Below are positions 1 through 64,000 of a stretch of 64,000 nt of DNA, piece by piece. The stretch is taken from positions 180,851 through 244,850 of the IMG/VR virus record IMGVR_UViG_3300032331_003609, one strand, 5' to 3'. The notes under the pieces were generated by a model. It had not been told where the DNA came from. It did no database searches and saw nothing but the letters and a program-made list of their open reading frames with translations. The position numbers and the translations under genes were made by a program. Positions within the stretch are counted from its first letter, which is position 1, and each line of letters begins with the position of its first letter. Source of the DNA: a virus.

Positions 1-618
1 CCTAGTTATGGCCACGGAACAGAAAAGCAATGCCCGGAAACAGAAGATGAATTAAAAGAGATAGCATTTGGATCTTCCAACAAAATAGAATGGGTGACAG
101 TAGATGCTGGTAATGAAGGAAATCACCGGGCATTAGCATTTACCAATGCATCTGAATATGATATCATGCTAACTCTAGATACCGATGAGGTTTGGGAGTC
201 TACTTCTTTAGAAAGATGTATTCAAGAAGCATATGACGGAGAAGCATGGAGAAGAAATATTTCCGGATTTATTCATTTTTGGAAATCTTTCAATTGGGCA
301 TGTCAAGATGGTTTTGAGCCTGCTAGAATTTTTAATCTAAAAAGAAAAAATAATTTAGAGGTTCCAATTAACGGTACAATCTATCATTTTGGGTATGCTC
401 AATCTAAAAAAATAATGGATTACAAGTTTGATATTCACGGACACAAGAATGAACTTAAAGAAGGATGGTTAGAAAATACATACTATGGATGGGAACCTGG
501 AAAACTAGATCTTCATCCAACATGTGGGGTTTGGCCAGAAGCTAAACTGTTTGATAAAAACACACTCCCTGATATTTTAAAATCACATCCAAATTTTGAT
601 AAAGAAATAATTTCATGA
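1..618 (+). CDS. Glycosyltransferase-like protein (GT-A type), 5' end outside window
   Basis: The reading frame is open from base 1, so this is the 3' part of a longer gene; the first in-window ATG at 94 is probably internal. The visible 205 residues include a segment with a DTDE sequence (bases 178-189) after a hydrophobic strand. This resembles the DxD metal/nucleotide-sugar site of GT-A (family 2-like) glycosyltransferases. Aromatic-rich stretches follow. It overlaps the next glycosyltransferase gene by 4 bases and begins a run of sugar-nucleotide genes, which supports a role in making or attaching a glycan. The N-terminal part that would settle the family is missing. Confidence 0.5.
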   Translation, partial: PSYGHGTEKQCPETEDELKEIAFGSSNKIEWVTVDAGNEGNHRALAFTNASEYDIMLTLDTDEVWESTSLERCIQEAYDGEAWRRNISGFIHFWKSFNWACQDGFEPARIFNLKRKNNLEVPINGTIYHFGYAQSKKIMDYKFDIHGHKNELKEGWLENTYYGWEPGKLDLHPTCGVWPEAKLFDKNTLPDILKSHPNFDKEIIS

Positions 619-1550
619 GAAAAAAGCTTTTATACATTCCTTTAGATTATTGTAGACATGCTGAGAGTGATTCAATATTTAACTCCATGTTATCTGGATT
701 TAATACCCAATTTGAAGCTCGTGTTTTTAAAAATATGGAGGAATCTATTTTATTTAATCCGGACCTTGTTTATATGCACGGTAATGCCATTTCGATTGAA
801 GAATGTCATTTGCTTAAAAAATCAACTAATGCTTTTTTTACCATATGGGTAGGTGACGTTAGATATGCACCTTTACCCGAGGCAATGAGCATGATTGATG
901 TTGCAAATCTCTATTTATTTCCATTTAAAGGAGAACAATTAAAATCTTTTTCCCGAATCCTTAATACACCTTGTGAATATCTTTTTGAGGTATTTGATGA
1001 TAGGCAGATTAGAGATGTAAAGGAGATATCTTCTGGAAGAATAGTATTTGTTGGCAATGTTTATGAGCATTTTCCAGGGGGTGAAGAAAGAATATCTCTC
1101 GTAAAATTTATTGGGAAACATGCTCCTGAATTAGAGTATTATGGATCATTCCCATATGAGAGTAATTCAGCAAAAGGGGGAATAGATTTCTCAAATGTTC
1201 CAGACTTATATAATTCATCATATTTAACTATTGCACATAATAATAGAAATGATATAGATGGGTATTTTACTCACCGTAACTTAATAGCGCTAGCATCAGG
1301 CTCATGTGTATTGATGAAATATTTTCCTGGTATAGAGGAATTCTTTATTAATTGGGAGCATTGCGTTTATTATAAAACAAATTATGAATTATTGGATGTA
1401 ATTGAATTTTTAAAAAGAAACCCAGACATAAGAAATAAAATTGCTAAAAGCGGAAATACATATGTTAGGGAAAATTATCTAAATGCTAATTTTGCCTATA
1501 AGTATAATGAAATTTTAAATAAAATAAAAAAGCTAAATCATGAAAGATAA
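615..1550 (+). CDS. Glycosyltransferase, GT-B / CgeB-like
   Basis: This 311-aa protein has a C-terminal third typical of CgeB/family-1-type glycosyltransferases: an FTHRN-hLALASG segment, then a glutamate-rich FPGIEEFF stretch, a short beta strand with YYKTNYELL, and a closing helix with the R-N-KIA-G and Y-REN pattern. Such enzymes transfer sugar from a nucleotide donor in the cytoplasm. The start overlaps the upstream stop by 4 bases (ATGA), and the end overlaps the following methyltransferase by 11 bases, so the genes are translationally coupled. The acceptor and donor cannot be read from the sequence; GDP-fucose made by the downstream genes is a candidate donor. Confidence 0.6.
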   Translation: MRKKLLYIPLDYCRHAESDSIFNSMLSGFNTQFEARVFKNMEESILFNPDLVYMHGNAISIEECHLLKKSTNAFFTIWVGDVRYAPLPEAMSMIDVANLYLFPFKGEQLKSFSRILNTPCEYLFEVFDDRQIRDVKEISSGRIVFVGNVYEHFPGGEERISLVKFIGKHAPELEYYGSFPYESNSAKGGIDFSNVPDLYNSSYLTIAHNNRNDIDGYFTHRNLIALASGSCVLMKYFPGIEEFFINWEHCVYYKTNYELLDVIEFLKRNPDIRNKIAKSGNTYVRENYLNANFAYKYNEILNKIKKLNHER

Positions 1551-2067
1551 AATAAAAAAATATTCTCTCCATTGGGCTTTAGGTGGAAATGATGCGAACG
1601 GAGGACTGGAACAAAATGCTTATGAACTTGAAAAGCTTTGTGAATTTATAAAGGAAAAAAATATTAAAACCTACACAGAGATAGGGTGTGCTGCTGGACA
1701 GCTCCTAAGATTTATGAGGGATGAATTTGAACTTGATACAACGGGAATTACTTTAGAACCAAGGGATACTCATAAAGATCTACCCATAATACACGGAAGT
1801 TCCAGAGATCCTGAAATAATAAAAACTGCAAAGCCGTGTGATCTTTATTTCATAGACGGAGATCATTCTTATTTAGGAGTTAAATCTGATTATTTGAATT
1901 ATAAAGGTCTTTGTAAATACATGGCATTTCACGACATATTAGGGCAAAGAGACTGTGAAGGGGTTTCCCAATTTTGGAATGAAATAAGAAATGAATATGA
2001 ATTTATAGAATTTATAGATCCTAATAGGGATATAGCTAGTGGAATCGGAATTATTAAAATAATATAA
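1540..2067 (+). CDS. Class I SAM-dependent methyltransferase (Methyltransf_24-like)
   Basis: The 175-aa protein carries the glycine-rich SAM-binding loop TEIGCAAGQ at about residues 46-54. Near residues 105-115 there is an FIDGDHSY motif, characteristic of small Methyltransf_24-type enzymes found in polysaccharide gene clusters. A second acidic FHDI segment follows, as in the same family, where Asp/His residues can bind metal. It lies between glycosyltransferase and epimerase genes, so O-methylation of a sugar is the most likely role. The start overlaps the previous gene by 11 bases. The substrate is not identifiable. Confidence 0.65.
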   Translation: MKDKIKKYSLHWALGGNDANGGLEQNAYELEKLCEFIKEKNIKTYTEIGCAAGQLLRFMRDEFELDTTGITLEPRDTHKDLPIIHGSSRDPEIIKTAKPCDLYFIDGDHSYLGVKSDYLNYKGLCKYMAFHDILGQRDCEGVSQFWNEIRNEYEFIEFIDPNRDIASGIGIIKII

Positions 2068-2069
2068 AA

Positions 2070-3104
2070 ATGGAAACTGTAATTATAACCGGATCCTGTG
2101 GATTAATTGGAAGTGAAGCTGTTAAATTCTTTCATACACAAGGATTTAAAATAATTGGAATTGATGATGATTCTCGAGCTAAATTTTTTGGAAAAGAAGC
2201 AAGTACAAATGGGATGCTTTCTCAATTAAAAGAACTTAAAAATTACCAGCATCTTTCAATTAATATTTCATCTTATCAAGATCTACAGACTAGTTTATCC
2301 AGCATTAAAGATTTAAAGATGATTATTCATACAGCTGCTCAACCTTCTCATGATTGGGCAGCAACAAATCCGTTTGCAGATTTTAATGCAAATGCACTTG
2401 GTACCTTAAACATGCTAGAAATAACAAGAAATTATTTTCCAGAGGTAGTTTTTATCTTTACTTCTACTAATAAAGTTTATGGAGATTTACCTAATACTAT
2501 AACAGAATACACAGAATCTAATTCTAGATTTAATCCGGTTAATTCTGATTTTATAGAAAAAGGAATTAACGAAAACCTATCAATAGATCAATGTAAGCAT
2601 TCTTTATTTGGTGTATCAAAAGCTTACGGGGATTTAATAACACAGGAATATGGAAAATACTTTGGATTAAAAACTGGCACATTCAGAGGTGGATGCTTAA
2701 CTGGACAAAATCATTCAGGTGTTAAGGCTCATGGATTTTTATCTTATCTAGTAAAATGTGCAATGACAGGAGAAAAATATTACATTAATGGATACAAAGG
2801 AAAACAAGTTAGAGATAACATACACTCTAGTGATGTTGTCTCCGCCTTTTATGAATTTTATAAAAATCCTAATCCCGGTGAAGTCTATAATATAGGAGGA
2901 GGAAATCTTTCAAACTGCTCAATTCTAGAAGCTATTGAATTAATTCATGAAATATCAGGTAAAAGAGTAGACTATGAATTACTTGAAACACCAAGAGAAG
3001 GCGACCATATTTGGTATATTAGTGATATGACAAAATTTAGAAATGATTATCCAAATTGGATTCAAAAATATGACCTAAGAAAAATAATAAAAGAAATGAT
3101 ATGA
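2070..3104 (+). CDS. NAD-dependent sugar epimerase/dehydratase (extended SDR, CDP-paratose epimerase-like)
   Basis: This 344-aa extended short-chain dehydrogenase has the NAD-binding loop GSCGLIG (residues 8-14), an acidic IDDD at the end of strand 2, and a TAAQPSHDWA segment after strand 4. The TSTNKVYGD stretch (131-139) contains the catalytic Ser/Thr. The usual catalytic Tyr-x3-Lys appears as FGVSK (Phe180, Lys184), so the tyrosine is replaced by phenylalanine. The general layout resembles CDP-paratose/tyvelose 2-epimerases. It should interconvert a nucleotide sugar for the neighbouring transferases. The exact substrate is unknown, and the Tyr-to-Phe change makes the chemistry uncertain. 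Confidence 0.7.
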   Translation: METVIITGSCGLIGSEAVKFFHTQGFKIIGIDDDSRAKFFGKEASTNGMLSQLKELKNYQHLSINISSYQDLQTSLSSIKDLKMIIHTAAQPSHDWAATNPFADFNANALGTLNMLEITRNYFPEVVFIFTSTNKVYGDLPNTITEYTESNSRFNPVNSDFIEKGINENLSIDQCKHSLFGVSKAYGDLITQEYGKYFGLKTGTFRGGCLTGQNHSGVKAHGFLSYLVKCAMTGEKYYINGYKGKQVRDNIHSSDVVSAFYEFYKNPNPGEVYNIGGGNLSNCSILEAIELIHEISGKRVDYELLETPREGDHIWYISDMTKFRNDYPNWIQKYDLRKIIKEMI

Positions 3105-3730
3105 TTAGTATAGTTTTTCCCCACGCTATGAACAAAGAGAATGATGCGGTTCTCCAATTGAAATTAAAAATGTTAGAAGAGAATTCCACTTACCCCTATG
3201 AGGTTATGGTTTTATCCAACACAGGAAGACCTGATTTAGTTTATGAATCATGGGATTGGATGATGAGAAGAGCTAAATATGACCTGGTTCTATGGGATAA
3301 TTCAGATATAACATATGCTCCAAAATTCATGGATAATATTATCAAACACAAAGATGATGCAGATTGGTTAGGACTCGAATTAATTGAATGTGGAGCCATA
3401 GGAGTGGCTGCAACCAACATCCATCAAGATTTTGGAAGAACAGCAAATTCTTTCAATAGATCAGAATTTGAAAAATGGGTGGAAGAATATTCTAAAGATC
3501 GCCCATCAATAAGAGAAGGATTTTGCTGGTACTCTCCTTCAGTTTGGAAGAAAGAATGGTACATTAAAATAGGTGGTTTTAACTTCTCAAAGCCATTTCC
3601 TCACCCGAATGATTCTGAGTTTAGAGAGAAGTGTATAGCAGCAGGATCAACATTTGCTGTTGTTAATTCTTTTGCATATCATTTTCAAAGAGCAGGAGAA
3701 AATAGGGGAGAAAAACCAGAAAGAGAATAA
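3101..3730 (+). CDS. Glycosyltransferase-like protein, GT2-like
   Basis: This 209-aa protein starts with a strand and helix and then an LVLWDNSDITY segment, which resembles the strand-plus-DxD region of GT-A glycosyltransferases. A GGFNFSKPFPHPNDSEF stretch near the C-terminus resembles the GGFdE..h.-ED-- acceptor region of family 2 enzymes. It overlaps the epimerase by 4 bases and is 10 bases from the GDP-fucose synthase gene. It is shorter than most GT2 enzymes, so it may be a minimal or divergent transferase. Function is inferred from these motifs and the context. Confidence 0.5.
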   Translation: MISIVFPHAMNKENDAVLQLKLKMLEENSTYPYEVMVLSNTGRPDLVYESWDWMMRRAKYDLVLWDNSDITYAPKFMDNIIKHKDDADWLGLELIECGAIGVAATNIHQDFGRTANSFNRSEFEKWVEEYSKDRPSIREGFCWYSPSVWKKEWYIKIGGFNFSKPFPHPNDSEFREKCIAAGSTFAVVNSFAYHFQRAGENRGEKPERE

Positions 3731-3740
3731 TCAATGATAT

Positions 3741-4676
3741 ATGAAAAAAAATATTGCAATATTTGGATCAACAGGATTAGTTGGTTCTAACATTCTTAAA
3801 AAAATAGACACCGAAAAATATAAGGTTTATGCTCCTTCGAGAAAGGAGCTAGATCTTTTCGATCAGGAAAAGGTCCTAGATTGGTTCTTTGAAAATAAAA
3901 TGGAATATGTAATCATTGCAGCTGCTAGGGTTGGAGGAATAGTTGCTAATTCAACATACCCTACAGAATTCTTGCATGAGAATCTCACAATCCAAAATAA
4001 TATTATAATGTCTGCTTTAAAGAGCGATGTCAAAAATCTTATATTTCTAGGATCTTCTTGCATTTATCCGAGAGAATGCCCACAACCAATTAAGGAAGAA
4101 TATCTACTAACTGGTCCTTTAGAGAAGACAAATAAATCCTATGCCTTGGCAAAGATTGCTGGTATTCAATTATGTGATTCGATCAAAGAACAATACGGAA
4201 ATAATTACTATTCTTTAATGCCGTGTAATCTTTATGGTCCGGGTGATAATTTTGATCTAGAAGCTTCCCATGTTATTCCGGGAATGATTAGAAAAATTGA
4301 AAGCGCTAGAGACAACAATCAACCAACGCTTAAACTACTCGGAACAGGAAGACCCCTTAGAGAATTTCTTTATGTGGAAGATCTAGCAGAAGCTGTAATA
4401 TTCATGTTAGAAAACTATAACGGAAAAGATGGTTTAATTAACGTTGGAAGCGGTTCTGAAATCACGATAAAAGATCTAGCAAATATAATTTCACGTGTCA
4501 TAGGATATAAAGGTGAAATTCTTTTTGATACTGAGGGATTAGACGGAACACCCAGAAAGGTAATGGACAATTCTAAAATAGAATCGCTTGGATGGAAACC
4601 CCAAATGACATTAGAAACAGGAATAACCGAAACAGTAAAATGGTATTGGGACAATAAGGATAAAATTAGAAAATGA
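3741..4676 (+). CDS. fcl: GDP-L-fucose synthase
   Basis: The 311-aa protein matches GDP-4-keto-6-deoxy-mannose 3,5-epimerase/4-reductase along its length. It has the nucleotide loop GSTGLVG (9-15), the AARVGGIxAN segment (61-70), GSSCIYP with the catalytic Ser (104-110), and YALAK with catalytic Tyr134 and Lys138. The CNLYGPGDNF segment is also typical of the family. It completes GDP-L-fucose synthesis from the product of Gmd, encoded immediately downstream with a 4-base overlap. The order fcl then gmd in one operon makes a self-contained GDP-mannose to GDP-fucose pathway. All catalytic residues are present, so the enzyme is probably active. Confidence 0.93.
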   Translation: MKKNIAIFGSTGLVGSNILKKIDTEKYKVYAPSRKELDLFDQEKVLDWFFENKMEYVIIAAARVGGIVANSTYPTEFLHENLTIQNNIIMSALKSDVKNLIFLGSSCIYPRECPQPIKEEYLLTGPLEKTNKSYALAKIAGIQLCDSIKEQYGNNYYSLMPCNLYGPGDNFDLEASHVIPGMIRKIESARDNNQPTLKLLGTGRPLREFLYVEDLAEAVIFMLENYNGKDGLINVGSGSEITIKDLANIISRVIGYKGEILFDTEGLDGTPRKVMDNSKIESLGWKPQMTLETGITETVKWYWDNKDKIRK

Positions 4677-5680
4677 AAATAGCATTAATAACAGGAGTAA
4701 ATGGACAGGATGGGTCATATTTAGCAGAGTTGCTTCTTGACAAGGGATATATGGTTCATGGAACAATTAGAAGGTCTTCTTCTTTTAACTCGGGAAGAAT
4801 AGAACACTTTAGAGAGCATTCAAATTTCAAGAGACACTATATGGATCTAACTGATCCAGGAAGTGTATCCCACGTAATTTCTGAATTAAAGCCTGACGAG
4901 ATTTATAATTTAGCTGCTCAGAGCCATGTAAAAATTTCTTTTGAAATTCCAAACTATACCGGACAGGTAGATGCTATGGGTACATTAAATGTTCTGGAAG
5001 CAATTCGTGTTCATTCACCAAATTCTAAATTATACCAAGCATCAACCTCCGAGCTTTATGGAAAAGTTCAGGAAACACCTCAGACTGAAACGACCCCATT
5101 CTATCCAAGATCTCCATACGGAGTTGCAAAACTATATGGATATTGGATTGTTAAAAACTACAGGGAGTCTTATAATCTATTTGCATGTAACGGAATTCTT
5201 TTTAATCACACCTCTCCGAGAAGAGGTGAAAACTTTGTTGAGAAGAAAATTATAGATTCCCTATGTCAAATTAAAAAAGGAAAGACAGATATACTAACTC
5301 TTGGAAATCTTTCTGCTAGAAGGGATATAGGACACGCAAAAGAATACGTTGAAGGTATGTGGAGAATGCTTCAATTAGAATCCCCCGAAGATTTCGTACT
5401 AGCAACAGGCAAGACTCACTCTATTAAAGAAATGGTTGATATGGTTTGTCAAAAATTAGATATTGATATAGATTGGAAGGGCGGGGGTGAAAGAGAAATT
5501 GCAATTGATAAATCCTCTGGAGGAATTATTATAGGAATAGATCCTAAGTATTATAGACCAGCTGAAGTAGAGCTTTTACAAGGTGATTCAGCTAAAGCTA
5601 AAAAAGTATTAGGATGGGAACCAAAACTATCTCTGTCAGAAATATTTGATGAGATGATAGCAGAATCACTAAAGGATTAG
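4673..5680 (+). CDS. gmd: GDP-mannose 4,6-dehydratase
   Basis: The 335-aa enzyme converts GDP-mannose to GDP-4-keto-6-deoxy-mannose. It has the family signature GVNGQDGSYL (8-17), the RRSSSFNSGRIEH segment (33-45), LAAQSHV (80-86), the catalytic TSE triad region (125-127), and YGVAK with Tyr149 and Lys153. The NHTSPRRGENFV and DIGHAKEYVE segments are also diagnostic. Length and motifs are those of bacterial and phage Gmd. It overlaps fcl by 4 bases. The stop is convergent with, and overlaps, the minus-strand gene ending at 5677, and I see no terminator hairpin between them. Confidence 0.95.
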   Translation: MKIALITGVNGQDGSYLAELLLDKGYMVHGTIRRSSSFNSGRIEHFREHSNFKRHYMDLTDPGSVSHVISELKPDEIYNLAAQSHVKISFEIPNYTGQVDAMGTLNVLEAIRVHSPNSKLYQASTSELYGKVQETPQTETTPFYPRSPYGVAKLYGYWIVKNYRESYNLFACNGILFNHTSPRRGENFVEKKIIDSLCQIKKGKTDILTLGNLSARRDIGHAKEYVEGMWRMLQLESPEDFVLATGKTHSIKEMVDMVCQKLDIDIDWKGGGEREIAIDKSSGGIIIGIDPKYYRPAEVELLQGDSAKAKKVLGWEPKLSLSEIFDEMIAESLKD

Positions 5681-5910
5681 TGATTAGTGTTTGATACGAT
5701 TTCATTGGCTTTCAAAAGATCTTCTACTGTTTTAACTGTGTATATTGTTTGGCCAGGTACACCCCAGTCTTTTTGTTCACCCCAATTGATAAATCCTTGA
5801 TGTGTGATATGGTTTCCTGAATTATAAGAAAAATCGTGATGTCCTTCTTTCGAAGACGCCTGTTCAAACTCATCCCTAGATGAAATATTTTTATATCCGT
5901 ATTTTTCCAT
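5677..5910 (-). CDS. Small hypothetical protein
   Basis: A 77-aa soluble protein of unknown function, rich in charged, Ser and Asn residues and several Trp/Gly near the C-terminus; no membrane segment or known motif is visible. Its start codon overlaps the stop of the upstream minus-strand gene by one base (TAATG), so the two are translationally coupled. The 3' end overlaps the gmd stop on the other strand. Coupling and the complete lack of spacer support it being a real gene. Confidence 0.6.
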   Translation of the reverse strand: MEKYGYKNISSRDEFEQASSKEGHHDFSYNSGNHITHQGFINWGEQKDWGVPGQTIYTVKTVEDLLKANEIVSNTNH

Positions 5911-6488
5911 TATTTCTTTTTCTTTCTTAAGTTAGCTTTTGCCTGCTTGTAAAGTGCCTTATCTCCCATTTTAGATGTCTTACCCCCTGTAACAAACGAG
6001 TTAACCCTAGCCATTGCCCATTGTTGAGGATTAGTTCCTGGTATATGTCCTATTTTCCAAGCAGCATATCCTCTTTTCCACACTTTTTTTAAAATACCTA
6101 ATGGGAATCTAGTTTTTTCGGATTTCTTTTTAAGTGCTTTATTTACTGGGCTAGAAACAGAATCTACACCCTCATTAAGATTGTCCAGGTTATGCTCCTC
6201 TTTTAGTTCATTAAAAACCTCCCAGGTTGCAATCTCTACTGCTTCATTGAATCCTTCAAAACCTAATATTTTGCTGTTTTTATTTTCTCCAAACATTTTC
6301 TTGTATTTATTTGTGTATTGGCTAGTTTTTGTGCCAACTTTTTTACCTTTGCCTGCCTTTCCTGATTTATAATCTGCATCCCATTCAGTGTATGCTGAGG
6401 GATCATTATCAGCCTTATCCTTATTATCTTTAATCTCCCTTTTCATTATTCGGGGATTTTTGGTGAGATATTTCTTAGGTACTTTCAT
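5910..6488 (-). CDS. DUF5824-like basic protein
   Basis: A lysine-rich protein of about 192 aa. The C-terminal part contains an RGYAAWKIGHIPGTNPQQW segment and an ARVNSFVTGG segment, a pattern I associate with DUF5824 proteins common in large phages. The N-terminal part has a KVPKKYLTKNP start and a TSQYTNKYKKMFGE segment, reminiscent of small basic domains found in giant-virus proteins. I chose the ATG at 6488 over the upstream ATG at 6602. It lies just downstream of an ATATATAA motif and avoids overlap with the divergent gene, and the extra 38 residues look like translated leader. Function is unknown. Confidence 0.6.
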   Translation of the reverse strand: MKVPKKYLTKNPRIMKREIKDNKDKADNDPSAYTEWDADYKSGKAGKGKKVGTKTSQYTNKYKKMFGENKNSKILGFEGFNEAVEIATWEVFNELKEEHNLDNLNEGVDSVSSPVNKALKKKSEKTRFPLGILKKVWKRGYAAWKIGHIPGTNPQQWAMARVNSFVTGGKTSKMGDKALYKQAKANLRKKKK

Positions 6489-6496
6489 AATTGTTT

Positions 6497-6506
6497 TTAT
6501 ATATCC
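6497..6506 (-). promoter_or_regulatory. Putative late promoter motif GGATATATAA
   Basis: Read on the minus strand, GGATATATAA ends 8 bases before the ATG of the DUF5824-like gene at 6488. The same ATATATAA core occurs before at least seven other operon heads in this window, which is why it is called here. Confidence 0.5.
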
Positions 6507-6605
6507 TGAAATAAATGCTTTTAATCTTCTATAATAAACTGGAAGAAAGAAAATAAAAGCCTTCATGGCCGCATGTTCAAAAAACTCAAGAAAATAATAC
6601 AAATT

Positions 6606-7196
6606 ATGACAGATAAGGATATTTCCGAATTGAGGGAAGAATATTCCGTTTTTTCGTATCAGTGGATAAAAGGGGATAATATTTCACAAACCCAACATTT
6701 TGAAGATTTAATAGAGGAAGGTGGAAGAAAATACATCTTATTTTCGGATAAATCTAGAATAGCATTAGATCTATTAGATGAGTATATGATTAAGGTTGAA
6801 AGGGGGTTTGAAGAAATAATTCCAACATCCGATGTTAAGCTAGTATCCCAAACAGATCTTTCCCAAAACAAGGGGGTAAAAAAGAGGGATGCTCAGGAAA
6901 TTAAAACCCAAGCCGTAGAAGGAAATCCTATTTTTGCTCTTTTATCAAAGCAAAAAGAAAACTGGGTAGATGTTGATCTAAAGCTCAGTATTAATCTGCC
7001 TCCTAGAAGTTTATGGGACGTTTTAATGGGTTCGTTTGATGAAGCGGAAAAGGATATTTTAGAGTACGTTACTAAAGACCTTGATATAGAGGTAGTCCGC
7101 CAATCTCTGAGGGAATCTATAAAGGATATATATAAAAAGCAAAAAACAATTACATCTCAAAAAAATGTCAGATCCCAAGATTCTATTCCAGAATAA
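6606..7196 (+). CDS. Hypothetical protein
   Basis: A soluble protein of 196 aa from the ATG at 6606; an in-frame ATG at 6573 would add 11 mostly basic residues. The 6606 start is preferred because it follows an A-rich leader as elsewhere in the window. The middle is polar, and the C-terminal half contains a PPRSLWDVLMGSFDEAEKDILEY-type amphipathic segment and a helical, basic tail. No family is recognised. The end overlaps the Nudix-like gene by 32 bases. It may be a structural or regulatory protein of the following operon. Confidence 0.6.
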   Translation: MTDKDISELREEYSVFSYQWIKGDNISQTQHFEDLIEEGGRKYILFSDKSRIALDLLDEYMIKVERGFEEIIPTSDVKLVSQTDLSQNKGVKKRDAQEIKTQAVEGNPIFALLSKQKENWVDVDLKLSINLPPRSLWDVLMGSFDEAEKDILEYVTKDLDIEVVRQSLRESIKDIYKKQKTITSQKNVRSQDSIPE

Positions 7197-7683
7197 TTAT
7201 ATCCAGGTGATAGAAAACAAAGGAAGGGTTGGAATTAAACAAAAAAACCCATCAGTAATGATTCTTCCCTATACTATAGACGAGAACGGAAATCCTAAAT
7301 CGATAGGACTTATTTCTGAACCCTCTGATATAAGAGAGGAAAGAATGATTAAGACAGTTATAACGGGATCACCAGAAAAATCTGATGTCGATATTCTAGC
7401 GACAGCAAAAAGAGAATTAACAGAGGAATCTGGATATGTCGTTGATGACACTGAAAAATGGGATTTCTTAGGTAATATCCAATCATCCAAACTGGTAGTA
7501 AACGGTAATCCCGCATTTGGCGTGGATGTTACTGGATTAGAAAGGGAAGATAAACTTGGTGATGGATCCGAAGGTGAAAAAAATAGTAAATTTTCTCTTG
7601 TTTCTTTAAATGATGCCTTAAATATAGACGATGCCTTAATATCCTGTCTATTTCTAAAAATATTTCAAAACAAACTAATTTAA
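7165..7683 (+). CDS. Nudix-like hydrolase
   Basis: The 172-aa protein contains the C-terminal half of the Nudix box, RELTEESGY (residues 83-91), in which the Glu pair binds the divalent metal and the Arg is structural. The first half (G-x5-E) is degenerate: Gly68 is followed by Asp74/Asp76 rather than the standard Glu. Nudix enzymes cleave nucleoside diphosphates linked to another group, such as ADP-ribose, NADH, NTPs or capped RNA. Large T4-like phages often carry one. The substrate cannot be inferred. The start lies 32 bases inside the preceding gene. Confidence 0.7.
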   Translation: MSDPKILFQNNYIQVIENKGRVGIKQKNPSVMILPYTIDENGNPKSIGLISEPSDIREERMIKTVITGSPEKSDVDILATAKRELTEESGYVVDDTEKWDFLGNIQSSKLVVNGNPAFGVDVTGLEREDKLGDGSEGEKNSKFSLVSLNDALNIDDALISCLFLKIFQNKLI

Positions 7684-7690
7684 ACATTAT

Positions 7691-7972
7691 ATGAATTTTC
7701 CTTCAAGAAGAGAAAGACGCGCAATGGTCAAGTCAATGGGTCTAATAAAGAAAAGAGAAACTCTAGTACAAATGTCGGAGAGGTTTAAAAGATCTAATGA
7801 ATTTGGAAAAATGATACACCTACAGCACTTACAAAATTTAGAAAACAATAGGATCAATTCAGAAAAAATCGAAGACGTCGAAGAAACCCAGCCCTTGGCA
7901 CCATCTAATTCTCCAGATTGGGGGTTAGAAGACTTCAAACAACAAATTATAAGTGGAGAAAATCCAGAATAA
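7691..7972 (+). CDS. Small basic hypothetical protein
   Basis: A 93-aa protein with a strongly basic N-terminal helix (RRERRAM) followed by charged helical sequence with an LQHLQNLENN run, then an acidic, Pro-rich tail. No known motif is visible. It starts 8 bases after the Nudix-like gene and overlaps the next gene by 20 bases, consistent with an operon. The helical, charged composition would suit a small assembly or scaffold factor, but this is only a guess. Confidence 0.55.
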   Translation: MNFPSRRERRAMVKSMGLIKKRETLVQMSERFKRSNEFGKMIHLQHLQNLENNRINSEKIEDVEETQPLAPSNSPDWGLEDFKQQIISGENPE

Positions 7973-8291
7973 GAAACCCCCAGTAAAAATACATCTTACT
8001 TCTCTTAGCTTCCGTGAAATTAAAAAGTCACTGCCAGATAACGAGAAAGTGTCCTATATAGATGTAACTAAGATTATCTCTGAAAGCTTCGGCGATAAAG
8101 ATCTTAGTGATATCCAATATTGGATATTAAACCAGATGATAGTTAAGAAAATAGAGTCTTTTAAGACTACTAATCCTTCAAAAATCTTTATAACTATCAA
8201 AGAACCATCTAAAAATTCAATCAAATCCTTTAAGGATCTTCTCTCAGAGTTTAAACTGGGACCTGCCCAAATAGAGATATACAGCATTTAA
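7953..8291 (+). CDS. Hypothetical protein (GTG start)
   Basis: A 112-aa protein beginning at a GTG codon inside the previous gene. It has alternating strand/helix-like segments, an FFKIxITIKEPSKNS-like strand near the middle-to-end and no membrane segment. No family is recognised. It precedes the putative promoter at 8314 and so is likely the last gene of the upstream operon. Confidence 0.5.
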   Translation: MEKIQNKKPPVKIHLTSLSFREIKKSLPDNEKVSYIDVTKIISESFGDKDLSDIQYWILNQMIVKKIESFKTTNPSKIFITIKEPSKNSIKSFKDLLSEFKLGPAQIEIYSI

Positions 8292-8313
8292 TTTAAGAGT
8301 ATCCCGTTTTGGG

Positions 8314-8322
8314 AATATATAA
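8314..8322 (+). promoter_or_regulatory. Putative late promoter motif AATATATAA
   Basis: The motif lies in the 52-base gap before the GTG start at 8344, preceded by TTTTGGG. It matches the ATATATAA core seen upstream of other operon heads and would drive the first baseplate block. Confidence 0.5.
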
Positions 8323-8343
8323 CTTAAATAATAATTGTAAGTC

Positions 8344-10212
8344 GTGGGATTAGGAGATTCTGTATCAAACATTAGGGGTGAGGCACTCATAAAAGCCACA
8401 TCAATAACTAATATTATTTCTAGTACAGGGAGTTTTAAGGAGAGTGTTGCAGATAGATCCGAGGCTGTTAAGAAGAACATTTATAGCTTCAATTCCGATA
8501 AAGAATACGGTGTTTTTGAAAATCAGAGCGATGCAGTTACTAGATTGCCATCCTCTTTATTTTACGAAGCCCAGTCATCAGAAGATGGTAGATTAGGACT
8601 ATTCAATTATCATGTTATAGGAGACTTAAAATCTAGTGAAGGCGGTGGAGGAAAAATGAGCTATATTAAATCTGAAACGTATGCTAACAATCAGAGAGTA
8701 ACCCCAGAAGTAAGTAGAAACCCGACTGCTCAAGCCATAATTAAAACAACCACATCTAGCGGAGCTTATTTAAAACCAAATAGCCCGTACGTCTCACAGC
8801 CCTATAACGTGAAAGACTTCATTTTTTGCAAGCACTACGGAGTTATTCCTAATAATAGAATGATAACACTAAGAAGATTTCCAACGCCCGTAATGGACAA
8901 CCTAAGGGTGCCTACCAGTGCACCTAGAATTGAAGCAGCTCAAGATGGAGATACTATTAAAGGGAACTTTGTCCAAAACGGAGGCCTTAATAGTGAACAA
9001 ATGATAAAAGATGGTGCAGCTCTCCCTATTGCGCAGGCAGTTACATATTTCGGAGGGGACACCGGAAATAGTTTAGATTCAATACTAAATGTAGAAACTG
9101 GATTAAAATGGGAATCAAAGGGACAAAAGACCAAAATGTCAGCTGAAGGTAATGATAAAGGATTTTTATCAAGTACCTATGGAAAATACATTGAATCAAT
9201 AATAGGTGCTCAGGCGTTTGGTACAACTCAGAATATAAGTAATGGCATAGGTGTAGTAACGGATCCCGATAATAGAGAATTACAAATAAGAAGGCAACTG
9301 CTAGAAAAATTAACAACAGGGGATGGTCCCTTAAGTCAAAGAATATTCGTTGACGTTAACACAGTGAATAGCATGTATGTCAGAGGAGTTGGCTTTACTG
9401 GGGGAGAACAAACATTTAATTTAAAATTTACTTACAGTTTAACCAGTGTTGGAGAGGTAAACAGTAGAATGATGTTTATTGACCTTTTTGCTAACTTATT
9501 AGCAATAGGTAGTGACTATGGAAAATTTCTAGCTCCCCAACTTTTAGTTAATTCAAACAGGCAAGGAATAGGATTTCCGGGAGGATCAAAAGGATATGTT
9601 AAACACTTAACAAATCCTGTTGAGTTTTTAAATGATATGATGAAGATGAAATTCGGGGAGGAAGTGAAAAAGAAAATAAAGGGGTTAGAGGGAACTCTTG
9701 CAAAAGCACAGACTGAACTTTCTGGCTTAAGTAACGGTAAACCGCTATCTAAAAATGGCCAATTATATAAAACACTTACTGTTATGCTAACCAGTGATCT
9801 GCTTAATAATTTATATTATGAGCCTATTATGCTTTCTGGATATCCAACAGGCGAATGGCATATTGTTGTAGGTAATCCTTTAAATCCTATTGCAATGATG
9901 GGAAATTTAATCTGTGAAAAAGTTAAGATTAATTTCAATAACACATTAGGCCCTGATGATTTTCCAACAGAGATGACCGCATCCTTTTCAATGAAAGCTG
10001 CAAGAACAAAACACAGAGGAGACTTTGAAAGCATGTTTAATAGAGGTAATGGTAGACTTTATCTTGGTAAATTCCCGATTTCGGATGCCTCTAAAAATGC
10101 ACAGGTTGGTGCAGCAACAGGATCTGACATTCAAGGAAATTTAGGAACTAATAATGCTAGAGATGCGGCACTGGGCCAAGCAGGAAACTTCGGGGCGCTA
10201 TTAGGATTATAA
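8344..10212 (+). CDS. Virion structural protein, probably tail/baseplate
   Basis: A 622-aa protein starting at GTG. The N-terminal third is Ser/Gly/Asn-rich. The centre contains a long beta-rich region (FTGGEQTFNLKFTYSLTSVG) and a helix-rich FIDLFANLLAIGSDYG segment, and a well-structured C-terminal domain has GYPTGEWHIVVGNPLNP. These features suggest a beta-sandwich virion protein. It heads the operon that continues into the hub and spike genes, so it is probably a baseplate or tail-tip component. I do not recognise a specific T4 counterpart. Confidence 0.55.
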   Translation: MGLGDSVSNIRGEALIKATSITNIISSTGSFKESVADRSEAVKKNIYSFNSDKEYGVFENQSDAVTRLPSSLFYEAQSSEDGRLGLFNYHVIGDLKSSEGGGGKMSYIKSETYANNQRVTPEVSRNPTAQAIIKTTTSSGAYLKPNSPYVSQPYNVKDFIFCKHYGVIPNNRMITLRRFPTPVMDNLRVPTSAPRIEAAQDGDTIKGNFVQNGGLNSEQMIKDGAALPIAQAVTYFGGDTGNSLDSILNVETGLKWESKGQKTKMSAEGNDKGFLSSTYGKYIESIIGAQAFGTTQNISNGIGVVTDPDNRELQIRRQLLEKLTTGDGPLSQRIFVDVNTVNSMYVRGVGFTGGEQTFNLKFTYSLTSVGEVNSRMMFIDLFANLLAIGSDYGKFLAPQLLVNSNRQGIGFPGGSKGYVKHLTNPVEFLNDMMKMKFGEEVKKKIKGLEGTLAKAQTELSGLSNGKPLSKNGQLYKTLTVMLTSDLLNNLYYEPIMLSGYPTGEWHIVVGNPLNPIAMMGNLICEKVKINFNNTLGPDDFPTEMTASFSMKAARTKHRGDFESMFNRGNGRLYLGKFPISDASKNAQVGAATGSDIQGNLGTNNARDAALGQAGNFGALLGL

Positions 10213-10221
10213 AAATAGAAT

Positions 10222-10818
10222 ATGATTGATATAGACATCTTAGAAAATAAACCAGAAGTTATAATTAATGGCCAGACTATTATGGACATAACTGCTAGAT
10301 CTATAGACCCCGACGTTGTTCCTGGTTTTTCCAAATTTATTTTTACCAACGAAGAGATGGTAATGAGACCAGACCTTGCTGCACATATGCTTTGTGGAAG
10401 TCATAATAGAATGGGAACTTTATTAAAACTAAACTCAATAGGAAATCCATTCTCTTTAAATTCTAATGAATTCTTATTTGTTCCAGATACTGAGACCATT
10501 AATAAATTAGGTAGAAGACCTCAGGCAGAAGAACCTCAAGACATTAGAAAATCTTTCAGAAAACAATTACAAGATAGAATATCTAAAGTATCTGAAACAA
10601 GAAAAGAATATCTAAATGCAGTTAATATAAGTGAGGCTGCAACCCAATTTCCTCTTCCTCCTAATGTTACCCAAGACGGAGCTGAGCAATTCAGAGTTGA
10701 AGATGGTAAATTGATATTTGGATCCGATATAGGTGTATGTAGAACCAGAATTCAACAGAATAAATCACTAGCAACAATTAAATCAAGATTTGCTCAGAGA
10801 CAAATTTTTGAATCATGA
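10222..10818 (+). CDS. Baseplate protein with LysM/gp53-like region
   Basis: The 198-aa protein has a segment around residues 50-90 reading RPDLAAHMLCG, then LLKLNSIGNPFSLN, then EFLFVPD. This resembles the DL..YL.G...hhh.lN.i.NPf.l..G..l.IP pattern of LysM-like domains in baseplate proteins such as T4 gp53. The C-terminal half is polar and helical. It sits directly before the hub-like gene, overlapping it by 4 bases, which fits a baseplate role. The family assignment rests on this pattern only. Confidence 0.45.
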   Translation: MIDIDILENKPEVIINGQTIMDITARSIDPDVVPGFSKFIFTNEEMVMRPDLAAHMLCGSHNRMGTLLKLNSIGNPFSLNSNEFLFVPDTETINKLGRRPQAEEPQDIRKSFRKQLQDRISKVSETRKEYLNAVNISEAATQFPLPPNVTQDGAEQFRVEDGKLIFGSDIGVCRTRIQQNKSLATIKSRFAQRQIFES

Positions 10819-12338
10819 TAGACAGCAAAAAAACAATTCTTCAGCTAGATAAAGAGACAATAGTTCTTGACGAGCTTTCTATTATAGATGAGATTAATCA
10901 TAAGGATAAGCAGAAGGTAGAAAGAGTAGGAAGTAAAACCGAAACCGAAACAGGATTTGGAATTCCTATGATTATGATCAATAATTATCTTGTTAGGGAT
11001 CTTAGTTTTTTTAGACTGGATTTAACAGACAAAATCCCCCAATTAATATTCAGATTTACGCCTCAGGATGAATCATTCTTATATACTTCGTATCCAAAAG
11101 ATGGGGATTTAGTTTCTTTGTATATTAGATCTACTTCAGAACTTTACAAGCCTATTAGAATTGATTTATTAGTCACGGAGGTTTTAAGTCAATTCACAAT
11201 GCTTGAAGAAAAACACATGGGTGAAGAGAATAGAGCTAATGGAAAAAATGCTTCCTTTACTATTAAATCCCAGATGAGAATACCTGGAATATTTCAGCAC
11301 GTATCAAAATCTTTCAAGGATAAGACAGCATTTGAAGTATTAAGACAGATTGCAAAGGACCTAGGTCTAGGGTTTGCTTCAAACGAAAAAAACACAGACG
11401 ACAAGATGAATTGGCTTTGTCCTTCTAAAACACTTTATAAATTTATAAATGATGTCTGTGAATCATCATGGAAAGGTGAAGAAGATTTTTTTGATTGGTG
11501 GATTGATCAGTACTATGTTTTAAATTTCGTTAATTTAAAAAAACAATTACTTGAAAAAAGCAAGGATGATACGAGAGTCCTGCAGGCAATAGGAACAGAG
11601 AACGATCTATCAAGTGGTTTAGATGGAAATGTTAAACCTGCTGAAGTAAAACTTCCCCTATTTTTCACCAACGATTTTTTTTATAAAAAATACCCATTTT
11701 TCATAAATGCATATTCTGTTAAAAATTCATCAGGATTTATAGCAAATAATTTTGGATATTCTAGAGATCTTCAATTTTACGATACTAAATTAGTTAGTGA
11801 TAAACCCCTTAATAAATTTGTAAAGTATAAGGTTGAATATGTGACTCAGAAAAACCTAGATTATAGTAGCATATTATTTAAGGGCAGGGTAAACGAAGAC
11901 GTTTACAAAAAAGAGACTAAAAAAACATGGGTTGGAACACAATATGGTGAAAATCAGCATAAAAATCTTCAACAAGCATTAATTCAGAACAAATTAAATA
12001 AGTATGAAAACTTTAAGGTTTATCTCGAAGCTCAGATGCATTCTTTTGTTCCCTGGGTCTATAGGGGTCAAACAGTTCCTACAAGAATAGTTCATGCAGG
12101 GTCAACCCAAGCTAGAGTAAATTCACAGGAGAGTAGTAAACAACCTCCTATAGATAGCGAACAGCACGAGATAGGCAAAAAAGTAGACAATAAGTTTTTA
12201 AGCGGAGTTTATATGATCATGGGATCCTATGTTGAGTATATAGATGGTAAAATCAAGCAATCATTCCTGCTTGGAAAAAGAGAATGGTTAATTAATGATG
12301 GTAGAGGATCGGATCCTGAACCAGCAGTAACTAAATAA
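10815..12338 (+). CDS. Baseplate hub protein, gp27-like
   Basis: A 507-aa protein with the layout of contractile-tail hub proteins (T4 gp27, P2 gpD, VgrG N-terminus). An N-terminal beta-barrel-like region contains hRFTPQDE, GDLVSLYIRS and IDLLVTEV strands. It is followed by an FEVLRQIAKDLGLGFA helix and a W-CPSKTLYKFINDVC segment, matching the L..IA...GL......T-..-W.....t..ef-..l-- pattern of hub proteins. The spike-like gene lies one gene downstream, as expected for a hub-spike pair. It would form the ring that joins the tail tube to the spike. Confidence 0.55.
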   Translation: MIDSKKTILQLDKETIVLDELSIIDEINHKDKQKVERVGSKTETETGFGIPMIMINNYLVRDLSFFRLDLTDKIPQLIFRFTPQDESFLYTSYPKDGDLVSLYIRSTSELYKPIRIDLLVTEVLSQFTMLEEKHMGEENRANGKNASFTIKSQMRIPGIFQHVSKSFKDKTAFEVLRQIAKDLGLGFASNEKNTDDKMNWLCPSKTLYKFINDVCESSWKGEEDFFDWWIDQYYVLNFVNLKKQLLEKSKDDTRVLQAIGTENDLSSGLDGNVKPAEVKLPLFFTNDFFYKKYPFFINAYSVKNSSGFIANNFGYSRDLQFYDTKLVSDKPLNKFVKYKVEYVTQKNLDYSSILFKGRVNEDVYKKETKKTWVGTQYGENQHKNLQQALIQNKLNKYENFKVYLEAQMHSFVPWVYRGQTVPTRIVHAGSTQARVNSQESSKQPPIDSEQHEIGKKVDNKFLSGVYMIMGSYVEYIDGKIKQSFLLGKREWLINDGRGSDPEPAVTK

Positions 12339-12341
12339 GAG

Positions 12342-14534
12342 ATGGCAAATTTTTTAAACGAGCTTAAAGACAATTTTAGCAGTATAACTGATCCAAATCA
12401 GATATTGAATAAAGGTGTGGATAAGCAAAGAACCGCTTTTTTAAAAGGATTAAAATCTACTTCATCGGGGCAAAAAGAAGACCCAACTTACACCGGTTTT
12501 AGAATTATGTTTGATTTTGGATATGGCGGTCTAGTTGATCCTTCAACGTTTCTTCCTATCAGCCCTTTACTTTCAAAAGGAAAATTCAATGACGGGAAAA
12601 CTATGAAGAATGACGGTGCTACAGATTTCTTTCACCTTTCCAGACAAAAAATGAATATAGGAGAATATCCTAACTACACAGAAGCAATGCATTATATGAC
12701 TGCTGAAGGATTTCTAAGGGAAAGAAGAAGCGCCAGTGAAAATGGAGAAAACGGGGGAAGTGTAGATAATACAGGAAAGATAATAACTGGAGGGGATTTC
12801 GATAGATTTCAATCTGGTATTTCTCATAGAGCTGCTGCACTATCATCTTTTAGAAATTTACTTTCTAGTATAAATGAAAAAAGCCCATGGTTTATTCAAT
12901 CTATTGCAGGTTTAGATAAAGTTCTTGGGGTAGATCAGCAGAGACAAATTGAGGGAGCAAAAGGTAGAGAACAAAGATCCGGTGTTTTGACTTTTGAGTG
13001 TATTGATTCAATAGATCTTAGAATTAATGCAATGGCTGAGTTATACAGAAAAGCAACATATGATTATCAATATCATAGGCAGCTTATTCCTGATAACCTT
13101 CGCAAGTTTAGAATGTATATAATTGTTACAGAGATAAGACAGATTGACCTCCAAAAGAATCTAGCTGATGTTCTAAACCCTTTTAATTTTCCGGGAGTTA
13201 GAAATGCAGTTGATTCTATTAGAGACATTGCACAATCTGCCGGTATATTAAAAACAACTTCTCCGGAATCAACAAACGCTAAAACAGATCTTGAATCCTT
13301 TGTAAAATCATTTGAAAGAATGGAGCCTTACATTTTGATTTATCAATTAGATTTATGTGAGTTCAATTTTGATCAATCATATCCCTTTACAACACTAAAC
13401 AATTCAGTTGGCCCAGGGGCAGCAGCTGTTAAAAATACCTTTAAGGTACACGTTGGAGCAGCAAAAGAATATAAGCTTCAATATAATATTCTTTCGGATC
13501 TTATAAAAAATGAATCTACATTTTCACCTATATTGATTCAGGATAGTTGGAATTTAGTAGGATCTCATATGTTACAATCGGGAGGAGGAATTAACAATAA
13601 CTTAAATGTATTCAAAAAGCTAGCAAGCAATTTTATTACAAACTCTGTTGCTTCCGTTGTCCAACAACAGGTATCACCGATAGTTACTAAACAGTTACTA
13701 GGAAATGCCTATGGGTTTAGATTAAGCGATGCTGTTAGATCCTTAAATTCTGTTCAGGATCTTGTTAGTGGTATTAAAGAAATGAAAGATCCACTTGGAG
13801 ATTATAGGCCTCAATCAAGAGGACTAGGAGGTCCTAATGAAAGACAATATCCAACAGTAAAGGACGATGTTTACCCAAATAATAATCCTAATAATTCTAT
13901 AGGATCTGCACAAGGAAATGTTTTTCCGAAGCCGGTATCACCCGGAATTTCAGGATCAACAGCCTCTGATGATGTTTATTTAAATAGTCCTGGAAAAGAT
14001 CTTGGATTACCTTCTAGGGTTTATCCAAATGTAAAAGATGATGAATACAGACATGTTGGAGGGGATACTGATAATAACGATCTTGGTGTTCCTGATAGGA
14101 TATACCCTACCATAAAAGAAGATGTCTATTCTAAAACACCAGGCGAAGATTTAGGATTACCTAAAAGAATCTATAATACGACTAAAGATGATCTATATTC
14201 TCAGTCACCAGGAAATGATCTTGGTGTTCCTGATAGAAAATACACATCCATTAAAGATGATGTATATCCAAATAACGACATCAAATATACATCTATAGAA
14301 GAAAAAGTTTACGCGCCAGATCAAAAAATAGCTGAAGATCTAAAGGATGATGTTTATCCAAATACCGGAATAGAATATGGTGCTATTAAAGAAACGGTAT
14401 ATTCTATTGGTCAAACAAATCCAGAAAATCTTTCCAATCAAGACATCTATAAAGAAAGCCCAGGGAAAGACCTTGGATTACCAAAAAGATCATATCCTGC
14501 TATTAAAGATAATGCCTATAAAAAGAGATCTTAA
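12342..14534 (+). CDS. Virion structural protein with C-terminal repeat tail
   Basis: A 730-aa protein lying between the hub-like and spike-like genes. The first 500 residues look globular, with mixed helix and strand (SGVLTFECIDSIDLRINAMAELYRKATYDYQYHRQL region). The last 230 residues consist of imperfect tandem units built from DLG(L/V)P-R-Y and (I/V)KDDVY, each about 20-30 residues. Such a Tyr/Asp-rich repetitive tail could be an extended linker or a site for binding partners. No homologue is recognised. Position supports a baseplate role. Confidence 0.55.
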   Translation: MANFLNELKDNFSSITDPNQILNKGVDKQRTAFLKGLKSTSSGQKEDPTYTGFRIMFDFGYGGLVDPSTFLPISPLLSKGKFNDGKTMKNDGATDFFHLSRQKMNIGEYPNYTEAMHYMTAEGFLRERRSASENGENGGSVDNTGKIITGGDFDRFQSGISHRAAALSSFRNLLSSINEKSPWFIQSIAGLDKVLGVDQQRQIEGAKGREQRSGVLTFECIDSIDLRINAMAELYRKATYDYQYHRQLIPDNLRKFRMYIIVTEIRQIDLQKNLADVLNPFNFPGVRNAVDSIRDIAQSAGILKTTSPESTNAKTDLESFVKSFERMEPYILIYQLDLCEFNFDQSYPFTTLNNSVGPGAAAVKNTFKVHVGAAKEYKLQYNILSDLIKNESTFSPILIQDSWNLVGSHMLQSGGGINNNLNVFKKLASNFITNSVASVVQQQVSPIVTKQLLGNAYGFRLSDAVRSLNSVQDLVSGIKEMKDPLGDYRPQSRGLGGPNERQYPTVKDDVYPNNNPNNSIGSAQGNVFPKPVSPGISGSTASDDVYLNSPGKDLGLPSRVYPNVKDDEYRHVGGDTDNNDLGVPDRIYPTIKEDVYSKTPGEDLGLPKRIYNTTKDDLYSQSPGNDLGVPDRKYTSIKDDVYPNNDIKYTSIEEKVYAPDQKIAEDLKDDVYPNTGIEYGAIKETVYSIGQTNPENLSNQDIYKESPGKDLGLPKRSYPAIKDNAYKKRS
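13840..14532 (+). repeat. Degenerate coding repeats (DLGxP-R-Y ... KDDVY units)
   Basis: Within the 730-aa gene, the translated sequence repeats the blocks DLGLP/DLGVP, then R-Y, then I/VKDDVY about seven times with spacer variation. The DNA copies are diverged (different codons), so the expansion is old and not an obvious hot spot for slippage. Confidence 0.75.
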
Positions 14535-14565
14535 AAACAAGGATAGATAAGAGAAAATCCTGTTT
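14535..14565 (+). promoter_or_regulatory. Bulged hairpin immediately before the spike gene
   Basis: AAACAAGGAT (14535-14544) pairs with ATCCTGTTT (14557-14565) with one bulged A, leaving a 12-base A/G-rich loop. It ends 2 bases before the ATG at 14568, so folding would hide or present the start. There is no T-run, so it is not a typical terminator. Confidence 0.4.
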
Positions 14566-14567
14566 GT

Positions 14568-15350
14568 ATGTCTTTACAAAATAATTTACAAGAATCTAAT
14601 ATAGAAAGGGCTCAGCACTTTCTGGGTGTTGTTGTGGATAACAAAGATCCAGAATTCAGAGCAAGATGTAAGGTTAGGGTTTTTGGTATTTTTGACGATG
14701 TTAAGGACGAGGATTTACCCTGGGCTTTTCAAAGATTTGATATTTCGTTTGGTGACGGCGGAGGATCGGGGAGAGTTAGTATACCAAAGCTTGGTTGTAT
14801 AGTCCATGTTCAATTCAATAACGGAAATTATTATTCACCCGAATACAAAGCAGTACAGGAACTTTCTAAAGATTTAATAACAGAAATAAGCGCATCCTAT
14901 GAAGGTGCGCATTCTTTAATATACGACGGAATAGAAAAACTAAAAATCTATTACACTGTTGCGAAAGGATTGGTTATAGATTTAAAAGAATCAACAGTTG
15001 TCATATCCAATGACAATTCTATAACAATAACACACGCAGGACAAACATCAACCCTTGAATTTAGAGGAGGAAAAATAACTGAATTTGCTAATTCTGAAAT
15101 TGAAAGTACTGCTACAACTAGAATTAAACAAAGTAGCAACGAAGTATGGGTAGATGGAAAAACAACGAAACTAGGACATGCTCCGGTATACTCTGCAATT
15201 CTTGCAGAACCCCTGTGGATGTTTTTAAAACAACTTGCAGCTGCAGTAGATGCTAAACTACCATCAACCCCAGGTACAATGACAAGTCTAGCTGAAAGCT
15301 ATGAACAACTTTCAACTTCTGATGTGGTTAAAGTAACAAAGTCTAATTAA
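14568..15350 (+). CDS. Baseplate spike protein, gp5/gpV-like
   Basis: A 260-aa protein with an N-terminal OB-fold-like domain: HFLGVVVDNKDPEFRARCKVRVFGI, LPWAFQRF, GRVSIPKLGCIVHVQFNNG. This is the characteristic layout of T4 gp5/P2 gpV/VgrG spike OB domains (G.V..n.Dp...GRvkVr..g, P..G..V.V.F..Gn). The C-terminal half is a series of short beta strands (STVVISNDNSITITHAG, STLEFRGG), fitting a trimeric beta-helix needle. No lysozyme domain is present, unlike T4 gp5. It would be the membrane-piercing tip attached to the hub. Confidence 0.75.
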   Translation: MSLQNNLQESNIERAQHFLGVVVDNKDPEFRARCKVRVFGIFDDVKDEDLPWAFQRFDISFGDGGGSGRVSIPKLGCIVHVQFNNGNYYSPEYKAVQELSKDLITEISASYEGAHSLIYDGIEKLKIYYTVAKGLVIDLKESTVVISNDNSITITHAGQTSTLEFRGGKITEFANSEIESTATTRIKQSSNEVWVDGKTTKLGHAPVYSAILAEPLWMFLKQLAAAVDAKLPSTPGTMTSLAESYEQLSTSDVVKVTKSN

Positions 15351-15355
15351 GATAA

Positions 15356-18300
15356 ATGGATTTTAATTTTAATAAACTTCAAGATATAAGTGATAGAATC
15401 TCCAGCGGGGAGCTTAAACCTGAGGATGTTCTGAGTGAATTTGGTGGATTTACCGATGACCTTCCTAGTGATGAGGAAATAATTAGCAATGCCGAGGAGC
15501 TTGAAAAATCAATAGATCCTGTTCCTATGATATTAACAGACGACGAGATTAATGATCTTATCTGTGCATATGAAGGAGAGGAGCTTGCTAATAGAATTTT
15601 TTGGGAGATATTAAGAAAGCAAAACTATTTAGACAGAATAACAGAAAGACCTGATTTTTTAAGAAATAGATATTTTGATAAATTCATGGATGATAACGAT
15701 TTATCTGATAGACTATTAAGTGCTAAAGAAATGGTATCTGACAGTTTAGATCTTGATTTACTTGGAATAAAATTTACAGGATCTAATAAAAAAATTAGGA
15801 AATTTAAAATAGGTCCGTTTGGATTTGAAATACATGTTATAACACACAAGGGAGTTCCCCTGTTTTTTCACGTTGCTCCAAAAAAAATGTCTATTCAATT
15901 TATAAGGGATCAGCTAAAAAAGAAAGGTAAAAAAGGAAAAGCAAAGAAATGCTCGGATGATATTTATAACAAATATGGATCTGGCGCAGGGCCAGCAACT
16001 TCTAACAATGGAGACTTTGGTGCAGGAACAGGATCGGAAGCTGGTTCAGATTCAGGATTTGGGGCTAATAATATAGATCCCGAAAATCTTGTATCTCTTC
16101 TAGATAATATTTTAGAGAGGGAATCTTCGGAAAGAAATTCAAATAATGCTTTTGATGTATCTGATATAGTAGATCAGGTTTTTTGTGAGCCCGATTTTCC
16201 TATTAATCCTGAAACAGGGGAACCCTTATTTACAAAGGATGATTTAAAATCTTTCATAGAAGAAATTTGTCTTCCAGAGAACGAATCTGCAATACCGGAG
16301 GTCTTACCAGAAGGCGGAATTGAGGACGTCGGCGAAAAAATAAACAAATGTCTTAGCCAAGCTAAAGATATTTTTAAAGATATAAGAGAAAATAACGAGC
16401 TTAGATCTAGATACGAAAAGGCAGAAAAAGATCTGGAAGAAATTCTTTATCACTATAAAATAATTAAAAATTATTATAACGGTCTTTCTAAAGCATTTGA
16501 GGCAAAAGCAAAATCTGGGAAGAAAGGAAATCCATTAAAGCTAATTCTTGGTTTAGTTCTAGCAACGTCGGATGCTAATAAATTCCTAGACGAGGTTAAG
16601 AATTTTTCTGGTAGATTTAAAGATACTAAAAAACAATCAACACCTGGTAAAAAAGGATATGTTGGTATTAAATTTAATCTGTCTTTTCCCCACGGACTTA
16701 AAAAAGAAATACCCTACGAAACAGTTAAACCTGAAGCTACTTCAGATCTTTTATCAACTAATTATGAAAGGGTAGATATCACACAATTACAGTTAGGGAT
16801 GGAATTTTCAAGTAAAGGTATCTTAGGATCAGGTAATTCGTCCTTTCTTAAATCATACGAGGACTTTATTATTTTTAAAGACGATAATCCTAAACTTGAC
16901 GTTCCTTTTTATAACTTTATTCAGGATATAGAAGGATCTAATAAATCTAAAGATGCTATTATAAAAGATATAGAAAAAAATCATGGATTTCTTTATTCTA
17001 CTCTTTTAGAGATATCTGCTAGTCCTTGGTTATTTTTTACCGAAGAAGAAAGAGGTGATAATAATGCAAGAAAATCTTCTGATATTAAACCTAAAAGTAC
17101 AAACAGCGAGGGAGAGCCTAATCAATCTTTTTATGATTTTTGGGGAAATTTTAAAAAATCTTTTGATGTTAAGTATACTGCTAGAAAGAAAATAGTTGAA
17201 GATAAAATAAAATCAATAAAAGTTTTATCCGACAAATTTGTTGATTCACTTGCTGATTATTATTTCACGGTAAACATGAGTTCAGCTTCGGATAACAGTA
17301 AGTTATTAAAAGATGTATCAGATAAAGCAGATAAAAATGTTGGGTATATTGAGGATCTTTTATTGATGATAGCTCAAAAAATTCAAGAATTGGACCAACA
17401 AAATTCTCCCGAAGTTTTACAAGCAAGAGCTGAATCAATAGATTGTTTTGGATCAGCGGACAATGGAAATGGAACAGGTGGATCAACATCCAGTGGTATT
17501 TCAGTAAATCTAGATGCAAACGGTGGTATAAAAAATTCTGGCGGAGATACAATAAAGGCAGCATGTCCTCCAGATTGCTGTGGATCACCGGGTCAAGCAT
17601 TCTCTGGAGGAAATATACTAGATGGATTAAACTCTCCAGATTGCCCTAATCTTTTTACTACATGCTATTGGAAAGAATTTGCAAAAAAAGCTACCACTGT
17701 TGGAATTCTTCCTTTACCGAATGGATTACCCCCAATAGAAAATCCCGCAGGATTTCTACCTAATATTGGATTAAAGTATTGGCCGGTGGGGTATCTTCCT
17801 CCATCTTTTATTCCATTGCCTCCTCCTTTAGTTAATCCTTTAGATGGAATGCCTTTTATAAGAATCCCAATGCCAATGATATGGACAGTGATTCCTCCTA
17901 TAGTTATACCTTTACCGATAGGGGTTATTGTAATATTCATTCCTTTCATTGGAGGATTTATGCCTAGCCCTTTAGTTTTCTTTCATGATTTTTTAACAGG
18001 AAATTCTATATTCCTTTTAGGAATTAGAGGGTTTAGATTTATTCCAAGAAAATCAGATCCCGTTATACCGGATCCTTTAGTTAGATTAAAACAATTTTTA
18101 TCCCTAGGAGTTCCTAATTATCTTTTTCCTTTTCCAAATTTAGGAAAAGATAATGTAGATGATCCTAAAAGAATAAAGAAAGATATACTAGCAAATCTTA
18201 AAAAAAGATTAGCAAATGCTAAGGTTAATATAGATTTTTCTAAAATACAAAAAGTACAAGACGATCTAGCAAAAAAGAAAAAAGATCTAGAAGATCAAAT

Positions 18301-19888
18301 CTTAGATCTGAAAAGAAAATCTCCTTTGGACGGATCTGATCCAAAGCAAAAGATAAAAGAACTTTCAGAGTTGGCTGCTTCTTTTGATTCGCAAAAGATA
18401 GAAGCAATTAAATCAGTAATGAAGGATTATTTAAAAACAGCAATTGTTGTTCCTGATATACAATTCCCTAAGCAATCAAAAAACCTAATTGCTGACATAC
18501 CTTCTCCTATAAAAATTATAAGAGATATTAACGCTAAAATAAAAATAGGAGCAATACCACAAGTACCTTCTACTGGGAGAAAAGTTAATTTAAAATCTAG
18601 AATTTTAGATTCTGTTAAGAATATAGAATTCAAAACATCATCAAAATACGCAGATCTAAATAAAGATTTACCCAAGGGATCAAGAATAGTTGCTGTTTTA
18701 AATTCTCCAATAGGAGAGATAGGAAAAAATCCGGAAGATCTAGAATCTTTAAAGGGATTAATCTCTGATGGTATAGGCCAGATCTTTAGTGGAGATAAGT
18801 CTCCTTTAAGCAATAAATCGCTCTTAACATTTAAACCTAAGTTAAAAAAAATTCCAAGGATTCCTGGAGCCAATTTACCAGCACCCGGATCTATAATAGC
18901 TACACCAAATCCGATTGTTAATTCAGTTAAAGGGTTTATTACAAAAAATCTAAACGTAAACGTTCAGGATCTTACCAAGCTTGCTGAAAGAACATCAATA
19001 GGGGGTAACAAAGTATTAAGAGAAAAAGACATTCAATTGATGATTAAAAATTCTTTGGATAAAACATTGAGTAAATTTCCAATCGATCTAAAGAATGTTA
19101 ATTTTCCTAATATTGCTAGTGCTGGTGATGTTGCCCAGGAGTATTCTAAATTCTCTTCGTCATTAGAACTACCAGCATTCCCTCCAAAGAAAAGTGGAAA
19201 CCCTGCAGTTCCTATAGGGATCGGGGGTATTCCTCCTATAATAATTCCTGGTTCTGTTATTGCAAGCTTTATAGTAGACGGAGCTTCATCATCAATAGAT
19301 TCAGTGGATGTTTCTAAAATTATGCCTGGGGGATTAGCTTCGTTTGATAATCTTTCTGCAGACGATATTAAAGTAATGGGAAATAATATAGCAGTTTCTT
19401 TTTTAAATAAGATTAGTATACCTGCATTAGATAATTTACCTCCTATACCATTAGAAGCAAGACCTCAAGATTATGTTGAACTTGTTATGAGTTTTCTTCC
19501 TGTTCACCCCTTTGCTGATATTGCGTTCACCTTACTGTGGACTAAATATAAAAGTCCACCCAGAATTCCAATACCTTCAGATATAATAGAACAGCTTCTA
19601 AATCTACAAAAAGCGATAGTTTACAAACTTCCTTGGCCGATAGTTGTTTTACTCGGGAGAAATGTTATTAACATTCTAAATCCTCTCTATACTAGGGAAG
19701 ATATTCCAAGATGGGATAGGATGTCTTTAAAAAATCCATTTTTTGTTGTTTTTCTTGATGAATTCATAAGATCTGCAGCAGATATTTCCGGAGGATTTAA
19801 ATTCTTTATAGGAGCGGGAAAATTATTTTATCCTCTCCCAACTCTCGAAATTAATTTGGGGTTTGGTACTAAAATTAACATAAACTAA
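15356..19888 (+). CDS. Very large virion structural protein (1510 aa) with a hydrophobic Pro-rich core
   Basis: The protein has an acidic N-terminus, a Gly/Ser/Asn-rich linker near residues 200-240, and a helical charged region. A Cys cluster (CPPDCCG) lies near residue 738. Then comes a long hydrophobic, proline-rich region of about 130 residues (PLPPPLVNPLDGMPF, then PPIVIPLPIGVIVIFIPFIGG). After a Lys-rich coiled-coil-like stretch (about 930-980), Pro/Ile-rich sequence returns to the end. The hydrophobic core might insert into a membrane. Position after the spike suggests a tail component; a tape-measure role is possible but unproven. Confidence 0.55.
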   Translation: MDFNFNKLQDISDRISSGELKPEDVLSEFGGFTDDLPSDEEIISNAEELEKSIDPVPMILTDDEINDLICAYEGEELANRIFWEILRKQNYLDRITERPDFLRNRYFDKFMDDNDLSDRLLSAKEMVSDSLDLDLLGIKFTGSNKKIRKFKIGPFGFEIHVITHKGVPLFFHVAPKKMSIQFIRDQLKKKGKKGKAKKCSDDIYNKYGSGAGPATSNNGDFGAGTGSEAGSDSGFGANNIDPENLVSLLDNILERESSERNSNNAFDVSDIVDQVFCEPDFPINPETGEPLFTKDDLKSFIEEICLPENESAIPEVLPEGGIEDVGEKINKCLSQAKDIFKDIRENNELRSRYEKAEKDLEEILYHYKIIKNYYNGLSKAFEAKAKSGKKGNPLKLILGLVLATSDANKFLDEVKNFSGRFKDTKKQSTPGKKGYVGIKFNLSFPHGLKKEIPYETVKPEATSDLLSTNYERVDITQLQLGMEFSSKGILGSGNSSFLKSYEDFIIFKDDNPKLDVPFYNFIQDIEGSNKSKDAIIKDIEKNHGFLYSTLLEISASPWLFFTEEERGDNNARKSSDIKPKSTNSEGEPNQSFYDFWGNFKKSFDVKYTARKKIVEDKIKSIKVLSDKFVDSLADYYFTVNMSSASDNSKLLKDVSDKADKNVGYIEDLLLMIAQKIQELDQQNSPEVLQARAESIDCFGSADNGNGTGGSTSSGISVNLDANGGIKNSGGDTIKAACPPDCCGSPGQAFSGGNILDGLNSPDCPNLFTTCYWKEFAKKATTVGILPLPNGLPPIENPAGFLPNIGLKYWPVGYLPPSFIPLPPPLVNPLDGMPFIRIPMPMIWTVIPPIVIPLPIGVIVIFIPFIGGFMPSPLVFFHDFLTGNSIFLLGIRGFRFIPRKSDPVIPDPLVRLKQFLSLGVPNYLFPFPNLGKDNVDDPKRIKKDILANLKKRLANAKVNIDFSKIQKVQDDLAKKKKDLEDQILDLKRKSPLDGSDPKQKIKELSELAASFDSQKIEAIKSVMKDYLKTAIVVPDIQFPKQSKNLIADIPSPIKIIRDINAKIKIGAIPQVPSTGRKVNLKSRILDSVKNIEFKTSSKYADLNKDLPKGSRIVAVLNSPIGEIGKNPEDLESLKGLISDGIGQIFSGDKSPLSNKSLLTFKPKLKKIPRIPGANLPAPGSIIATPNPIVNSVKGFITKNLNVNVQDLTKLAERTSIGGNKVLREKDIQLMIKNSLDKTLSKFPIDLKNVNFPNIASAGDVAQEYSKFSSSLELPAFPPKKSGNPAVPIGIGGIPPIIIPGSVIASFIVDGASSSIDSVDVSKIMPGGLASFDNLSADDIKVMGNNIAVSFLNKISIPALDNLPPIPLEARPQDYVELVMSFLPVHPFADIAFTLLWTKYKSPPRIPIPSDIIEQLLNLQKAIVYKLPWPIVVLLGRNVINILNPLYTREDIPRWDRMSLKNPFFVVFLDEFIRSAADISGGFKFFIGAGKLFYPLPTLEINLGFGTKININ

Positions 19889-19910
19889 AAATCATTTAAA
19901 AACAAAAAAA

Positions 19911-21035
19911 ATGGCTAACAAAAGACAATACACAAGGGACGAGTATTCTCCGGAAGAAAGGGCTGTTATGGACGAACTTTACGAAGGTCACTTTAGAGTA
20001 ACTTTTGCAGACAACCCATCTCAATCATATTCTAAAGAGCTGGAAGAAAACCAAGTTCTAAGTGTAAGAATTACACAAATCAGAGGAACAAATGCAATAG
20101 GGGAAACCTCAGTGGGTCAATCCGTTGCAATAGATTTAATGAAGGAAGAAAAAGCAATCAAAAGATTGGGATTCCCTGCACTTGATGTACAGGAAGGATC
20201 ACAATTGGATGTTGTTATATTCAAAGATAAATCTGGAATGTACAACGGATCTCTAGCAGCGGGATACGAAAATTCATTAAAGACTGATCTATTGAATTCC
20301 ATTAAAGATGAGAAATCAGCATACACAGTAAGAATTGATTCAACATGCCCAGGTGGATTTATGGTGAACCTTTCTGGTATCAAGTGTTTCTTGCCTGGAT
20401 CTTTAGCAGCTGCTAATAGAATCATAGACTTCCAATCATTTGTTGGAAAAACAATCAATATTATGATTGAGACCTATGACGAAAGAAGAGACATCTTCGT
20501 TGTTTCCTTTAAGAAATATCTTAAACACGTTATTAATGCTAAGGTTGAAGAACTTTCTCTCACCCAAAAATATACGGGAACGGTTACAGGAGCATCAAAT
20601 GCTGGTGTATTTGTAGAGTGGGATCAGTATTACACTGGCTTAATCCCTGCTGAAGAATTTGATAATGCAGGTATTAAAATGGATTTAAGTTCAGGAGGAA
20701 GCGTATCATTCTATGTTTCTGATTTTAGAAATCCGAACAGAATTGTACTAAGATTAAATCCACCGGAAGGGAAAGATAAGGATTTACAAGAGCTTAGAGA
20801 CATTTCTTTATCAGAAGATAAAGAAAATAAAATATATAGAGGGACAGTGACAAAGGTGAAGAATTTCGGTGTTTTTGTAAAACTTGAAAATAACATCGTT
20901 GGCCTTGTTGAAAAGGACTATTTGGCTGGAAATCCAAAAGATTATGAGGTAGGATCTGAAATATCTTGCACCATTATGGACGTAGAGCTACAGAGTTCAA
21001 AACTCTATCTAAAGCAAAAAATTGAAAATACTTGA
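19911..21035 (+). CDS. S1-domain RNA-binding protein (ribosomal protein S1-like)
   Basis: A 374-aa protein with up to four OB-fold repeats. The clearest are the last two: YTGTVTGASNAGVFVEW...GLIPAEEF (about 217-285) and YRGTVTKVKNFGVFVKLENNIVGLVEKDYL (about 304-371). These match the S1 signature G.V..v..fGvFV.l....Gl....... A third lies at about 137-207 (YTVRIDSTCPGGFMVNLSGIKCFLPGSL) and a weaker one precedes it. Bacterial S1 has six such domains and binds A/U-rich mRNA leaders at the 30S subunit. The gene has a strong A-rich leader (poly-A before the ATG). Its position inside the tail block is odd. Confidence 0.85.
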   Translation: MANKRQYTRDEYSPEERAVMDELYEGHFRVTFADNPSQSYSKELEENQVLSVRITQIRGTNAIGETSVGQSVAIDLMKEEKAIKRLGFPALDVQEGSQLDVVIFKDKSGMYNGSLAAGYENSLKTDLLNSIKDEKSAYTVRIDSTCPGGFMVNLSGIKCFLPGSLAAANRIIDFQSFVGKTINIMIETYDERRDIFVVSFKKYLKHVINAKVEELSLTQKYTGTVTGASNAGVFVEWDQYYTGLIPAEEFDNAGIKMDLSSGGSVSFYVSDFRNPNRIVLRLNPPEGKDKDLQELRDISLSEDKENKIYRGTVTKVKNFGVFVKLENNIVGLVEKDYLAGNPKDYEVGSEISCTIMDVELQSSKLYLKQKIENT

Positions 21036-22482
21036 TCAAAATTTTTATTACGCAGCTAAAATTGGATTCGAATTTGAATTCATGTCTTCTTTTTCAAGAA
21101 AAGAAATAGCTGAAAAAATTGGGGAAGATTTAGGGAAACAGGTAAAGGTCTTTAGAAAATACCACTCTAAATTTTCCCCAACTCGTGATATTTTTAAACT
21201 AGAGCCTGATTTTTCTGGTGGTCTTAAAATGGTTGAATTAATAACTGGGCCGATGGATTACTTTGAGGCAATACCGGTTTTAATTAGAATCTTAAAATGG
21301 ATAGACGAAAATGGGTATACCAGCGAAAGATGCGCATTACAATTCGGTCTAAGTTTTGATAGAGTAAAATACCCAACCCTTATAGATTTTACCCAATTAA
21401 ACCCTTTGAAATTTGTTCTTGGGTTTGATGAAGAATTCATATGGAATAAATTTCCAGAAAGAAGAGGATCATTATATGCCAAATCTATTAAAAGAATATC
21501 CCCATCTAATAGATTTATAAGAGGACACAAGGATATTTTAGGAGACAGAAATTCTTACACTGTTTATACTGAAAAAAATATGGGTGTCAATCTAACTAAA
21601 TTACAAGATGGTTACATGGAAGTTAGATACCTGGGGGGTACAGATTATCAAAAAAAGTATACAGACATTAAAGAAATTATGGATTATATAATAACCCATA
21701 CATTTAATTGCCTTTTACACAATGATACTCTGACTCAAAAAGAGACTTCAACACTCAGTGAATTAATATCTAAGGTTTATAAAGAAACTGAAAGTTTTAT
21801 AGATCCTGAGTCATTTATGAAGAACTATCCCAATCTTCATGTTACTGTTGACTTAAGAGAAGATTTACAAATAATTAAAACATATTTCAATGAAGTAAAA
21901 AACTTCCTTTATAGTTTAATTGTTGATAATGGGATTACAGAGGGATTTTTAAACTACGACACGCAAATTGCTAAGTATCAATTAAAAGACGGAAGGACAA
22001 AAAGAGCTAATTTATTAAAAGATTTAGATCTAATAGAATGCGATATTGAAGGAAACATAGCAGGGTGTAGAATATTTGGGTGTAAATTAAATAGCTGTCA
22101 AATAGAAGATTCACAATTTGTTATGAATAATGACATAAAAGATTCTAAAATTCTTGACTGCGATTTAAGCTTTAGCAATAATGTTATTAATTCTTATATA
22201 GATTCTAAAGAAAGAGAGATTAGCTGTGAGATTGAAGGTGGAGTTATTAGATCTGGTTATATAACAAAATTGGCAGTTATCTCAGATTCGACTGAGATTA
22301 TTAGTAATAGCGCAGATGCTAAAGGTAAGGACAAGGGTAAGGGTAAAGGGGGAAAAATGATAAAGTCTACCGTCTTCCCAGATAGAAACTACGAAGATAT
22401 TACGAAACCGCAGCCATTTGAAGATCTGAATAAGAGAAGACCTGCTTTTTCAGTGAACAAACTATACAAAAATAACAACTAA
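21022..22482 (+). CDS. Amidoligase-like (COOH-NH2 ligase) with C-terminal pentapeptide-like domain
   Basis: The 486-aa protein starts at TTG (21022), overlapping the S1-like gene by 14 bases; an ATG start would lose the conserved IGFEFEF strand (14-20). This motif, the VELITGPMDYFEAI segment, the ALQFGLSFD strand and the MGVNLTKL...YMEVRYLGG segment match the glutamine-synthetase-like amidoligase family, which joins a carboxyl group to an amine using ATP. The Gln in ALQFG stands where many members have His. Residues about 335-430 are short repeating strands (CDIEGN, CRIFGC, CKLNSCQIEDS) like a pentapeptide beta-helix. The target is unknown; protein or peptide modification is plausible. Confidence 0.6.
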   Translation: MKILDQNFYYAAKIGFEFEFMSSFSRKEIAEKIGEDLGKQVKVFRKYHSKFSPTRDIFKLEPDFSGGLKMVELITGPMDYFEAIPVLIRILKWIDENGYTSERCALQFGLSFDRVKYPTLIDFTQLNPLKFVLGFDEEFIWNKFPERRGSLYAKSIKRISPSNRFIRGHKDILGDRNSYTVYTEKNMGVNLTKLQDGYMEVRYLGGTDYQKKYTDIKEIMDYIITHTFNCLLHNDTLTQKETSTLSELISKVYKETESFIDPESFMKNYPNLHVTVDLREDLQIIKTYFNEVKNFLYSLIVDNGITEGFLNYDTQIAKYQLKDGRTKRANLLKDLDLIECDIEGNIAGCRIFGCKLNSCQIEDSQFVMNNDIKDSKILDCDLSFSNNVINSYIDSKEREISCEIEGGVIRSGYITKLAVISDSTEIISNSADAKGKDKGKGKGGKMIKSTVFPDRNYEDITKPQPFEDLNKRRPAFSVNKLYKNNN

Positions 22483-22484
22483 GA

Positions 22485-23255
22485 ATGACTACATCAGAAG
22501 AGGCATTAATACAGGAGGTAAAGGACGACATATCTCATTCTTGCGCATTACCATATGCATTAAACGACCAAGAGATAAAAAGAATTATTAAAAGGGCTAA
22601 GGCTTATTTTTATGATAATTATCAATATGCAGTAGAAGATAAAATATTAGTATTGCCATCCCAGGTATTTTCAAATGCTCAGTTTAAAGCGACAAGGCAA
22701 GTTCAATTGCCTGACTGCGTTATAAGTGTTTGGGATGTAAGAGAAGTGGGGGGTGCAGGAATGATAGGTACTCCTGATAGAGATTTTGGAGACTCCAAAC
22801 TTTTAGGATCTGAGCTTATGCTAAGCCCATTTATAGGGGACAATTTAGTCTATAGAACTGTATTATATTCATTCTTCGATCTTGCTAAAGCTTTTCTTTT
22901 AGAGACTTTTGCATTCGGATACAATAAAAATACTAAAAGGCTAACTATAAATGGACGTGATCCTAGTAGAACAACATCATCGGGTCTTACTATTGGGGGT
23001 AAAGATGTGGGGGTAAGAGCATTTATAGCCATCCCTGATGAAAACCTTTATTCTGATGAGCTTTTTGTTAGATATGTTCTAGCAGAAGCAAAAATTAACA
23101 TAGGCAGGCTTTTAGGCACTTTTGGCTATCAATTGCCGGGCGGAGTGACCATAAATGCAGCTGCTATTCAAGGAATTGGACAGGCAGAAAAAACTGAAGT
23201 TATGGAAATGATTAAATCAGAAAATACCCCAAGTTACTTCCTACAGTGGAATTAA
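22485..23255 (+). CDS. Virion-associated hypothetical protein
   Basis: A 256-aa protein with an N-terminal helical region (EIKRIIKRAKAYFYDNYQYA), a beta-rich centre and a C-terminal helical region with a FVRYVLAEAKINIGRLLGTFG stretch. It starts 2 bases after the amidoligase-like gene and sits immediately before the gp25-like baseplate gene. A neck, tail-completion or wedge role is possible. No specific family is recognised. Confidence 0.5.
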   Translation: MTTSEEALIQEVKDDISHSCALPYALNDQEIKRIIKRAKAYFYDNYQYAVEDKILVLPSQVFSNAQFKATRQVQLPDCVISVWDVREVGGAGMIGTPDRDFGDSKLLGSELMLSPFIGDNLVYRTVLYSFFDLAKAFLLETFAFGYNKNTKRLTINGRDPSRTTSSGLTIGGKDVGVRAFIAIPDENLYSDELFVRYVLAEAKINIGRLLGTFGYQLPGGVTINAAAIQGIGQAEKTEVMEMIKSENTPSYFLQWN

Positions 23256-23287
23256 TATCCGTAATTATCTTCTGTCTATATTTTCTA

Positions 23288-23296
23288 AATATATAA
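23288..23296 (+). promoter_or_regulatory. Putative late promoter motif AATATATAA
   Basis: The motif lies 7 bases upstream of the ATG of the gp25-like gene at 23304, in a 48-base gap. With initiation 6-8 bases downstream, the mRNA would start almost at the ATG. The sequence after it is GGGAGAT, which might act as a Shine-Dalgarno instead. Confidence 0.5.
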
Positions 23297-23303
23297 GGGA
23301 GAT

Positions 23304-23675
23304 ATGATCAAAATCTCGGACATATACCCAAGAAATCCTGACGACCCTCATTATGAGGCAGACAAGCTGGAAACGGATGATGTTGTTGAATCAACCATAG
23401 GTATGATAAAACAAATCATGCTTACCAAGCCTGGGACTGTTTTGGGTGATCCTTATTTTGGCATCGATCTAGAATCAATGATATTTGATTTTGAGGTTTC
23501 TCAAAGTGAATTGGAGGAGGCTATTTCTTTACAGCTTTACACCTATTGTACTTTTGCTAGAGGAATCTTAAATATCGATTTTCAGTTAGGGTTTTTTGAA
23601 GGCGAAACAAGAGATACGTGTGTAATAGAGTTTGCAATCAAGGGTAACCCAGTTCTAGGAATAAAGGTAATTTAA
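23304..23675 (+). CDS. Baseplate wedge protein, gp25-like
   Basis: The 123-aa length and layout fit the GPW/gp25 family: a short N-terminal strand, a helix followed by LTKPGTVLGDPYFGIDLESMIFD (the family's L.t.pGe....p.fG..l...-f-), a second helix with ELEEAISLQLYTYCTF, and terminal strands. In T4, gp25 nucleates sheath assembly at the baseplate. It is followed 3 bases later by a gp6-like gene, the same order as in T4 (25, 6), which strengthens the call. Confidence 0.8.
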   Translation: MIKISDIYPRNPDDPHYEADKLETDDVVESTIGMIKQIMLTKPGTVLGDPYFGIDLESMIFDFEVSQSELEEAISLQLYTYCTFARGILNIDFQLGFFEGETRDTCVIEFAIKGNPVLGIKVI

Positions 23676-23678
23676 AAG

Positions 23679-25403
23679 ATGGATTTATTTAAAAAAAATC
23701 GTGCCAAGATACAAGACCTATTACAGGATACTCTTGAGCTAATACAAAAAAGGTATAACCAAGCAAATCAGTTATTTACTGTTGCTTCTGCATGGGGACA
23801 AATTCTATTTGTTTTACAGAACCTGTCTCAGCTTATATTATTCTTTATAGAAGATTCTATAACTGAACTTGATATCAAAAAAGCAAGTAGAGAAAGCTCT
23901 GTGTATGGATTAGCAGCGTTAACTGGGCATAATGCTACAAGAAGTGGTTGTGCAAGAGGCCAAATAGATATTACATGGAATGGACAGGATTCTACCAGTG
24001 TTGGTGGTAGTGCTATTTTAATTCCAAAATATTCAACTATAAAATTCCAAAATGGTGGTGTTGGTTATCTTTTAAATCTTCCGCAGGATTATGCTAGATT
24101 AAATCTAACCCCTTCCAGTAAAATATCATGCGAGATAATGGAAGGAAGTATAAAGGCATCTACGTTTACTGGTAGCGGAACTGTATTACAAAGTTATAAC
24201 GTATCCGACAGGGTAACTTCAACTGTTGATAATTTTGAGGTTAAAGTATTTGTTGATAGCGAAGAATGGAAAATTTATGAATCATTATATGATATACCTT
24301 TTAATTATAAAGGATGTTTAATTAAAACTGGAATTAATAACGGTATAGACGTTATCTTTGGTAATATTAATTTTGGAAAAATACCTCCTCTTGGATCAAC
24401 TATTCAGGTTCAATATGTAGAAACCATAGGAATTGCGGGAAATATAAATTCTTTAGAACCTGGAAAAATTGTATTTGAATTTGATGATGATGGTACAGAT
24501 GCATTTGGCAATCCTGTTTCATTGAAGGATTATTTAAAAATAAATTGTGTTACCGCTCCCCAACTTGGTACCGACAAAGAATCAATACAGCTTACTAGAA
24601 TTTTAGCTCCTAAAACATCAAGATCTTTCGTATTAGCAAATGCTGAAACGTATATTACATATTTTGAAAAATTTGGTACCTTTTCTATAATTGAAGCATT
24701 TTCAACATTTGATGATCAATATTTAGACGATGATAACATTATTTATGTTTTATTAGTACCTGACATAACACAAAAGCTTAAAACAAATGAAACATATTTT
24801 GATATAAAAGAAACTGAATTTATATTAACAGATTATCAGAAGAAAAGATTATTAAAGGTAATAGATGATAGTGGACAAAAAATAGTAACCACTGAGGTTA
24901 AAATATTAGATCCTAAAATTTCAAGATATGTGATTAATGTTTTAATTAGCATTTTTGAGGGATATGATCCTGATACGGTTCGAGGTCAAATTGTTGATTC
25001 AATAAGTTCATATTTTATAGGAATAAGAAGAAGAGATAAAATTCCAAGATCTGATTTAATCGCTATATTAGAATCTATAGCAGGAGTTGATTCTGTTACC
25101 TTGTTTTTTGTTAGTGAGAAAAATGAAAAATATGCTATAAGTGTTGAAGGACTTCCTGATAATGATCCTAAGAAAAATATTGTTTTAGGATTAGATGAAT
25201 TTGGCGATATAGTATTTGGTAAAGATGAGATAGCAATCATAACTGGTGGATGGGGTGATAGAGCAGGTCTTTATTATGATAAAGGTGCAGATTACAATAA
25301 AATATCTTCTATTAATATTGATATTAGAGCTACTGTTCCCGTAACATATAACACAGAGATCAATAATAAGAATAAGGCATTCTTAAAAAATAACAATCAA
25401 TAA
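23679..25403 (+). CDS. Baseplate wedge protein, gp6-like (baseplate J family)
   Basis: A 574-aa protein with an N-terminal helical segment, an IQVQYVETIGIAGNINSLEPG strand region, a central beta domain with VLLVPDI, and a C-terminal segment of YVINVLISIFEGYDPDTVRGQI followed by SYFIGIRRRDKIPRSDLIAILESIAGVDSVTL. That last pattern (helix, 'P-s-L...-.-v.GV..v.l') is typical of P2 gpJ/T4 gp6 wedge proteins. It sits between gp25-like and gp7-position genes, as in T4. It would form the inner wedge ring of the baseplate. Confidence 0.7.
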   Translation: MDLFKKNRAKIQDLLQDTLELIQKRYNQANQLFTVASAWGQILFVLQNLSQLILFFIEDSITELDIKKASRESSVYGLAALTGHNATRSGCARGQIDITWNGQDSTSVGGSAILIPKYSTIKFQNGGVGYLLNLPQDYARLNLTPSSKISCEIMEGSIKASTFTGSGTVLQSYNVSDRVTSTVDNFEVKVFVDSEEWKIYESLYDIPFNYKGCLIKTGINNGIDVIFGNINFGKIPPLGSTIQVQYVETIGIAGNINSLEPGKIVFEFDDDGTDAFGNPVSLKDYLKINCVTAPQLGTDKESIQLTRILAPKTSRSFVLANAETYITYFEKFGTFSIIEAFSTFDDQYLDDDNIIYVLLVPDITQKLKTNETYFDIKETEFILTDYQKKRLLKVIDDSGQKIVTTEVKILDPKISRYVINVLISIFEGYDPDTVRGQIVDSISSYFIGIRRRDKIPRSDLIAILESIAGVDSVTLFFVSEKNEKYAISVEGLPDNDPKKNIVLGLDEFGDIVFGKDEIAIITGGWGDRAGLYYDKGADYNKISSINIDIRATVPVTYNTEINNKNKAFLKNNNQ

Positions 25404-25657
25404 TGTTTAACACAGAAAGAAAGAGCTATTACGAATATATTGAAACAACGGAAGACAGAAGAACAAATGTAGGTTTTGAGTACGAGGGAAGAATATTTGA
25501 AAAAACACTTTCTTCTATAACTCTTGGGGGAGACAATAACAGAAAAAGTATATTGAATTCTATCGAAAAAGTTGTTTTTAGATTAATTGAAACAACAAAG
25601 AATATTAGAAATTTTGTTAACTATAGAGTTCCTAAAAATAATAAGTATGTTCGATAA
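25403..25657 (+). CDS. Small hypothetical protein
   Basis: An 84-aa protein rich in Arg, Asn and Glu with no recognisable motif. Its start overlaps the gp6-like stop by one base (TAATG), and its stop overlaps the next start by one base. This tight coupling with two structural genes suggests a baseplate component or assembly factor. Confidence 0.6.
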   Translation: MFNTERKSYYEYIETTEDRRTNVGFEYEGRIFEKTLSSITLGGDNNRKSILNSIEKVVFRLIETTKNIRNFVNYRVPKNNKYVR

Positions 25658-28600
25658 TGAGTTATAAAAATCTTATATTTTTTAATAAATCTGGGCATCA
25701 GACAAATCTAATCTGGAATGGGGATTTTTGGGAAGCAAGATTAATGCTACCCAGGGTCTCTGTTGACCTATTTGAAATAGAGCATTTCTTTATTGTAGAA
25801 AAATTTTTAGACCTTAACGGTAAAACAGTTTATGGATATCCGCATATAACACCAGATATAACAGCAACCACAACAGCTTCTGGAATATATGGAAATTTTA
25901 CAGCTGGATCTAATGTAATAAAAACAGATAATGCTCCTCTAGCTGATTATATAGGAGCGAAAGTTTTTACTGATCAATTTCCTCAAGGAAATGAAGTAGT
26001 TTCAGTTGACCTATTGCTAAATAGAATAACATTAAAAGATTCTGCAACCATAACAGAAAATGATGTTCCATTAATATTTAATCTTTGGAAGTCATCTTTC
26101 GAAACTACAAGAAACGTTTTAGATTTTGATACCTTTGATTCTTTTAAGGGTGATATAATTAAGGGAACTGATTATATCACAACATCTTCTGATTTGTCTA
26201 AAATTAAAAGCAGCGGAGATTATTTAACTTTATTAGGTAATGGCGTTCCAAAAAATGCTAGAATAACAAGTATAGTTGGAAATAAGATTTATCTAAATAA
26301 AATATGTAATGTTAATATTACAAATACATCAATATTTGTATATCCAGTTGAAGAAAAAAATGATGTATCTGATTATATTTTTCAGTATGAAGTTTTTGAA
26401 GATAAAACTTTAGATGCTCCGGTATTAAACAAACTACAGAATTCTTATATTAAGGTTGGATACGACGGAACGGAATCTTTCCAAAATGACATAAGAACCA
26501 GTGATTATATTGATTCATCAAGTATTACTATTAACATAGCTTTGAATTCACCAGATGAAGGAATATTTGGAAGAACCCTTGTTATAGAGGATTATTCTTT
26601 GGGATATCCTAAGATCATAGCAAGAATTGAAATACACGGGGAGACAATAGGGGAAGACGAAAGATATAAAACTTTATTAAGTAACTTCGGAAGAAAATTA
26701 AACTCTGAAGATGCTTACATTTTAAGACCAAGTGATCCTAAAGAACCGTATACTGATTATGAAATAATAAATGCCAAAAGAAAAGAACTTTTATTGGAAG
26801 GCCATGAAATATTTTCATATCTTGGATCATACAAGGGATTAATAAATGCAATAAGATTTTTTGGATATCAGGATTTAAGGGTTAAAGAATATTGGTTAAA
26901 TGTAAAAAAATCAGATACCGCAGTAGGTGCTCTTAAGGAGAATTCTGATTTTATGAACAAATTAAAAGCAAAGCCCCAGAGTCAGAGCACCCTAATAGGA
27001 AATCTTTTAGATGATGAGAATGCTGGTAGTTATAAACAAGTAGAAATATACGGTAAGAAAAATGACGGAACATACGGATTAAAATCATCAATGGAGGAAT
27101 TATTTCCATCCTCTAGTTATAAAAAAACTGCACTGTTTGGACTTTTCTATGATATTAATGTTGTAGTTGATGAAGCTTACGATGAATTTGGATATCCTAT
27201 TACAAAAAATGCAGATGTATTTTCACCTGATGAGGTTTTAATTAAACTATTTGGATTAAAGGAAAAACTTAAGAAAGATTATCTTCCATTAAATGCTAGG
27301 ATTATAGATATTACTGGTGAAGGTGTTTATTTTGGAATTTATAAAAACAGATTGTGGATAGACAATTTAAAAATAGACGAGTTACATCAAGGAATAGATC
27401 TAGATCTTGCTTTTACTCCAGATTATGGATACGTTGAAGATTTAAGACCTTTCTATCTTAGACCTAATAAATACATTCCGTTTGTTCCTTTTGTTGGAGA
27501 AAACCTTTCTTCATACAAATACACAACCTACGGCAATCATGTAGAACCTAAAGCAACAAATCCGATATTCACTGGGACTGAATCTAAAAAATTAGCAGAT
27601 TCTATTAAGCTGTTTTATGAAAGAAGAAACAAAGGAGAAATAAAGTATAGATTAGGAGACGGAGATAGTAAGAATAATGGTTACTTTAAATTGTTTGATG
27701 GACAAAAATATGAAGTACCTGCAGGATTTCCTACAGTTTTAGAAGTCACAACATTCAATATAAGTTGGGATGAAGTAGGTAATCATTGGGATGCATTAGA
27801 AAATAATTTTGCAACATACTCAACGTCATTATCTTCTTGGAATGATACTGGTTATACGGGAGATGGATTAATAAATTCTTCTTTAAGCTACACTTTTGAT
27901 ACTGCAACAGGATTTGGTACGCTATTTAGTATAACGTTACCTACTGGATTAAATTTCCTACATCCTAGTATGGGATCAGTCCAATTGAAATTCACTTCAA
28001 CGGATGATAGTTCTTTTCAGTTTCTTTGCGAGGTAGAGAATGGCACAACACCCGGAACGTATTACGACGCAACATCCGGTGTAACCCCCTTAAAACTTTT
28101 ATGGTCAAAGGGGGATGGAATAATGGACACCTGGAAGGTTGAGCTGGTTAATACATTCAAAGATCTTTTAAGCGTTGAGTATTATGATTATTCATTTAAT
28201 CCTGGGGGATTCTATTCGTGGGACAATCTTAGATTTGCTGGATTCTATGAAATAGAATGGACAGTAATTAAAAGAGGTGAAGTACCCTTCTATTACGAAT
28301 TTAGGGGCGCTATAAGCGACTATTATAAATTACCAATTGTACTACCGTATGACGGAATATACTCCGTTAAATGCAGAGTATGGGATGGATTCAATGATAT
28401 TTGCACCGTTAACTATGAAAATTGTATAGAGGTTAAGAAAAGGGACATAGAATTAACCAATATTGCCAGATTTAGAGAGACCGAAGTTTATACATGGGAG
28501 AATACCAAACAAAACTGGGACGATTATATTTCTATGTGGTTATTCCCGGTAGAGAAAGGAAGAGATCCTGGTATTATTTCAAATCAGATACTAAATCCAG

Positions 28601-31600
28601 CAGAATACGGCAATCAATTTAATGAAGGTCAAGAATGTAAGGTTTTAAAAAAATACGAAGAAACAATAGGATCTGGGACATGTCAATTTGGATTACAAAC
28701 TATTCAGGTTAATACTATAAGTAGTGATTATCCGGGAGGAGGTAAAGGACCTGCTATTGTCACGATAGATCCCGCATACTTACCCCATAATTTTTCAGCA
28801 GGTGATGATGTACTTTTAATAGATAATTATAATCAGCATATACAATCATCTTCAACTAGCACATTTACTTTAGGTCAGGGGGGAACATTAACAGTTAATA
28901 CTGGATTGGATTTTATAGCAGGAAAAGAAGTTAGAATATCACACAATTACGGGAAGTACCAGATCAGTGAAATAATATCATATAATCCAGTAACCGGAAT
29001 TCTTGTTTTTAATACTCCAACAAAAGTATCAGGAAGAGGAGCAAAAACGTTTACTGCGGTAGCTGGGTTTAACTTTTTCGTATTCCCGTATAGAATTGGA
29101 TATGTTGAGGTTTTGATCAACAATGTTGTAACATCACCTTCAAACTACACTGCAACCGATGGTGCAGTTGTATTCTTAAATTCTGGATATTCTGTGGGGG
29201 ATTCTGTTAAAATAAGAGAAATAATAGGTCCGTATAATCAATGGGAGGTATCTTCTCAAAATTATTCTGGAAATTATACAATATCGTCTGTAACAAATGA
29301 TGGATTTTACATTCCGTTAATAATGGATGGAGCTGTTAATCCTGCCAATTTTAGTCTAGTTGAAATAGGATCTATTACTATTAACTATGAAGGTAAAAGA
29401 TTTACAAAGGTTGATTTTAACGGAAGACTAGATACCACTTTAGGTAATCTAATGAGTAAATTTAATAATTCAAAAAAAGATCCAGCATTTGCAATTGATA
29501 CCATATTTAATGATTCGGATATCGTTAATGTATTGGTTCAAGAATGGAAAGATGTCGCATTTAAAGCACCAATAGGATCTGGAAATTCATTCAATGGAAA
29601 ATATCTAGATATTATTACTACCGGTGGATTATTTTTATATGACGGGCAAAGTCCTGTACAATCTCTAAGTGTTGAAATAAACGGAGGAGTTAATCAATAT
29701 AGCGATTATGTTGATTATTCTTTTAATGGCGATCTACCTGTTGAAAACATTAGATACTATGGAACAAAAAAATTGGACTGGGATGCATTTGATATTTTAG
29801 AATGGGATAATCTATATGCTCAAACCTGGCAGTTTTATGACTATCATAATGATTGGTTAGGAGGATTTTCTTTATACAATCTTCAAGCGGGGGATAAGAT
29901 TAAAGTTGGATCCAGCACAAAAGGAATAGTTTTAGGAAATGATACTGATGATAATAGTCCTGGATATTTAGATTTAAGGGAAGCTTGCAATCAATTAAAT
30001 GCTTCTAAGGATAAAGGAATATCTAAATTCTACTATGAGGTTAGAGGATTTTCTAAACTTCCTGGAAAGTTTGATATTCAAGGTAATCCCGAAAATTCTC
30101 CTTTAACTTGTTTAGCAATCCCTTACAACGAAGAGACCGAATCTTATGATCTTCAAGAAAATCCTAATGTTATAGAAGGGCCAACATCTATAGTTCAGGA
30201 TAAAAATGGTGATATTATAATGGGGGGTGAATCATCAGTTAAGTTATTTAGATCTCCAAACGACATAGACGTTTTTGATATTGCATCAAGATTTCCAGGA
30301 TCAACCCCAAGAAAGGTTATAACAGACGAGTATAATAACTGGTGGTGTTATGGGGATTATGCTGATATACCTTTATTAATATTTGATAGAGAGAATCCTG
30401 AAAATACTAAAATATTTACTTCTCAACCAATTGCTGATTTTGCTAGGCCAGATTTAAATTTTATAGTACCAGTTCCTGATGATCAATTTCAAGTCATATC
30501 TTTAGCAGTTGATAATTTAACAGAAAACTTTGTAATGTATATTAAATACTTCCAAAGTTATAGTGTATCATTACCAGATTCAGTTTTCAGACTAATAGAA
30601 TATAATGCAGGATCTCAAGAATTTAATACGATATCAACAGTAGGACCAGTTTGGAATGTTAATAAAATATATGATCAGGGAAGTATAGTAAGTTATCTTG
30701 GTGATTCATATCTTTCTTTATTAAGCTCGAATCAACAAAGAAATCCTACAGCATATTCAAACTATTGGGAAAAAATATATCAACCTAATCCAGGTGTTGT
30801 TGATTTAACTCTTTATTACATCAGACAGATGAAGTACAATTATGTTGGAAAAAAATCTGAGTTATGGATAGCAACTAATGATGGAATTAAAATCTATGAT
30901 GGAATTAAGATCAAGACTATCAATACGGATAATTCAGGACTTCATTCTAAAGATGTATATTCTATAACATTTGATGAGGTGGGCGGGAAATGGATAGGAA
31001 CAAGTAATGGAATAGCATATTATGATAATGGAAGATGGGGATGCTGGACGCCTTCGTCAAATCCAGAATTACCAATAGGTAGATCTAGAAATATAGTTAA
31101 TTTAGGAAACGGAAGAATATTCTTCATGCTTCAGTATGGGTCCGGACTTTATAAGTTAATCTATTTTAATGGAATTAACTTTATTGTTTATGATAATAAT
31201 CCAGGAACATCACAAGGATTTTCCCCGGGGTCTGGTGCAGATAACGATTATGAAGATCTATATTTAGTATTAAACAAAACTAAATTCATTGATGGTAAAT
31301 TTACCAGATATGTGAATGATCTATTTTACCTAGGTGATTCCTATAGAGGTGGTGACCCTTATGTCGATCCTTCTTATTGGGATATAACATATGTCGGATA
31401 TTTCTCAAACGGAAATAATGTATTTCTAAATAAGATAAATTATCTTGTTCCTTATGTTCACGCTTCTTCAAAATCACCAGGAATGCTAGGATGGGAATTT
31501 ATTTACCACCTTTCCTTTAGACCTTTTGCAGATCCTATTTATGTGAAGAATAGAGGACTAGGTGATGTTGAAATTAACTTTAACCTAATTGTAGGTCCGT

Positions 31601-33633
31601 TATATACTTCTTCTATAAATATAGGTAAAGATCCTCAACTTCCTTATGTTGATAGAACAAGTTGGAAGTTACCAGAATGGATTAAGTATGATTTTAATGA
31701 TATTATAGATTCTCACCCCGGAATTGATAAGGATGATTTATTCTTAGATGCTCCTTTGAGAGATATTATTTCAGGAAAAGCTAAAACTGAAACCTATTGG
31801 AGAAATTCAAATGTTATAAGAAGTGCAGCAAGGGATACCGGAAATTTAATTGATAGTTTTGAATGGGTAATTAAAATAGGTGATTCTTCTGATGACAGAG
31901 GAACTAAAATATTTATAGATACAGAAGGGTATGTTTATGCAACTGGATATTTTAATCAAAATGCATACTTTGGTGCTAAAAATAATTTACCAACTGGAGC
32001 AAATACAACTCTTTCATCACCGAACAATCAATCTATATTTGTTGTTAAGTATAATCAATATGGGGTTGTCCAATGGGCCAGAAAACATGGTGGAACAGAT
32101 TCGGTAACATCTTCTTCTGATTCTATCAATGATTATTCATATACACCAACCGGTATAAAAGTAGATCACCTAGGAAATGTAATAGTTATTGGATATAAGA
32201 CAAAGACTAGAAATAATACCACTAACGAAAAACCTACAAATATATTTTTAAAGTGGGATTTTAATGCTCAACCTTTAACTTCGTCTACCCTTTTTGAACC
32301 TTCTAGTAATACTGCCGATGATACTATTAAGGATCTTGCTATTGATAGAGTAGGTAACACTTATATAACGGGTGTTTATAAAGGAACCTTAACTTCTGGA
32401 TTAAATTCAATAACATCTTCCAATGATAATTATGAAGTATTCATTGCTAGAGTAGAAAATGATGGTTATATAAAATGGCTTTATAAAGCAGGAACAGGAG
32501 GCAACGAAACAAATCCTTCTATCCAAATTGGAAATGCATTCGAAGACCTTTATTTAGCATTCAATACTACAGACGGATCATCACAAAAAATAGTTCTAAA
32601 TAGATATTCTAGTTATGACTTTAATATACAATGGAGTAAAGATTTGATTAATACTAACTATAGTGGAAATCCTACATCTCCTAGAATTAAAGTATCATCA
32701 AATGGTGAAATAGCATTGGGTGCTACATTCTCAGGATCCTTATCATCAAACGGGAATAGTGTTGATTCAAACGGTGATTCTGATATTGCTATATTTAAAT
32801 TTAATGGATACAGAACAATGTGGGCTAAGAATGTAGGATCATCTTCTACGGATTACTGTCAGGATGTTGATATAGATTCGGAAGGAAGTATATTCATATT
32901 AGGATCTTATGGAGCTAAATTAATAGCATCTCCTGAAATATCATCTCCTAACTATTACCCTTCTCCAAAGGGAAATCTTGATTTAATAATGTTTAAGTAT
33001 TCTAACGGAGGAACACTTCTTGATGTAGTAGATGCTGGGGGAATAGCTAAAGACGAAGGAATTTCTCTTTCAATAGATAAAGATGATAATATTTATTTAA
33101 CAGGTTATATTTCAGGCCAATCCCAATTCTCTAATTGGATAACATCGCCTAGCGGAGGAGAAGATGCTTTTGTTGGAAAAATATCTAATTTAAGATACCA
33201 AAAGGGAAATAAGAACGGGAATATATTTTCTTGGTTTGGATCAGGATCTTGGCAAGCAGGTGAATCAAAAATATTCAAAGAAGAATTTGAAATTCCAATA
33301 GGAACAACAGTGGTATTCAATCCGATAGATTCTTTAATACCCGGCAAGAAAAATCACGTATGGAAATTAATATATGACGGGGATGGATCAGAAATTATAA
33401 ATATAAGAGATGCTCAATCTTTTATATGGACATTCAATCAGCCAGGATTTTATACCATTTATTCTTCAGTTGAAGATAGTAACGGAAACGTTTCGATTCA
33501 CAATAAAAACGGATACATTAGGGTTATAGATCATAAAAACCCTCCTCCCGGAGAATCAGTCCTGTCAGTAACTAGCGATACTTTTAGAAAAAGATCAATT
33601 TATGAATTAGATTCTAATCCTCAGTTAATCTAA
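25657..33633 (+). CDS. Giant baseplate/fibre protein with propeller and PKD-like domains (2658 aa)
   Basis: The N-terminal 450 residues include a gpI/gp7-like helical segment (EGHEIFSYLGSYKGLINAIRFFGY) that fits the gp7 position after gp6. The middle is beta-rich with many Trp. Residues about 1735-1797 read like two-component-regulator propeller repeats (WIATNDGIKIYDG, WIGTSNGIAYYD). Residues about 2068-2505 hold five SBBP-like repeats (DTEGYVYATGYF, DHLGNVIVIGY, DRVGNTYITGVY, DSEGSIFILGSY, DKDDNIYLTGYI). Residues about 2570-2625 look like a PKD/Ig domain (WTFNQPGFYTIYSSVEDSNGN). It probably combines a wedge anchor with displayed, host-contacting domains. Confidence 0.7.
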   Translation: MSYKNLIFFNKSGHQTNLIWNGDFWEARLMLPRVSVDLFEIEHFFIVEKFLDLNGKTVYGYPHITPDITATTTASGIYGNFTAGSNVIKTDNAPLADYIGAKVFTDQFPQGNEVVSVDLLLNRITLKDSATITENDVPLIFNLWKSSFETTRNVLDFDTFDSFKGDIIKGTDYITTSSDLSKIKSSGDYLTLLGNGVPKNARITSIVGNKIYLNKICNVNITNTSIFVYPVEEKNDVSDYIFQYEVFEDKTLDAPVLNKLQNSYIKVGYDGTESFQNDIRTSDYIDSSSITINIALNSPDEGIFGRTLVIEDYSLGYPKIIARIEIHGETIGEDERYKTLLSNFGRKLNSEDAYILRPSDPKEPYTDYEIINAKRKELLLEGHEIFSYLGSYKGLINAIRFFGYQDLRVKEYWLNVKKSDTAVGALKENSDFMNKLKAKPQSQSTLIGNLLDDENAGSYKQVEIYGKKNDGTYGLKSSMEELFPSSSYKKTALFGLFYDINVVVDEAYDEFGYPITKNADVFSPDEVLIKLFGLKEKLKKDYLPLNARIIDITGEGVYFGIYKNRLWIDNLKIDELHQGIDLDLAFTPDYGYVEDLRPFYLRPNKYIPFVPFVGENLSSYKYTTYGNHVEPKATNPIFTGTESKKLADSIKLFYERRNKGEIKYRLGDGDSKNNGYFKLFDGQKYEVPAGFPTVLEVTTFNISWDEVGNHWDALENNFATYSTSLSSWNDTGYTGDGLINSSLSYTFDTATGFGTLFSITLPTGLNFLHPSMGSVQLKFTSTDDSSFQFLCEVENGTTPGTYYDATSGVTPLKLLWSKGDGIMDTWKVELVNTFKDLLSVEYYDYSFNPGGFYSWDNLRFAGFYEIEWTVIKRGEVPFYYEFRGAISDYYKLPIVLPYDGIYSVKCRVWDGFNDICTVNYENCIEVKKRDIELTNIARFRETEVYTWENTKQNWDDYISMWLFPVEKGRDPGIISNQILNPAEYGNQFNEGQECKVLKKYEETIGSGTCQFGLQTIQVNTISSDYPGGGKGPAIVTIDPAYLPHNFSAGDDVLLIDNYNQHIQSSSTSTFTLGQGGTLTVNTGLDFIAGKEVRISHNYGKYQISEIISYNPVTGILVFNTPTKVSGRGAKTFTAVAGFNFFVFPYRIGYVEVLINNVVTSPSNYTATDGAVVFLNSGYSVGDSVKIREIIGPYNQWEVSSQNYSGNYTISSVTNDGFYIPLIMDGAVNPANFSLVEIGSITINYEGKRFTKVDFNGRLDTTLGNLMSKFNNSKKDPAFAIDTIFNDSDIVNVLVQEWKDVAFKAPIGSGNSFNGKYLDIITTGGLFLYDGQSPVQSLSVEINGGVNQYSDYVDYSFNGDLPVENIRYYGTKKLDWDAFDILEWDNLYAQTWQFYDYHNDWLGGFSLYNLQAGDKIKVGSSTKGIVLGNDTDDNSPGYLDLREACNQLNASKDKGISKFYYEVRGFSKLPGKFDIQGNPENSPLTCLAIPYNEETESYDLQENPNVIEGPTSIVQDKNGDIIMGGESSVKLFRSPNDIDVFDIASRFPGSTPRKVITDEYNNWWCYGDYADIPLLIFDRENPENTKIFTSQPIADFARPDLNFIVPVPDDQFQVISLAVDNLTENFVMYIKYFQSYSVSLPDSVFRLIEYNAGSQEFNTISTVGPVWNVNKIYDQGSIVSYLGDSYLSLLSSNQQRNPTAYSNYWEKIYQPNPGVVDLTLYYIRQMKYNYVGKKSELWIATNDGIKIYDGIKIKTINTDNSGLHSKDVYSITFDEVGGKWIGTSNGIAYYDNGRWGCWTPSSNPELPIGRSRNIVNLGNGRIFFMLQYGSGLYKLIYFNGINFIVYDNNPGTSQGFSPGSGADNDYEDLYLVLNKTKFIDGKFTRYVNDLFYLGDSYRGGDPYVDPSYWDITYVGYFSNGNNVFLNKINYLVPYVHASSKSPGMLGWEFIYHLSFRPFADPIYVKNRGLGDVEINFNLIVGPLYTSSINIGKDPQLPYVDRTSWKLPEWIKYDFNDIIDSHPGIDKDDLFLDAPLRDIISGKAKTETYWRNSNVIRSAARDTGNLIDSFEWVIKIGDSSDDRGTKIFIDTEGYVYATGYFNQNAYFGAKNNLPTGANTTLSSPNNQSIFVVKYNQYGVVQWARKHGGTDSVTSSSDSINDYSYTPTGIKVDHLGNVIVIGYKTKTRNNTTNEKPTNIFLKWDFNAQPLTSSTLFEPSSNTADDTIKDLAIDRVGNTYITGVYKGTLTSGLNSITSSNDNYEVFIARVENDGYIKWLYKAGTGGNETNPSIQIGNAFEDLYLAFNTTDGSSQKIVLNRYSSYDFNIQWSKDLINTNYSGNPTSPRIKVSSNGEIALGATFSGSLSSNGNSVDSNGDSDIAIFKFNGYRTMWAKNVGSSSTDYCQDVDIDSEGSIFILGSYGAKLIASPEISSPNYYPSPKGNLDLIMFKYSNGGTLLDVVDAGGIAKDEGISLSIDKDDNIYLTGYISGQSQFSNWITSPSGGEDAFVGKISNLRYQKGNKNGNIFSWFGSGSWQAGESKIFKEEFEIPIGTTVVFNPIDSLIPGKKNHVWKLIYDGDGSEIINIRDAQSFIWTFNQPGFYTIYSSVEDSNGNVSIHNKNGYIRVIDHKNPPPGESVLSVTSDTFRKRSIYELDSNPQLI

Positions 33634-34314
33634 TTATCTGTCGTTGTATTCGGTGTAAATTGAAAGTATTTCAGGAACGATAGGATGTCTATGATTTTTC
33701 TTAAGAGAAATAATTTGAACACCGGGTACTCTAGCAGCAACTGTATTCAGAAAATCAAGCCCTGAATCTTTTTTAGCTTTAAGATCAATCTGCGAAATAT
33801 CACCGCATATCATAATCTTTGATGCTACCCCAAGTCTACCTAAAACCATCTCCATTTGATTATTGGTCACATTTTGTGCCTCGTCCAAAATAACGCACGA
33901 ATTAAGAAAGGTTCTACCCCTCATAAAAGGAAAGGGAAGTATTTCTATAACATTATTTTCTACTAATTTGTCTATCTTTTCTTTGTCATAAAGCATATAA
34001 AGATTGGAATAAATTGGGGCTAGCCAAGGGTCCATTTTTTCTTTAAGATCCCCAGGTAAAAACCCGATGTCTTCTTTTGCTACTGTTGGTCTAGTAATTA
34101 TTATTTTTTCAGCTTCCCTATTAAAAAGTAGGTCTAAAGCAATTTGACAAGCCAATAGGGTCTTTCCTGAACCTGCCATTCCCCTTATTACTGTGACTGG
34201 ATTCTCTAAAATAAGCGATTTTGCTTCTTTTTGTTCTTCGTTTAATTGAATTTGGAACTTAATAGGGCCTTTAACTTTCCCTTTCATAGGTTGCTCTTTG
34301 GATTCTCTTTCCAT
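33634..34314 (-). CDS. phoH: PhoH-like ATPase
   Basis: A 226-aa protein with the full PhoH ATPase core: Walker A GMAGSGKT (45-52), the IITRPTV segment (72-78), GFLPGD (84-89), a FMRGRT segment (130-135), Walker B ILDEAQN (142-148) and SKIMICGDISQID. PhoH-like genes are common in large marine and freshwater phages; their role is unsettled (RNA helicase/toxin-type ATPase or phosphate stress). It is the only minus-strand gene in the late structural block and converges with the 2658-aa gene, with no spacer for a terminator. An in-frame ATG at 34287 is an alternative start. Confidence 0.93.
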   Translation of the reverse strand: MERESKEQPMKGKVKGPIKFQIQLNEEQKEAKSLILENPVTVIRGMAGSGKTLLACQIALDLLFNREAEKIIITRPTVAKEDIGFLPGDLKEKMDPWLAPIYSNLYMLYDKEKIDKLVENNVIEILPFPFMRGRTFLNSCVILDEAQNVTNNQMEMVLGRLGVASKIMICGDISQIDLKAKKDSGLDFLNTVAARVPGVQIISLKKNHRHPIVPEILSIYTEYNDR

Positions 34315-34404
34315 AAATGTTTTGGGTTTTTTTGACAGAAACTAATATACGTTTTAGTGTATGATCTATGCATGAAGGATTTATTTCTTCGTTCAAGCTT
34401 ATTT

Positions 34405-34414
34405 GATATATATA
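34405..34414 (+). promoter_or_regulatory. Putative late promoter motif GATATATATA
   Basis: In the 120-base divergent gap between phoH and the gene at 34435, TTTGATATATATA lies about 20 bases upstream of the ATG. This gap is the longest one without a gene in the window and must also hold the phoH promoter, which I could not identify. Confidence 0.45.
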
Positions 34415-34434
34415 TTCAGAATAAAAAATAGCAA

Positions 34435-35400
34435 ATGATTACTATACAGGAGATCTTAGGAACAGATTCGATTGCAGCTTCGAGACTGACCATTAATTCA
34501 AATTTTCTATTGGTTGAGAATGAAATCAACGATATAGAGAACATTTTTAATATTAATGTGGTTACGGGAGCCATGGATATTTCCCAGGCAACTAGCGGAC
34601 AGTTTAAAGCTAAGACAGTTTATGCAAACCAGGCAGCCTTTCCAGCATCAGGAACACCTACCGTAAATATTTATGGAACAGGTGCAAGTGCAGGTAATGC
34701 TTCATTTTCTGGAACTGTTTCAGCAACACAATTAATCCTGTCTGCAACAGGTTCATTCAATCAAATAAATGCATCGGGTCCAGCTGTTTTTGGCTCTACG
34801 GCTAGATATGATGGAGCAGTTACCTTTAACTCATCAGTTACTAACGGCCCAACTGGTTCTTATATTGAAAAGAATGCTACAGGAGCATCGGGTTCAACCA
34901 ATGCATTCATTTCACCTCTTAGCGGAGGCGGAGGGGGTATTACTGGTACTTTTAGCAATCCCTATGCTTTAGCTTTAAACGAGAGTGTAGTTTATGTTGA
35001 TGCTGGTTACGTTAGCTCAGCTGGAGGGGATTCTGGCTTTAATACCGGATTTTTCTTCTATGTTGCTACAGGAACTGCACCATCAGGAACCCCGCCTTCT
35101 ATTCCACAAGGATTTAGATTAACGTTAATCAATACTAGCGGAGCAGGTGGAAGAATCGCTACCGGTGTGACTGGACCAACAGGAAGCACATATTACACAG
35201 GATTTAATACATCAGCAAACGGCGGAGCATGGGCTTCTAAAGCAGTATTGGTTCCTTCATCACTTCCTTATAAAACATCTGTTACTCTTCAATGGGAAAA
35301 CAGAATAGGAAAAGGTGGTACATCACAAAACGGATCCTGGGTGGTTATATCTTCTTCAGGATACGTTGGAACAGATTTTAGCGCAGGAACTGGAGCATAA
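34435..35400 (+). CDS. Tail-fibre-like structural protein
   Basis: A 321-aa protein whose N-terminus (SRLTINSNFLLVENEINDIENIF) shares the 'iN.NF..i' pattern with the collagen-like fibre protein at 46890. This suggests a common attachment motif. It is followed by low-complexity Gly/Ala/Ser/Thr-rich beta sequence (AGNASFSGTVSATQLILSATGSFNQINASG), typical of repeated-strand fibre shafts. The C-terminal 90 residues have an LTLINTSGAGG and a VTLQWENRIGKGG segment and may be a compact tip. Likely a short fibre or fibre-connecting protein. Confidence 0.5.
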   Translation: MITIQEILGTDSIAASRLTINSNFLLVENEINDIENIFNINVVTGAMDISQATSGQFKAKTVYANQAAFPASGTPTVNIYGTGASAGNASFSGTVSATQLILSATGSFNQINASGPAVFGSTARYDGAVTFNSSVTNGPTGSYIEKNATGASGSTNAFISPLSGGGGGITGTFSNPYALALNESVVYVDAGYVSSAGGDSGFNTGFFFYVATGTAPSGTPPSIPQGFRLTLINTSGAGGRIATGVTGPTGSTYYTGFNTSANGGAWASKAVLVPSSLPYKTSVTLQWENRIGKGGTSQNGSWVVISSSGYVGTDFSAGTGA

Positions 35401-35421
35401 TATTTAATAAAATAAAATCGA

Positions 35422-37605
35422 ATGGCGAAAACCCCATTTATTAGGCCCTTACAAGTACAGGGTGGAACTTTTTACACATTTAGTTCTGCTGCAGAGGATC
35501 TTGCGTTAACATTTAATAATACAGTAAATAAATTTAGATTTTCGAAATACGTTCTTTTGAACATTCCTGAATTTAGAGAGCCTCTGTATGGGGAAAATAC
35601 TATTTTATTTAATACCACTGATTCTTCATTTTTAGACGTTGCAGAGGAATCTTTTACTATAGTAGATCCTAATAATCTTAGTCCTAATTTAGAAATATCA
35701 TTTCAGAATTACTGTTTAAATTTAGAAGCATCTTTAGCTTCCAGCGAAAATTATAATCCCACACTAAAAAGAAATGTGTCGGAAAGAGTTTTTTGGAAGT
35801 GGATGAAAGAAATGGGTGCTATTAGATTTAGACCTGCAAATTCAAATGAGGTTATTCCAACACTAGATCAAAACTACACAGGTCTTTCTGGGGGATTTCC
35901 GTATTCAGATAAAAGATGGACTGAAGAGGATGATTATTTTACAGGAAACGGAAGTTCAATTCCGAGATACTCTAGAATGGTTAAATATATTGGAGAGTGC
36001 GATATTGTTAACTCTGTACAGCATAAAAACAATTCTTACTCAGAAGTTTATATACACGTTCCGACAAGTGATGGACATACGCCATTGGTTATGTTTAAAA
36101 CCAAAGCTGATGAAAACTATTATCCTGGACAAATATTAACTCATACCCCTAACGATCCTTTGGATACAGAATATCTACAGGGGAGAAGTCATAGTATTGG
36201 AACATATGGTCCTAATGGATTTCCTACACTTGCAATTTTTGACCAGGATGTTATAGGTCAACCGGGTGTAACAGGAACCGATGCATCAGGAAATCAATTT
36301 GTTCATCAATGGTATTATCCTAGAAATGTAGCTAATTCATATTATACGGATTCTTCTTTTTTCAGTTCAGACACCGATACAATAACCAAGTATTTAAAAA
36401 ATGGAACATATGAGGTAGGATATAAAAGAAATAGATTAGATGGTATTCAATTAGATTTTAATGCGGATAATTATAAACCTATAGTTGATAATCCTTCTAT
36501 TAGCACAATAGACGAATTCAACGGGACAATGGATTCTGCTTCTTTCGAATTTAATTCAATACTTCTTTATTATGATGTTTACGATCCTAATAATCCGGAA
36601 GATGCAGAAACAAATCTTTACGGTATTTTATTCCTTGAAGATATTGAACCAATTTCAAATTCTGCAGGAAGAATTCCCTCTTTCAAAAAATACAAACCAG
36701 ATCCGATAACTAAGCTTAATGGTAATTCATACGGCTTAAAGATAAATCTTAAATTTGATACTGATGTAGATAGCACAGGTGTTGAACTAGCAGTTAATGA
36801 TTATTCATCATTCTCTCTTTCAATGTTTATGGATGCAGCTAATGTGCTTCAGGAGGCTTCTAGAACACTTAATGATCAATCGCTTGAAATGATAGGCGTT
36901 GCTAATAGAGTGACTGTTTTGGAGGATCTAGTTGTCACTATGGATGATAATACCTCTATAGGAGCAAGATTAACATCGTTGGAAAATGCAATGGTTGCTA
37001 ATCAGGCATTATTTAAAAATACCCAGGATATTTTAGGATTAATAGAAAGAAATTATTCATTAACTAATGATCTTTTAAACGGAAGAACTAATATTAAGCT
37101 TTCCTATGATCTTGATCTTATTAAAAGCGGGGAAGGCATTAATGTTGATAGATCAGTACAAAATAGATTGATACTTAATAACACCGTACAGCATTATAAT
37201 ATTACAGAAGATACTAATTATAATTTTACAATAAACGAAACTAGTGGTAACACATTAGTATTAAATCCTTTTAACAATTATTACAAGCATAGCAATTTTG
37301 GATTAACTATCACATTGACCAATGATGTTATCATAAGAATCGATGACACAAACAGTCAATGGAAAAAAGGCCAAACTATTAGATTGGTTTTTGATGACAA
37401 AATAGTACTTGCTGGTAATAATATTCTTATGTATACAGATACAAAAGGAGTATATCCGTTGAGCTCACCATCAGGGGTTGCTTATAGCAAGCTAGTTGGG
37501 GGTTTCACACAAAGCATATTTGATTCTGCAGGCAATAAACCTATCTTTGATATAGTTTGTGTCGACGAAAAGAATTTAGCTTTCGAAATAGATCAAATAA
37601 GATAA
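35422..37605 (+). CDS. Virion structural protein with a coiled-coil and beta C-terminus
   Basis: A 727-aa protein. The N-terminal 400 residues look globular with many aromatic residues. Residues about 470-560 are helical with heptad-like spacing (VLQEASRTLNDQSLEMIGVANRV, then VTVLEDLVVTMDD, then LTSLENAMVANQAL), consistent with a trimeric coiled coil. The last 150 residues are beta-rich (TEDTNYNFTINETSGNTL, GLTITLTNDVIIRIDD). A fibrous or baseplate-peripheral role fits. No specific homologue is recognised. It is 21 bases from its upstream and 1 base from its downstream neighbour. Confidence 0.5.
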   Translation: MAKTPFIRPLQVQGGTFYTFSSAAEDLALTFNNTVNKFRFSKYVLLNIPEFREPLYGENTILFNTTDSSFLDVAEESFTIVDPNNLSPNLEISFQNYCLNLEASLASSENYNPTLKRNVSERVFWKWMKEMGAIRFRPANSNEVIPTLDQNYTGLSGGFPYSDKRWTEEDDYFTGNGSSIPRYSRMVKYIGECDIVNSVQHKNNSYSEVYIHVPTSDGHTPLVMFKTKADENYYPGQILTHTPNDPLDTEYLQGRSHSIGTYGPNGFPTLAIFDQDVIGQPGVTGTDASGNQFVHQWYYPRNVANSYYTDSSFFSSDTDTITKYLKNGTYEVGYKRNRLDGIQLDFNADNYKPIVDNPSISTIDEFNGTMDSASFEFNSILLYYDVYDPNNPEDAETNLYGILFLEDIEPISNSAGRIPSFKKYKPDPITKLNGNSYGLKINLKFDTDVDSTGVELAVNDYSSFSLSMFMDAANVLQEASRTLNDQSLEMIGVANRVTVLEDLVVTMDDNTSIGARLTSLENAMVANQALFKNTQDILGLIERNYSLTNDLLNGRTNIKLSYDLDLIKSGEGINVDRSVQNRLILNNTVQHYNITEDTNYNFTINETSGNTLVLNPFNNYYKHSNFGLTITLTNDVIIRIDDTNSQWKKGQTIRLVFDDKIVLAGNNILMYTDTKGVYPLSSPSGVAYSKLVGGFTQSIFDSAGNKPIFDIVCVDEKNLAFEIDQIR

Positions 37606-37606
37606 A

Positions 37607-40600
37607 ATGGCAGGTACCAAAAATTCAATAAGTTCTTTATTAGCTCAGTTTTTGAGACTTCAGAAAAATTCTCTGGAGATTATTAATAAGCTAAGCAATG
37701 CTACTACTTCTAAGCAAGACACAGTTAATGTGGAATTTCTTGATGATAATAATGTTACAAGCATTATTCCAATTCCTTCTTGGGGTTACATTACAAACGA
37801 GATTAAGAGATTAGATTCTAATATTAAGACTTTAAGTGGATTAGATGATGGAAATGCAAATGTTAGAAATGCAGACGGTACAGTTTCCAGAATTTACCAA
37901 ACAAAGCCTTTATTAGATCCTGTAGCTCCTAGTAATTTACAGGTTCCTTCTAATTTTAAATTTAGAAGTAATCACTTTTTTGAAAGTTTTTTAAATCCAC
38001 TTCTTTTTGTATCATTCAGTTTAGATGGTCAAGTTGATGCTGGTACTAAAAGAGTTTTTATAAAAAGAATAATTGCTAATACAACAACAGATTCCCAAAA
38101 GAATTATTTTGATACCAACCTAAAGGGAAGAAACGATATTTCAGATTCTGATTTTATGAATGCCCTTTACAATCAGGGGATAACGTATACAATAGATGAA
38201 AATCCAGAGGATCTTCCTTTACAGGTTATAAGATATAGCGGAACATTTTCAGTACTTAGAGTTTTTGATACAACACTTCCAGTAACTGTTAGTGGTCAAA
38301 TTATTAGTCAAACTGTTAGAAAATATAAATTAGATATAATTACATACAAAGATCTAATTTCGAGCTCATTAAATGCAGACCGTCAGCTTAAAACAGGAGA
38401 CGTATTAATGACAACAGGAGGAAGTAAATTTGAAATTACAAATGTGGATCTTTCTGAGTCTACTGTAGTTTTAAAAAGACTTAATGGATATGAGCCAGTT
38501 CCAATTGGAAACAATGCTCTTGTTTTAGCATCCGAAATGCTTTCGCCATTGCAGGTTAATGTTAATATAGGTCATGATGAGAGACAAGCTATTTTTATTA
38601 AATCAATAAATGATGAAAAGCATGTAACAGGATCATCATATAGTAGAGGTGTTGTTTTTCATTCTAATGAAATGATGATTAACACATCAGAAGGAACAAT
38701 GACCCTTGATGAATTTTATAAAAATCAAGTAGCAGATTTTGGATCTCAATTCTTAGCTAACACTAAAGAAAAAACAATACCTTCTGTTTACGGATTAACC
38801 CCAAATTCGCCAACTGTAGATTCTGCTAATTTCAAGGTTGTACAGATCAATAAACAAATAACCCAGACGAATACATCCGATAAATTTTCAAGTACAGTAC
38901 AAACAAAGGTTAAACTACAGAATGAAATAGATGCACTTAATAAATCAATAGATCAAGCTAGAAATGAGGTTGCTCAGCTAGTTACAACGTCTGTTACATC
39001 TTCTAATACTTCTAGTAGAGAAAGCTTAATAACAAAGATCGATAGTTTAACAAGAGAAAAATCAACAAAGACCTCATTACTACAAACAGTAATTCAGGAT
39101 TTAAATAATATATCTTCTACATCTCCGGAAATCTCAGAAACACCAAAATACAGAGTTAGAGGATTTTGGCCTATACCTTCACCAATAACTGATGGTAAAA
39201 CCGGAAACCAAGATGTTATTCAATTTAGGGTTAGATATAGATATTTAACTAAGCAAGGAAATTCTACAGCATCCGATGAAATTAAGTTTAAGGACAACGA
39301 CGGAACGGAAAGAAGAGCAACGTATAGTAACTGGGTAGAATTTAAAACCGATATCAGAAAGAAAGGTTATAATACAACAACTAAGAAATACTACTGGTTA
39401 GATGAGGATGTTCAGAATGCTGATGTTCCTAATATTAACCAATTAGATATTCCTATAACAGCGGGTGAAAAAGTCGAAATTAAAGTTGCTTCTGTCTCAG
39501 AAGCTGGGTGGCCTACCAATCCGTTAGAATCTGATTTTTCAACCCCAATCACTGTTGGATTTCCTGAAGAATTAACTACAGCAAGTGGAAACGAGCAATA
39601 TGTCAAGCAAAATGCTAATGATCAGATATTAGTTTCTTTACAACAAGATTTATCTGCTAAAGGCTTAGATTCTCACTTATCTACTGCTTTTAATAGTGGA
39701 GACAAATATTATGCACACGTTTCTGATACAATATCTTCAGGATTTTTTGATGGAACAACAGGTAAAGCTTTAGATCTTTATCAAAAGATACTTTCAATGG
39801 ATCAAGAAATTGCATCACTTAAAGCTTTAATTGCTGTTGCTAAGGGTGTACTTTCAGTTTATGTTACATACGGTACAGGAGCTAATTCTACATCAATCAG
39901 TGTTAAAAGAGGATCTTTGGTAGAATTATTCGCTGGATATTATAGTGAATTATTAGATCTTACTACTGATAATAGTAAATGGGGAAAAATAATTTCTACT
40001 TTATACACAATAGAATTGAGAAACGATACGGCTTCTCCCTTAGAATTATCTTCCACTATACCAGGAGGACAGAGTATCATAGCTCTTTCAAGCGGAGCAA
40101 CTGGAGACGGAAGTGCAGATTATAAAAACTTCAGGAAGTACGATCTAACCCCGATATCATTAACTGGTGTTAAATCGTCTGATGTAACTGTTGGATTAAG
40201 CGGAATTTCATCTTTTATTCATGCAGCTCCTTACCAATCTGCTAATTCAAATTCTCAATTTGTTTATACAAGATACAAATCGGTTGGATATGATGAAGAT
40301 TTATTTTTCCAACCAGTAACTGGGGTATCATGGAACGAAGATTCAGGTATTGCTGGACAGCCTGTACATTTTGGAACTATACTTCCTTTTAATCCGACAG
40401 GATCTACTACACCTGGATCATCCAATGCAAGTGTCTGGGCAGGTACATATTCGGGTGGAGTACCATTAGGCAGCGGAAAATTAAATGAATTCTGTGTTCA
40501 TATAAGTCATCCTACTGTTGTTTACGAAGCAGCCCAGGGATCTCCAAAAACATTTAAACAACTAGTTAAACCTACTCAGCCTTCTCCTGGATCTAAAGGA

Positions 40601-41167
40601 TTTGTATATCCGGAATTTAGACATGCAGCTGGATTTGAAACAGCAATAACGGATGTTAACTATCTGTATCCTTCAAATCAGTCAAAACCGTATCAACAAT
40701 TAGGATACACACAGATTACAAATAATATTTATGGAACAGGCGGTGATAATCACTCTTACCCAGAAAAATTAGGATTTTCAACTAATGATGAGTATCTAGT
40801 AGGAAAATATTCATGTGGTTCTTATTTATTTATGGCACCATCAAGTCACGCTCCTATTCAAGTTGAAGGATCAACTTCTTTAGCAACCAAAGTACTTTCA
40901 CCAGGATCACAAAATGCAATAGTTATACCAGTTTTATTCCAAATGAGATGTCAGGACAAACTAGGATATATTGGAGGATTTAGAAATACCGGAACGATTA
41001 GAAATATTACCTACACTAAAAAGATAGGGATAGATATAAAGGTAAGTAACGAAGAGATATTCTCTTTTGACCTATCAGTTTCAGGAAGCTATACTAAATC
41101 TGCTTTAGCTTCTCCTACTTATTCAAGTTTCAAGGATACGTTAGGAGTTAAGAGATTTAACAACTAA
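37607..41167 (+). CDS. Large virion structural protein with coiled coil and FN3-like domain (1186 aa)
   Basis: The N-terminus is helical (SLLAQFLRLQKNSLEIINKLSN). Residues about 425-510 form a long heptad-rich segment (LQNEIDALNKSIDQARNEV, then LITKIDSLTREK). It is followed by a beta domain (QFRVRYRYLTKQGN... ITAGEKVEIKVASVSEAGWP) that resembles fibronectin type III sequence. The C-terminal 400 residues are Ser/Gly/Tyr-rich beta sequence. This suggests an elongated baseplate or fibre protein. It sits in a row of three large structural genes with minimal spacers. The exact role is unknown. Confidence 0.5.
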   Translation: MAGTKNSISSLLAQFLRLQKNSLEIINKLSNATTSKQDTVNVEFLDDNNVTSIIPIPSWGYITNEIKRLDSNIKTLSGLDDGNANVRNADGTVSRIYQTKPLLDPVAPSNLQVPSNFKFRSNHFFESFLNPLLFVSFSLDGQVDAGTKRVFIKRIIANTTTDSQKNYFDTNLKGRNDISDSDFMNALYNQGITYTIDENPEDLPLQVIRYSGTFSVLRVFDTTLPVTVSGQIISQTVRKYKLDIITYKDLISSSLNADRQLKTGDVLMTTGGSKFEITNVDLSESTVVLKRLNGYEPVPIGNNALVLASEMLSPLQVNVNIGHDERQAIFIKSINDEKHVTGSSYSRGVVFHSNEMMINTSEGTMTLDEFYKNQVADFGSQFLANTKEKTIPSVYGLTPNSPTVDSANFKVVQINKQITQTNTSDKFSSTVQTKVKLQNEIDALNKSIDQARNEVAQLVTTSVTSSNTSSRESLITKIDSLTREKSTKTSLLQTVIQDLNNISSTSPEISETPKYRVRGFWPIPSPITDGKTGNQDVIQFRVRYRYLTKQGNSTASDEIKFKDNDGTERRATYSNWVEFKTDIRKKGYNTTTKKYYWLDEDVQNADVPNINQLDIPITAGEKVEIKVASVSEAGWPTNPLESDFSTPITVGFPEELTTASGNEQYVKQNANDQILVSLQQDLSAKGLDSHLSTAFNSGDKYYAHVSDTISSGFFDGTTGKALDLYQKILSMDQEIASLKALIAVAKGVLSVYVTYGTGANSTSISVKRGSLVELFAGYYSELLDLTTDNSKWGKIISTLYTIELRNDTASPLELSSTIPGGQSIIALSSGATGDGSADYKNFRKYDLTPISLTGVKSSDVTVGLSGISSFIHAAPYQSANSNSQFVYTRYKSVGYDEDLFFQPVTGVSWNEDSGIAGQPVHFGTILPFNPTGSTTPGSSNASVWAGTYSGGVPLGSGKLNEFCVHISHPTVVYEAAQGSPKTFKQLVKPTQPSPGSKGFVYPEFRHAAGFETAITDVNYLYPSNQSKPYQQLGYTQITNNIYGTGGDNHSYPEKLGFSTNDEYLVGKYSCGSYLFMAPSSHAPIQVEGSTSLATKVLSPGSQNAIVIPVLFQMRCQDKLGYIGGFRNTGTIRNITYTKKIGIDIKVSNEEIFSFDLSVSGSYTKSALASPTYSSFKDTLGVKRFNN

Positions 41168-41182
41168 AAAGGATAACTAAGA

Positions 41183-44100
41183 ATGGCAGAGAAAAAAGAC
41201 AAGTATAAATCTTCCTTCGGTATTATAAGGGCTAACCCTAGAATATCAGGTAATCTTAAGCTTAGCGTAGATTCGTCAGAAAATATATGGCTGAATTCGA
41301 TTGATTCAAATGATGAGATGTCTAAGAATCAATACAAAGGGTATAGATTATCTTCTGATGGTGATTTTGCGCATGACGTATACTCTTTTTTCAATAACGG
41401 AAAAACCCCAACTAATTTTATATTCGGTGTAAAGGGGGAAGAAACTATCAAGGAAAATTTTGTTTCTACATTAGTTGACCAATATGATGGATTTTATCAT
41501 ACAGGTGTAACCCCTTTAGTTTCTGATGTATATAGTGAAAATTTTTCATATTTAGCTCCCTTGTGGCTTGGTAAAGATATACCAAAATATTTTGTTATTT
41601 TCAGAATAGATGACCCTATAGATTTTTCATATGTTATAAAAGTAACAGCACTGGAGGTTGGAAAAAATTATAAGGTCCTTGAAGATTACGGGATTGATAC
41701 AACGACAGCAGCATATCAAAAATATAAAATAAAAACTGATGGCAATGAATATTTATCAGGAAGTATATTTACTGCAACATCAACAGATTTTACGACAATA
41801 GCTGGATTAGGAAGTGTTGTATTATTAGATGCTAACTATAACGTTCCTAATATAGGAAATATACAAACACATTTTATAGAAAATATACTTCCTAAGTCTT
41901 CTATCGTTTCTACTTTTTCTTTACAGAAAGATAGTAAGATAGGAAAATATATTAGAAATATACAAAACAATTCCGGATATAGCCAATCATTAATTGATGT
42001 TAGATTTGAAAAAAACTCTTTAAGCACATACAATGGGGTTTCTGTATCTGATGGGGTATATTGTAAGAAGGGTGAATATTTAAATTCTCTTTTTACTAGT
42101 GATTCTACTATGATAGAATTTGATCAGATTATCACTGACGGATTTAAAAGAAATGATGTTATATCATACAACCTCCTAAATCTAGAATTTTTATTTGATG
42201 ATAATGATGCAGATCTTTATACCATTAATAGGTATTACGGATTATATGTGGATGATATTCCGACCGGGAAATTCCAATTATCTGGGGATCTTTTTTATAA
42301 TAAATCTACAGAGAAAGGAAATTTTCCCGAGCCCAAGTCTTCTTTACAGATTTCTAAACAAATGCTTAATTCTTTTTATCAGAGCAATAATAACGGGATT
42401 AGACTTTTTGTAGACAGCGATTCTAAATGGGGGCACATACCATCTTCTAAAAATATACAAGTTGACGATAGACTTAAATATTTTTATATAAAAGACAAGA
42501 ACAATAAATTCTATTCATACAAGCAGTCAAAGAATTATATAACCGATACGACAACCTCTAATAAATGGGGGGAAAACACAGATCAGGATGATTTAATAAT
42601 TTTAAAGAACAGAATTTTAGATATTTCAGATTTTGCTGGTATAGACAAAACTAAAACTAAAGAGTACAAAGGGATATTAGCAAAAACTGGTGGCAGATCT
42701 TATATGGTTATTAAGATAACTAACGAATTACTTCCTAATGATGCTATCGTATTATATCATCCTTTTGGTGAAAATAAAATAGGTAACGAAAGATATGATT
42801 ATTTTGTTGCGTCAGAATTAACATATGCTATAAGCGGATGGGGTCCAGGCAGTTATATTGATGATAGTGGAGCATATTATTTCCATCCATTCGGTACTAA
42901 TGAAGAAATAGCTAAAGCATTAGCTGGAGCTATTAATAGCGTTAATTATAAATCATATAAGGCTTTTAATATAGGGGATGAAGTTATTATAAGATCCGAA
43001 GGAAGTGATCATAGAAATGATGATGTTTTTTCAATTTTTGTTTATAAAGATTTTTACGCTAAAGAAAAATTTAATAGAAGAGAAAAAATATATCTTAATG
43101 GAGTTGATGGTGTAGATCTTACTAATTATTTAAATTTTACAGGCGGATCAGAGCATAAGAATACAAGGGTCAAAATAAAAGCAGAAGATGCAAACAAGCT
43201 ATCTACTGAAACAAGTTACATCAGAACAAATTTTGGATTATCTAAGGTTAAATTCGTAGGAAAATTTATAGACGAGACAGAAGATGAATTATCATATCAT
43301 ACTATTAAAGACTATACAAGTCATGCAATAGTAGAAATTGAAGACAATACACACACTATATTATTAGGAACAAGTAACACTATTATAGTTGAAGAGCTTG
43401 TTCAGATAGAAACTGGTGTATTTTCTATGTACAGTGTTAAGGATCTTGATATAGATTTTTGGTCAAGTACGTATGGCAAAACTCCAACAGAAGAATATTA
43501 TAGATATATTGATATACAGCCGGATGGAATATCTACAATTTATCCCGGAATAGATTATGCAGTAGCTGCAGGAACAAGCATTGAATATAACGGTACGACA
43601 TACGGACCTAATTCTGATTTTATTTTTAGAGGAGTATCAGGATCAACAAGTTATAAACTTCTTGAGCAATCTAATAATGCAAGATTTAATGTTGTTCCTA
43701 CCGTGTATGTAAATTCTCCTTTGGGAATATCCGCGGGTAATAATGATCCGCATATAGATCTTGATAAATTTCCGGGATTTCTAGGTATTCAGGATATTAA
43801 ATTTCTTGATGATGCTTCTTCTATTTATACTAAGAAAGATCAAATGAATTTTGGTAAGGTGGATAATGAATATGAGGTCTTAAAAGAGAACTATTTAAGA
43901 AATCTTGTTACCGTATCTAGAATAACACCGTATATTACTAAATGGGTTTATAATGGCGGCATAGATGTAAGAGGTAATGATTATAGACTTAACTCTAGTC
44001 CTGCATTTACCCCTTTAAATTTTTCTCCTAGTTTCTTTGGACAAAATAGGGATCCTTTATATTTTACTAACGAATGGTATTTATTGGAAAACCCTCCAAT

Positions 44101-46858
44101 AGATTCACCTGCTAATCTTTTAAAGAATAGTTCGAGCTATTGTGCTGGAAGTATTAATATAGAATCTATTAAAAACGCGGATCCTTCTTTGGAAGACTAT
44201 TTTGTAAATTACTTTACCATTGACGGGGAAGATTTTTACAATTTGGATAATGTTAAGTTTAGTGATGTAAGAAATAGAAATTCCGATCAATTATACACAT
44301 ATTTTTCTTACGATTCAGCTTCGGGATTTTCAGATACTCTTTTTAGGGGGATTAAAGTTAGGATCAAAGAAAGAACCGATGCTTCTCTTGAAACGAAAGA
44401 AAAAAATCTTTTTAAACTAAATGATTCAAAATTTAATGGATATAAATTTTCTTGCGTATTAAAATCAGTGGATGATCCTGATCCGTATCATGTAACATCT
44501 CCATTAACTTTTAATATTCATCATAATGATCAATTCAAGACTGTTACACTTATAATAACTATTGTTAACAACGATCTTAGATTTGTAGATCCTGTAAAAT
44601 TCAGAGGTATTATTCATAATTCAAACAGTGATGCAAATAAAGTTTTTGAAACTGCTACGGGTTCTTGGTTTTACAACCCTACAGGAATATACGGAGGTGT
44701 TGATTATTTTGGTTTATATTCAGTAAGCAATAAGTACAGACATAGTGTTACTCTAGGATCAGGAAGTACGGAATATGCTAAATTGAATAATGGGGGATAT
44801 ACCTCATCTATTATAGGAAATGTAAAATTAACTTCTGCATTAAACGTAACAAGAAAAGCAACTATAGGGTTTTCTTCTTTAGTTGATGAAACAACAACAT
44901 TAGGATCAGGAATTGTTGCAATTGCAGTTAATCCTGATTATGATACAGATTTACGCGAGGAAGTTAAATTCTATGATCCAACAACCCCGGTTGTTGGAAC
45001 AGGTTCAAGAGCTAGCACGTTTAAATCCCCATATACATTATTCTCGCCAAGATCAGATGTTAATGGGGGATACTGGTTTAGAACACCATGGATTACCGGA
45101 GTTGGGAAGAATTATGTTAATTATAACGAAGTTAATTATACAAGCGGTGTTGGATATTTCTTCGATTTTACTAGCTTAGGATATCCATATGCTAATGGAT
45201 ACACAAAAGTTCCTATTGGTGCTTCATATAATTCAATGAAAGACAGAGCTGTTTATCAATTTGCATCAGGAGAGAATTATTGGGAAGCTTTATTAAATAA
45301 AATAACATTCTCGGAAATTTATAGAACATTTATTGAAGACAATAACTATATAAACTATACCAAATCTACGTGGGATGAAGCAAACCAAACAACTATAGTA
45401 ACTGATAGCACGTTTATTCTTGAATTCATAAAGCCATCATCATTTGTACAAGATGCTAGAAAAATCCCTATAGAAGAAGATTATAAACCAGAATCATATT
45501 CAAATACTAACGTAGGCTATAAATTAGTAGAGCAAAGTGCTATTACCGAATTCTTTAGGTATGGCGGGGGATACGTTCCTAAGTTTAAAGATGTTTTAAT
45601 GTTTGATAATATAAAGAACGATAGACTATCTACTGATAAAAATCCATCAACTTCCCAAAATCCAAATGTATTAGACGTTTCAGTAAGTCTACAATTAAAA
45701 ACCCTAACTTCAAAATATTATGGAATAGGATCGGAATATGAGATATTAATAGACGGCTTTACAAGAAAGAAATTAAGATTAGTTAAAGGAAATTCTTATA
45801 ATTTTATATTTGAAAATTTTTCAAGACTTTCTTCTTCTAATTCAGGTCTTAAGAAAAACTTTGTTATATCTTATGTTGTAGATTCTGGAGAATCATACAA
45901 CCTTTATACTGACGGGTTTTCTTACACTAGTGATACAACAGCTTTATTTGTTGTACCTCAAGATTCACCCGGTAAAATATATTATGAAATAGAGAGCGAA
46001 AATTTTGCTGGTGATGCGGTGTTAGTTGTTGAGACTATCGAATATAAAAATACAACACTTGGAGTAAATAAGGATTCATTTGCTAAAGTAAAGAATCTTA
46101 ATTTTTATAAGTATGCGAAGAATAATCCATTTGGAATAGATCCTCAATCCGGATATAAACCACAATATCCATTAATAGGAGAAACCCCTATTGATAGAAG
46201 AGACATGTTTATTTTTGAAAGTACATGGGATGCTGGAAGATACAGAGAATACTATGCACCTACGACATATCAATATGTTCCTGGAGTGAAGAACATGCTA
46301 GAGCAAAAATCTTTCTTTGGTAGTAAGGTTATGAAGACCCCAAATCTTATAAAGCAACCAATACAATTAAAGTATCCTTCTACATTAAGTGATGTTTTTA
46401 ATATTAATACAGATCTTTATCCTAAATATGAAATTCTATGGGAAGAAACTGATACAGAGATAAAGGCATTATTGTTAGTAGATAGGACAGCGGTTAAACA
46501 TTTTCAAGATGGAGGAATAGATAAGAAATTCTCGGAACTTCTAATTTCTGAATTTGGTGTGGGAAATGAAACGATTTTAACCGACGATGCTGATGAGTAC
46601 ATTAAAAATAACATATTGCCACAGTACGAAGCCAAAGAAATATTGGTTTTTGTAAAGAAGATTAAGGTAACATCAGGGGTAGATCTTCAGCCGATAATAA
46701 CGGATTTGACTGATTATCAGAAGATATCTACAGGGTTTATCAAATCTGCTAATAATGATATTAAAAAGAGAGGTTCTCTTGCATACGAATATAAATTACA
46801 AAAAGACCCTTCCTTTGACTACTCGGTAGCGTTCTCTTTTGTAGTCGGAAAAATATAA
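41183..46858 (+). CDS. Very large virion structural protein (1891 aa)
   Basis: The sequence is beta-rich, with abundant Tyr, Asn, Ser and Asp, no membrane segment and no obvious repeats. The N-terminal 100 residues include a VYSFFNNGKTPTNFIFGVKG segment and an AP-WLGKDIPKYFVIFRIDDP strand pair. The C-terminus ends in a compact FDYSVAFSFVVGKI strand. I do not recognise a family. Its length and position before the fibre genes suggest a peripheral baseplate or tail fibre component. It ends 30 bases before the collagen-like fibre gene and its putative promoter. Confidence 0.5.
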   Translation: MAEKKDKYKSSFGIIRANPRISGNLKLSVDSSENIWLNSIDSNDEMSKNQYKGYRLSSDGDFAHDVYSFFNNGKTPTNFIFGVKGEETIKENFVSTLVDQYDGFYHTGVTPLVSDVYSENFSYLAPLWLGKDIPKYFVIFRIDDPIDFSYVIKVTALEVGKNYKVLEDYGIDTTTAAYQKYKIKTDGNEYLSGSIFTATSTDFTTIAGLGSVVLLDANYNVPNIGNIQTHFIENILPKSSIVSTFSLQKDSKIGKYIRNIQNNSGYSQSLIDVRFEKNSLSTYNGVSVSDGVYCKKGEYLNSLFTSDSTMIEFDQIITDGFKRNDVISYNLLNLEFLFDDNDADLYTINRYYGLYVDDIPTGKFQLSGDLFYNKSTEKGNFPEPKSSLQISKQMLNSFYQSNNNGIRLFVDSDSKWGHIPSSKNIQVDDRLKYFYIKDKNNKFYSYKQSKNYITDTTTSNKWGENTDQDDLIILKNRILDISDFAGIDKTKTKEYKGILAKTGGRSYMVIKITNELLPNDAIVLYHPFGENKIGNERYDYFVASELTYAISGWGPGSYIDDSGAYYFHPFGTNEEIAKALAGAINSVNYKSYKAFNIGDEVIIRSEGSDHRNDDVFSIFVYKDFYAKEKFNRREKIYLNGVDGVDLTNYLNFTGGSEHKNTRVKIKAEDANKLSTETSYIRTNFGLSKVKFVGKFIDETEDELSYHTIKDYTSHAIVEIEDNTHTILLGTSNTIIVEELVQIETGVFSMYSVKDLDIDFWSSTYGKTPTEEYYRYIDIQPDGISTIYPGIDYAVAAGTSIEYNGTTYGPNSDFIFRGVSGSTSYKLLEQSNNARFNVVPTVYVNSPLGISAGNNDPHIDLDKFPGFLGIQDIKFLDDASSIYTKKDQMNFGKVDNEYEVLKENYLRNLVTVSRITPYITKWVYNGGIDVRGNDYRLNSSPAFTPLNFSPSFFGQNRDPLYFTNEWYLLENPPIDSPANLLKNSSSYCAGSINIESIKNADPSLEDYFVNYFTIDGEDFYNLDNVKFSDVRNRNSDQLYTYFSYDSASGFSDTLFRGIKVRIKERTDASLETKEKNLFKLNDSKFNGYKFSCVLKSVDDPDPYHVTSPLTFNIHHNDQFKTVTLIITIVNNDLRFVDPVKFRGIIHNSNSDANKVFETATGSWFYNPTGIYGGVDYFGLYSVSNKYRHSVTLGSGSTEYAKLNNGGYTSSIIGNVKLTSALNVTRKATIGFSSLVDETTTLGSGIVAIAVNPDYDTDLREEVKFYDPTTPVVGTGSRASTFKSPYTLFSPRSDVNGGYWFRTPWITGVGKNYVNYNEVNYTSGVGYFFDFTSLGYPYANGYTKVPIGASYNSMKDRAVYQFASGENYWEALLNKITFSEIYRTFIEDNNYINYTKSTWDEANQTTIVTDSTFILEFIKPSSFVQDARKIPIEEDYKPESYSNTNVGYKLVEQSAITEFFRYGGGYVPKFKDVLMFDNIKNDRLSTDKNPSTSQNPNVLDVSVSLQLKTLTSKYYGIGSEYEILIDGFTRKKLRLVKGNSYNFIFENFSRLSSSNSGLKKNFVISYVVDSGESYNLYTDGFSYTSDTTALFVVPQDSPGKIYYEIESENFAGDAVLVVETIEYKNTTLGVNKDSFAKVKNLNFYKYAKNNPFGIDPQSGYKPQYPLIGETPIDRRDMFIFESTWDAGRYREYYAPTTYQYVPGVKNMLEQKSFFGSKVMKTPNLIKQPIQLKYPSTLSDVFNINTDLYPKYEILWEETDTEIKALLLVDRTAVKHFQDGGIDKKFSELLISEFGVGNETILTDDADEYIKNNILPQYEAKEILVFVKKIKVTSGVDLQPIITDLTDYQKISTGFIKSANNDIKKRGSLAYEYKLQKDPSFDYSVAFSFVVGKI

Positions 46859-46865
46859 GGGAGAT

Positions 46866-46873
46866 ATATATAA
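46866..46873 (+). promoter_or_regulatory. Putative late promoter motif ATATATAA
   Basis: GAGATATATATAA lies between the 1891-aa gene and the fibre gene at 46890, with the core ending 16 bases before the ATG. It fits the motif seen before other operon heads. Confidence 0.5.
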
Positions 46874-46889
46874 AAAGTAATACTTAGAG

Positions 46890-49088
46890 ATGCCGAAAAT
46901 AAACATATTAAATATTCTTGCTGGGGATCAACAAGCAATACTTGTAGACAAAGTAAACTACAATTTTGACCAGATTTTAACAGCGGGCGGCGGACCACAG
47001 GGACCTCAGGGCATTAGAGGTGCTACCGGACCTATAGGGCCGCAAGGAATACAGGGTCCAACCGGACCACAGGGATTAAAAGGATCAAGATGGTATGTTC
47101 AGGTAACCGCTCCAACATCTGAAAATATTTTTCATACACCCTGGGGAGAGCCTGAACTTGGAGATTATTGGTTAGCAGGAGCAGATGATGCTAATCCATA
47201 TGGAATTTATGTTTATAATGAAACTGTACCAGGAGCTTTAAATTGGGAGTACTCTGGAGTTTTCTTTGCTAATACATCAGCATTTACCCCGGTAGATGAC
47301 ATAAATCAGACGGATGAAAGAGCTTTAATACACGATACATTATTCAGTAATAGGTATTCTTTAGTCCTAAGTGATTACGGAGTTACCGGGTCAGAAACAG
47401 GATTTAAATATAGGGATTTTAATAAATTTGGAATTAATGGGGAAAGATCTAAGCTTAAAATAGCTACTGATTTTAATTCACCATTTTTATCCCTTTTATC
47501 TTTTGGTAGAGCAAACTTAGATGACGGAAATAGAGCAAACACAGCATATAGTTTAAATAGAAATCCTAGATTTAGATGGAAGAATTTAACAGGCAGTGAT
47601 TATCATATAGAATTCTTTTCTCCAACGGGTGATTATTATGTAAGCACTCCTAAATTTGTTATAGGGGGAACTTCTTCTAATTTTTCAGTAACAGGTTATA
47701 ATGCTACCGGCGACATGTTCCGCCTTACAACAAGTTCAACAGCTGCTGTAAATCCTAGCAAATATTTTTTTGGGTTTGACTCCGCTGGATATGTAACAAA
47801 AGGATTACCGTACAATCCAACAATAAGTGCAGGTATTCTTTCCTCTGATGCAAATAATTTAGATTATTACGAAGAGGGGGATTTAAAAGGAATACTTCAA
47901 TTAAAAACCTATTGCAATACTACAGAATGGAACGGAACGCCTGATTCTACATATAATAATGTAAAGGCAAGATATACGAGAATTGGTAATTTGGTTCATG
48001 TTGATTTTACAATTAAAATAGCAGGACTAGGAGCTACAGTTCCTCAGTATTTAGACAATGGTGGTACCTTATTTATTAAAGGATTTCCCTACGACCCTGA
48101 TTTCTCTGCCATTAAAGCAGGAGAAGACACTACAAGTATCACAAGACCAGCAATGCCTGTGATACCTATTAAGGCATCCATAGGAAATTCAACATTGAGG
48201 GATTATTCTGGTGCATTTGTTTATTACACAAATACAGGGGAATCAAGATTTATTCTTTATAATAATTCGGGGGGTTTATTTGATGTTAGTAGTTTACCTA
48301 CAGCAGCATCTTATTTATATGGAAGTTTCAGCTACACAACACAAAGTGCTACTAGAATTAGCACTATAGTTACACCTGCTGGATATTGTACAGGAACTTT
48401 ACCTGCACCAACACCAGCACCAACGCCAGCACCAACGCCAGCACCGACCCCAGCTCCTGATTACGATTTTGCTTGGGATTATGCTAATTATGTTGCAGGA
48501 CCAACACCAGCTCCAACACCTGCGCCTACGCCAGCTCCGACGCCAGCACCAACGCCAGCACCAACACCTGCGCCTACGCCAGCACCAACACCTGCGCCTA
48601 CGCCAGCACCAACACCTGCGCCTACGCCAGCACCAACACCTGCGCCTACGCCAGCACCAACGCCAGCACCAGCAAGCTGTAACATAAGTAATCCTAGCTA
48701 TGTGACAGTTAATACACCTACTGCTTATGGAACGATTTACATCTCAACGGATAGAAATATTACTTTATCAGCATTTGGGGGAGCAGCATTTGGAAGCCAT
48801 ACTAGCGCTAATATTAGCGTAACTGGATATAATGGAACAGCTACACCGTATCCAAGTTCTGCATATGTTTATGCAGGAAGTTATATTACTGCGGCTAACG
48901 ATCTTGCATTACCTGCTGGTTACTACAATTTCTACCTAACAAGTAGCTACCAAGGAAGTAATGGAAATAACGCTGGAATATCTTGTGGTACTGTCATAAC
49001 ATATACGCCAACACCTAGTCCAACTCCTAGCCCAGGAACTAGCGGAGGCGGCGGTGGAGGTGGAGGCGGAATGTCAGGAATAGGATAG
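46890..49088 (+). CDS. Tail fibre/adhesin with collagen-like and PTPA repeats
   Basis: A 732-aa protein. The N-terminus has a [10 protein letters not shown] attachment-like motif. It is followed by ten Gly-x-y triplets (residues 35-64, e.g. [16 protein letters not shown]), a collagen-like trimer stalk. A beta-rich body follows, then Pro-Thr-Pro-Ala repeats (about 505-523 and 538-595) flanking a short [11 protein letters not shown] insert. A C-terminal beta domain with two Cys (CNIS, SCGT) and a poly-Gly tail (GGGGGGGGG) closes the protein. This is typical of a phage adhesin: collagen stalk, flexible Pro-rich linker, and distal receptor-binding domain. It heads its own putative transcription unit. 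Confidence 0.8.
48402..48674 (+). repeat. PTPA-coding tandem repeat (12- and 24-base units), two blocks
   Basis: Blocks at 48402-48458 and 48501-48674 consist of CCAACACCTGCG-type 12-base units; in the second block a 24-base unit (CCAGCACCAACACCTGCG plus CCTACG) recurs several times with no change. It codes for a Pro-Thr-Pro-Ala linker. Nearly identical DNA is found in the fibre-like gene at 49753. Confidence 0.9.
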
Positions 49089-49111
49089 AATTAAACTAAT
49101 AAATTAAAAAC

Positions 49112-49744
49112 ATGGATAGAGAGATAATATCGGGTGAAGATTTTTTATATCAAAGAGGGACAATTTCAACAGTCTACTCTTGGTATAGACCATCTTATGA
49201 CTATGTTAAAGATTATTTACAATACCTGAAAGACGAGACAACTGTTTTTGATGAATTTGAAATTTATTTAGCAGGAGGTATACTATACGATTTTGATAGC
49301 ACATGGGACGTTGATATATTTCTAGTAGGTGGTTTGGAAAGCGATGCAAAGATAGAAGAGCAATTAAATCTTATGACAGACATTGCATTGAATAAATTTT
49401 TCATGCTAGTAGATATAGCATGGATGGAAAGAAGACCTTCGAATATTACTTATTCGCAAATGGAAGAAAATAATTTTCTTCAAGAGGATATAGCATATAA
49501 AAAGATAGGGCATTTTAAAAAGAAAATGGGGACAGAATCCTGGGAATACAATATGAAAGATAATCCTGGTGTTGAACCTTTGAGCGAATACTTAATTAAA
49601 AGCAGTTTTGGTGGATTCAAACACACTGACAAAATGATAGACAAGGTTAGGAATCATCCTAAGCAAAATGTGATAACCACATTTAGTGCGGAAGAATTTC
49701 TATTGAATGATAGAAATTATTTTTTAAGTAATACTAATAGATAA
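49112..49744 (+). CDS. Minimal nucleotidyltransferase-like protein
   Basis: The 210-aa protein has the DNA-polymerase-beta-type nucleotidyltransferase signature: [11 protein letters not shown] (GG at 55-56, Ser63) followed by [10 protein letters not shown], giving the metal-binding Asp66 and Asp68. A third acidic position is expected in the following MLVDIAW strand. Such proteins transfer a nucleotide or act as minimal toxins/antitoxins; some modify tRNA, protein or antibiotics. It lies between two PTPA-repeat fibre genes, which is an odd context. It has an A-rich leader (AAATTAAAAAC) 1 base before the ATG. Confidence 0.5.
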
Positions 49745-49752
49745 GATATAAA

Positions 49753-51093
49753 ATGGCAAGTGTAAATATAAAATTCTCATCAGCAGGAAACGTTACGAGT
49801 CAATCGTATGAGATATCTGCAAGCGCAACAGAAAATGGGAGTTATAGTGTAATTAGTACTATATCAAGAGCAACACTTCTTGCCGGAACTTATATTACTG
49901 TTCCAGATGATTCTACGTGGATTAAAGGCGATAATGTTACAGTGGGAGCACCAGCTGGTATATCCCACAAAATACAAATATCGGGTCTTCCAGCACCAAC
50001 GCCAGCACCAACACCAGCACCAACACCTGCGCCTACGCCAGCTCCAACACCTGCGCCTACACCAGCACCAACACCAGCACCAACACCTGCTCCAACACCT
50101 GAGCCTACGCCAGCACCAACACCTGCTCCAACACCTGAGCCTACGCCAGCACCAACGCCAGCACCAACACCAGCACCAACACCAGCACCAACGCCAGCAC
50201 CAAATTACGGAGGAACAGTTTATGTAGTTAACACCAATTCGGGAACTGCAGCTGATGCTTGTAACGTATCTGGATTATACATTAGTTTAGGAGTTACTGG
50301 TAATGCAACAACGTTCTGTGCATCTACAATTTTCACGTCAACCACATGGCTATCACAGTTTACGAGCGAAAATTATTATATTTCTGATGCTACAGGGGGT
50401 TCAGGTTATATGACGGTTTATCATGCATCTGGTGATAATTTTGCAACAGTAACCAGCGGAGGTTGTACAGCATGCCCAGGAGCACCAACACCTGCACCAA
50501 CGCCAGCACCAACACCTGCACCAACGCCAGCACCAACACCAACACCAGGTCCTAGTGGCGGAGGCGGAGGAGGCGGATGTCTAGTCTATGGAACACTGAT
50601 TAGTATGGCAGACGGATCATACAAACCTGTTGAAGAAATAGTAATAGGCGATCTTATTAAAACTGTATCAATAGACGGATTGGATAGCAGCGACGAAGAT
50701 GCATGGAAGGTATACACATCTACATCATTCTCTTCAACCCCTATGATATCTACAGTAATGGCTATAATGGATGATAATTGGATCGAATACTATACGATTA
50801 ATGAATCTTTAAATATCACATTTGAACACCCTGTATTTGTTAAGAGAGACATTGATTATCTATTTACTAGAGTAGTTGATCTAATGCTAGGAGACTTTAT
50901 CCTAGATGAGACCGGAAATTGGGTAGAAGTAACCACGATAGATAAAATAGAATTAAACGTTCAAACCATTAATATAAACGTTGAAGATAGCGATCTTTAT
51001 TTCGCTAATGGATTACTAGTTCACAATCTAAATAACGTAGATAAATCTCCTTCAGGGGGAGCGGGAGGAGGACAACCCCCATTTAATCTATAA
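49753..51093 (+). CDS. Fibre-like protein with PTPA repeats and a C-terminal Hint (intein-like) domain
   Basis: A 446-aa protein. An N-terminal beta domain (1-78) is followed by PTPA repeats (80-150), a Cys-containing beta domain (about 152-243), a second PTPA block and a Gly run. Residues 276-425 are a Hint domain. It begins at Cys276 ([21 protein letters not shown], block A), contains TFEHPVF (block B, Thr/His), and ends in ANGLLVHN (block F/G with His424-Asn425). The residue after Asn is Leu, not Cys/Ser/Thr, and no homing endonuclease is present. It should undergo N-terminal thioester formation and cleavage rather than standard splicing. The short 21-aa tail is Gly/Pro-rich. Confidence 0.85.
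49990..50202 (+). repeat. PTPA-coding tandem repeat in the Hint fibre gene, block 1
   Basis: CCAGCACCAACA-type 12-base units encode repeated Pro-Thr-Pro-Ala with two Pro-Thr-Pro-Glu variants. Stretches are identical to those at 48501-48674 in the neighbouring fibre gene, 1.4 kb upstream. Confidence 0.9.
50482..50551 (+). repeat. PTPA-coding tandem repeat in the Hint fibre gene, block 2
   Basis: About five PTPA units immediately precede the Gly-rich stretch and the Hint domain. The DNA matches block 1. Confidence 0.85.
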
Positions 51094-51096
51094 TAT

Positions 51097-51384
51097 ATGA
51101 AGTTAACAAAAACTGAAATATCACAGATAGGATCGATAATGAATAGTTATCGATCCATCCATGAAAGCCTAAATTTTTACGAAAAGAATTTGGTCCTAAT
51201 GGAGAAAGGAAATATAGAAAAATCCGGGGATGAAATAACATCTCTTGGAATAAAAATAAAAGATAGCATATCAAAACTCCAACAGGAACGAGCTAAGGAA
51301 AAAGATTTCTTTGGTTTTCTAGAACAGAAATACGGACCTGGACAATTTGATACAGAAACTTTTGAATATAAAACAACAAAATGA
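51097..51384 (+). CDS. Small coiled-coil protein
   Basis: A 95-aa protein, highly charged and probably all helical. Heptad-like Leu/Ile spacing (SIHESLNFYEKNLVLMEKG, then ITSLGIKIKDSISKLQQE) continues through the middle, ending in a FGFLEQKYGPGQFD segment. It overlaps the next gene, which has a membrane segment and a coiled coil, by 4 bases. The pair may act together, but the function is unknown. Confidence 0.55.
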   Translation: MKLTKTEISQIGSIMNSYRSIHESLNFYEKNLVLMEKGNIEKSGDEITSLGIKIKDSISKLQQERAKEKDFFGFLEQKYGPGQFDTETFEYKTTK

Positions 51385-52124
51385 AACAAGTAGAAAAACA
51401 GGTAGAAGTTGTAAGGGAGTTTAAAAACAATAATAAGAAGTTACTTATAGTAGCAGGACTTATAATATTGGCATTTTTAATCTACGGAACATTTAACAAC
51501 AGCTACCATGCTAAAGAGATAAAAGCACTTGAAACTGAGATTGGTGTGGTTCAAAAAAAGTTTGATGCAGCAATAGAGGAAAAAGAAAAATTAAAGGATT
51601 CTTCTTTAATCTATGAAACAATGGCTGAACAAGCAGGTGCTGAGGCCGACGTATTTAGAACAAAAGCAGAAAAGGAAAAAAAGGCTAAGGAACTGGCATT
51701 ATCAGCGTTGCAAAATTTACCTAAAGATGTAATTGATACATTCTTTGTTAAAAGGTATGTAGATGTTCCTAAATCGGATATTGGATTAGAATTGGACAAG
51801 AATGTCGGAAATGCAATAGTGATAGAATTGGTTGAAAAAGATCATTTAGTTGGTCAATTAGCAACACAAGAGAACCTAACAACCACCCTTACCACACAGG
51901 TAAACACCCTACAAACTTCATTAGGTTTCTCTAAATTGGCTCTTGTTAGTGCAGATTCAGCAATTGTAGCTAGATCAAAGCAATTTGAATTACAACAACA
52001 AGTAAGTGACTTATTAAAGCAAGACTTAAAAACGGCTAAGAAAAAAGCTTTTTGGAACAAACTTAAAGGAACTGCAGTAGGTATTGTTGTAGGCTTTACC
52101 GTTGGTATTATTGCAGTAAAGTAA
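51381..52124 (+). CDS. Membrane-anchored coiled-coil protein, spanin-like or tail-associated
   Basis: The 247-aa protein has an N-terminal membrane segment (LLIVAGLIILAFLIYG, 21-36) after a basic stretch. A long heptad-rich region follows (KALETEIGVVQKKFDAAIEE, and LKQDLKTAKKKAFWNK near the end). There is a second hydrophobic segment at the C-terminus (AVGIVVGFTVGIIAVK). One membrane anchor plus coiled coil is seen in inner-membrane spanins, and the second segment could be a hairpin anchor. It could equally be a tail-to-membrane component. Function is unresolved. Confidence 0.5.
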   Translation: MKQVEKQVEVVREFKNNNKKLLIVAGLIILAFLIYGTFNNSYHAKEIKALETEIGVVQKKFDAAIEEKEKLKDSSLIYETMAEQAGAEADVFRTKAEKEKKAKELALSALQNLPKDVIDTFFVKRYVDVPKSDIGLELDKNVGNAIVIELVEKDHLVGQLATQENLTTTLTTQVNTLQTSLGFSKLALVSADSAIVARSKQFELQQQVSDLLKQDLKTAKKKAFWNKLKGTAVGIVVGFTVGIIAVK

Positions 52125-52161
52125 TTCTTAATCGTGATATTATCTCTCTCTAAAAAACTTG

Positions 52162-52169
52162 ATATATAA
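52162..52169 (+). promoter_or_regulatory. Putative late promoter motif ATATATAA
   Basis: CTTGATATATAAGG in a 50-base gap; the core ends 5 bases before the ATG at 52175. If transcription starts 6-8 bases downstream, the mRNA would begin at or in the start codon, predicting a leaderless message. Confidence 0.5.
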
Positions 52170-52174
52170 GGGAT

Positions 52175-54598
52175 ATGTCAAGCTTCACCTATACCAGTAA
52201 ATTTTTCAGTCTTGCTCCATATTTACTTATGGAGTACAGATATGGTACACAGCCTAATCCTGAGAATCATTCAGTGTTATATGGCCTTAATGCCATCGGT
52301 TTTGAAAAGATGTCCAATGGATATTTCAATGGGACAGTGCAAATTACCAATAGAAATCAAGACACTGAAGCAACTGGTAATGTAAGAGATAGAAGTTCTG
52401 TACAAACATCACAAAACACGTTTGTTAGATTAGATATTGATCGTTTAGAACAATATCTGGATTATGACGACAAGCTAACAGATATTAGCAATCTTCCTAT
52501 TGTATTTGAAAACAATATTAATGTCTATTATGACACCGTAAGATACCACTTTTTAAGTGGATATAATTTCGGAACAAAGGATGGCGCTATCATGCAAATC
52601 CAATTTCAGGAAAGAAACGGTAAGAAAGCTACTATTTCTCAAATAACATATGAGAAGGGGGATATAAATATTACAACACCTAACCCTAGTCCAATTTATT
52701 TTAATGCTGGAATATATGATCATTTTATAGAAGTTAAGATTCCTTCTTATGCTTCTATTACATATGACTATGACACCCAAGCAGTAAATGGATTAGCTGA
52801 TCAAACTATTGCATCTAAGATTAGTTCCGATGGACAAGGATTTATAAGAAATCAACCATTTAATATTTCTCTTTATGAGATAGAATCCACACAAAGTATT
52901 AATGGGTTTTACTATTATCAAACTGCTTTAAATACGATAGCAACAATTACTCCTTCCGATGAGTATGCAGATCTTGCAGGTGTTATAACTGAAAATACAG
53001 ATTTTGATTATTTTGAATATTATCCTTCTTGGCAAGGAAATTTTATAGAGGATTTCATTTATGCTGAAAGCTCTTTAGGAAACATCTATTATATTATTCA
53101 TGACATTGAACTAATGGAACAAATAGGTCTAAGAAGAGTTTCCACCCAAAAGATTCAATTGCTTCAAGATAAAGATTTTAATGGTCCTTATCTTTACAGA
53201 CCTGTTGTTATGAATCCTAAGGCAACTAGCTTCTCAATTAATTATTCAATGAGACTAGTTAATAAGAATAGTAACGTTTCTATACTAAGAGTATCAACAG
53301 TAACAAGTACTGAGGTTGACAAATACGGACCAGGCGTTAAAAGAATAAATTTATTACATCAGCCATATCCACAAAAGGTTTACAATAAGGTAGTTGAGCC
53401 GGTTGTTTCTAAGGCATACACATTGAATGTAAATCCAATAGAAAGAGTTATTACTAAATATGTTCCAGCTTTCTTTGAGAGAGAAAATGTAAATATATCA
53501 GAAGAAGATTTAACCATAGACAATCTTGGGGGTTTAACACAATCAGCAACTGTTGATGCTTCAATAGCATTTGGACAAGGAAAATCTAAGATTGTAATTA
53601 ATCCTTATGATAACTATTATAAGTTTAGGGTTTTTGTAAAAAATGACGGGAAAGAAAATACCTTATTAGATCTTGGATCTAATTCAGATTTTTATTTAGT
53701 ATTTGAAGGTGGAGATAACAAAACAGTAAAAATATCTAGTTTAATAAATAGCACATTCCAGAATCCTAGTAAAGGAGAATTGGTATTTAGAGTTGTTGAA
53801 TCAGATTCTAAAAAAGTAACAGCATTTATGGAAAGAGATTTTCATATAGTTGCAAGAACTAATAATGGAATAGAAACATCGATCTATCATGGATATTGGA
53901 TTTTACCTAGTGAAAGAGATCAGAAGCCTGTTGCGGTAACCCCGGCAACACCAGCTCCTATGCCTGCACCTGTAGTGATTTCACCAGTTCAAGCAACAGC
54001 AGCACCTGCGCCAATGCAAGTTGCAACCCCAACAGCAACGCCTGTTCCTGCTGCTATAGAAACACCTGCACCAACACCTTCTACACCAACGGTTGATATA
54101 ATACCGCAACAGCCTAAAGAATACTTTGACATTAAAACTGATCCTGTGATACTAAATGTTGAACCGGCAGTTATGACAAAAGTAGTTGTTGAAGAACCAG
54201 TTATTGTTAAGAAGATACCTATTAAGGCAGACATTGACACGCTAGCAAACCTAATCAAGATGGATGAAAATGCGGGTAAATCGGTTCCTGAAGTTTGTGA
54301 TTACTATACGGTTCCTGGAAATCCTGGAAATCTTCTTTATGAAGGTATCACAGTCAGATTCTTTTTAAATGCTGTTAGATTAGTCCATCCAGATACATTC
54401 GGTAGAAGAAGCGATGAATTTGCAATGTATGCAAATTACCTAGGTGAAATTTACAATCCATATGAGAATCAGAAATATCCATCAGGTGGTGGAGGTGGAG
54501 CTGGTGGTGGGTATATTGGAGGCGGGGGAGTAGGGTACAACATCTACGACAAGATACAAGACAAAAGTGAAACGATGGGTCAAACCTTCTTTCTATAA
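52175..54598 (+). CDS. Virion structural protein with Pro/Ala linker and Gly-rich C-terminus
   Basis: An 807-aa protein. The first 580 residues are beta-rich with many aromatic residues. Residues about 590-640 form a Pro/Ala/Thr-rich linker (PAPMPAPVV, AAPAPMQVATPTA). A compact domain follows (about 680-775, with ITVRFFLNAVRLVHPDTFG), then a Gly-rich end (GGGGGAGGG, GGGGVG). The linker and Gly run resemble those in the fibre genes at 46890 and 49753. It starts close to a putative late promoter and precedes the tail-tube-like gene. Likely a tail or fibre component. Confidence 0.5.
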   Translation: MSSFTYTSKFFSLAPYLLMEYRYGTQPNPENHSVLYGLNAIGFEKMSNGYFNGTVQITNRNQDTEATGNVRDRSSVQTSQNTFVRLDIDRLEQYLDYDDKLTDISNLPIVFENNINVYYDTVRYHFLSGYNFGTKDGAIMQIQFQERNGKKATISQITYEKGDINITTPNPSPIYFNAGIYDHFIEVKIPSYASITYDYDTQAVNGLADQTIASKISSDGQGFIRNQPFNISLYEIESTQSINGFYYYQTALNTIATITPSDEYADLAGVITENTDFDYFEYYPSWQGNFIEDFIYAESSLGNIYYIIHDIELMEQIGLRRVSTQKIQLLQDKDFNGPYLYRPVVMNPKATSFSINYSMRLVNKNSNVSILRVSTVTSTEVDKYGPGVKRINLLHQPYPQKVYNKVVEPVVSKAYTLNVNPIERVITKYVPAFFERENVNISEEDLTIDNLGGLTQSATVDASIAFGQGKSKIVINPYDNYYKFRVFVKNDGKENTLLDLGSNSDFYLVFEGGDNKTVKISSLINSTFQNPSKGELVFRVVESDSKKVTAFMERDFHIVARTNNGIETSIYHGYWILPSERDQKPVAVTPATPAPMPAPVVISPVQATAAPAPMQVATPTATPVPAAIETPAPTPSTPTVDIIPQQPKEYFDIKTDPVILNVEPAVMTKVVVEEPVIVKKIPIKADIDTLANLIKMDENAGKSVPEVCDYYTVPGNPGNLLYEGITVRFFLNAVRLVHPDTFGRRSDEFAMYANYLGEIYNPYENQKYPSGGGGGAGGGYIGGGGVGYNIYDKIQDKSETMGQTFFL

Positions 54599-54608
54599 TC
54601 AATAGACT

Positions 54609-55160
54609 ATGTTATTAAACTCCAGGCAGAATGGTTTTATATTTAATTTTCCAAAGGGATTTTTCTCTAAAGCTTTGGAAACTAAGTATCATGCGTATGT
54701 GAAGAGAATGCCAATACCTTATGACAATCTAAAAGATTTCATGAATTCAACAATTCAACAGGTTTCATTTCCAACATTCCAATCTATAGATCATGTTGAA
54801 CAAACAAGACCTGGTGGATATAGACAGAACTACAAGAGTGCAACTAATATACAAAATCTTATTAGAAGAGATTTTAATGTCACATTTAAATTAGGGGAAG
54901 GACTTATTAACTATTGGATCATGTATGAAAGCATGATTAATTTCTTAGACTTTAATAATGCAGAGCAGGTTCTTCCTGATCTAACACTTAGATTATTAGA
55001 TCATGAAGGGGTTATTATGTCAACTATTGAATTTCAACAACCGATATATACATCATTATCGGAGACCCAATTAAACTATTCTAGCACGACTCCTCAGTTT
55101 TCCACTTTCAGTGTGGGCTTCCGCTGTAATTACGTAAACATAAAATTAGAAATTGGCTAA
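54609..55160 (+). CDS. Tail-tube-like protein (gp19-type)
   Basis: The 183-aa protein has the length and strand layout of contractile-tail tube proteins: an N-terminal VSFPTFQSI segment, a DFNVTFKLGEG strand pair, a helix (YWIMYESMINFLDF), a LTLRLLDHEGVIMSTIEFQ strand pair, and a final strand pair FSTFSVGFRCNYVNIKLE. The order fits gp19-like folds. Identity cannot be confirmed by eye; it could also be a tube terminator. It overlaps the RuvC-like gene by 8 bases. Confidence 0.5.
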   Translation: MLLNSRQNGFIFNFPKGFFSKALETKYHAYVKRMPIPYDNLKDFMNSTIQQVSFPTFQSIDHVEQTRPGGYRQNYKSATNIQNLIRRDFNVTFKLGEGLINYWIMYESMINFLDFNNAEQVLPDLTLRLLDHEGVIMSTIEFQQPIYTSLSETQLNYSSTTPQFSTFSVGFRCNYVNIKLEIG

Positions 55161-55821
55161 ACGAATTCTCGGAGTGGATTTCAGTTTAAATTCCCCGGCT
55201 TGGTGCTTATTAGCAGAGGGTGAATCTAAATGGGGATCTTTTCACCGCACAACAAAGAAGATAGTACCGATGATGACCAAAGAGGCATCACCGTTCAAGG
55301 TATTCTCAGAAATACCAAATTTCTCTCTGAAGATCATTGAGAAGGAAAGAGCTGACGGTGAATATTGGGAAGTAGAGAGAAAAAAGATTGAAAACTTCCT
55401 TGTGATAGCTGATTCCTTTATAGAAATGGTCAAACCCCATATAGACGATCAGACTGTAGTTTTTATGGAGGGTATATCATTTGGCAGCTCTGGAAATTCC
55501 CTAATAGATATTTCTATGTGTACTGCCCTTATTAGGGAAAGACTAGTAAATATAGTAGGCTTTGGGAGATTAAACATCTATTCCCCGACAGCTATTAAAA
55601 AATTTGCATGCAAAGGAAATGCAAAAAAAGACGAACTTTATCAAGCGCTTTTAGATAAATACAGTGAGGACAACCTTCTAAGTCCTCTTATCAGACCGCT
55701 GAAACAAAATCAGGATCTATGGATAAAAAAAAGCAAGGAAGTAGAAACACCTTGTTCAGATATTATAGATGCTACTTGGATTAGCCTTTATGGTAAACAA
55801 ATTTTAGGGGAAACTTTTTGA
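55153..55821 (+). CDS. RuvC-like Holliday junction/RNase H-fold nuclease
   Basis: The 222-aa protein starts at TTG, overlapping the upstream stop by 8 bases. The RNase H-fold acidic residues are visible: Asp9 in LGVDFS, Glu106 in FMEGISFG, and Asp203/Asp206 in CSDIIDATWI. The SPTAIKKFACKGNAKKDEL segment with conserved Lys/Gly is typical of RuvC-like enzymes (the 'P..vKk...G.g.a.Ke.v' pattern). It would resolve branched DNA during replication and packaging. It sits just before the replication genes gp32, gp61, uvsY and uvsW, which supports that role. Confidence 0.75.
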   Translation: MAKRILGVDFSLNSPAWCLLAEGESKWGSFHRTTKKIVPMMTKEASPFKVFSEIPNFSLKIIEKERADGEYWEVERKKIENFLVIADSFIEMVKPHIDDQTVVFMEGISFGSSGNSLIDISMCTALIRERLVNIVGFGRLNIYSPTAIKKFACKGNAKKDELYQALLDKYSEDNLLSPLIRPLKQNQDLWIKKSKEVETPCSDIIDATWISLYGKQILGETF

Positions 55822-55823
55822 AC

Positions 55824-55843
55824 AACTTAGGGTATAACTTAGG
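55824..55843 (+). promoter_or_regulatory. Direct repeat AACTTAGG in the gp32-like leader
   Basis: AACTTAGG occurs twice, at 55824-55831 and 55836-55843, in the 58-base leader of the SSB-like gene. The rest of the leader is AU-rich (AATTTAAAAAAATTTAGAAAAC). T4 gp32 represses its own mRNA through such a leader; the repeat is a candidate operator here. Confidence 0.35.
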
Positions 55844-55879
55844 AATCAATTTTAGTTAATTTAAAAAAATTTAGAAAAC

Positions 55880-56860
55880 ATGGACAATTTAGACATTTTC
55901 AGTCTGGACAACGAGGACTTTTTAAAGCCCGAACCAGCAACCACAGGAAGCGGAGACGCTAACATTTACAAGCCTTATCCAGAATTAGGCAAAGACGGTG
56001 TTTACAAAGCACTTATCAGATTTCTACCTAACGTAGCAAATCCAAAAAAATCAAAAATCCATAAGTATTATGTTTGGTTAAAAGACCCAATAGACAATAG
56101 CAATTTTGTTGCAGATTGTCCTTCTACTGTTGGCAAGAAATCAATATTGAAAGATATCTTTTGGAAATTAAAAAACTCCCCGTCTGCAAAAGATCAGGAG
56201 TTAGCAAAATCATTTGCTAGAAAAGAAGATTACTATTCTTTAGTTCAAATAGTAAAAGATCCTAACCATGCTGAATTAGAAGGTAAGGTTATGGTATTTA
56301 AATTCGGTAAAAAAGTTGCAGATTTAATCGAGCAACAAATTAAACCAGAATATGGTAATCCGTGTAACCCTTATGATTTATTCGAAGGTAAGAACTTTGG
56401 TATTCATGTAAGAAAGGTTGGGGATTGGAATAACTACGATCTTTGCCAATTCGTTGGTGAGAAAGGACCAATCTCAATTGATGGAACAGCGGTTGAAAAA
56501 TCCGACAGTGATCAAAAAAGAATTGTTGAGTATTTAAAGAAAGGTCCGCAAGACTTAGTAGATAAATATGACTACAAAGAATGGACCGATGAAGATCGTG
56601 ATAAAATCACATCTATTATTAGAAACATCGTACCAGACGGAAGAATGGTAGCAGAGATTCTTTCAGGATCACCAGATTCTAAACCTTCTACCAACACAAG
56701 TAATCCACTTAAAAACGAAGCTAAGAAAACTCCAGAAGCAGCAGATGATTTCTTTGGCGATTCTAAATCTCTTGATGAGGTTGAGGAAGCACCAAAGGCA
56801 GCTCCTAAAAAACCGGCATCATCTTCAGGCAGTTTAGATGATTTGTATAACGATCTCTAA
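55880..56860 (+). CDS. gp32: Single-stranded DNA-binding protein, gp32-like
   Basis: A 326-aa protein matching T4 gp32 in key places: LVQIVKDPNHAELEGKVMVFKFGKK aligns with T4's [24 protein letters not shown], and FEGKNFGIHVRKVGDWNNYD aligns with [20 protein letters not shown]. The C-terminus is acidic and ends in SLDDLYNDL, like T4's DLDDLLNDL recruiting tail. The zinc-ribbon Cys positions differ: only Cys80 in DCPST lines up with T4's CPVC, and the second Cys is replaced. So zinc binding may be lost. It coats ssDNA and recruits replication/recombination proteins. Confidence 0.88.
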   Translation: MDNLDIFSLDNEDFLKPEPATTGSGDANIYKPYPELGKDGVYKALIRFLPNVANPKKSKIHKYYVWLKDPIDNSNFVADCPSTVGKKSILKDIFWKLKNSPSAKDQELAKSFARKEDYYSLVQIVKDPNHAELEGKVMVFKFGKKVADLIEQQIKPEYGNPCNPYDLFEGKNFGIHVRKVGDWNNYDLCQFVGEKGPISIDGTAVEKSDSDQKRIVEYLKKGPQDLVDKYDYKEWTDEDRDKITSIIRNIVPDGRMVAEILSGSPDSKPSTNTSNPLKNEAKKTPEAADDFFGDSKSLDEVEEAPKAAPKKPASSSGSLDDLYNDL

Positions 56861-56880
56861 GATAATAAATATGAGATTTT

Positions 56881-57933
56881 ATGCAAAAGCTAGGACTAGA
56901 ACAGGTAAAGAACCTTGTAACTAAGGTTCTACAAAAATCCTTTCCGGGTAATTCTGGGAAGCAACAGATTTATACCTCTCAGAATAGATTAAATTTTTCT
57001 TGTCCTTATTGCGGAGATTCAAATGATCCTAGAAAAAAGAGAGGCAATCTATATTTAGATAGCCTCTCTTTTAAGTGTTACAACGGAGGTTGTGGACAGT
57101 TCAGGGATTTAATTGGACTACTGTTTGATCATGACTTAAATCGTGAATTAACGCTAGAACAACTGGATGAAGCGAAGAATACTATTTCGCTTAAAAAATC
57201 ATCTAGAAGAATCAGTGCTAATGTTGACGTTTTCATCCTAGAGAATTACAAGGATGTTTTAGTTTACAGAGAAGACTACAAGCAAAAACTTAAGTTGATA
57301 GAAATACCCAGACCGATTAAAGAGTATCTTCTATCAAGGAATCAGATAGCAGACGAAAAGTACTTGTATTGCCCGGTTAAGAAGTCAATACACATCTTAA
57401 ATCTAACATCTGATGGTAAGTATATTCTAGGATTACAGCTCAGAAATATGAATAAGAATGCCGTTAACAAGTATTTTACTTATAAACTTAGTGGCATACA
57501 TAAAAATCTACTAAGGAACTTTAATCCTGAAATTATTGCAAAAGCTGAGGAACTAGATCCTATCTCTTTAGTGTTTGGATTTTCCACTGTTAATCTTGAT
57601 GAGACAGTTACTATTTTTGAAGGTCCACTGGATTCTTTTCTTTTCCCAAATGCTGTTGCGCTTTGCTCGATCAACAATCCTTTCCCGTTTGACATACCTA
57701 ATAAAAGATGGTTTTACGATGGCGATGAAGCTGGACGCGATGCACTTAGGAAAAAAATAGCTGTTGGAGACACAGTTTTTCTATGGGACAAATTCATAAA
57801 AGAGAATGATTTACCCGAAAGAGATAAATGGGATTTAAATGATTTAGTAAATTATCTTAGAGAATCTGGAAAGAAGATAAAAAGGTTAGAAAAATATTTT
57901 AGTAGTGAACAATGGGATTTAATTGGAATTTAA
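56881..57933 (+). CDS. gp61: DNA primase, gp61-like
   Basis: A 350-aa protein with an N-terminal zinc ribbon (Cys41, Cys44, Cys66, Cys71) and a Toprim catalytic core: IFEGPLDSF with Glu247, and FYDGDEAGRDAL with Asp280 and Asp282. This is the layout of T4 gp61/DnaG-type primases that synthesise RNA primers for lagging-strand replication. It sits between the gp32-like and UvsY-like genes, as part of the replication block. It overlaps the next gene by 22 bases. Confidence 0.88.
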   Translation: MQKLGLEQVKNLVTKVLQKSFPGNSGKQQIYTSQNRLNFSCPYCGDSNDPRKKRGNLYLDSLSFKCYNGGCGQFRDLIGLLFDHDLNRELTLEQLDEAKNTISLKKSSRRISANVDVFILENYKDVLVYREDYKQKLKLIEIPRPIKEYLLSRNQIADEKYLYCPVKKSIHILNLTSDGKYILGLQLRNMNKNAVNKYFTYKLSGIHKNLLRNFNPEIIAKAEELDPISLVFGFSTVNLDETVTIFEGPLDSFLFPNAVALCSINNPFPFDIPNKRWFYDGDEAGRDALRKKIAVGDTVFLWDKFIKENDLPERDKWDLNDLVNYLRESGKKIKRLEKYFSSEQWDLIGI

Positions 57934-58139
57934 CAAAAGAAGAACTTGAAGAAATAGATCGTAAAAGATCATTACTGAAAGTTCCTATAGCATATAAAGT
58001 AGACGACTCTTTGGAAGTGCCGGATCTTAGTGATAATTTCACACCAAAGAAAGAGAAAGCAATTAAGAAGATTAAAACTGAGGTTGTAGATATAAAGATT
58101 AAAAAGACAAAGAATAAAAGCAATAAATTGTATGAGTGA
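57912..58139 (+). CDS. Small Lys-rich hypothetical protein
   Basis: A 75-aa protein, charged, with a helical N-terminus (LTKEELEEIDRKRSLLKV) and a Lys-rich tail (IKKIKTEVVDIKIKKTKNK). It overlaps the primase by 22 bases and the UvsY-like gene by 8 bases, so it is coupled to replication genes. Unknown function, perhaps a small regulator or replisome accessory. Confidence 0.55.
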   Translation: MGFNWNLTKEELEEIDRKRSLLKVPIAYKVDDSLEVPDLSDNFTPKKEKAIKKIKTEVVDIKIKKTKNKSNKLYE

Positions 58140-58572
58140 CCAATCTCAAGATTTTGAAGAACAATTTTCCACAGAAAGATCTGAATGGACGGAAAGAATA
58201 AGAGAACTTTCAATCAGAATGAGGAATATTAGGGAAATTGCAGAAGTTCAGGTTGAGTTGTATTCAGATAGACAAAAATTACTTGAATATGCTTATAAAT
58301 TAGGTCAGATTCTAACAAAGCTAAATGCAAAGTTCAGATCTGATCGTAGAACTAAAATGGTTTATTATTCGGAAGAACATAATACAAGATATGGTGCAAA
58401 CGAAAAGACTGCATTAATAGATGGTGATTTAAGCGAGATAAAAAGAAAAATAGATGTCGTTGACAATCAAATGTCTTTCCTGAATGAGACCGTAAAAACT
58501 GTAGATCATTTTCTATACGGGGTAAAGAGTAGAATCTCCCTAGAAGAGTTTATGAGAGGCAGTTCAAAATAA
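58132..58572 (+). CDS. uvsY: Recombination mediator, UvsY-like
   Basis: The 146-aa protein is highly charged and helical, close to T4 UvsY in length (137 aa) and pattern: a helical N-terminal half, then MVYYSEEHNT (aligning with T4's LDYYSGRG), then LSEIKRKIDVVDNQMSFLNETVKTVDHFLYGVKSRI (like T4's ADKDVLKVDTSLQYWGILLDFCSGALDAIKSR). UvsY loads the recombinase UvsX onto gp32-coated DNA. Direct adjacency to a UvsW-like helicase and gp32 supports the call. Confidence 0.75.
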   Translation: MSDQSQDFEEQFSTERSEWTERIRELSIRMRNIREIAEVQVELYSDRQKLLEYAYKLGQILTKLNAKFRSDRRTKMVYYSEEHNTRYGANEKTALIDGDLSEIKRKIDVVDNQMSFLNETVKTVDHFLYGVKSRISLEEFMRGSSK

Positions 58573-58583
58573 GAAAAATTTGA

Positions 58584-60125
58584 ATGCTAAAATTTATAGT
58601 ATCTGAAGATCTTCAATGGCTACTTTTACAAGACTATGATGAAGAGGTTGACAGAAAGCAACTTGAAATATCTTTAACCCGAAAAATACACAACTATTTT
58701 TTTCATCCATTGGTTAAGAAAAAACATTGGGACGGAGCAATTTGCTTTGTAGATAAGCGTGGACCATTATGGAGAATTCCAAGTGGGCTATGGAGCGAGG
58801 TTTTTGAAATAGGGGAAAAGTACAAGATCGAGGTTGAAGTAATAGGATTAGAAAGAATAGTAGACGGAGATCTAACATTAGAAGAATTCACTGAATGGGC
58901 TAATGAATTTTTTGCTGATAAAGAAATGAAGCCAAGAGATTATCAAATCGAAGCTGCTTGGAGAATTGTTAAGTTTAGATTCTCATGTTTGGAAATTGCA
59001 ACATCCTCAGGTAAGACTCTAATTGCATTTATTGTTCTTGCCTATCTAAAGAATATAAGAGGCATTAATAAGTTCCTAATGATTGTTCCTAATACAACAT
59101 TAATTATACAGGGATCAGAAGACTTTGAAGAATATGGTTTAAAAGAATTAGATAACTGTGACATTCAATTAATACATGGGGGGAATAAAAATAAGATCTC
59201 TGGGGGATTAATGATAGGAACATATCAATCATTAGTCAAGCAAGATGATGATTTCTTTGATGGAGTAGAAGCCATCTTTGTCGATGAATCACATCAGTCT
59301 CATTCTAAATCTATTAAAGAGGTTATTTCTAAATGTAAAGACTCTAGATATAGATTTGGTCTTTCGGGTACTTTGACTAATAGAAATACTGCAGAGCACC
59401 TAACCATCCAACAATATTTAGGTCCATTAACAATGGAGATTAGTCCTAAGTTTTTATTTGATAATAAGTACGCCACCCCCGTCGCTATTAAAATAGTTAA
59501 GATGGATTGGTTGGACGAAAATCTGAAACAAAAATTATATGAATTAAGAACCAATAAGAATAATAAAGACACTGAGAAGCTGGAAGGAAGTGAAATATTT
59601 GGCGTTGAGAGAAAGCTAGTTATCTCCTCGGAAAAGAGATTAAAATATATTGTTGATTTTATTGCTAAAACCAGCAAAAACTCTTTGGTTCTTTTTCAAT
59701 CAGTCGGAGAAGGATATGGTAAAAGGATATACGAGAACTTAAGAGAGATCCAAGCAGATAAAGAAGTTTTTTATATTGACGGGGACACTGATCCTGAAAG
59801 AAGAGATTATTATAAGACCAAATTAGAAGAAGGTGTGAATAAAGTGATGGTAGCCAGCTTTGGAACTCTTAGTACTGGGGTATCTGTTAAGAACATTCAT
59901 AATATATTTTTAGTTGAATCTTATAAATCGGAGGTTCTAATTAAACAAAGTCTAGGAAGGGGAATGAGACTTTACGAAGGGAAAGAAAAGGTCAATATTA
60001 TTGATTTTGTGGACGATTTTTCCTACAACGGGTCAATGAACTATCTAATGAAGCATTCCCTAGAAAGAATTGAGATTTACAAAAGGGAGAAATTCGAATA
60101 TAAGACCTACGAGATTACTCTCTAG
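58584..60125 (+). CDS. uvsW: DNA/RNA helicase, UvsW-like (SF2)
   Basis: The 513-aa SF2 helicase has motif I ATSSGKT (139-145), motif II DESH (234-237), motif III SGT (261-263) and motif VI QSLGRGMRL in the second RecA domain. An N-terminal segment (residues 1-60, KKKHWDGAICFVDKRG) resembles the T4 UvsW N-terminal DNA-binding domain. UvsW unwinds R-loops and branched DNA and switches replication from origin- to recombination-dependent mode. It follows the UvsY-like gene by 11 bases. Confidence 0.9.
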   Translation: MLKFIVSEDLQWLLLQDYDEEVDRKQLEISLTRKIHNYFFHPLVKKKHWDGAICFVDKRGPLWRIPSGLWSEVFEIGEKYKIEVEVIGLERIVDGDLTLEEFTEWANEFFADKEMKPRDYQIEAAWRIVKFRFSCLEIATSSGKTLIAFIVLAYLKNIRGINKFLMIVPNTTLIIQGSEDFEEYGLKELDNCDIQLIHGGNKNKISGGLMIGTYQSLVKQDDDFFDGVEAIFVDESHQSHSKSIKEVISKCKDSRYRFGLSGTLTNRNTAEHLTIQQYLGPLTMEISPKFLFDNKYATPVAIKIVKMDWLDENLKQKLYELRTNKNNKDTEKLEGSEIFGVERKLVISSEKRLKYIVDFIAKTSKNSLVLFQSVGEGYGKRIYENLREIQADKEVFYIDGDTDPERRDYYKTKLEEGVNKVMVASFGTLSTGVSVKNIHNIFLVESYKSEVLIKQSLGRGMRLYEGKEKVNIIDFVDDFSYNGSMNYLMKHSLERIEIYKREKFEYKTYEITL

Positions 60126-60134
60126 CAGCTTTGG

Positions 60135-60142
60135 ATATATAA
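60135..60142 (+). promoter_or_regulatory. Putative late promoter motif ATATATAA
   Basis: TTTGGATATATAA in the 27-base gap after uvsW; the core ends 10 bases before the ATG at 60153. It has the TTTG prefix seen in other copies. Confidence 0.5.
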
Positions 60143-60152
60143 AATAAAAAAG

Positions 60153-60821
60153 ATGAAACATCTTCAATCATACGAATTATTAGAAAGCAGCGACAAGTAC
60201 GTTAAGTCGTATAGCCCTCAGAAATACAAAAAAATCACGGGCAATGACTCTGCCCCTGGATTTACTGGGTGGATCTATAATATTTTCACTTCCTTGAAGA
60301 ATAATTTCGAGAATATGGATGGGTTCTTCAAGAGCAATGTGTATATGAAGGATATCCACGGAAATGCAATAGACACGGGAATGGGCTGGCTAATTGGGCA
60401 AGCAGGATCTTTGGCTACCTCTGTTGCAGCTAAGATATTTGAACCTAGCGAGTTTGTTAGTACAAATTGGAAATCATCCGATGGATCTATGTTACAAGCA
60501 CCAACATCTGATAAAGATGTTAAAACAGAGCATCTTAGATTGTTCAATGATAATTTTGCAAAAAAAGATATGCCTAACATTAAAAATGATGAAGATATGA
60601 AATCATGGATTACTGGATTTTACAAAAAAGCAGGTACTTCTCCGGGAAAGGTAAAATGGGCGGACGATGCAGTATCAACTGCTTCTAATACTTACTTTAA
60701 TAAGTCAAGGGGAATGGGAAGAACAGCAGCAGCAGGAACAGAGATAGTAGCAGGTGCAGAAGGAGCTGGTATTTTAGGAACTGCTGGAGAATTAGCAGCT
60801 GCTGTTCCGATGGTTCCTTAA
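60153..60821 (+). CDS. Hypothetical protein with Ala/Gly-rich C-terminus
   Basis: A 222-aa protein. The first 190 residues are polar with several aromatic residues and mixed structure (FTGWIYNIFTSLKNNFEN, ending in SNTYFNKSRGMG). The last 35 residues are Ala/Gly-rich and mildly hydrophobic (GAGILGTAGELAAAVPMVP), which could pack against a membrane or other subunits. No known motif is seen. It begins just downstream of a putative late promoter, so expression in the late phase is likely. Confidence 0.55.
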   Translation: MKHLQSYELLESSDKYVKSYSPQKYKKITGNDSAPGFTGWIYNIFTSLKNNFENMDGFFKSNVYMKDIHGNAIDTGMGWLIGQAGSLATSVAAKIFEPSEFVSTNWKSSDGSMLQAPTSDKDVKTEHLRLFNDNFAKKDMPNIKNDEDMKSWITGFYKKAGTSPGKVKWADDAVSTASNTYFNKSRGMGRTAAAGTEIVAGAEGAGILGTAGELAAAVPMVP

Positions 60822-60843
60822 AAAAATATAAAATAAAAACAAG

Positions 60844-61110
60844 ATGAAAAAAGTATCACAAATTCAGGAAAGCTTAAAGGTACAAAAAGCTACTGCAATC
60901 TCTAAATTAGATGAGACAAATAAGTACCTGACTTTTGCTAAGACATACTATAAGAAGCACGGAGTTTCTGGCCCTTTTGATGAGAAGTTCAAGGGCAATA
61001 AAAAAGCTCAAGAAAAATTCATGGAAGAATTAGGAAAAGCATGGGCTGATTACAAGAAAGAAAAAGGAATTGAAACAAAGTCTTCTAGTAAACCTTGGGC
61101 TAAAAAATAG
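60844..61110 (+). CDS. Small Lys-rich hypothetical protein
   Basis: An 88-aa basic protein with helical segments and a central aromatic/Gly stretch (YLTFAKTYYKKHGVSGPFDEKFKG), then a helical region and a Lys/Ser-rich end. No family is recognised. It follows the previous gene by 22 bases with an A-rich leader (AAAATATAAAATAAAAACAAG). Confidence 0.55.
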   Translation: MKKVSQIQESLKVQKATAISKLDETNKYLTFAKTYYKKHGVSGPFDEKFKGNKKAQEKFMEELGKAWADYKKEKGIETKSSSKPWAKK

Positions 61111-61126
61111 GAATAAAATCCAAACC

Positions 61127-61555
61127 ATGTACGATATATTTTTCCCTATTATTGAACATTACACAGGAACACTCGTGTCAAAAGTAAGGAGGATTGATGA
61201 ATCAATTCTTTTTAAAACAATTTCGGGACAAGCTGGAAAGATAGAAAGAAATATAGAAGGAGATTGGGATTTACTTGTTGAAGAGGAAAAAGTAGCAGAA
61301 ATAGAAGATGGTTTATTTTCTATCTTTTGCGAATCTAGGGATCAACCTCCGATAGACAAGTATTATAATGAATTATTAAGGTTAAAAAGAAGAAGTGTAT
61401 TAAATTATAAATCCAATATTCTAGTTGATCAACTAATAACATCCATAGAATTTTTAATTCTGCATATGGACGTTCAATTAGAAGATGCTATAAAAATAGG
61501 ACCATTTTACACATTCAATCATAATGGAACTAAACACGTTTTAGTATTAAATTAA
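61127..61555 (+). CDS. Hypothetical protein
   Basis: A 142-aa protein from ATG 61127; the longer TTG-initiated frame from 61070 would run deep into the preceding gene and lacks a leader, so it is less likely. The sequence is helical with an aromatic N-terminus (YDIFFPIIEHYTG) and acidic middle, then FLILHMDVQLEDAIKIGPFYTF. No motif is recognised. It is 4 bases from the ligase-NMNAT fusion gene. Confidence 0.5.
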   Translation: MYDIFFPIIEHYTGTLVSKVRRIDESILFKTISGQAGKIERNIEGDWDLLVEEEKVAEIEDGLFSIFCESRDQPPIDKYYNELLRLKRRSVLNYKSNILVDQLITSIEFLILHMDVQLEDAIKIGPFYTFNHNGTKHVLVLN

Positions 61556-61559
61556 AAAT

Positions 61560-63530
61560 ATGGCAGGGATAAAACATTTGAGTGAAATTTATAAAAAGCA
61601 AGGAGCAGAATTCCTTGACGATTTATTTGGGAAGGAATTGATAGTTTCTGAAAAATTGAATGGTATGAACTTCTCTTTTGAGAAGAGTATCTTTGATGGT
61701 TCTTTATCATTTTATAAAAGAGATCAGGTTAATCCTATTTCTAAGATTGATCGGGTACTAATGAAGTATTATGAATCTCCAATTTCACATATACAAGAAT
61801 TACCTACATTAACATTAGACGAGGTACCTAGCGGATGGAGATTCGGTATGGAATTTTTTATTAATCCAAGTCCAGTCTTAATATCTTATCAAAGAATACC
61901 TAGAAATGGCCTAGTACTAACCCACATCATAGTTAAGAATCAATTTGGTGATATAGAAAGAACTATAGTGGAAAAAGAGGAATTGGATTATTGGGCAGAT
62001 CTTTTAGGGGTTGAGAAAGCACCTATTATTTTTCAGGGTAAATTATCAGACGATCAAAAAGTATCTATTAACGATTTTGTTAATTCTGCTCATGATAATC
62101 TAAAAACAGATCACGGAACTAACAGCTTTGCTAAATATCTACTTAGTATATTAAATCCAGAATTAAATAAAACATTTTTAAATAATTCTTTAGAAGAACC
62201 AATAGAAGGTGTAGTTTTCAGATTTGGATCAATTGATGGAACCGGTGAATCTTTCACTGCCAAAATATTAGATCCTGTTTTTGAAGACATCACTAGACAG
62301 AACAATGTTAAAAAAGTAAGCTACTTTCCAAGTGACATCTACGGTATAACAATATTGGAAGTAATGAACTACATCTTGGACAAAGGAATAGATTCATTCT
62401 CTTTTGAGGGCGAAGATCCACAGGACAAGTACATTTCTTTTGTATGTTCTGTTTTTAATTCTTTCACGGATGAATATGGAGAAAAATATTTAGGTCTTGA
62501 TTTTCAAGAGCCAGAATTTTTAAAGCAAGAAGGATTCCAACCAAATCATGATCTAATTAAAGATGAAAAAACAAAATCATTAATCTCTGATGATGAAAGT
62601 TATGAATCTCTTTTCAAATTAATTCTTTCTGCTTTTAGAAAAATTAAGAAAAGACCAGGAGGATTTTTCACACAAGGAGCTATTGAGCAGTTCAATTTGC
62701 TTGTTAGAGAAATATCAGAATACCTAAACAATAATTCTATTGTTGTTGAATCGATGATTCCAACTTTTGACCAATTTAGAAAAGTAAAAAAACCATTTAT
62801 TCCTCAAGAAGAAGAGGGCGAGGAAGATATCGAAGATGAGGTTGAAGAAATTCCTAAGGAGAAGATAATAGAAGAACCAGTAGAAGAACCAGAGATAGAA
62901 ATTGAAATAGAAGAAGATCCAATAGGGGATGAGGTAGTGATGGATCCAGAAGTTGTTGATCAAATAAAAACAGCACTTGGACAAAGCGAACCTATTTCTA
63001 AATCTGGATTCGATGATGATGCTATAAAAGTAAACATAGTTATAGGAAAATTCCAACCTTTTAATAATGGTCATTTAAAAATGATTAAAAAGGCAAATCA
63101 AAATAACGGATTACCAGTTGCTGTGTTTGTTGTTAAACCTGGACCTCATAGCTTTATTGATGATCAGACAATGGATAAAATGATGGGAATAGTATCTAAT
63201 GATCTTTCAGGTATAATAGAGTCAATTCATTACATTGACGATGATCTTTTATCAACAGTAGTTCATACACTTGGTAAAAAATATGATCCAAAAACTTTAA
63301 CAGTTGGTAAGAAAAGACTTGATAACTATTTACTTCAAACAAGATCCCTAAAGAAGAGAAAAAAATTAGATCCAGCCTTTCAAATTCAAACATCACCAGA
63401 ATGGATTAATTCGGAGGATGTTTCCAGAACTATCCAAGAAAAAAATTATATGGAATTTAAAAAGAACGTGCCAAAATCACTTTCTGGCCTTTGGGAAGAA
63501 TTAACAAGATGTTACGATTCCTCTAAATAA
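61560..63530 (+). CDS. Bifunctional protein: RNA/DNA ligase-like domain fused to NMN-adenylyltransferase-like domain
   Basis: A 656-aa protein. N-terminal domain: VSEKLNGMNFSF with Lys32 matches nucleotidyltransferase/ligase motif I (K.DG variant, here KLNG). Near residues 205-230, PIEGVVFRFG (motif IV) and FTAKIL (motif V, Lys) follow. A very acidic linker (about 415-462) joins this to a C-terminal domain, residues 489-656. This has an IGKFQPFNNGHLKM segment (NNGH, 502-505, versus HxGH) and SEDVSRTI near the C-terminus, like the cytidylyltransferase/NadM-type fold. It may repair RNA or make NAD+; neither activity is proven. Terminator and promoter motifs follow. Confidence 0.7.
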   Translation: MAGIKHLSEIYKKQGAEFLDDLFGKELIVSEKLNGMNFSFEKSIFDGSLSFYKRDQVNPISKIDRVLMKYYESPISHIQELPTLTLDEVPSGWRFGMEFFINPSPVLISYQRIPRNGLVLTHIIVKNQFGDIERTIVEKEELDYWADLLGVEKAPIIFQGKLSDDQKVSINDFVNSAHDNLKTDHGTNSFAKYLLSILNPELNKTFLNNSLEEPIEGVVFRFGSIDGTGESFTAKILDPVFEDITRQNNVKKVSYFPSDIYGITILEVMNYILDKGIDSFSFEGEDPQDKYISFVCSVFNSFTDEYGEKYLGLDFQEPEFLKQEGFQPNHDLIKDEKTKSLISDDESYESLFKLILSAFRKIKKRPGGFFTQGAIEQFNLLVREISEYLNNNSIVVESMIPTFDQFRKVKKPFIPQEEEGEEDIEDEVEEIPKEKIIEEPVEEPEIEIEIEEDPIGDEVVMDPEVVDQIKTALGQSEPISKSGFDDDAIKVNIVIGKFQPFNNGHLKMIKKANQNNGLPVAVFVVKPGPHSFIDDQTMDKMMGIVSNDLSGIIESIHYIDDDLLSTVVHTLGKKYDPKTLTVGKKRLDNYLLQTRSLKKRKKLDPAFQIQTSPEWINSEDVSRTIQEKNYMEFKKNVPKSLSGLWEELTRCYDSSK

Positions 63531-63536
63531 CAAATG

Positions 63537-63561
63537 AATCCTGCCAACGCAGGATTTTTTT
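63537..63561 (+). terminator. Intrinsic terminator
   Basis: ATCCTGC (63538-63544) pairs perfectly with GCAGGAT (63549-63555), extended by an A-T pair (63537/63556), around a CAAC loop, followed by a run of T to 63561. It sits right after the stop of the ligase-NMNAT fusion and ends that transcription unit. Confidence 0.85.
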
Positions 63562-63584
63562 GCGGGGATGTATAGTATATTTGA

Positions 63585-63592
63585 ATATATAA
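63585..63592 (+). promoter_or_regulatory. Putative late promoter motif ATATATAA
   Basis: TTTGAATATATAA just after the terminator; the core ends 16 bases before the ATG at 63609. The order terminator, promoter, start codon supports the motif as a promoter. Confidence 0.55.
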
Positions 63593-63608
63593 AACAAAAA
63601 ACACAGGA

Positions 63609-64000
63609 ATGTCTAAATTAGTAAAATGGAAGGATTATAGCAAAATTTACGAAGATGCTAATTCCGATTCAGGTATTGACGATGTAGCCGCTAAAAAAAT
63701 ACAAAAATGCCAGATTATGCTCTTAACTAAAGCTGGATTTTTCGGTCAGCTTTGTATGAATCTAAAATTTATAGAAGATAGAAATTTAAGATTCAAAACG
63801 ATGGCGACTGACGGAATGAATATTTATTACGATCCAGGTTTTGTTAACGGCCACACTGATGAAGAAATTAGATGGGTAATATGCCACGAGATCTTACACT
63901 GCTCTCTGCATCATTTTTTAAGAAAGCAAGCAAATCCTAGTATTTGGAATATGGCAGCTGATTATGAGATTAATCAATTAATAGATCCTAAGAATTATTC
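63609..64000 (+). CDS. VWA-associated metallopeptidase-like protein (DUF2201-type), 3' end outside window
   Basis: The 130 visible residues run to the window edge. Near residues 95-100 they contain an ICHEILHCSLHHF segment with the zinc-protease motif HExxH. Then IWNMAADYEINQLI follows, as in the N-terminal putative metallopeptidase domain of DUF2201/VWA-type proteins. These usually have a C-terminal VWA domain and pair with an AAA ATPase (often encoded next door); both would be outside this window. It starts downstream of the terminator at 63537 and a late-promoter-like motif. Confidence 0.7.
   Translation, partial: MSKLVKWKDYSKIYEDANSDSGIDDVAAKKIQKCQIMLLTKAGFFGQLCMNLKFIEDRNLRFKTMATDGMNIYYDPGFVNGHTDEEIRWVICHEILHCSLHHFLRKQANPSIWNMAADYEINQLIDPKNY

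Follow-up and report, generated by a model that had tools for sequence, protein, structure and literature searches.

The window, as the whole 64,000-nucleotide stretch analysed here is called, forms the final 64 kb of a 244,850-bp virus record. On its plus strand an open reading frame with an ATG start (49753-51093) encodes a fibre-like protein of 446 residues with PTPA repeats and a Hint domain at the C-terminus, and no second copy of this Hint was found when the whole virus record was searched with it. The gene, its parts and the two genes before it are listed below, where L001 and L316 are two orthologous loci described further on.

46890..49088, + strand: neighbouring collagen-like/PTPA fibre gene with a natural poly-Gly tail and without a Hint (open reading frame, profile searches)
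49112..49744, + strand: gene separating the two fibre genes, with counterparts next to the fibre gene in L001 and L316 (open reading frame)
49753..51093, + strand: Hint-terminated PTPA fibre-like gene (open reading frame, translation)
49753..49989, + strand: conserved N-terminal part, residues 1-79, common to L001 and L316 (alignment)
49990..50202, + strand: PTPA repeat rod, residues 80-150 (sequence)
50203..50481, + strand: variable domain with Cys, residues 151-243, differing largely in L001 (alignment)
50482..50556, + strand: second PTPA linker, residues 244-268 (sequence)
50557..50577, + strand: run of 7 Gly, residues 269-275, abutting the predicted scissile bond (sequence)
50578..51027, + strand: Hint (A-type BIL-like) domain, residues 276-425 (motifs, alignment, AF2 model, structure match)
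50578-50580, 50818-50820, 50827-50829 and 51022-51027, + strand: Hint active-site codons for Cys276, T356, H359 and the terminal His-Asn (motifs)
51028..51090, + strand: C-terminal tail of 21 residues, starting with Leu (translation)

The fibre gene at 46890-49088 gave tail-fibre-type profile matches, and its natural poly-Gly end agrees with what an earlier sequence-only reading of this DNA had described. The 210-residue protein encoded between the two fibre genes had no family match in the profile searches and an AF2 model of too low confidence to be informative (pLDDT 35.7); we take its GG...D.D pattern to resemble Pol-beta-type nucleotidyltransferases. Genes farther down in the window matched single-strand DNA-binding protein, primase and RuvC-like resolvase, and one gene there matched tail tube proteins weakly. 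An 807-residue protein without a convincing family match (52175-54598) carries a Gly-rich stretch near its C-terminus.

The HMM searches proposed in the sequence-only reading gave a score above the cut-off for NCBIfam intein_Cterm (16.3 bits, cut-off 15.6) and one under the cut-off for intein_Nterm (13.7 bits, cut-off 24.5), and the Pfam families PT-HINT (3.3e-4) and Intein_splicing (3.9e-4) matched under Pfam's own cut-offs. A profile built from 10 phage Hints matched PDB 2lwy, a Clostridium bacterial intein-like (BIL) domain, at 2.7e-14. The AF2 model of the Hint, made with a 27-row alignment, had a confident Hint fold (pLDDT 88.3, pTM 0.83) with the tail disordered. When the model was realigned with VIA against 999 PDB chains the top matches were both Tetrahymena BIL2 (Z 20.9 and 20.6; for 6y75 Z 20.9 and rmsd 1.4 over 137 residues), CthBIL4 (2lwy) followed at Z 18.8, level with the SspDnaB intein, and rows 1-5 of the Foldseek search held two BILs only, Tetrahymena BIL2 and Clostridium CthBIL4. 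The claim that the fibre-like protein ends in a complete Hint with Cys276 and Asn425 was thus borne out by motifs, profiles and the predicted fold.

The domain starts with Cys276, has a block B of the TxxH form (T356-F-E-H359-P), ends in H424-N425 and is followed by Leu at position +1, and no homing endonuclease was found in its 150 residues (Pfam matches to E 1, in which the weak Hom_end_hint match is a Hint model). Among 27 aligned Hints the T, H, H and N were invariant and the Cys was present in at least 90%, in an alignment that was hand-picked with degenerate Hints omitted and in which the L028 row begins one residue after its Cys. The Gly run noted earlier before the Hint corresponds to residues 269-275; of the description "Leu and a 21-residue tail" the Leu stands, and the tail is 21 residues with this Leu included. 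Judged by its motifs and predicted fold, the C-terminal domain is a real Hint and, by every feature tested, an A-type BIL, in line with the earlier assignment to the Hints without Cys, Ser or Thr at +1.

Other members of the Hint superfamily were compared with the domain. The Hedgehog Hog domain (1at0; VIA Z 17.5) is likewise a C-terminal Hint that hands its upstream part to a nucleophile. Hog domains are not known to have the terminal His-Asn of the window Hint, and the 21 residues behind the window Hint are too few for a sterol-recognition region. In several jumbo phages (Phage NCTB, with a "large intein domain protein", and the Erwinia phages Alexandra and Y3; PHROG 38766) the module and its position are alike; these proteins are annotated as intein domain, tail protein or virion structural protein, and no processing role or lysine rule is mentioned in those annotation records. 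A class 1 intein has Cys, Ser or Thr at +1 and a C-extein that completes the host protein, whereas the window Hint has Leu and a tail of just 21 residues. In the 56 short-tail clusters of relatives described below, position +1 was never Cys, twice Ser and eight times Thr. B-type BILs are described as being without the C-terminal (block G) intein motif (PMC4031507, in the text available), and in the window Hint the His-Asn is present. A-type BILs, according to the available portions of three papers (PMC4031507, PMC7664689, PMC7765530), are defined by a terminal His-Asn and the lack of a +1 nucleophile and mainly cleave. The window Hint shares with A-type BILs such as CthBIL4 (2lwy) the fold, Cys1, TxxH, the terminal His-Asn and the absence of Cys, Ser or Thr at +1, and differs in its place at the end of a phage fibre-like protein, after a Gly run, and in the very short tail with Lys that follows it; A-type BILs are said in the accessible text of PMC7765530 to sit in variable, non-conserved proteins. 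The closest solved fold, BIL2 of the Tetrahymena BUBL1 polyubiquitin-like locus (6y75, 6tmm), was reported by those who provided its structure to splice with formation of a Lys isopeptide bond and without ATP (PMC8616854, available part). BIL2 is flanked on both sides by ubiquitin-like domains, the downstream one of which supplies the Lys, whereas the window Hint has a fibre-like protein upstream and 21 residues downstream. A Lys as in BUBL-type BILs is present and conserved in the window tail, and its attack on a thioester is putative.

The L001 locus encodes a Hint 91% identical to that of the window, and the Hint and the VDK of the tail are kept with a different variable domain. The single Lys of the window tail, Lys431 (51043-51045), is retained there (LAGVDKS). 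The two Hints differ by 9 non-synonymous and 18 synonymous changes, giving a dN/dS of 0.12 from this one pair, and dN/dS for the single-strand DNA-binding protein of the same two loci was 0.04. The domain between the PTPA rods (50203-50481) differs largely in L001 despite near-identity of the N-terminal part and of the Hint, as though the PTPA repeats permitted domains to be swapped. The second locus, L316, was found via the gene at 49112-49744; its gene order is the same, and its fibre shares the N-terminal part but has no Hint, another domain following and the end reading TSCGGGGGAIN, so the Hint is optional. A Hint was not found elsewhere in the 74-kb contig of L316 either, in a profile search run without a positive control on a contig that may be a fragment. 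The Gly end that removal of the Hint would leave resembles what L316 encodes directly; the Gly runs could also be merely linkers. The earlier suggestion of a Gly-ended product is plausible given that both the Hint-less L316 fibre and the neighbouring fibre end near a Gly run.

These comparisons also bear on the idea that the domain is a decayed, functionless mobile intein. Its fold is identical in kind to that of inteins, and ordinary inteins surfaced in the same searches, but its C-terminal place, the lack of an endonuclease, the Leu at +1 and the low dN/dS make such an origin hardly credible. The same is indicated by a sister class of relatives with about 100 residues or more behind the Hint: no Hint-less form of this long-tail class was found, and 203/203 open reading frames with its N-terminal part carry the Hint, a count that includes duplicates and in which most were retrieved through the Hint and 80 by the upstream part alone (best 80 of 184). 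Searched against the phage collection at E 1e-3, this upstream part gave no match.

The module was then found on many proteins. A tblastn search with the window Hint matched 55 of 50,697 phage records, 46 of which are Erwinia phages; in two of the records the match is a ribonucleotide reductase intein and in one it lies in an ATPase-like gene. Four of the Erwinia records were examined, and in these as in Yersinia phage fHe-Yen9-02 a virion or tail protein carries the Hint at its end, with two "tail fiber" genes coming next. Among viral contigs 54 of 211, 61 of 141 and 10 of 116 pattern matches encoded relatives in three scans, and two further scans gave 345 of 522 (best 80 of 345 kept) and 83 of 114 (best 80 of 83 kept), the scan sets overlapping and some of the 345 being other kinds of Hint. 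With a relative encoded in 345 viral-contig stretches, subject to the same limits, the counts do not bear out the expectation that such a putatively self-processing fibre would be unusual in a phage. Scans of genome contigs yielded 0/145 stretches at first and 8/85 in a second round, the plasmid search gave two weak matches in 72,556 records, and the domain occurred in 4/152 genomes of one bacterial family (tails SDTAKP and SNKD, both part of the first set of the lysine counts below, and KDIP). A wide range of phage fibre-like proteins thus share this C-terminal module, which frequently sits behind a Gly run, and the upstream parts vary (collagen-like, LCCL, weak fn3 and Calx-beta matches, and repeat rods such as PVGVS). 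At least 4 Gly in the 6 residues before the Cys were present in 21/42 short-tail clusters (60% identity), compared with a control mean of 0.35 and maximum of 3.

Of 12 loci matched by the single Hint, L001 was a true relative; in the other 11 the match falls within larger proteins, by eye terminase- or recombinase-like, which were taken to hold ordinary inteins and set aside. Alcaligenes phage Afa-NA1 and Salmonella phage Sen-NF (L016 and L022) encode an identical 476-residue Hint-ended tail protein and have different stated hosts; a mix-up of records is possible. Searches of the open PMC literature, where most subscription journals are absent, turned up nothing about phage fibres with C-terminal Hints. 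In the parts of the papers available, phage inteins are described in enzymes and terminases (PMC3556154, PMC5259590, PMC5526547, PMC7468147, PMC7412058, PMC13282480, PMC8616854, PMC7664689, PMC4031507, PMC7824862, PMC6293099, PMC7765530). One of them reports, in the text at hand, no intein matches in 36 variable tail-gene regions (PMC7468147), a result that gives no backing, for those data, to Hints being frequent on tail genes.

More than 100 related proteins keep a Lys just behind the Hint. In 62/89 intact clusters no more than 30 residues follow the His-Asn, and tail length in these short-tail relatives is 1-22 residues. In the first set, where the rule was noticed post hoc, a tail Lys was present in 56/56 intact clusters (80% identity), exactly one in 48 of them, as compared with 29.3 (sd 3.1, maximum 39 in 5000 draws) for length-matched neighbouring C-termini, and Arg was found in 10/56 clusters, below the expected 18.7. 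The position of the first Lys ranged from +1 to +11. Later scans added six short-tail clusters, five with Lys and one exception (L205, intact, QLHQHDYN), and Arg was not scarce in these (3/6). The pooled counts of short tails with Lys were 61/62 at 80% clustering (control 32.1, maximum 44), 41/42 at 60% (21.6, maximum 31), 36/37 at 50% (19.5, maximum 28) and 24/25 at 40% (11.8, maximum 19). The next commonest tail residue was Asp (20/42 clusters) and none but Lys was near-universal; a control drawn from the proteins' own upstream segments gave Lys in 7.9/42 (maximum 17).

In the long-tail class (99-256 residues behind the Hint) position +1 was Lys in 23/23 clusters of the later scans and in 16/16 intact clusters of a scan with the upstream part of this class only, in which 9/17 clusters were less than 80% identical to earlier Hints. 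At 80% clustering 24/27 long-tail clusters had Lys at +1; of the other three, L156 and L143 both have Asp there, and L085 has Pro followed by Lys at +2. Counted as distinct sequences, 90/91 short tails had Lys (71 exactly one) and 56/59 long ones had it at +1; in 87/89 clusters all members had a Lys within 30 residues.

The pooled counts omit inteins and other Hints (L002-L012, L017, L159, L162, L163), domains non-intact at C, TxxH or HN and open reading frames open at the 3' end. The control C-termini come from plus-strand stop-to-stop frames (150 residues or more) at the same loci, and some of these frames may not be genes. The conservation of C, TxxH and HN among the counted Hints is uninformative because "intact" was defined by those residues. 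The clusters share ancestry, the later sets belong to the same superfamily as the first and the long-tail class is nearly one lineage. Within these bounds the lysine rule, as read from the sequences, is a new observation.

Non-intact Hints made up 22 clusters at 60% clustering, some merely cut by contig ends (L054, L150, L314). A tail Lys was kept in L116, L119, L155, L014, L146, L087 and L293 (at +1) and was missing in L031 ("RV") and L037 ("ET"). Hints that have neither Cys nor TxxH and retain HN and a tail Lys were found in L116/L118, L119, L155 and a stand-alone Phage NCTB protein in L014, and the Lys was also kept by variants with TxxQ (L087, L091), NxxH (L293/L294) and KN (L146). Since Cys-less Hints keep HN and the tail Lys, the Lys may serve something besides the Cys1 thioester, and its presence in some Cys-less relatives counts against a purely catalytic reading. 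The persistence of degenerate and variant Hints indicates that the fold can last for other reasons and that the Lys is not strictly tied to Cys1.

Several arrangements were seen among these relatives. The Hints of L073-L076, L069 and L072 are degenerate, lacking Cys and having FD or HD for HN, and come after PPGFFA- or FGFTP-type repeats; L073-L076 lay outside the scripted count (the HN column being missing) and their tails were without Lys by eye. Stand-alone Cys-less Hint proteins of about 150 residues occur in Phage NCTB (L014, 9744-10205), where the gene comes immediately after one for a Hint-ended fibre, and in L031. Tandem Hints with spacers of 2-12 residues, some degenerate, were present in L058, L067 and L153. 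A mainly structural domain, a cap for folding or assembly in which catalysis is minor or lost, would agree with the degenerate Hints without Cys and HN that persist behind repeat rods (L073-L076) and with the stand-alone Cys-less Hints (L014 9744-10205, L031). For the window this seems very improbable, as all known active-site residues are present and the Hint has changed slowly relative to L001.

In the mechanism that we propose, Cys276 would attack the carbonyl of Gly275 to give a thioester, with T356 and H359 assisting, cyclisation of Asn425 would release the short tail from the Hint, and a tail amine, most likely the side chain of Lys431, would receive the poly-Gly end of the fibre. The product would be a fibre whose Gly-run end is isopeptide-bonded to the tail peptide, the Hint being discarded. 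From the gene, the predicted fold, the intact motifs, the low dN/dS (one relative), the recurrence and the lysine rule we infer the chemistry, the order of steps, a role at the fibre tip, the cleavage, the isopeptide bond and the function. Self-excision of the Hint is likely. The fuller proposal, in which an A-type BIL-like Hint excises itself from a phage fibre and the poly-Gly end is passed to a tail amine, most likely Lys431, has in our estimate a little less than an even chance. The sequence-only reading had considered linkage to another virion protein or a host molecule; linkage to a nucleophile is retained, and the partner shifts to the protein's own short tail because Lys is kept there in 61/62 clusters. 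By analogy, the conserved Lys would fit chemistry of the BIL2 type, with Lys431 resolving the Gly275 thioester, and a Lys behind the Hint in more than 100 relatives hints that the fibre end is joined to it, beyond cutting.

The published behaviour of A-type BILs counts partly against ligation, as they are described in the available text of PMC7765530 as unable to ligate their flanks. In plain self-cleavage the Hint would be a removable cap: water or a cell thiol would resolve the Cys276 thioester and Asn425 would cyclise to leave a free Gly end, with the Lys otherwise used. This agrees with the mainly cleaved products reported for BILs (PMC7664689, PMC4031507, PMC7765530, in the portions available), with the Gly runs plus few residues that end the Hint-less L316 fibre and the neighbouring fibre, and with the Lys kept by Cys-less Hints, but it leaves the Lys in 61/62 tail clusters and the scarcity of Arg in the first set unexplained, and we consider it rather unlikely. 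A-type BILs can also splice via the freed alpha-amine but mostly cleave, as stated in the available part of PMC4031507, where this route is proposed. If the +1 alpha-amine acted in this manner after Asn cyclisation, the tail Lys would be incidental or an indirect helper; the wide variation at +1 in short tails is what an alpha-amine would allow, but the conserved feature of these tails is a Lys somewhere and not the identity of +1, which makes this route improbable. Transfer of the thioester in trans to an amine of another virion protein, fibre chain or host surface has a precedent in BIL2, reported to join its upstream ubiquitin-like domain to different substrates (PMC8616854, available text). 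Given that no partner was found among the neighbouring genes and that an amine is already available in cis on the tail Lys, we regard it as quite improbable.

Self-excision with transfer of the Gly end to the tail Lys may extend to the relatives. A widespread, ATP-independent lysine splicing in phages, in which the A-type BIL exits and a Gly-rich fibre end is joined to the tail Lys, giving an isopeptide-capped fibre or, in the long-tail class, a branched one, is put forward tentatively, with the balance leaning against it.

If the proposal is true, a large group of fibre-like proteins in environmental phages would undergo maturation through self-excision and, possibly, isopeptide ligation, the latter a Lys chemistry otherwise met, in the portions of the papers covered, only for one ciliate BIL. 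The "intein domain" labels on phage tail genes would gain meaning, for these phages the fibre ends predicted from the genomes would be wrong, and natural single-chain ligases would become available as a family.

Follow-up and report, generated by a model that had tools for sequence, protein, structure and literature searches.

The gene at positions 61560-63530 (+) of the window, the 64-kb stretch analysed here and the final part of a 244,850-bp virus record, most likely encodes an RNA-ligase-type enzyme joined to a repurposed partner of nucleotidylyltransferase (NTase) fold, as judged from its sequence and predicted structures. The 656-residue product, designated P0001, is specified by a single ATG-initiated open reading frame (ORF). 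The neighbouring genes encode a UvsW-type helicase, a UvsY-like protein and a DNA primase, from which we infer that the source virus is a T4-like jumbo phage. Direct reading of the sequence downstream of the gene revealed a terminator-like hairpin (AATCCTGC-CAAC-GCAGGATT) followed by a T run at 63537-63556 (+), with its stem listed for the opposite strand, which is likely to mark the end of the transcription unit.

Eight close relatives of P0001 (66-97% identity) and a ninth, L022 (63%), are encoded on viral contigs, and no cellular relative was found in the search of genome contigs. In the alignment of nine sequences, comprising P0001 and eight relatives with 68-97% identity to it, the residues EKLNG, FGMEFF, IEGVVF, FTAKILD and GKFQPFNNGH are invariant. 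The dN/dS ratios of both halves are about 0.01-0.15 where dS is unsaturated, with those of the NTase half at 0.03-0.15, and the ratios of the linker are somewhat higher (0.08-0.19). Among the same relatives, the ligase half is 72-81% identical, as compared to 53-64% for the NTase half. We conclude that the ORF is genuine and conserved, and that purifying selection acts on it.

Residues 1-240 (61560-62279 (+)) form a nucleotidyltransferase domain of RNA-ligase fold, as indicated by PF09414, Foldseek and the model. The core motifs I, III, IV and V, including the motif I lysine, are all present. Motif I, EKLNG (residues 31-35, 61650-61664 (+)), contains the putative nucleophile Lys32, motif III, GMEFF (61845-61859 (+)), contains E98, motif IV, EGVVF (62205-62219 (+)), contains E216, and motif V, AKILD (62259-62273 (+)), contains K235. 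The core is followed by a helical module (residues 241-409, 62280-62786 (+)), modelled with low to medium confidence. The Pfam match of P0001 to PF09414 (RNA_ligase; E 0.0018, 18.9 bits) lies under the gathering score of 27, and its match to PF01467 (CTP_transf_like; E 0.0029) is likewise under the curated cut-off. The relative L022 exceeds both thresholds, with 27.2 bits for PF09414 and 27.1 bits against a cut-off of 21 for PF01467. At the sequence level, both matches of P0001 appear to be more than chance.

The AlphaFold model of residues 1-409 was of medium quality, with a mean pLDDT of 69.5 and values mostly of 60-95 within residues 1-240. When this model was compared with the PDB by Foldseek, the top match was T4 RNA ligase 2 (Rnl2) on nicked nucleic acid (2hvr_A, E 7.5e-9), followed by RNA editing ligase 1, Trl1, and the archaeal and Naegleria RNA ligases, while characterised DNA ligases came far behind the RNA ligases (E about 0.1). 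Residues 1-409 are thus modelled as an RNA-ligase fold. In the viral library (BFVD), the top match was a 'cytidyltransferase-like' protein from an uncultured phage, and the matches also included a protein of a Campylobacter phage. A profile comparison of the ligase half with T4 Rnl2 aligned motif I alone, with no significance, and the ligase profile had zero matches among the PDB sequences.

P0001 shares with T4 Rnl2 (gp24.1; PF09414) the motif order I-III-IV-V, the fold and the helical module after the core, and its EKLNG follows the same pattern as motif I of T4 Rnl2, EKIHG (EKIHGTNF-like). On the other hand, the sequence match is weak, the helical part is longer, and P0001 bears the additional NTase-fold domain and acidic linker. 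Furthermore, motif V of T4 Rnl2 has a K-x-K pair, whereas this pair is absent from the P0001 clade, which has one conserved lysine. Because of this single lysine, we classified P0001 as Rnl2-like and not as a certain Rnl2. An NAD+-dependent ligase (LigA) was ruled out, since P0001 has just 31 residues ahead of the motif I lysine and hence no NMN-binding Ia domain.

The two halves are connected by an acidic linker (residues 410-484, 62787-63011 (+)), which is variable in length and evolves faster, as seen in the alignment and the dN/dS ratios. The following residues 485-656 (63012-63527 (+)) were modelled confidently (pLDDT 92), and their closest PDB structures are PPAT, NadD and NMNAT (Foldseek, E 1e-7 to 1e-5). 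Together with PF01467, the model confidently predicts a HIGH-superfamily nucleotidylyltransferase of PPAT/NadD/NMNAT fold. This domain shares the fold and the GKFxPFxxGH loop with the characterised HIGH nucleotidylyltransferases (PPAT/CoaD, NadD, NadM and NadR; PF01467), but the close clade departs from these enzymes at three catalytic motifs. In the altered (H/T)xGH signature, GKFQPFNNGH (residues 496-505, 63045-63074 (+), with H505), the first histidine is replaced by asparagine, so that HxGH reads NNGH. The former GxDR site is GKKR, lying with the basic segment after it in KKRLDNYLLQTRSLKKRKK (63309-63365 (+)); in the clade this basic stretch reads KKRLDNYLLQxRSLKKRKK. The ISxTxxR motif is eroded to INSEDVSR (63405-63428 (+)), and its arginine is not conserved. 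L022 has kept the canonical HNGH, its sole retained NTase catalytic motif. Given the low dN/dS ratios, the altered NTase half is being maintained and is not decaying.

These results bear out part of the preliminary description of this gene, which had proposed, from the letters alone, the fusion of a ligase-like with an NMN-adenylyltransferase-like domain. The fusion is supported by the Pfam matches of L022 and by AlphaFold and Foldseek for both halves. The KLNG, EGVVF and lysine motifs that it named correspond to K32, E216 and K235, the acidic linker lies at about residues 410-484, and the asparagine in GKFQPFNNGH and the numbering of H505 were correct. Structure prediction of both halves, which it had suggested, returned the RNA-ligase fold (medium model) and the HIGH nucleotidylyltransferase fold (confident), and the survey of fused and split forms that it had also suggested found both in several phage groups. 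Its author knew of no described enzyme with this architecture, and we likewise found no published description in the literature searched. The fusion is not unique.

The fused ligase-NTase order is found in the Campylobacter phages CP220/CP21 and the Vibrio phages Va1/pv27 (phrog_27149, annotated as hypothetical). These proteins, of about 480-500 residues, lack the long acidic linker, and the profile similarity of their ligase half to that of P0001 is weak, although both groups turned up among the structural matches. The reverse NTase-ligase order occurs in Microcystis phage Mel-JY01 and the huge phage LR756508, while in Stenotrophomonas phage Ps15, Xanthomonas phage X1 and one Synechococcus phage (S-SM1) the ligase-like and HIGH genes lie side by side. 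The ligase-like assignment in Ps15 and X1 was made from motifs by eye, as Pfam gave nothing there. A Pol-beta-like gene (GDIDI, by eye) is located upstream in X1 and Ps15, and also upstream of the Vibrio fusion. In S-SM1, a DUF6267 protein (KWDG, HEGFV) is encoded directly 5' of the cytidyltransferase; DUF6267 is present in two other cyanophages but is not adjacent to the cytidyltransferase there (adjacent in one of three). The cyanophage cytidyltransferases (phrog_395) share a homologous HIGH domain with LR756500; they and DUF6267 (PF19782) are encoded by separate genes, and the ligase nature of DUF6267 is suggested by its motifs only. UniProt A0A6J5NWC5, a 623-residue cytidyltransferase-like protein of an uncultured Caudovirales phage from the BFVD, is 34% identical to P0001 over the ligase half; it is uncharacterised and named for the NTase domain alone. 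When viral sequences were scanned with the Vibrio-type, LR756500 and L022 proteins as queries, nothing was returned but the same or identical loci.

The HIGH halves are homologous across most groups with the pairing. Profile comparisons among the ligase families and T4 Rnl2 gave mostly non-significant scores, and the sole link to reach E 3e-4, between the ligase halves of the window's clade and the Campylobacter/Vibrio proteins, had a probability of 40%; we therefore do not claim common ancestry of the ligase families. In our view, no clue to function is stronger than the repeated linkage, and the two folds probably work together. Some further observations were made at these loci. Between the Pol-beta-like and ligase-like genes of the Stenotrophomonas and Xanthomonas phages lies a protein (L013:1297-2241 and L044:1147-2151) that resembles a PD-(D/E)XK nuclease by eye, and in phrog_12709 the Stenotrophomonas PD-(D/E)XK-like protein is joined to the ligase-like protein. 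The DUF6267 protein of S-SM1 (L047:2796-3770, PF19782) bears KWDG, HEGFV and VKL, like a ligase-type nucleotidyltransferase, and no mention of DUF6267 was found in the literature searched.

On more distant branches, the pattern of catalytic residues varies. The fusion of LR756500 (462 kb) reverses that of P0001, with the motif I lysine changed to asparagine and canonical NTase motifs, and its adjoining gene encodes a separate protein with the ligase motifs EKLDG and EGIVF. The two longer phages LR756501 and LR756502 have kept the ligase-like half alone, with the motif I lysine changed to aspartate. In L023, the motif I glycine is replaced by alanine and the HxGH region is lost. Since the losses differ among the window's clade, LR756500, LR756501/LR756502 and L023, separate branches have lost separate activities, and the altered motif I of distant relatives means that ligation is not what the family as a whole has conserved. 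LR756508 and the split forms likewise have canonical or near-canonical NTase motifs.

Within the record, the fusion gene is the sole RNA-ligase-like gene found, being the only PF09414 match, and PF09511/Rnl1 was not found. The record also has, at 149177-149737, a gene for a dedicated DNA ligase of the ATP-dependent kind. RNA repair linked to RlaP was ruled out, as RlaP was not found in the record, and a second NTase or RNA ligase that might complement the eroded domain was likewise not found there. The record encodes 13 tRNAs and one tmRNA, which are possible RNA clients of the ligase; the phage tmRNA, with a readable tag peptide, lies beside the 13 tRNA genes (record positions 80042-80466 and 80473-95637). 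Six of the seven other phages having the pairing encode an Rnl1-type RNA ligase, so that their paired ligase is not simply a tRNA-repair ligase and routine tRNA sealing may not be its job. Elsewhere in the record, a Pol-beta-like nucleotidyltransferase (158557-159300) has a capsid-targeting-like N-terminus, and its homologue adjoins the ligase-only relative in LR756502. N-termini of the MKxLxxFExF type, resembling the T4 capsid-targeting peptide, begin 24 of 262 predicted genes of the record as compared to 4 of 1234 internal methionines, although the 24 include several ordinary signal peptides. Examples are at 105905-106564 and 15211-16164 of the record and at 60153-60821 of the window, a neighbour of the fusion gene. 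This enrichment in the sequence suggests that many internal head proteins may be packaged in this phage.

We tentatively favour, at somewhat less than an even chance, the reading that P0001 is a phage enzyme of the Rnl2-like kind, either an RNA ligase or an enzyme that adenylylates RNA ends, with the NTase-fold domain in a substrate-handling role. In this scheme, Lys32 would accept AMP from ATP and transfer it to the 5'-phosphate of an RNA, and that end would then be sealed to a 3'-OH; the substrate would be RNA and not DNA. The C-terminal domain would bind or position the substrate through its retained fold and acquired basic segment, and NAD+ synthesis would not be its primary role in the window's clade. 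In its favour we count the ranking of RNA ligases over DNA ligases by Foldseek, the invariant ligase motifs, the separate DNA ligase gene, the stronger conservation of the ligase half, the low dN/dS of the NTase half despite its changed motifs, and the tRNAs and tmRNA as possible clients. Against this assignment we count the sub-cut-off Pfam scores, the medium ligase model, the non-significant profile comparison with T4 Rnl2, the single motif V lysine, the altered motif I of distant relatives and the Rnl1-type ligase already present in six of the seven other phages. Alternatively, both domains could be successive active enzymes of one uncharacterised nucleotide- or RNA-end chemistry, in which an unusual substrate of the HIGH domain needs different residues. 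The occurrence of the pairing in either domain order and as neighbouring genes, the Pol-beta-like gene that the Vibrio loci have in common with the Stenotrophomonas/Xanthomonas operons, and the canonical or near-canonical NTase motifs of LR756500, LR756508 and the split forms are all consistent with this possibility, which we nevertheless consider rather unlikely, given that three NTase motifs changed together in the window's clade and the HxGH region is gone in L023.

A structural or virion-associated protein, its folds kept for binding only and its catalysis vestigial, would fit the distant branches on which catalytic residues were lost while the remaining domain was kept, as well as the location of relatives near portal or baseplate genes in Campylobacter and Xanthomonas phages. 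Cyanophage NTase relatives also have capsid-targeting-like N-termini, and one was detected in the virion by mass spectrometry (PMC10665884), for which the authors suggested packaging but also allowed carry-over. However, the window's clade shows no variation in the ligase motifs and the N-terminus of P0001 (MAGIKHLSEIYKKQG) bears no capsid-targeting-like peptide, making this role unlikely here. As to the function given in the preliminary description, its option of RNA ligation or repair agrees with the RNA-ligase fold, but its proposal of NAD+ restoration, or of NAD+ supply to the ligase, is not supported. Restoration or salvage against NADase defence, in which NMN and ATP are converted to NAD+ by the C-terminal domain and the ligase is a passenger or consumes the NAD+, would suit the NMNAT-like fold and the presence of NAMPT elsewhere in huge phages and in Xanthomonas/Stenotrophomonas phages with relatives. 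It is very unlikely in view of the eroded NTase motifs and the missing Ia domain, and because no NAMPT (PF04095) was found in the 244,850-bp record or the 219-kb relative, records that may be incomplete. Moreover, the phage route described in PMC9503650 consists of NadV plus NadM/NadR, with different architectures. A broader joint reading, which we hold to be decidedly unlikely, is that a Pol-beta-like NTase, a ligase-fold enzyme and a HIGH NTase constitute a recurrent phage module for an undescribed RNA- or nucleotide-end chemistry in early infection; its parts would be fused or adjacent and sometimes virion-packaged, with P0001 as the fused ligase-HIGH form.

Surveys of jumbo phages and of NAD+-ADP-ribose systems describe phage RNA ligases, NMN adenylyltransferases and NadM/NadR fusions, and the parts of these sources consulted make no mention of a ligase-NMNAT fusion (PMC9503650, PMC7824862). 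Several unrelated phage lineages, some of them infecting cultivated hosts (Campylobacter, Vibrio, Stenotrophomonas and Xanthomonas), have fused two AMP-moving folds or maintained them as a pair, and this repeated linkage makes a shared function testable. Phage NMNAT-like domains should not be regarded as NAD+ rebuilders by default, and the linkage could give a role to families now labelled 'hypothetical', 'cytidyltransferase' or DUF6267.
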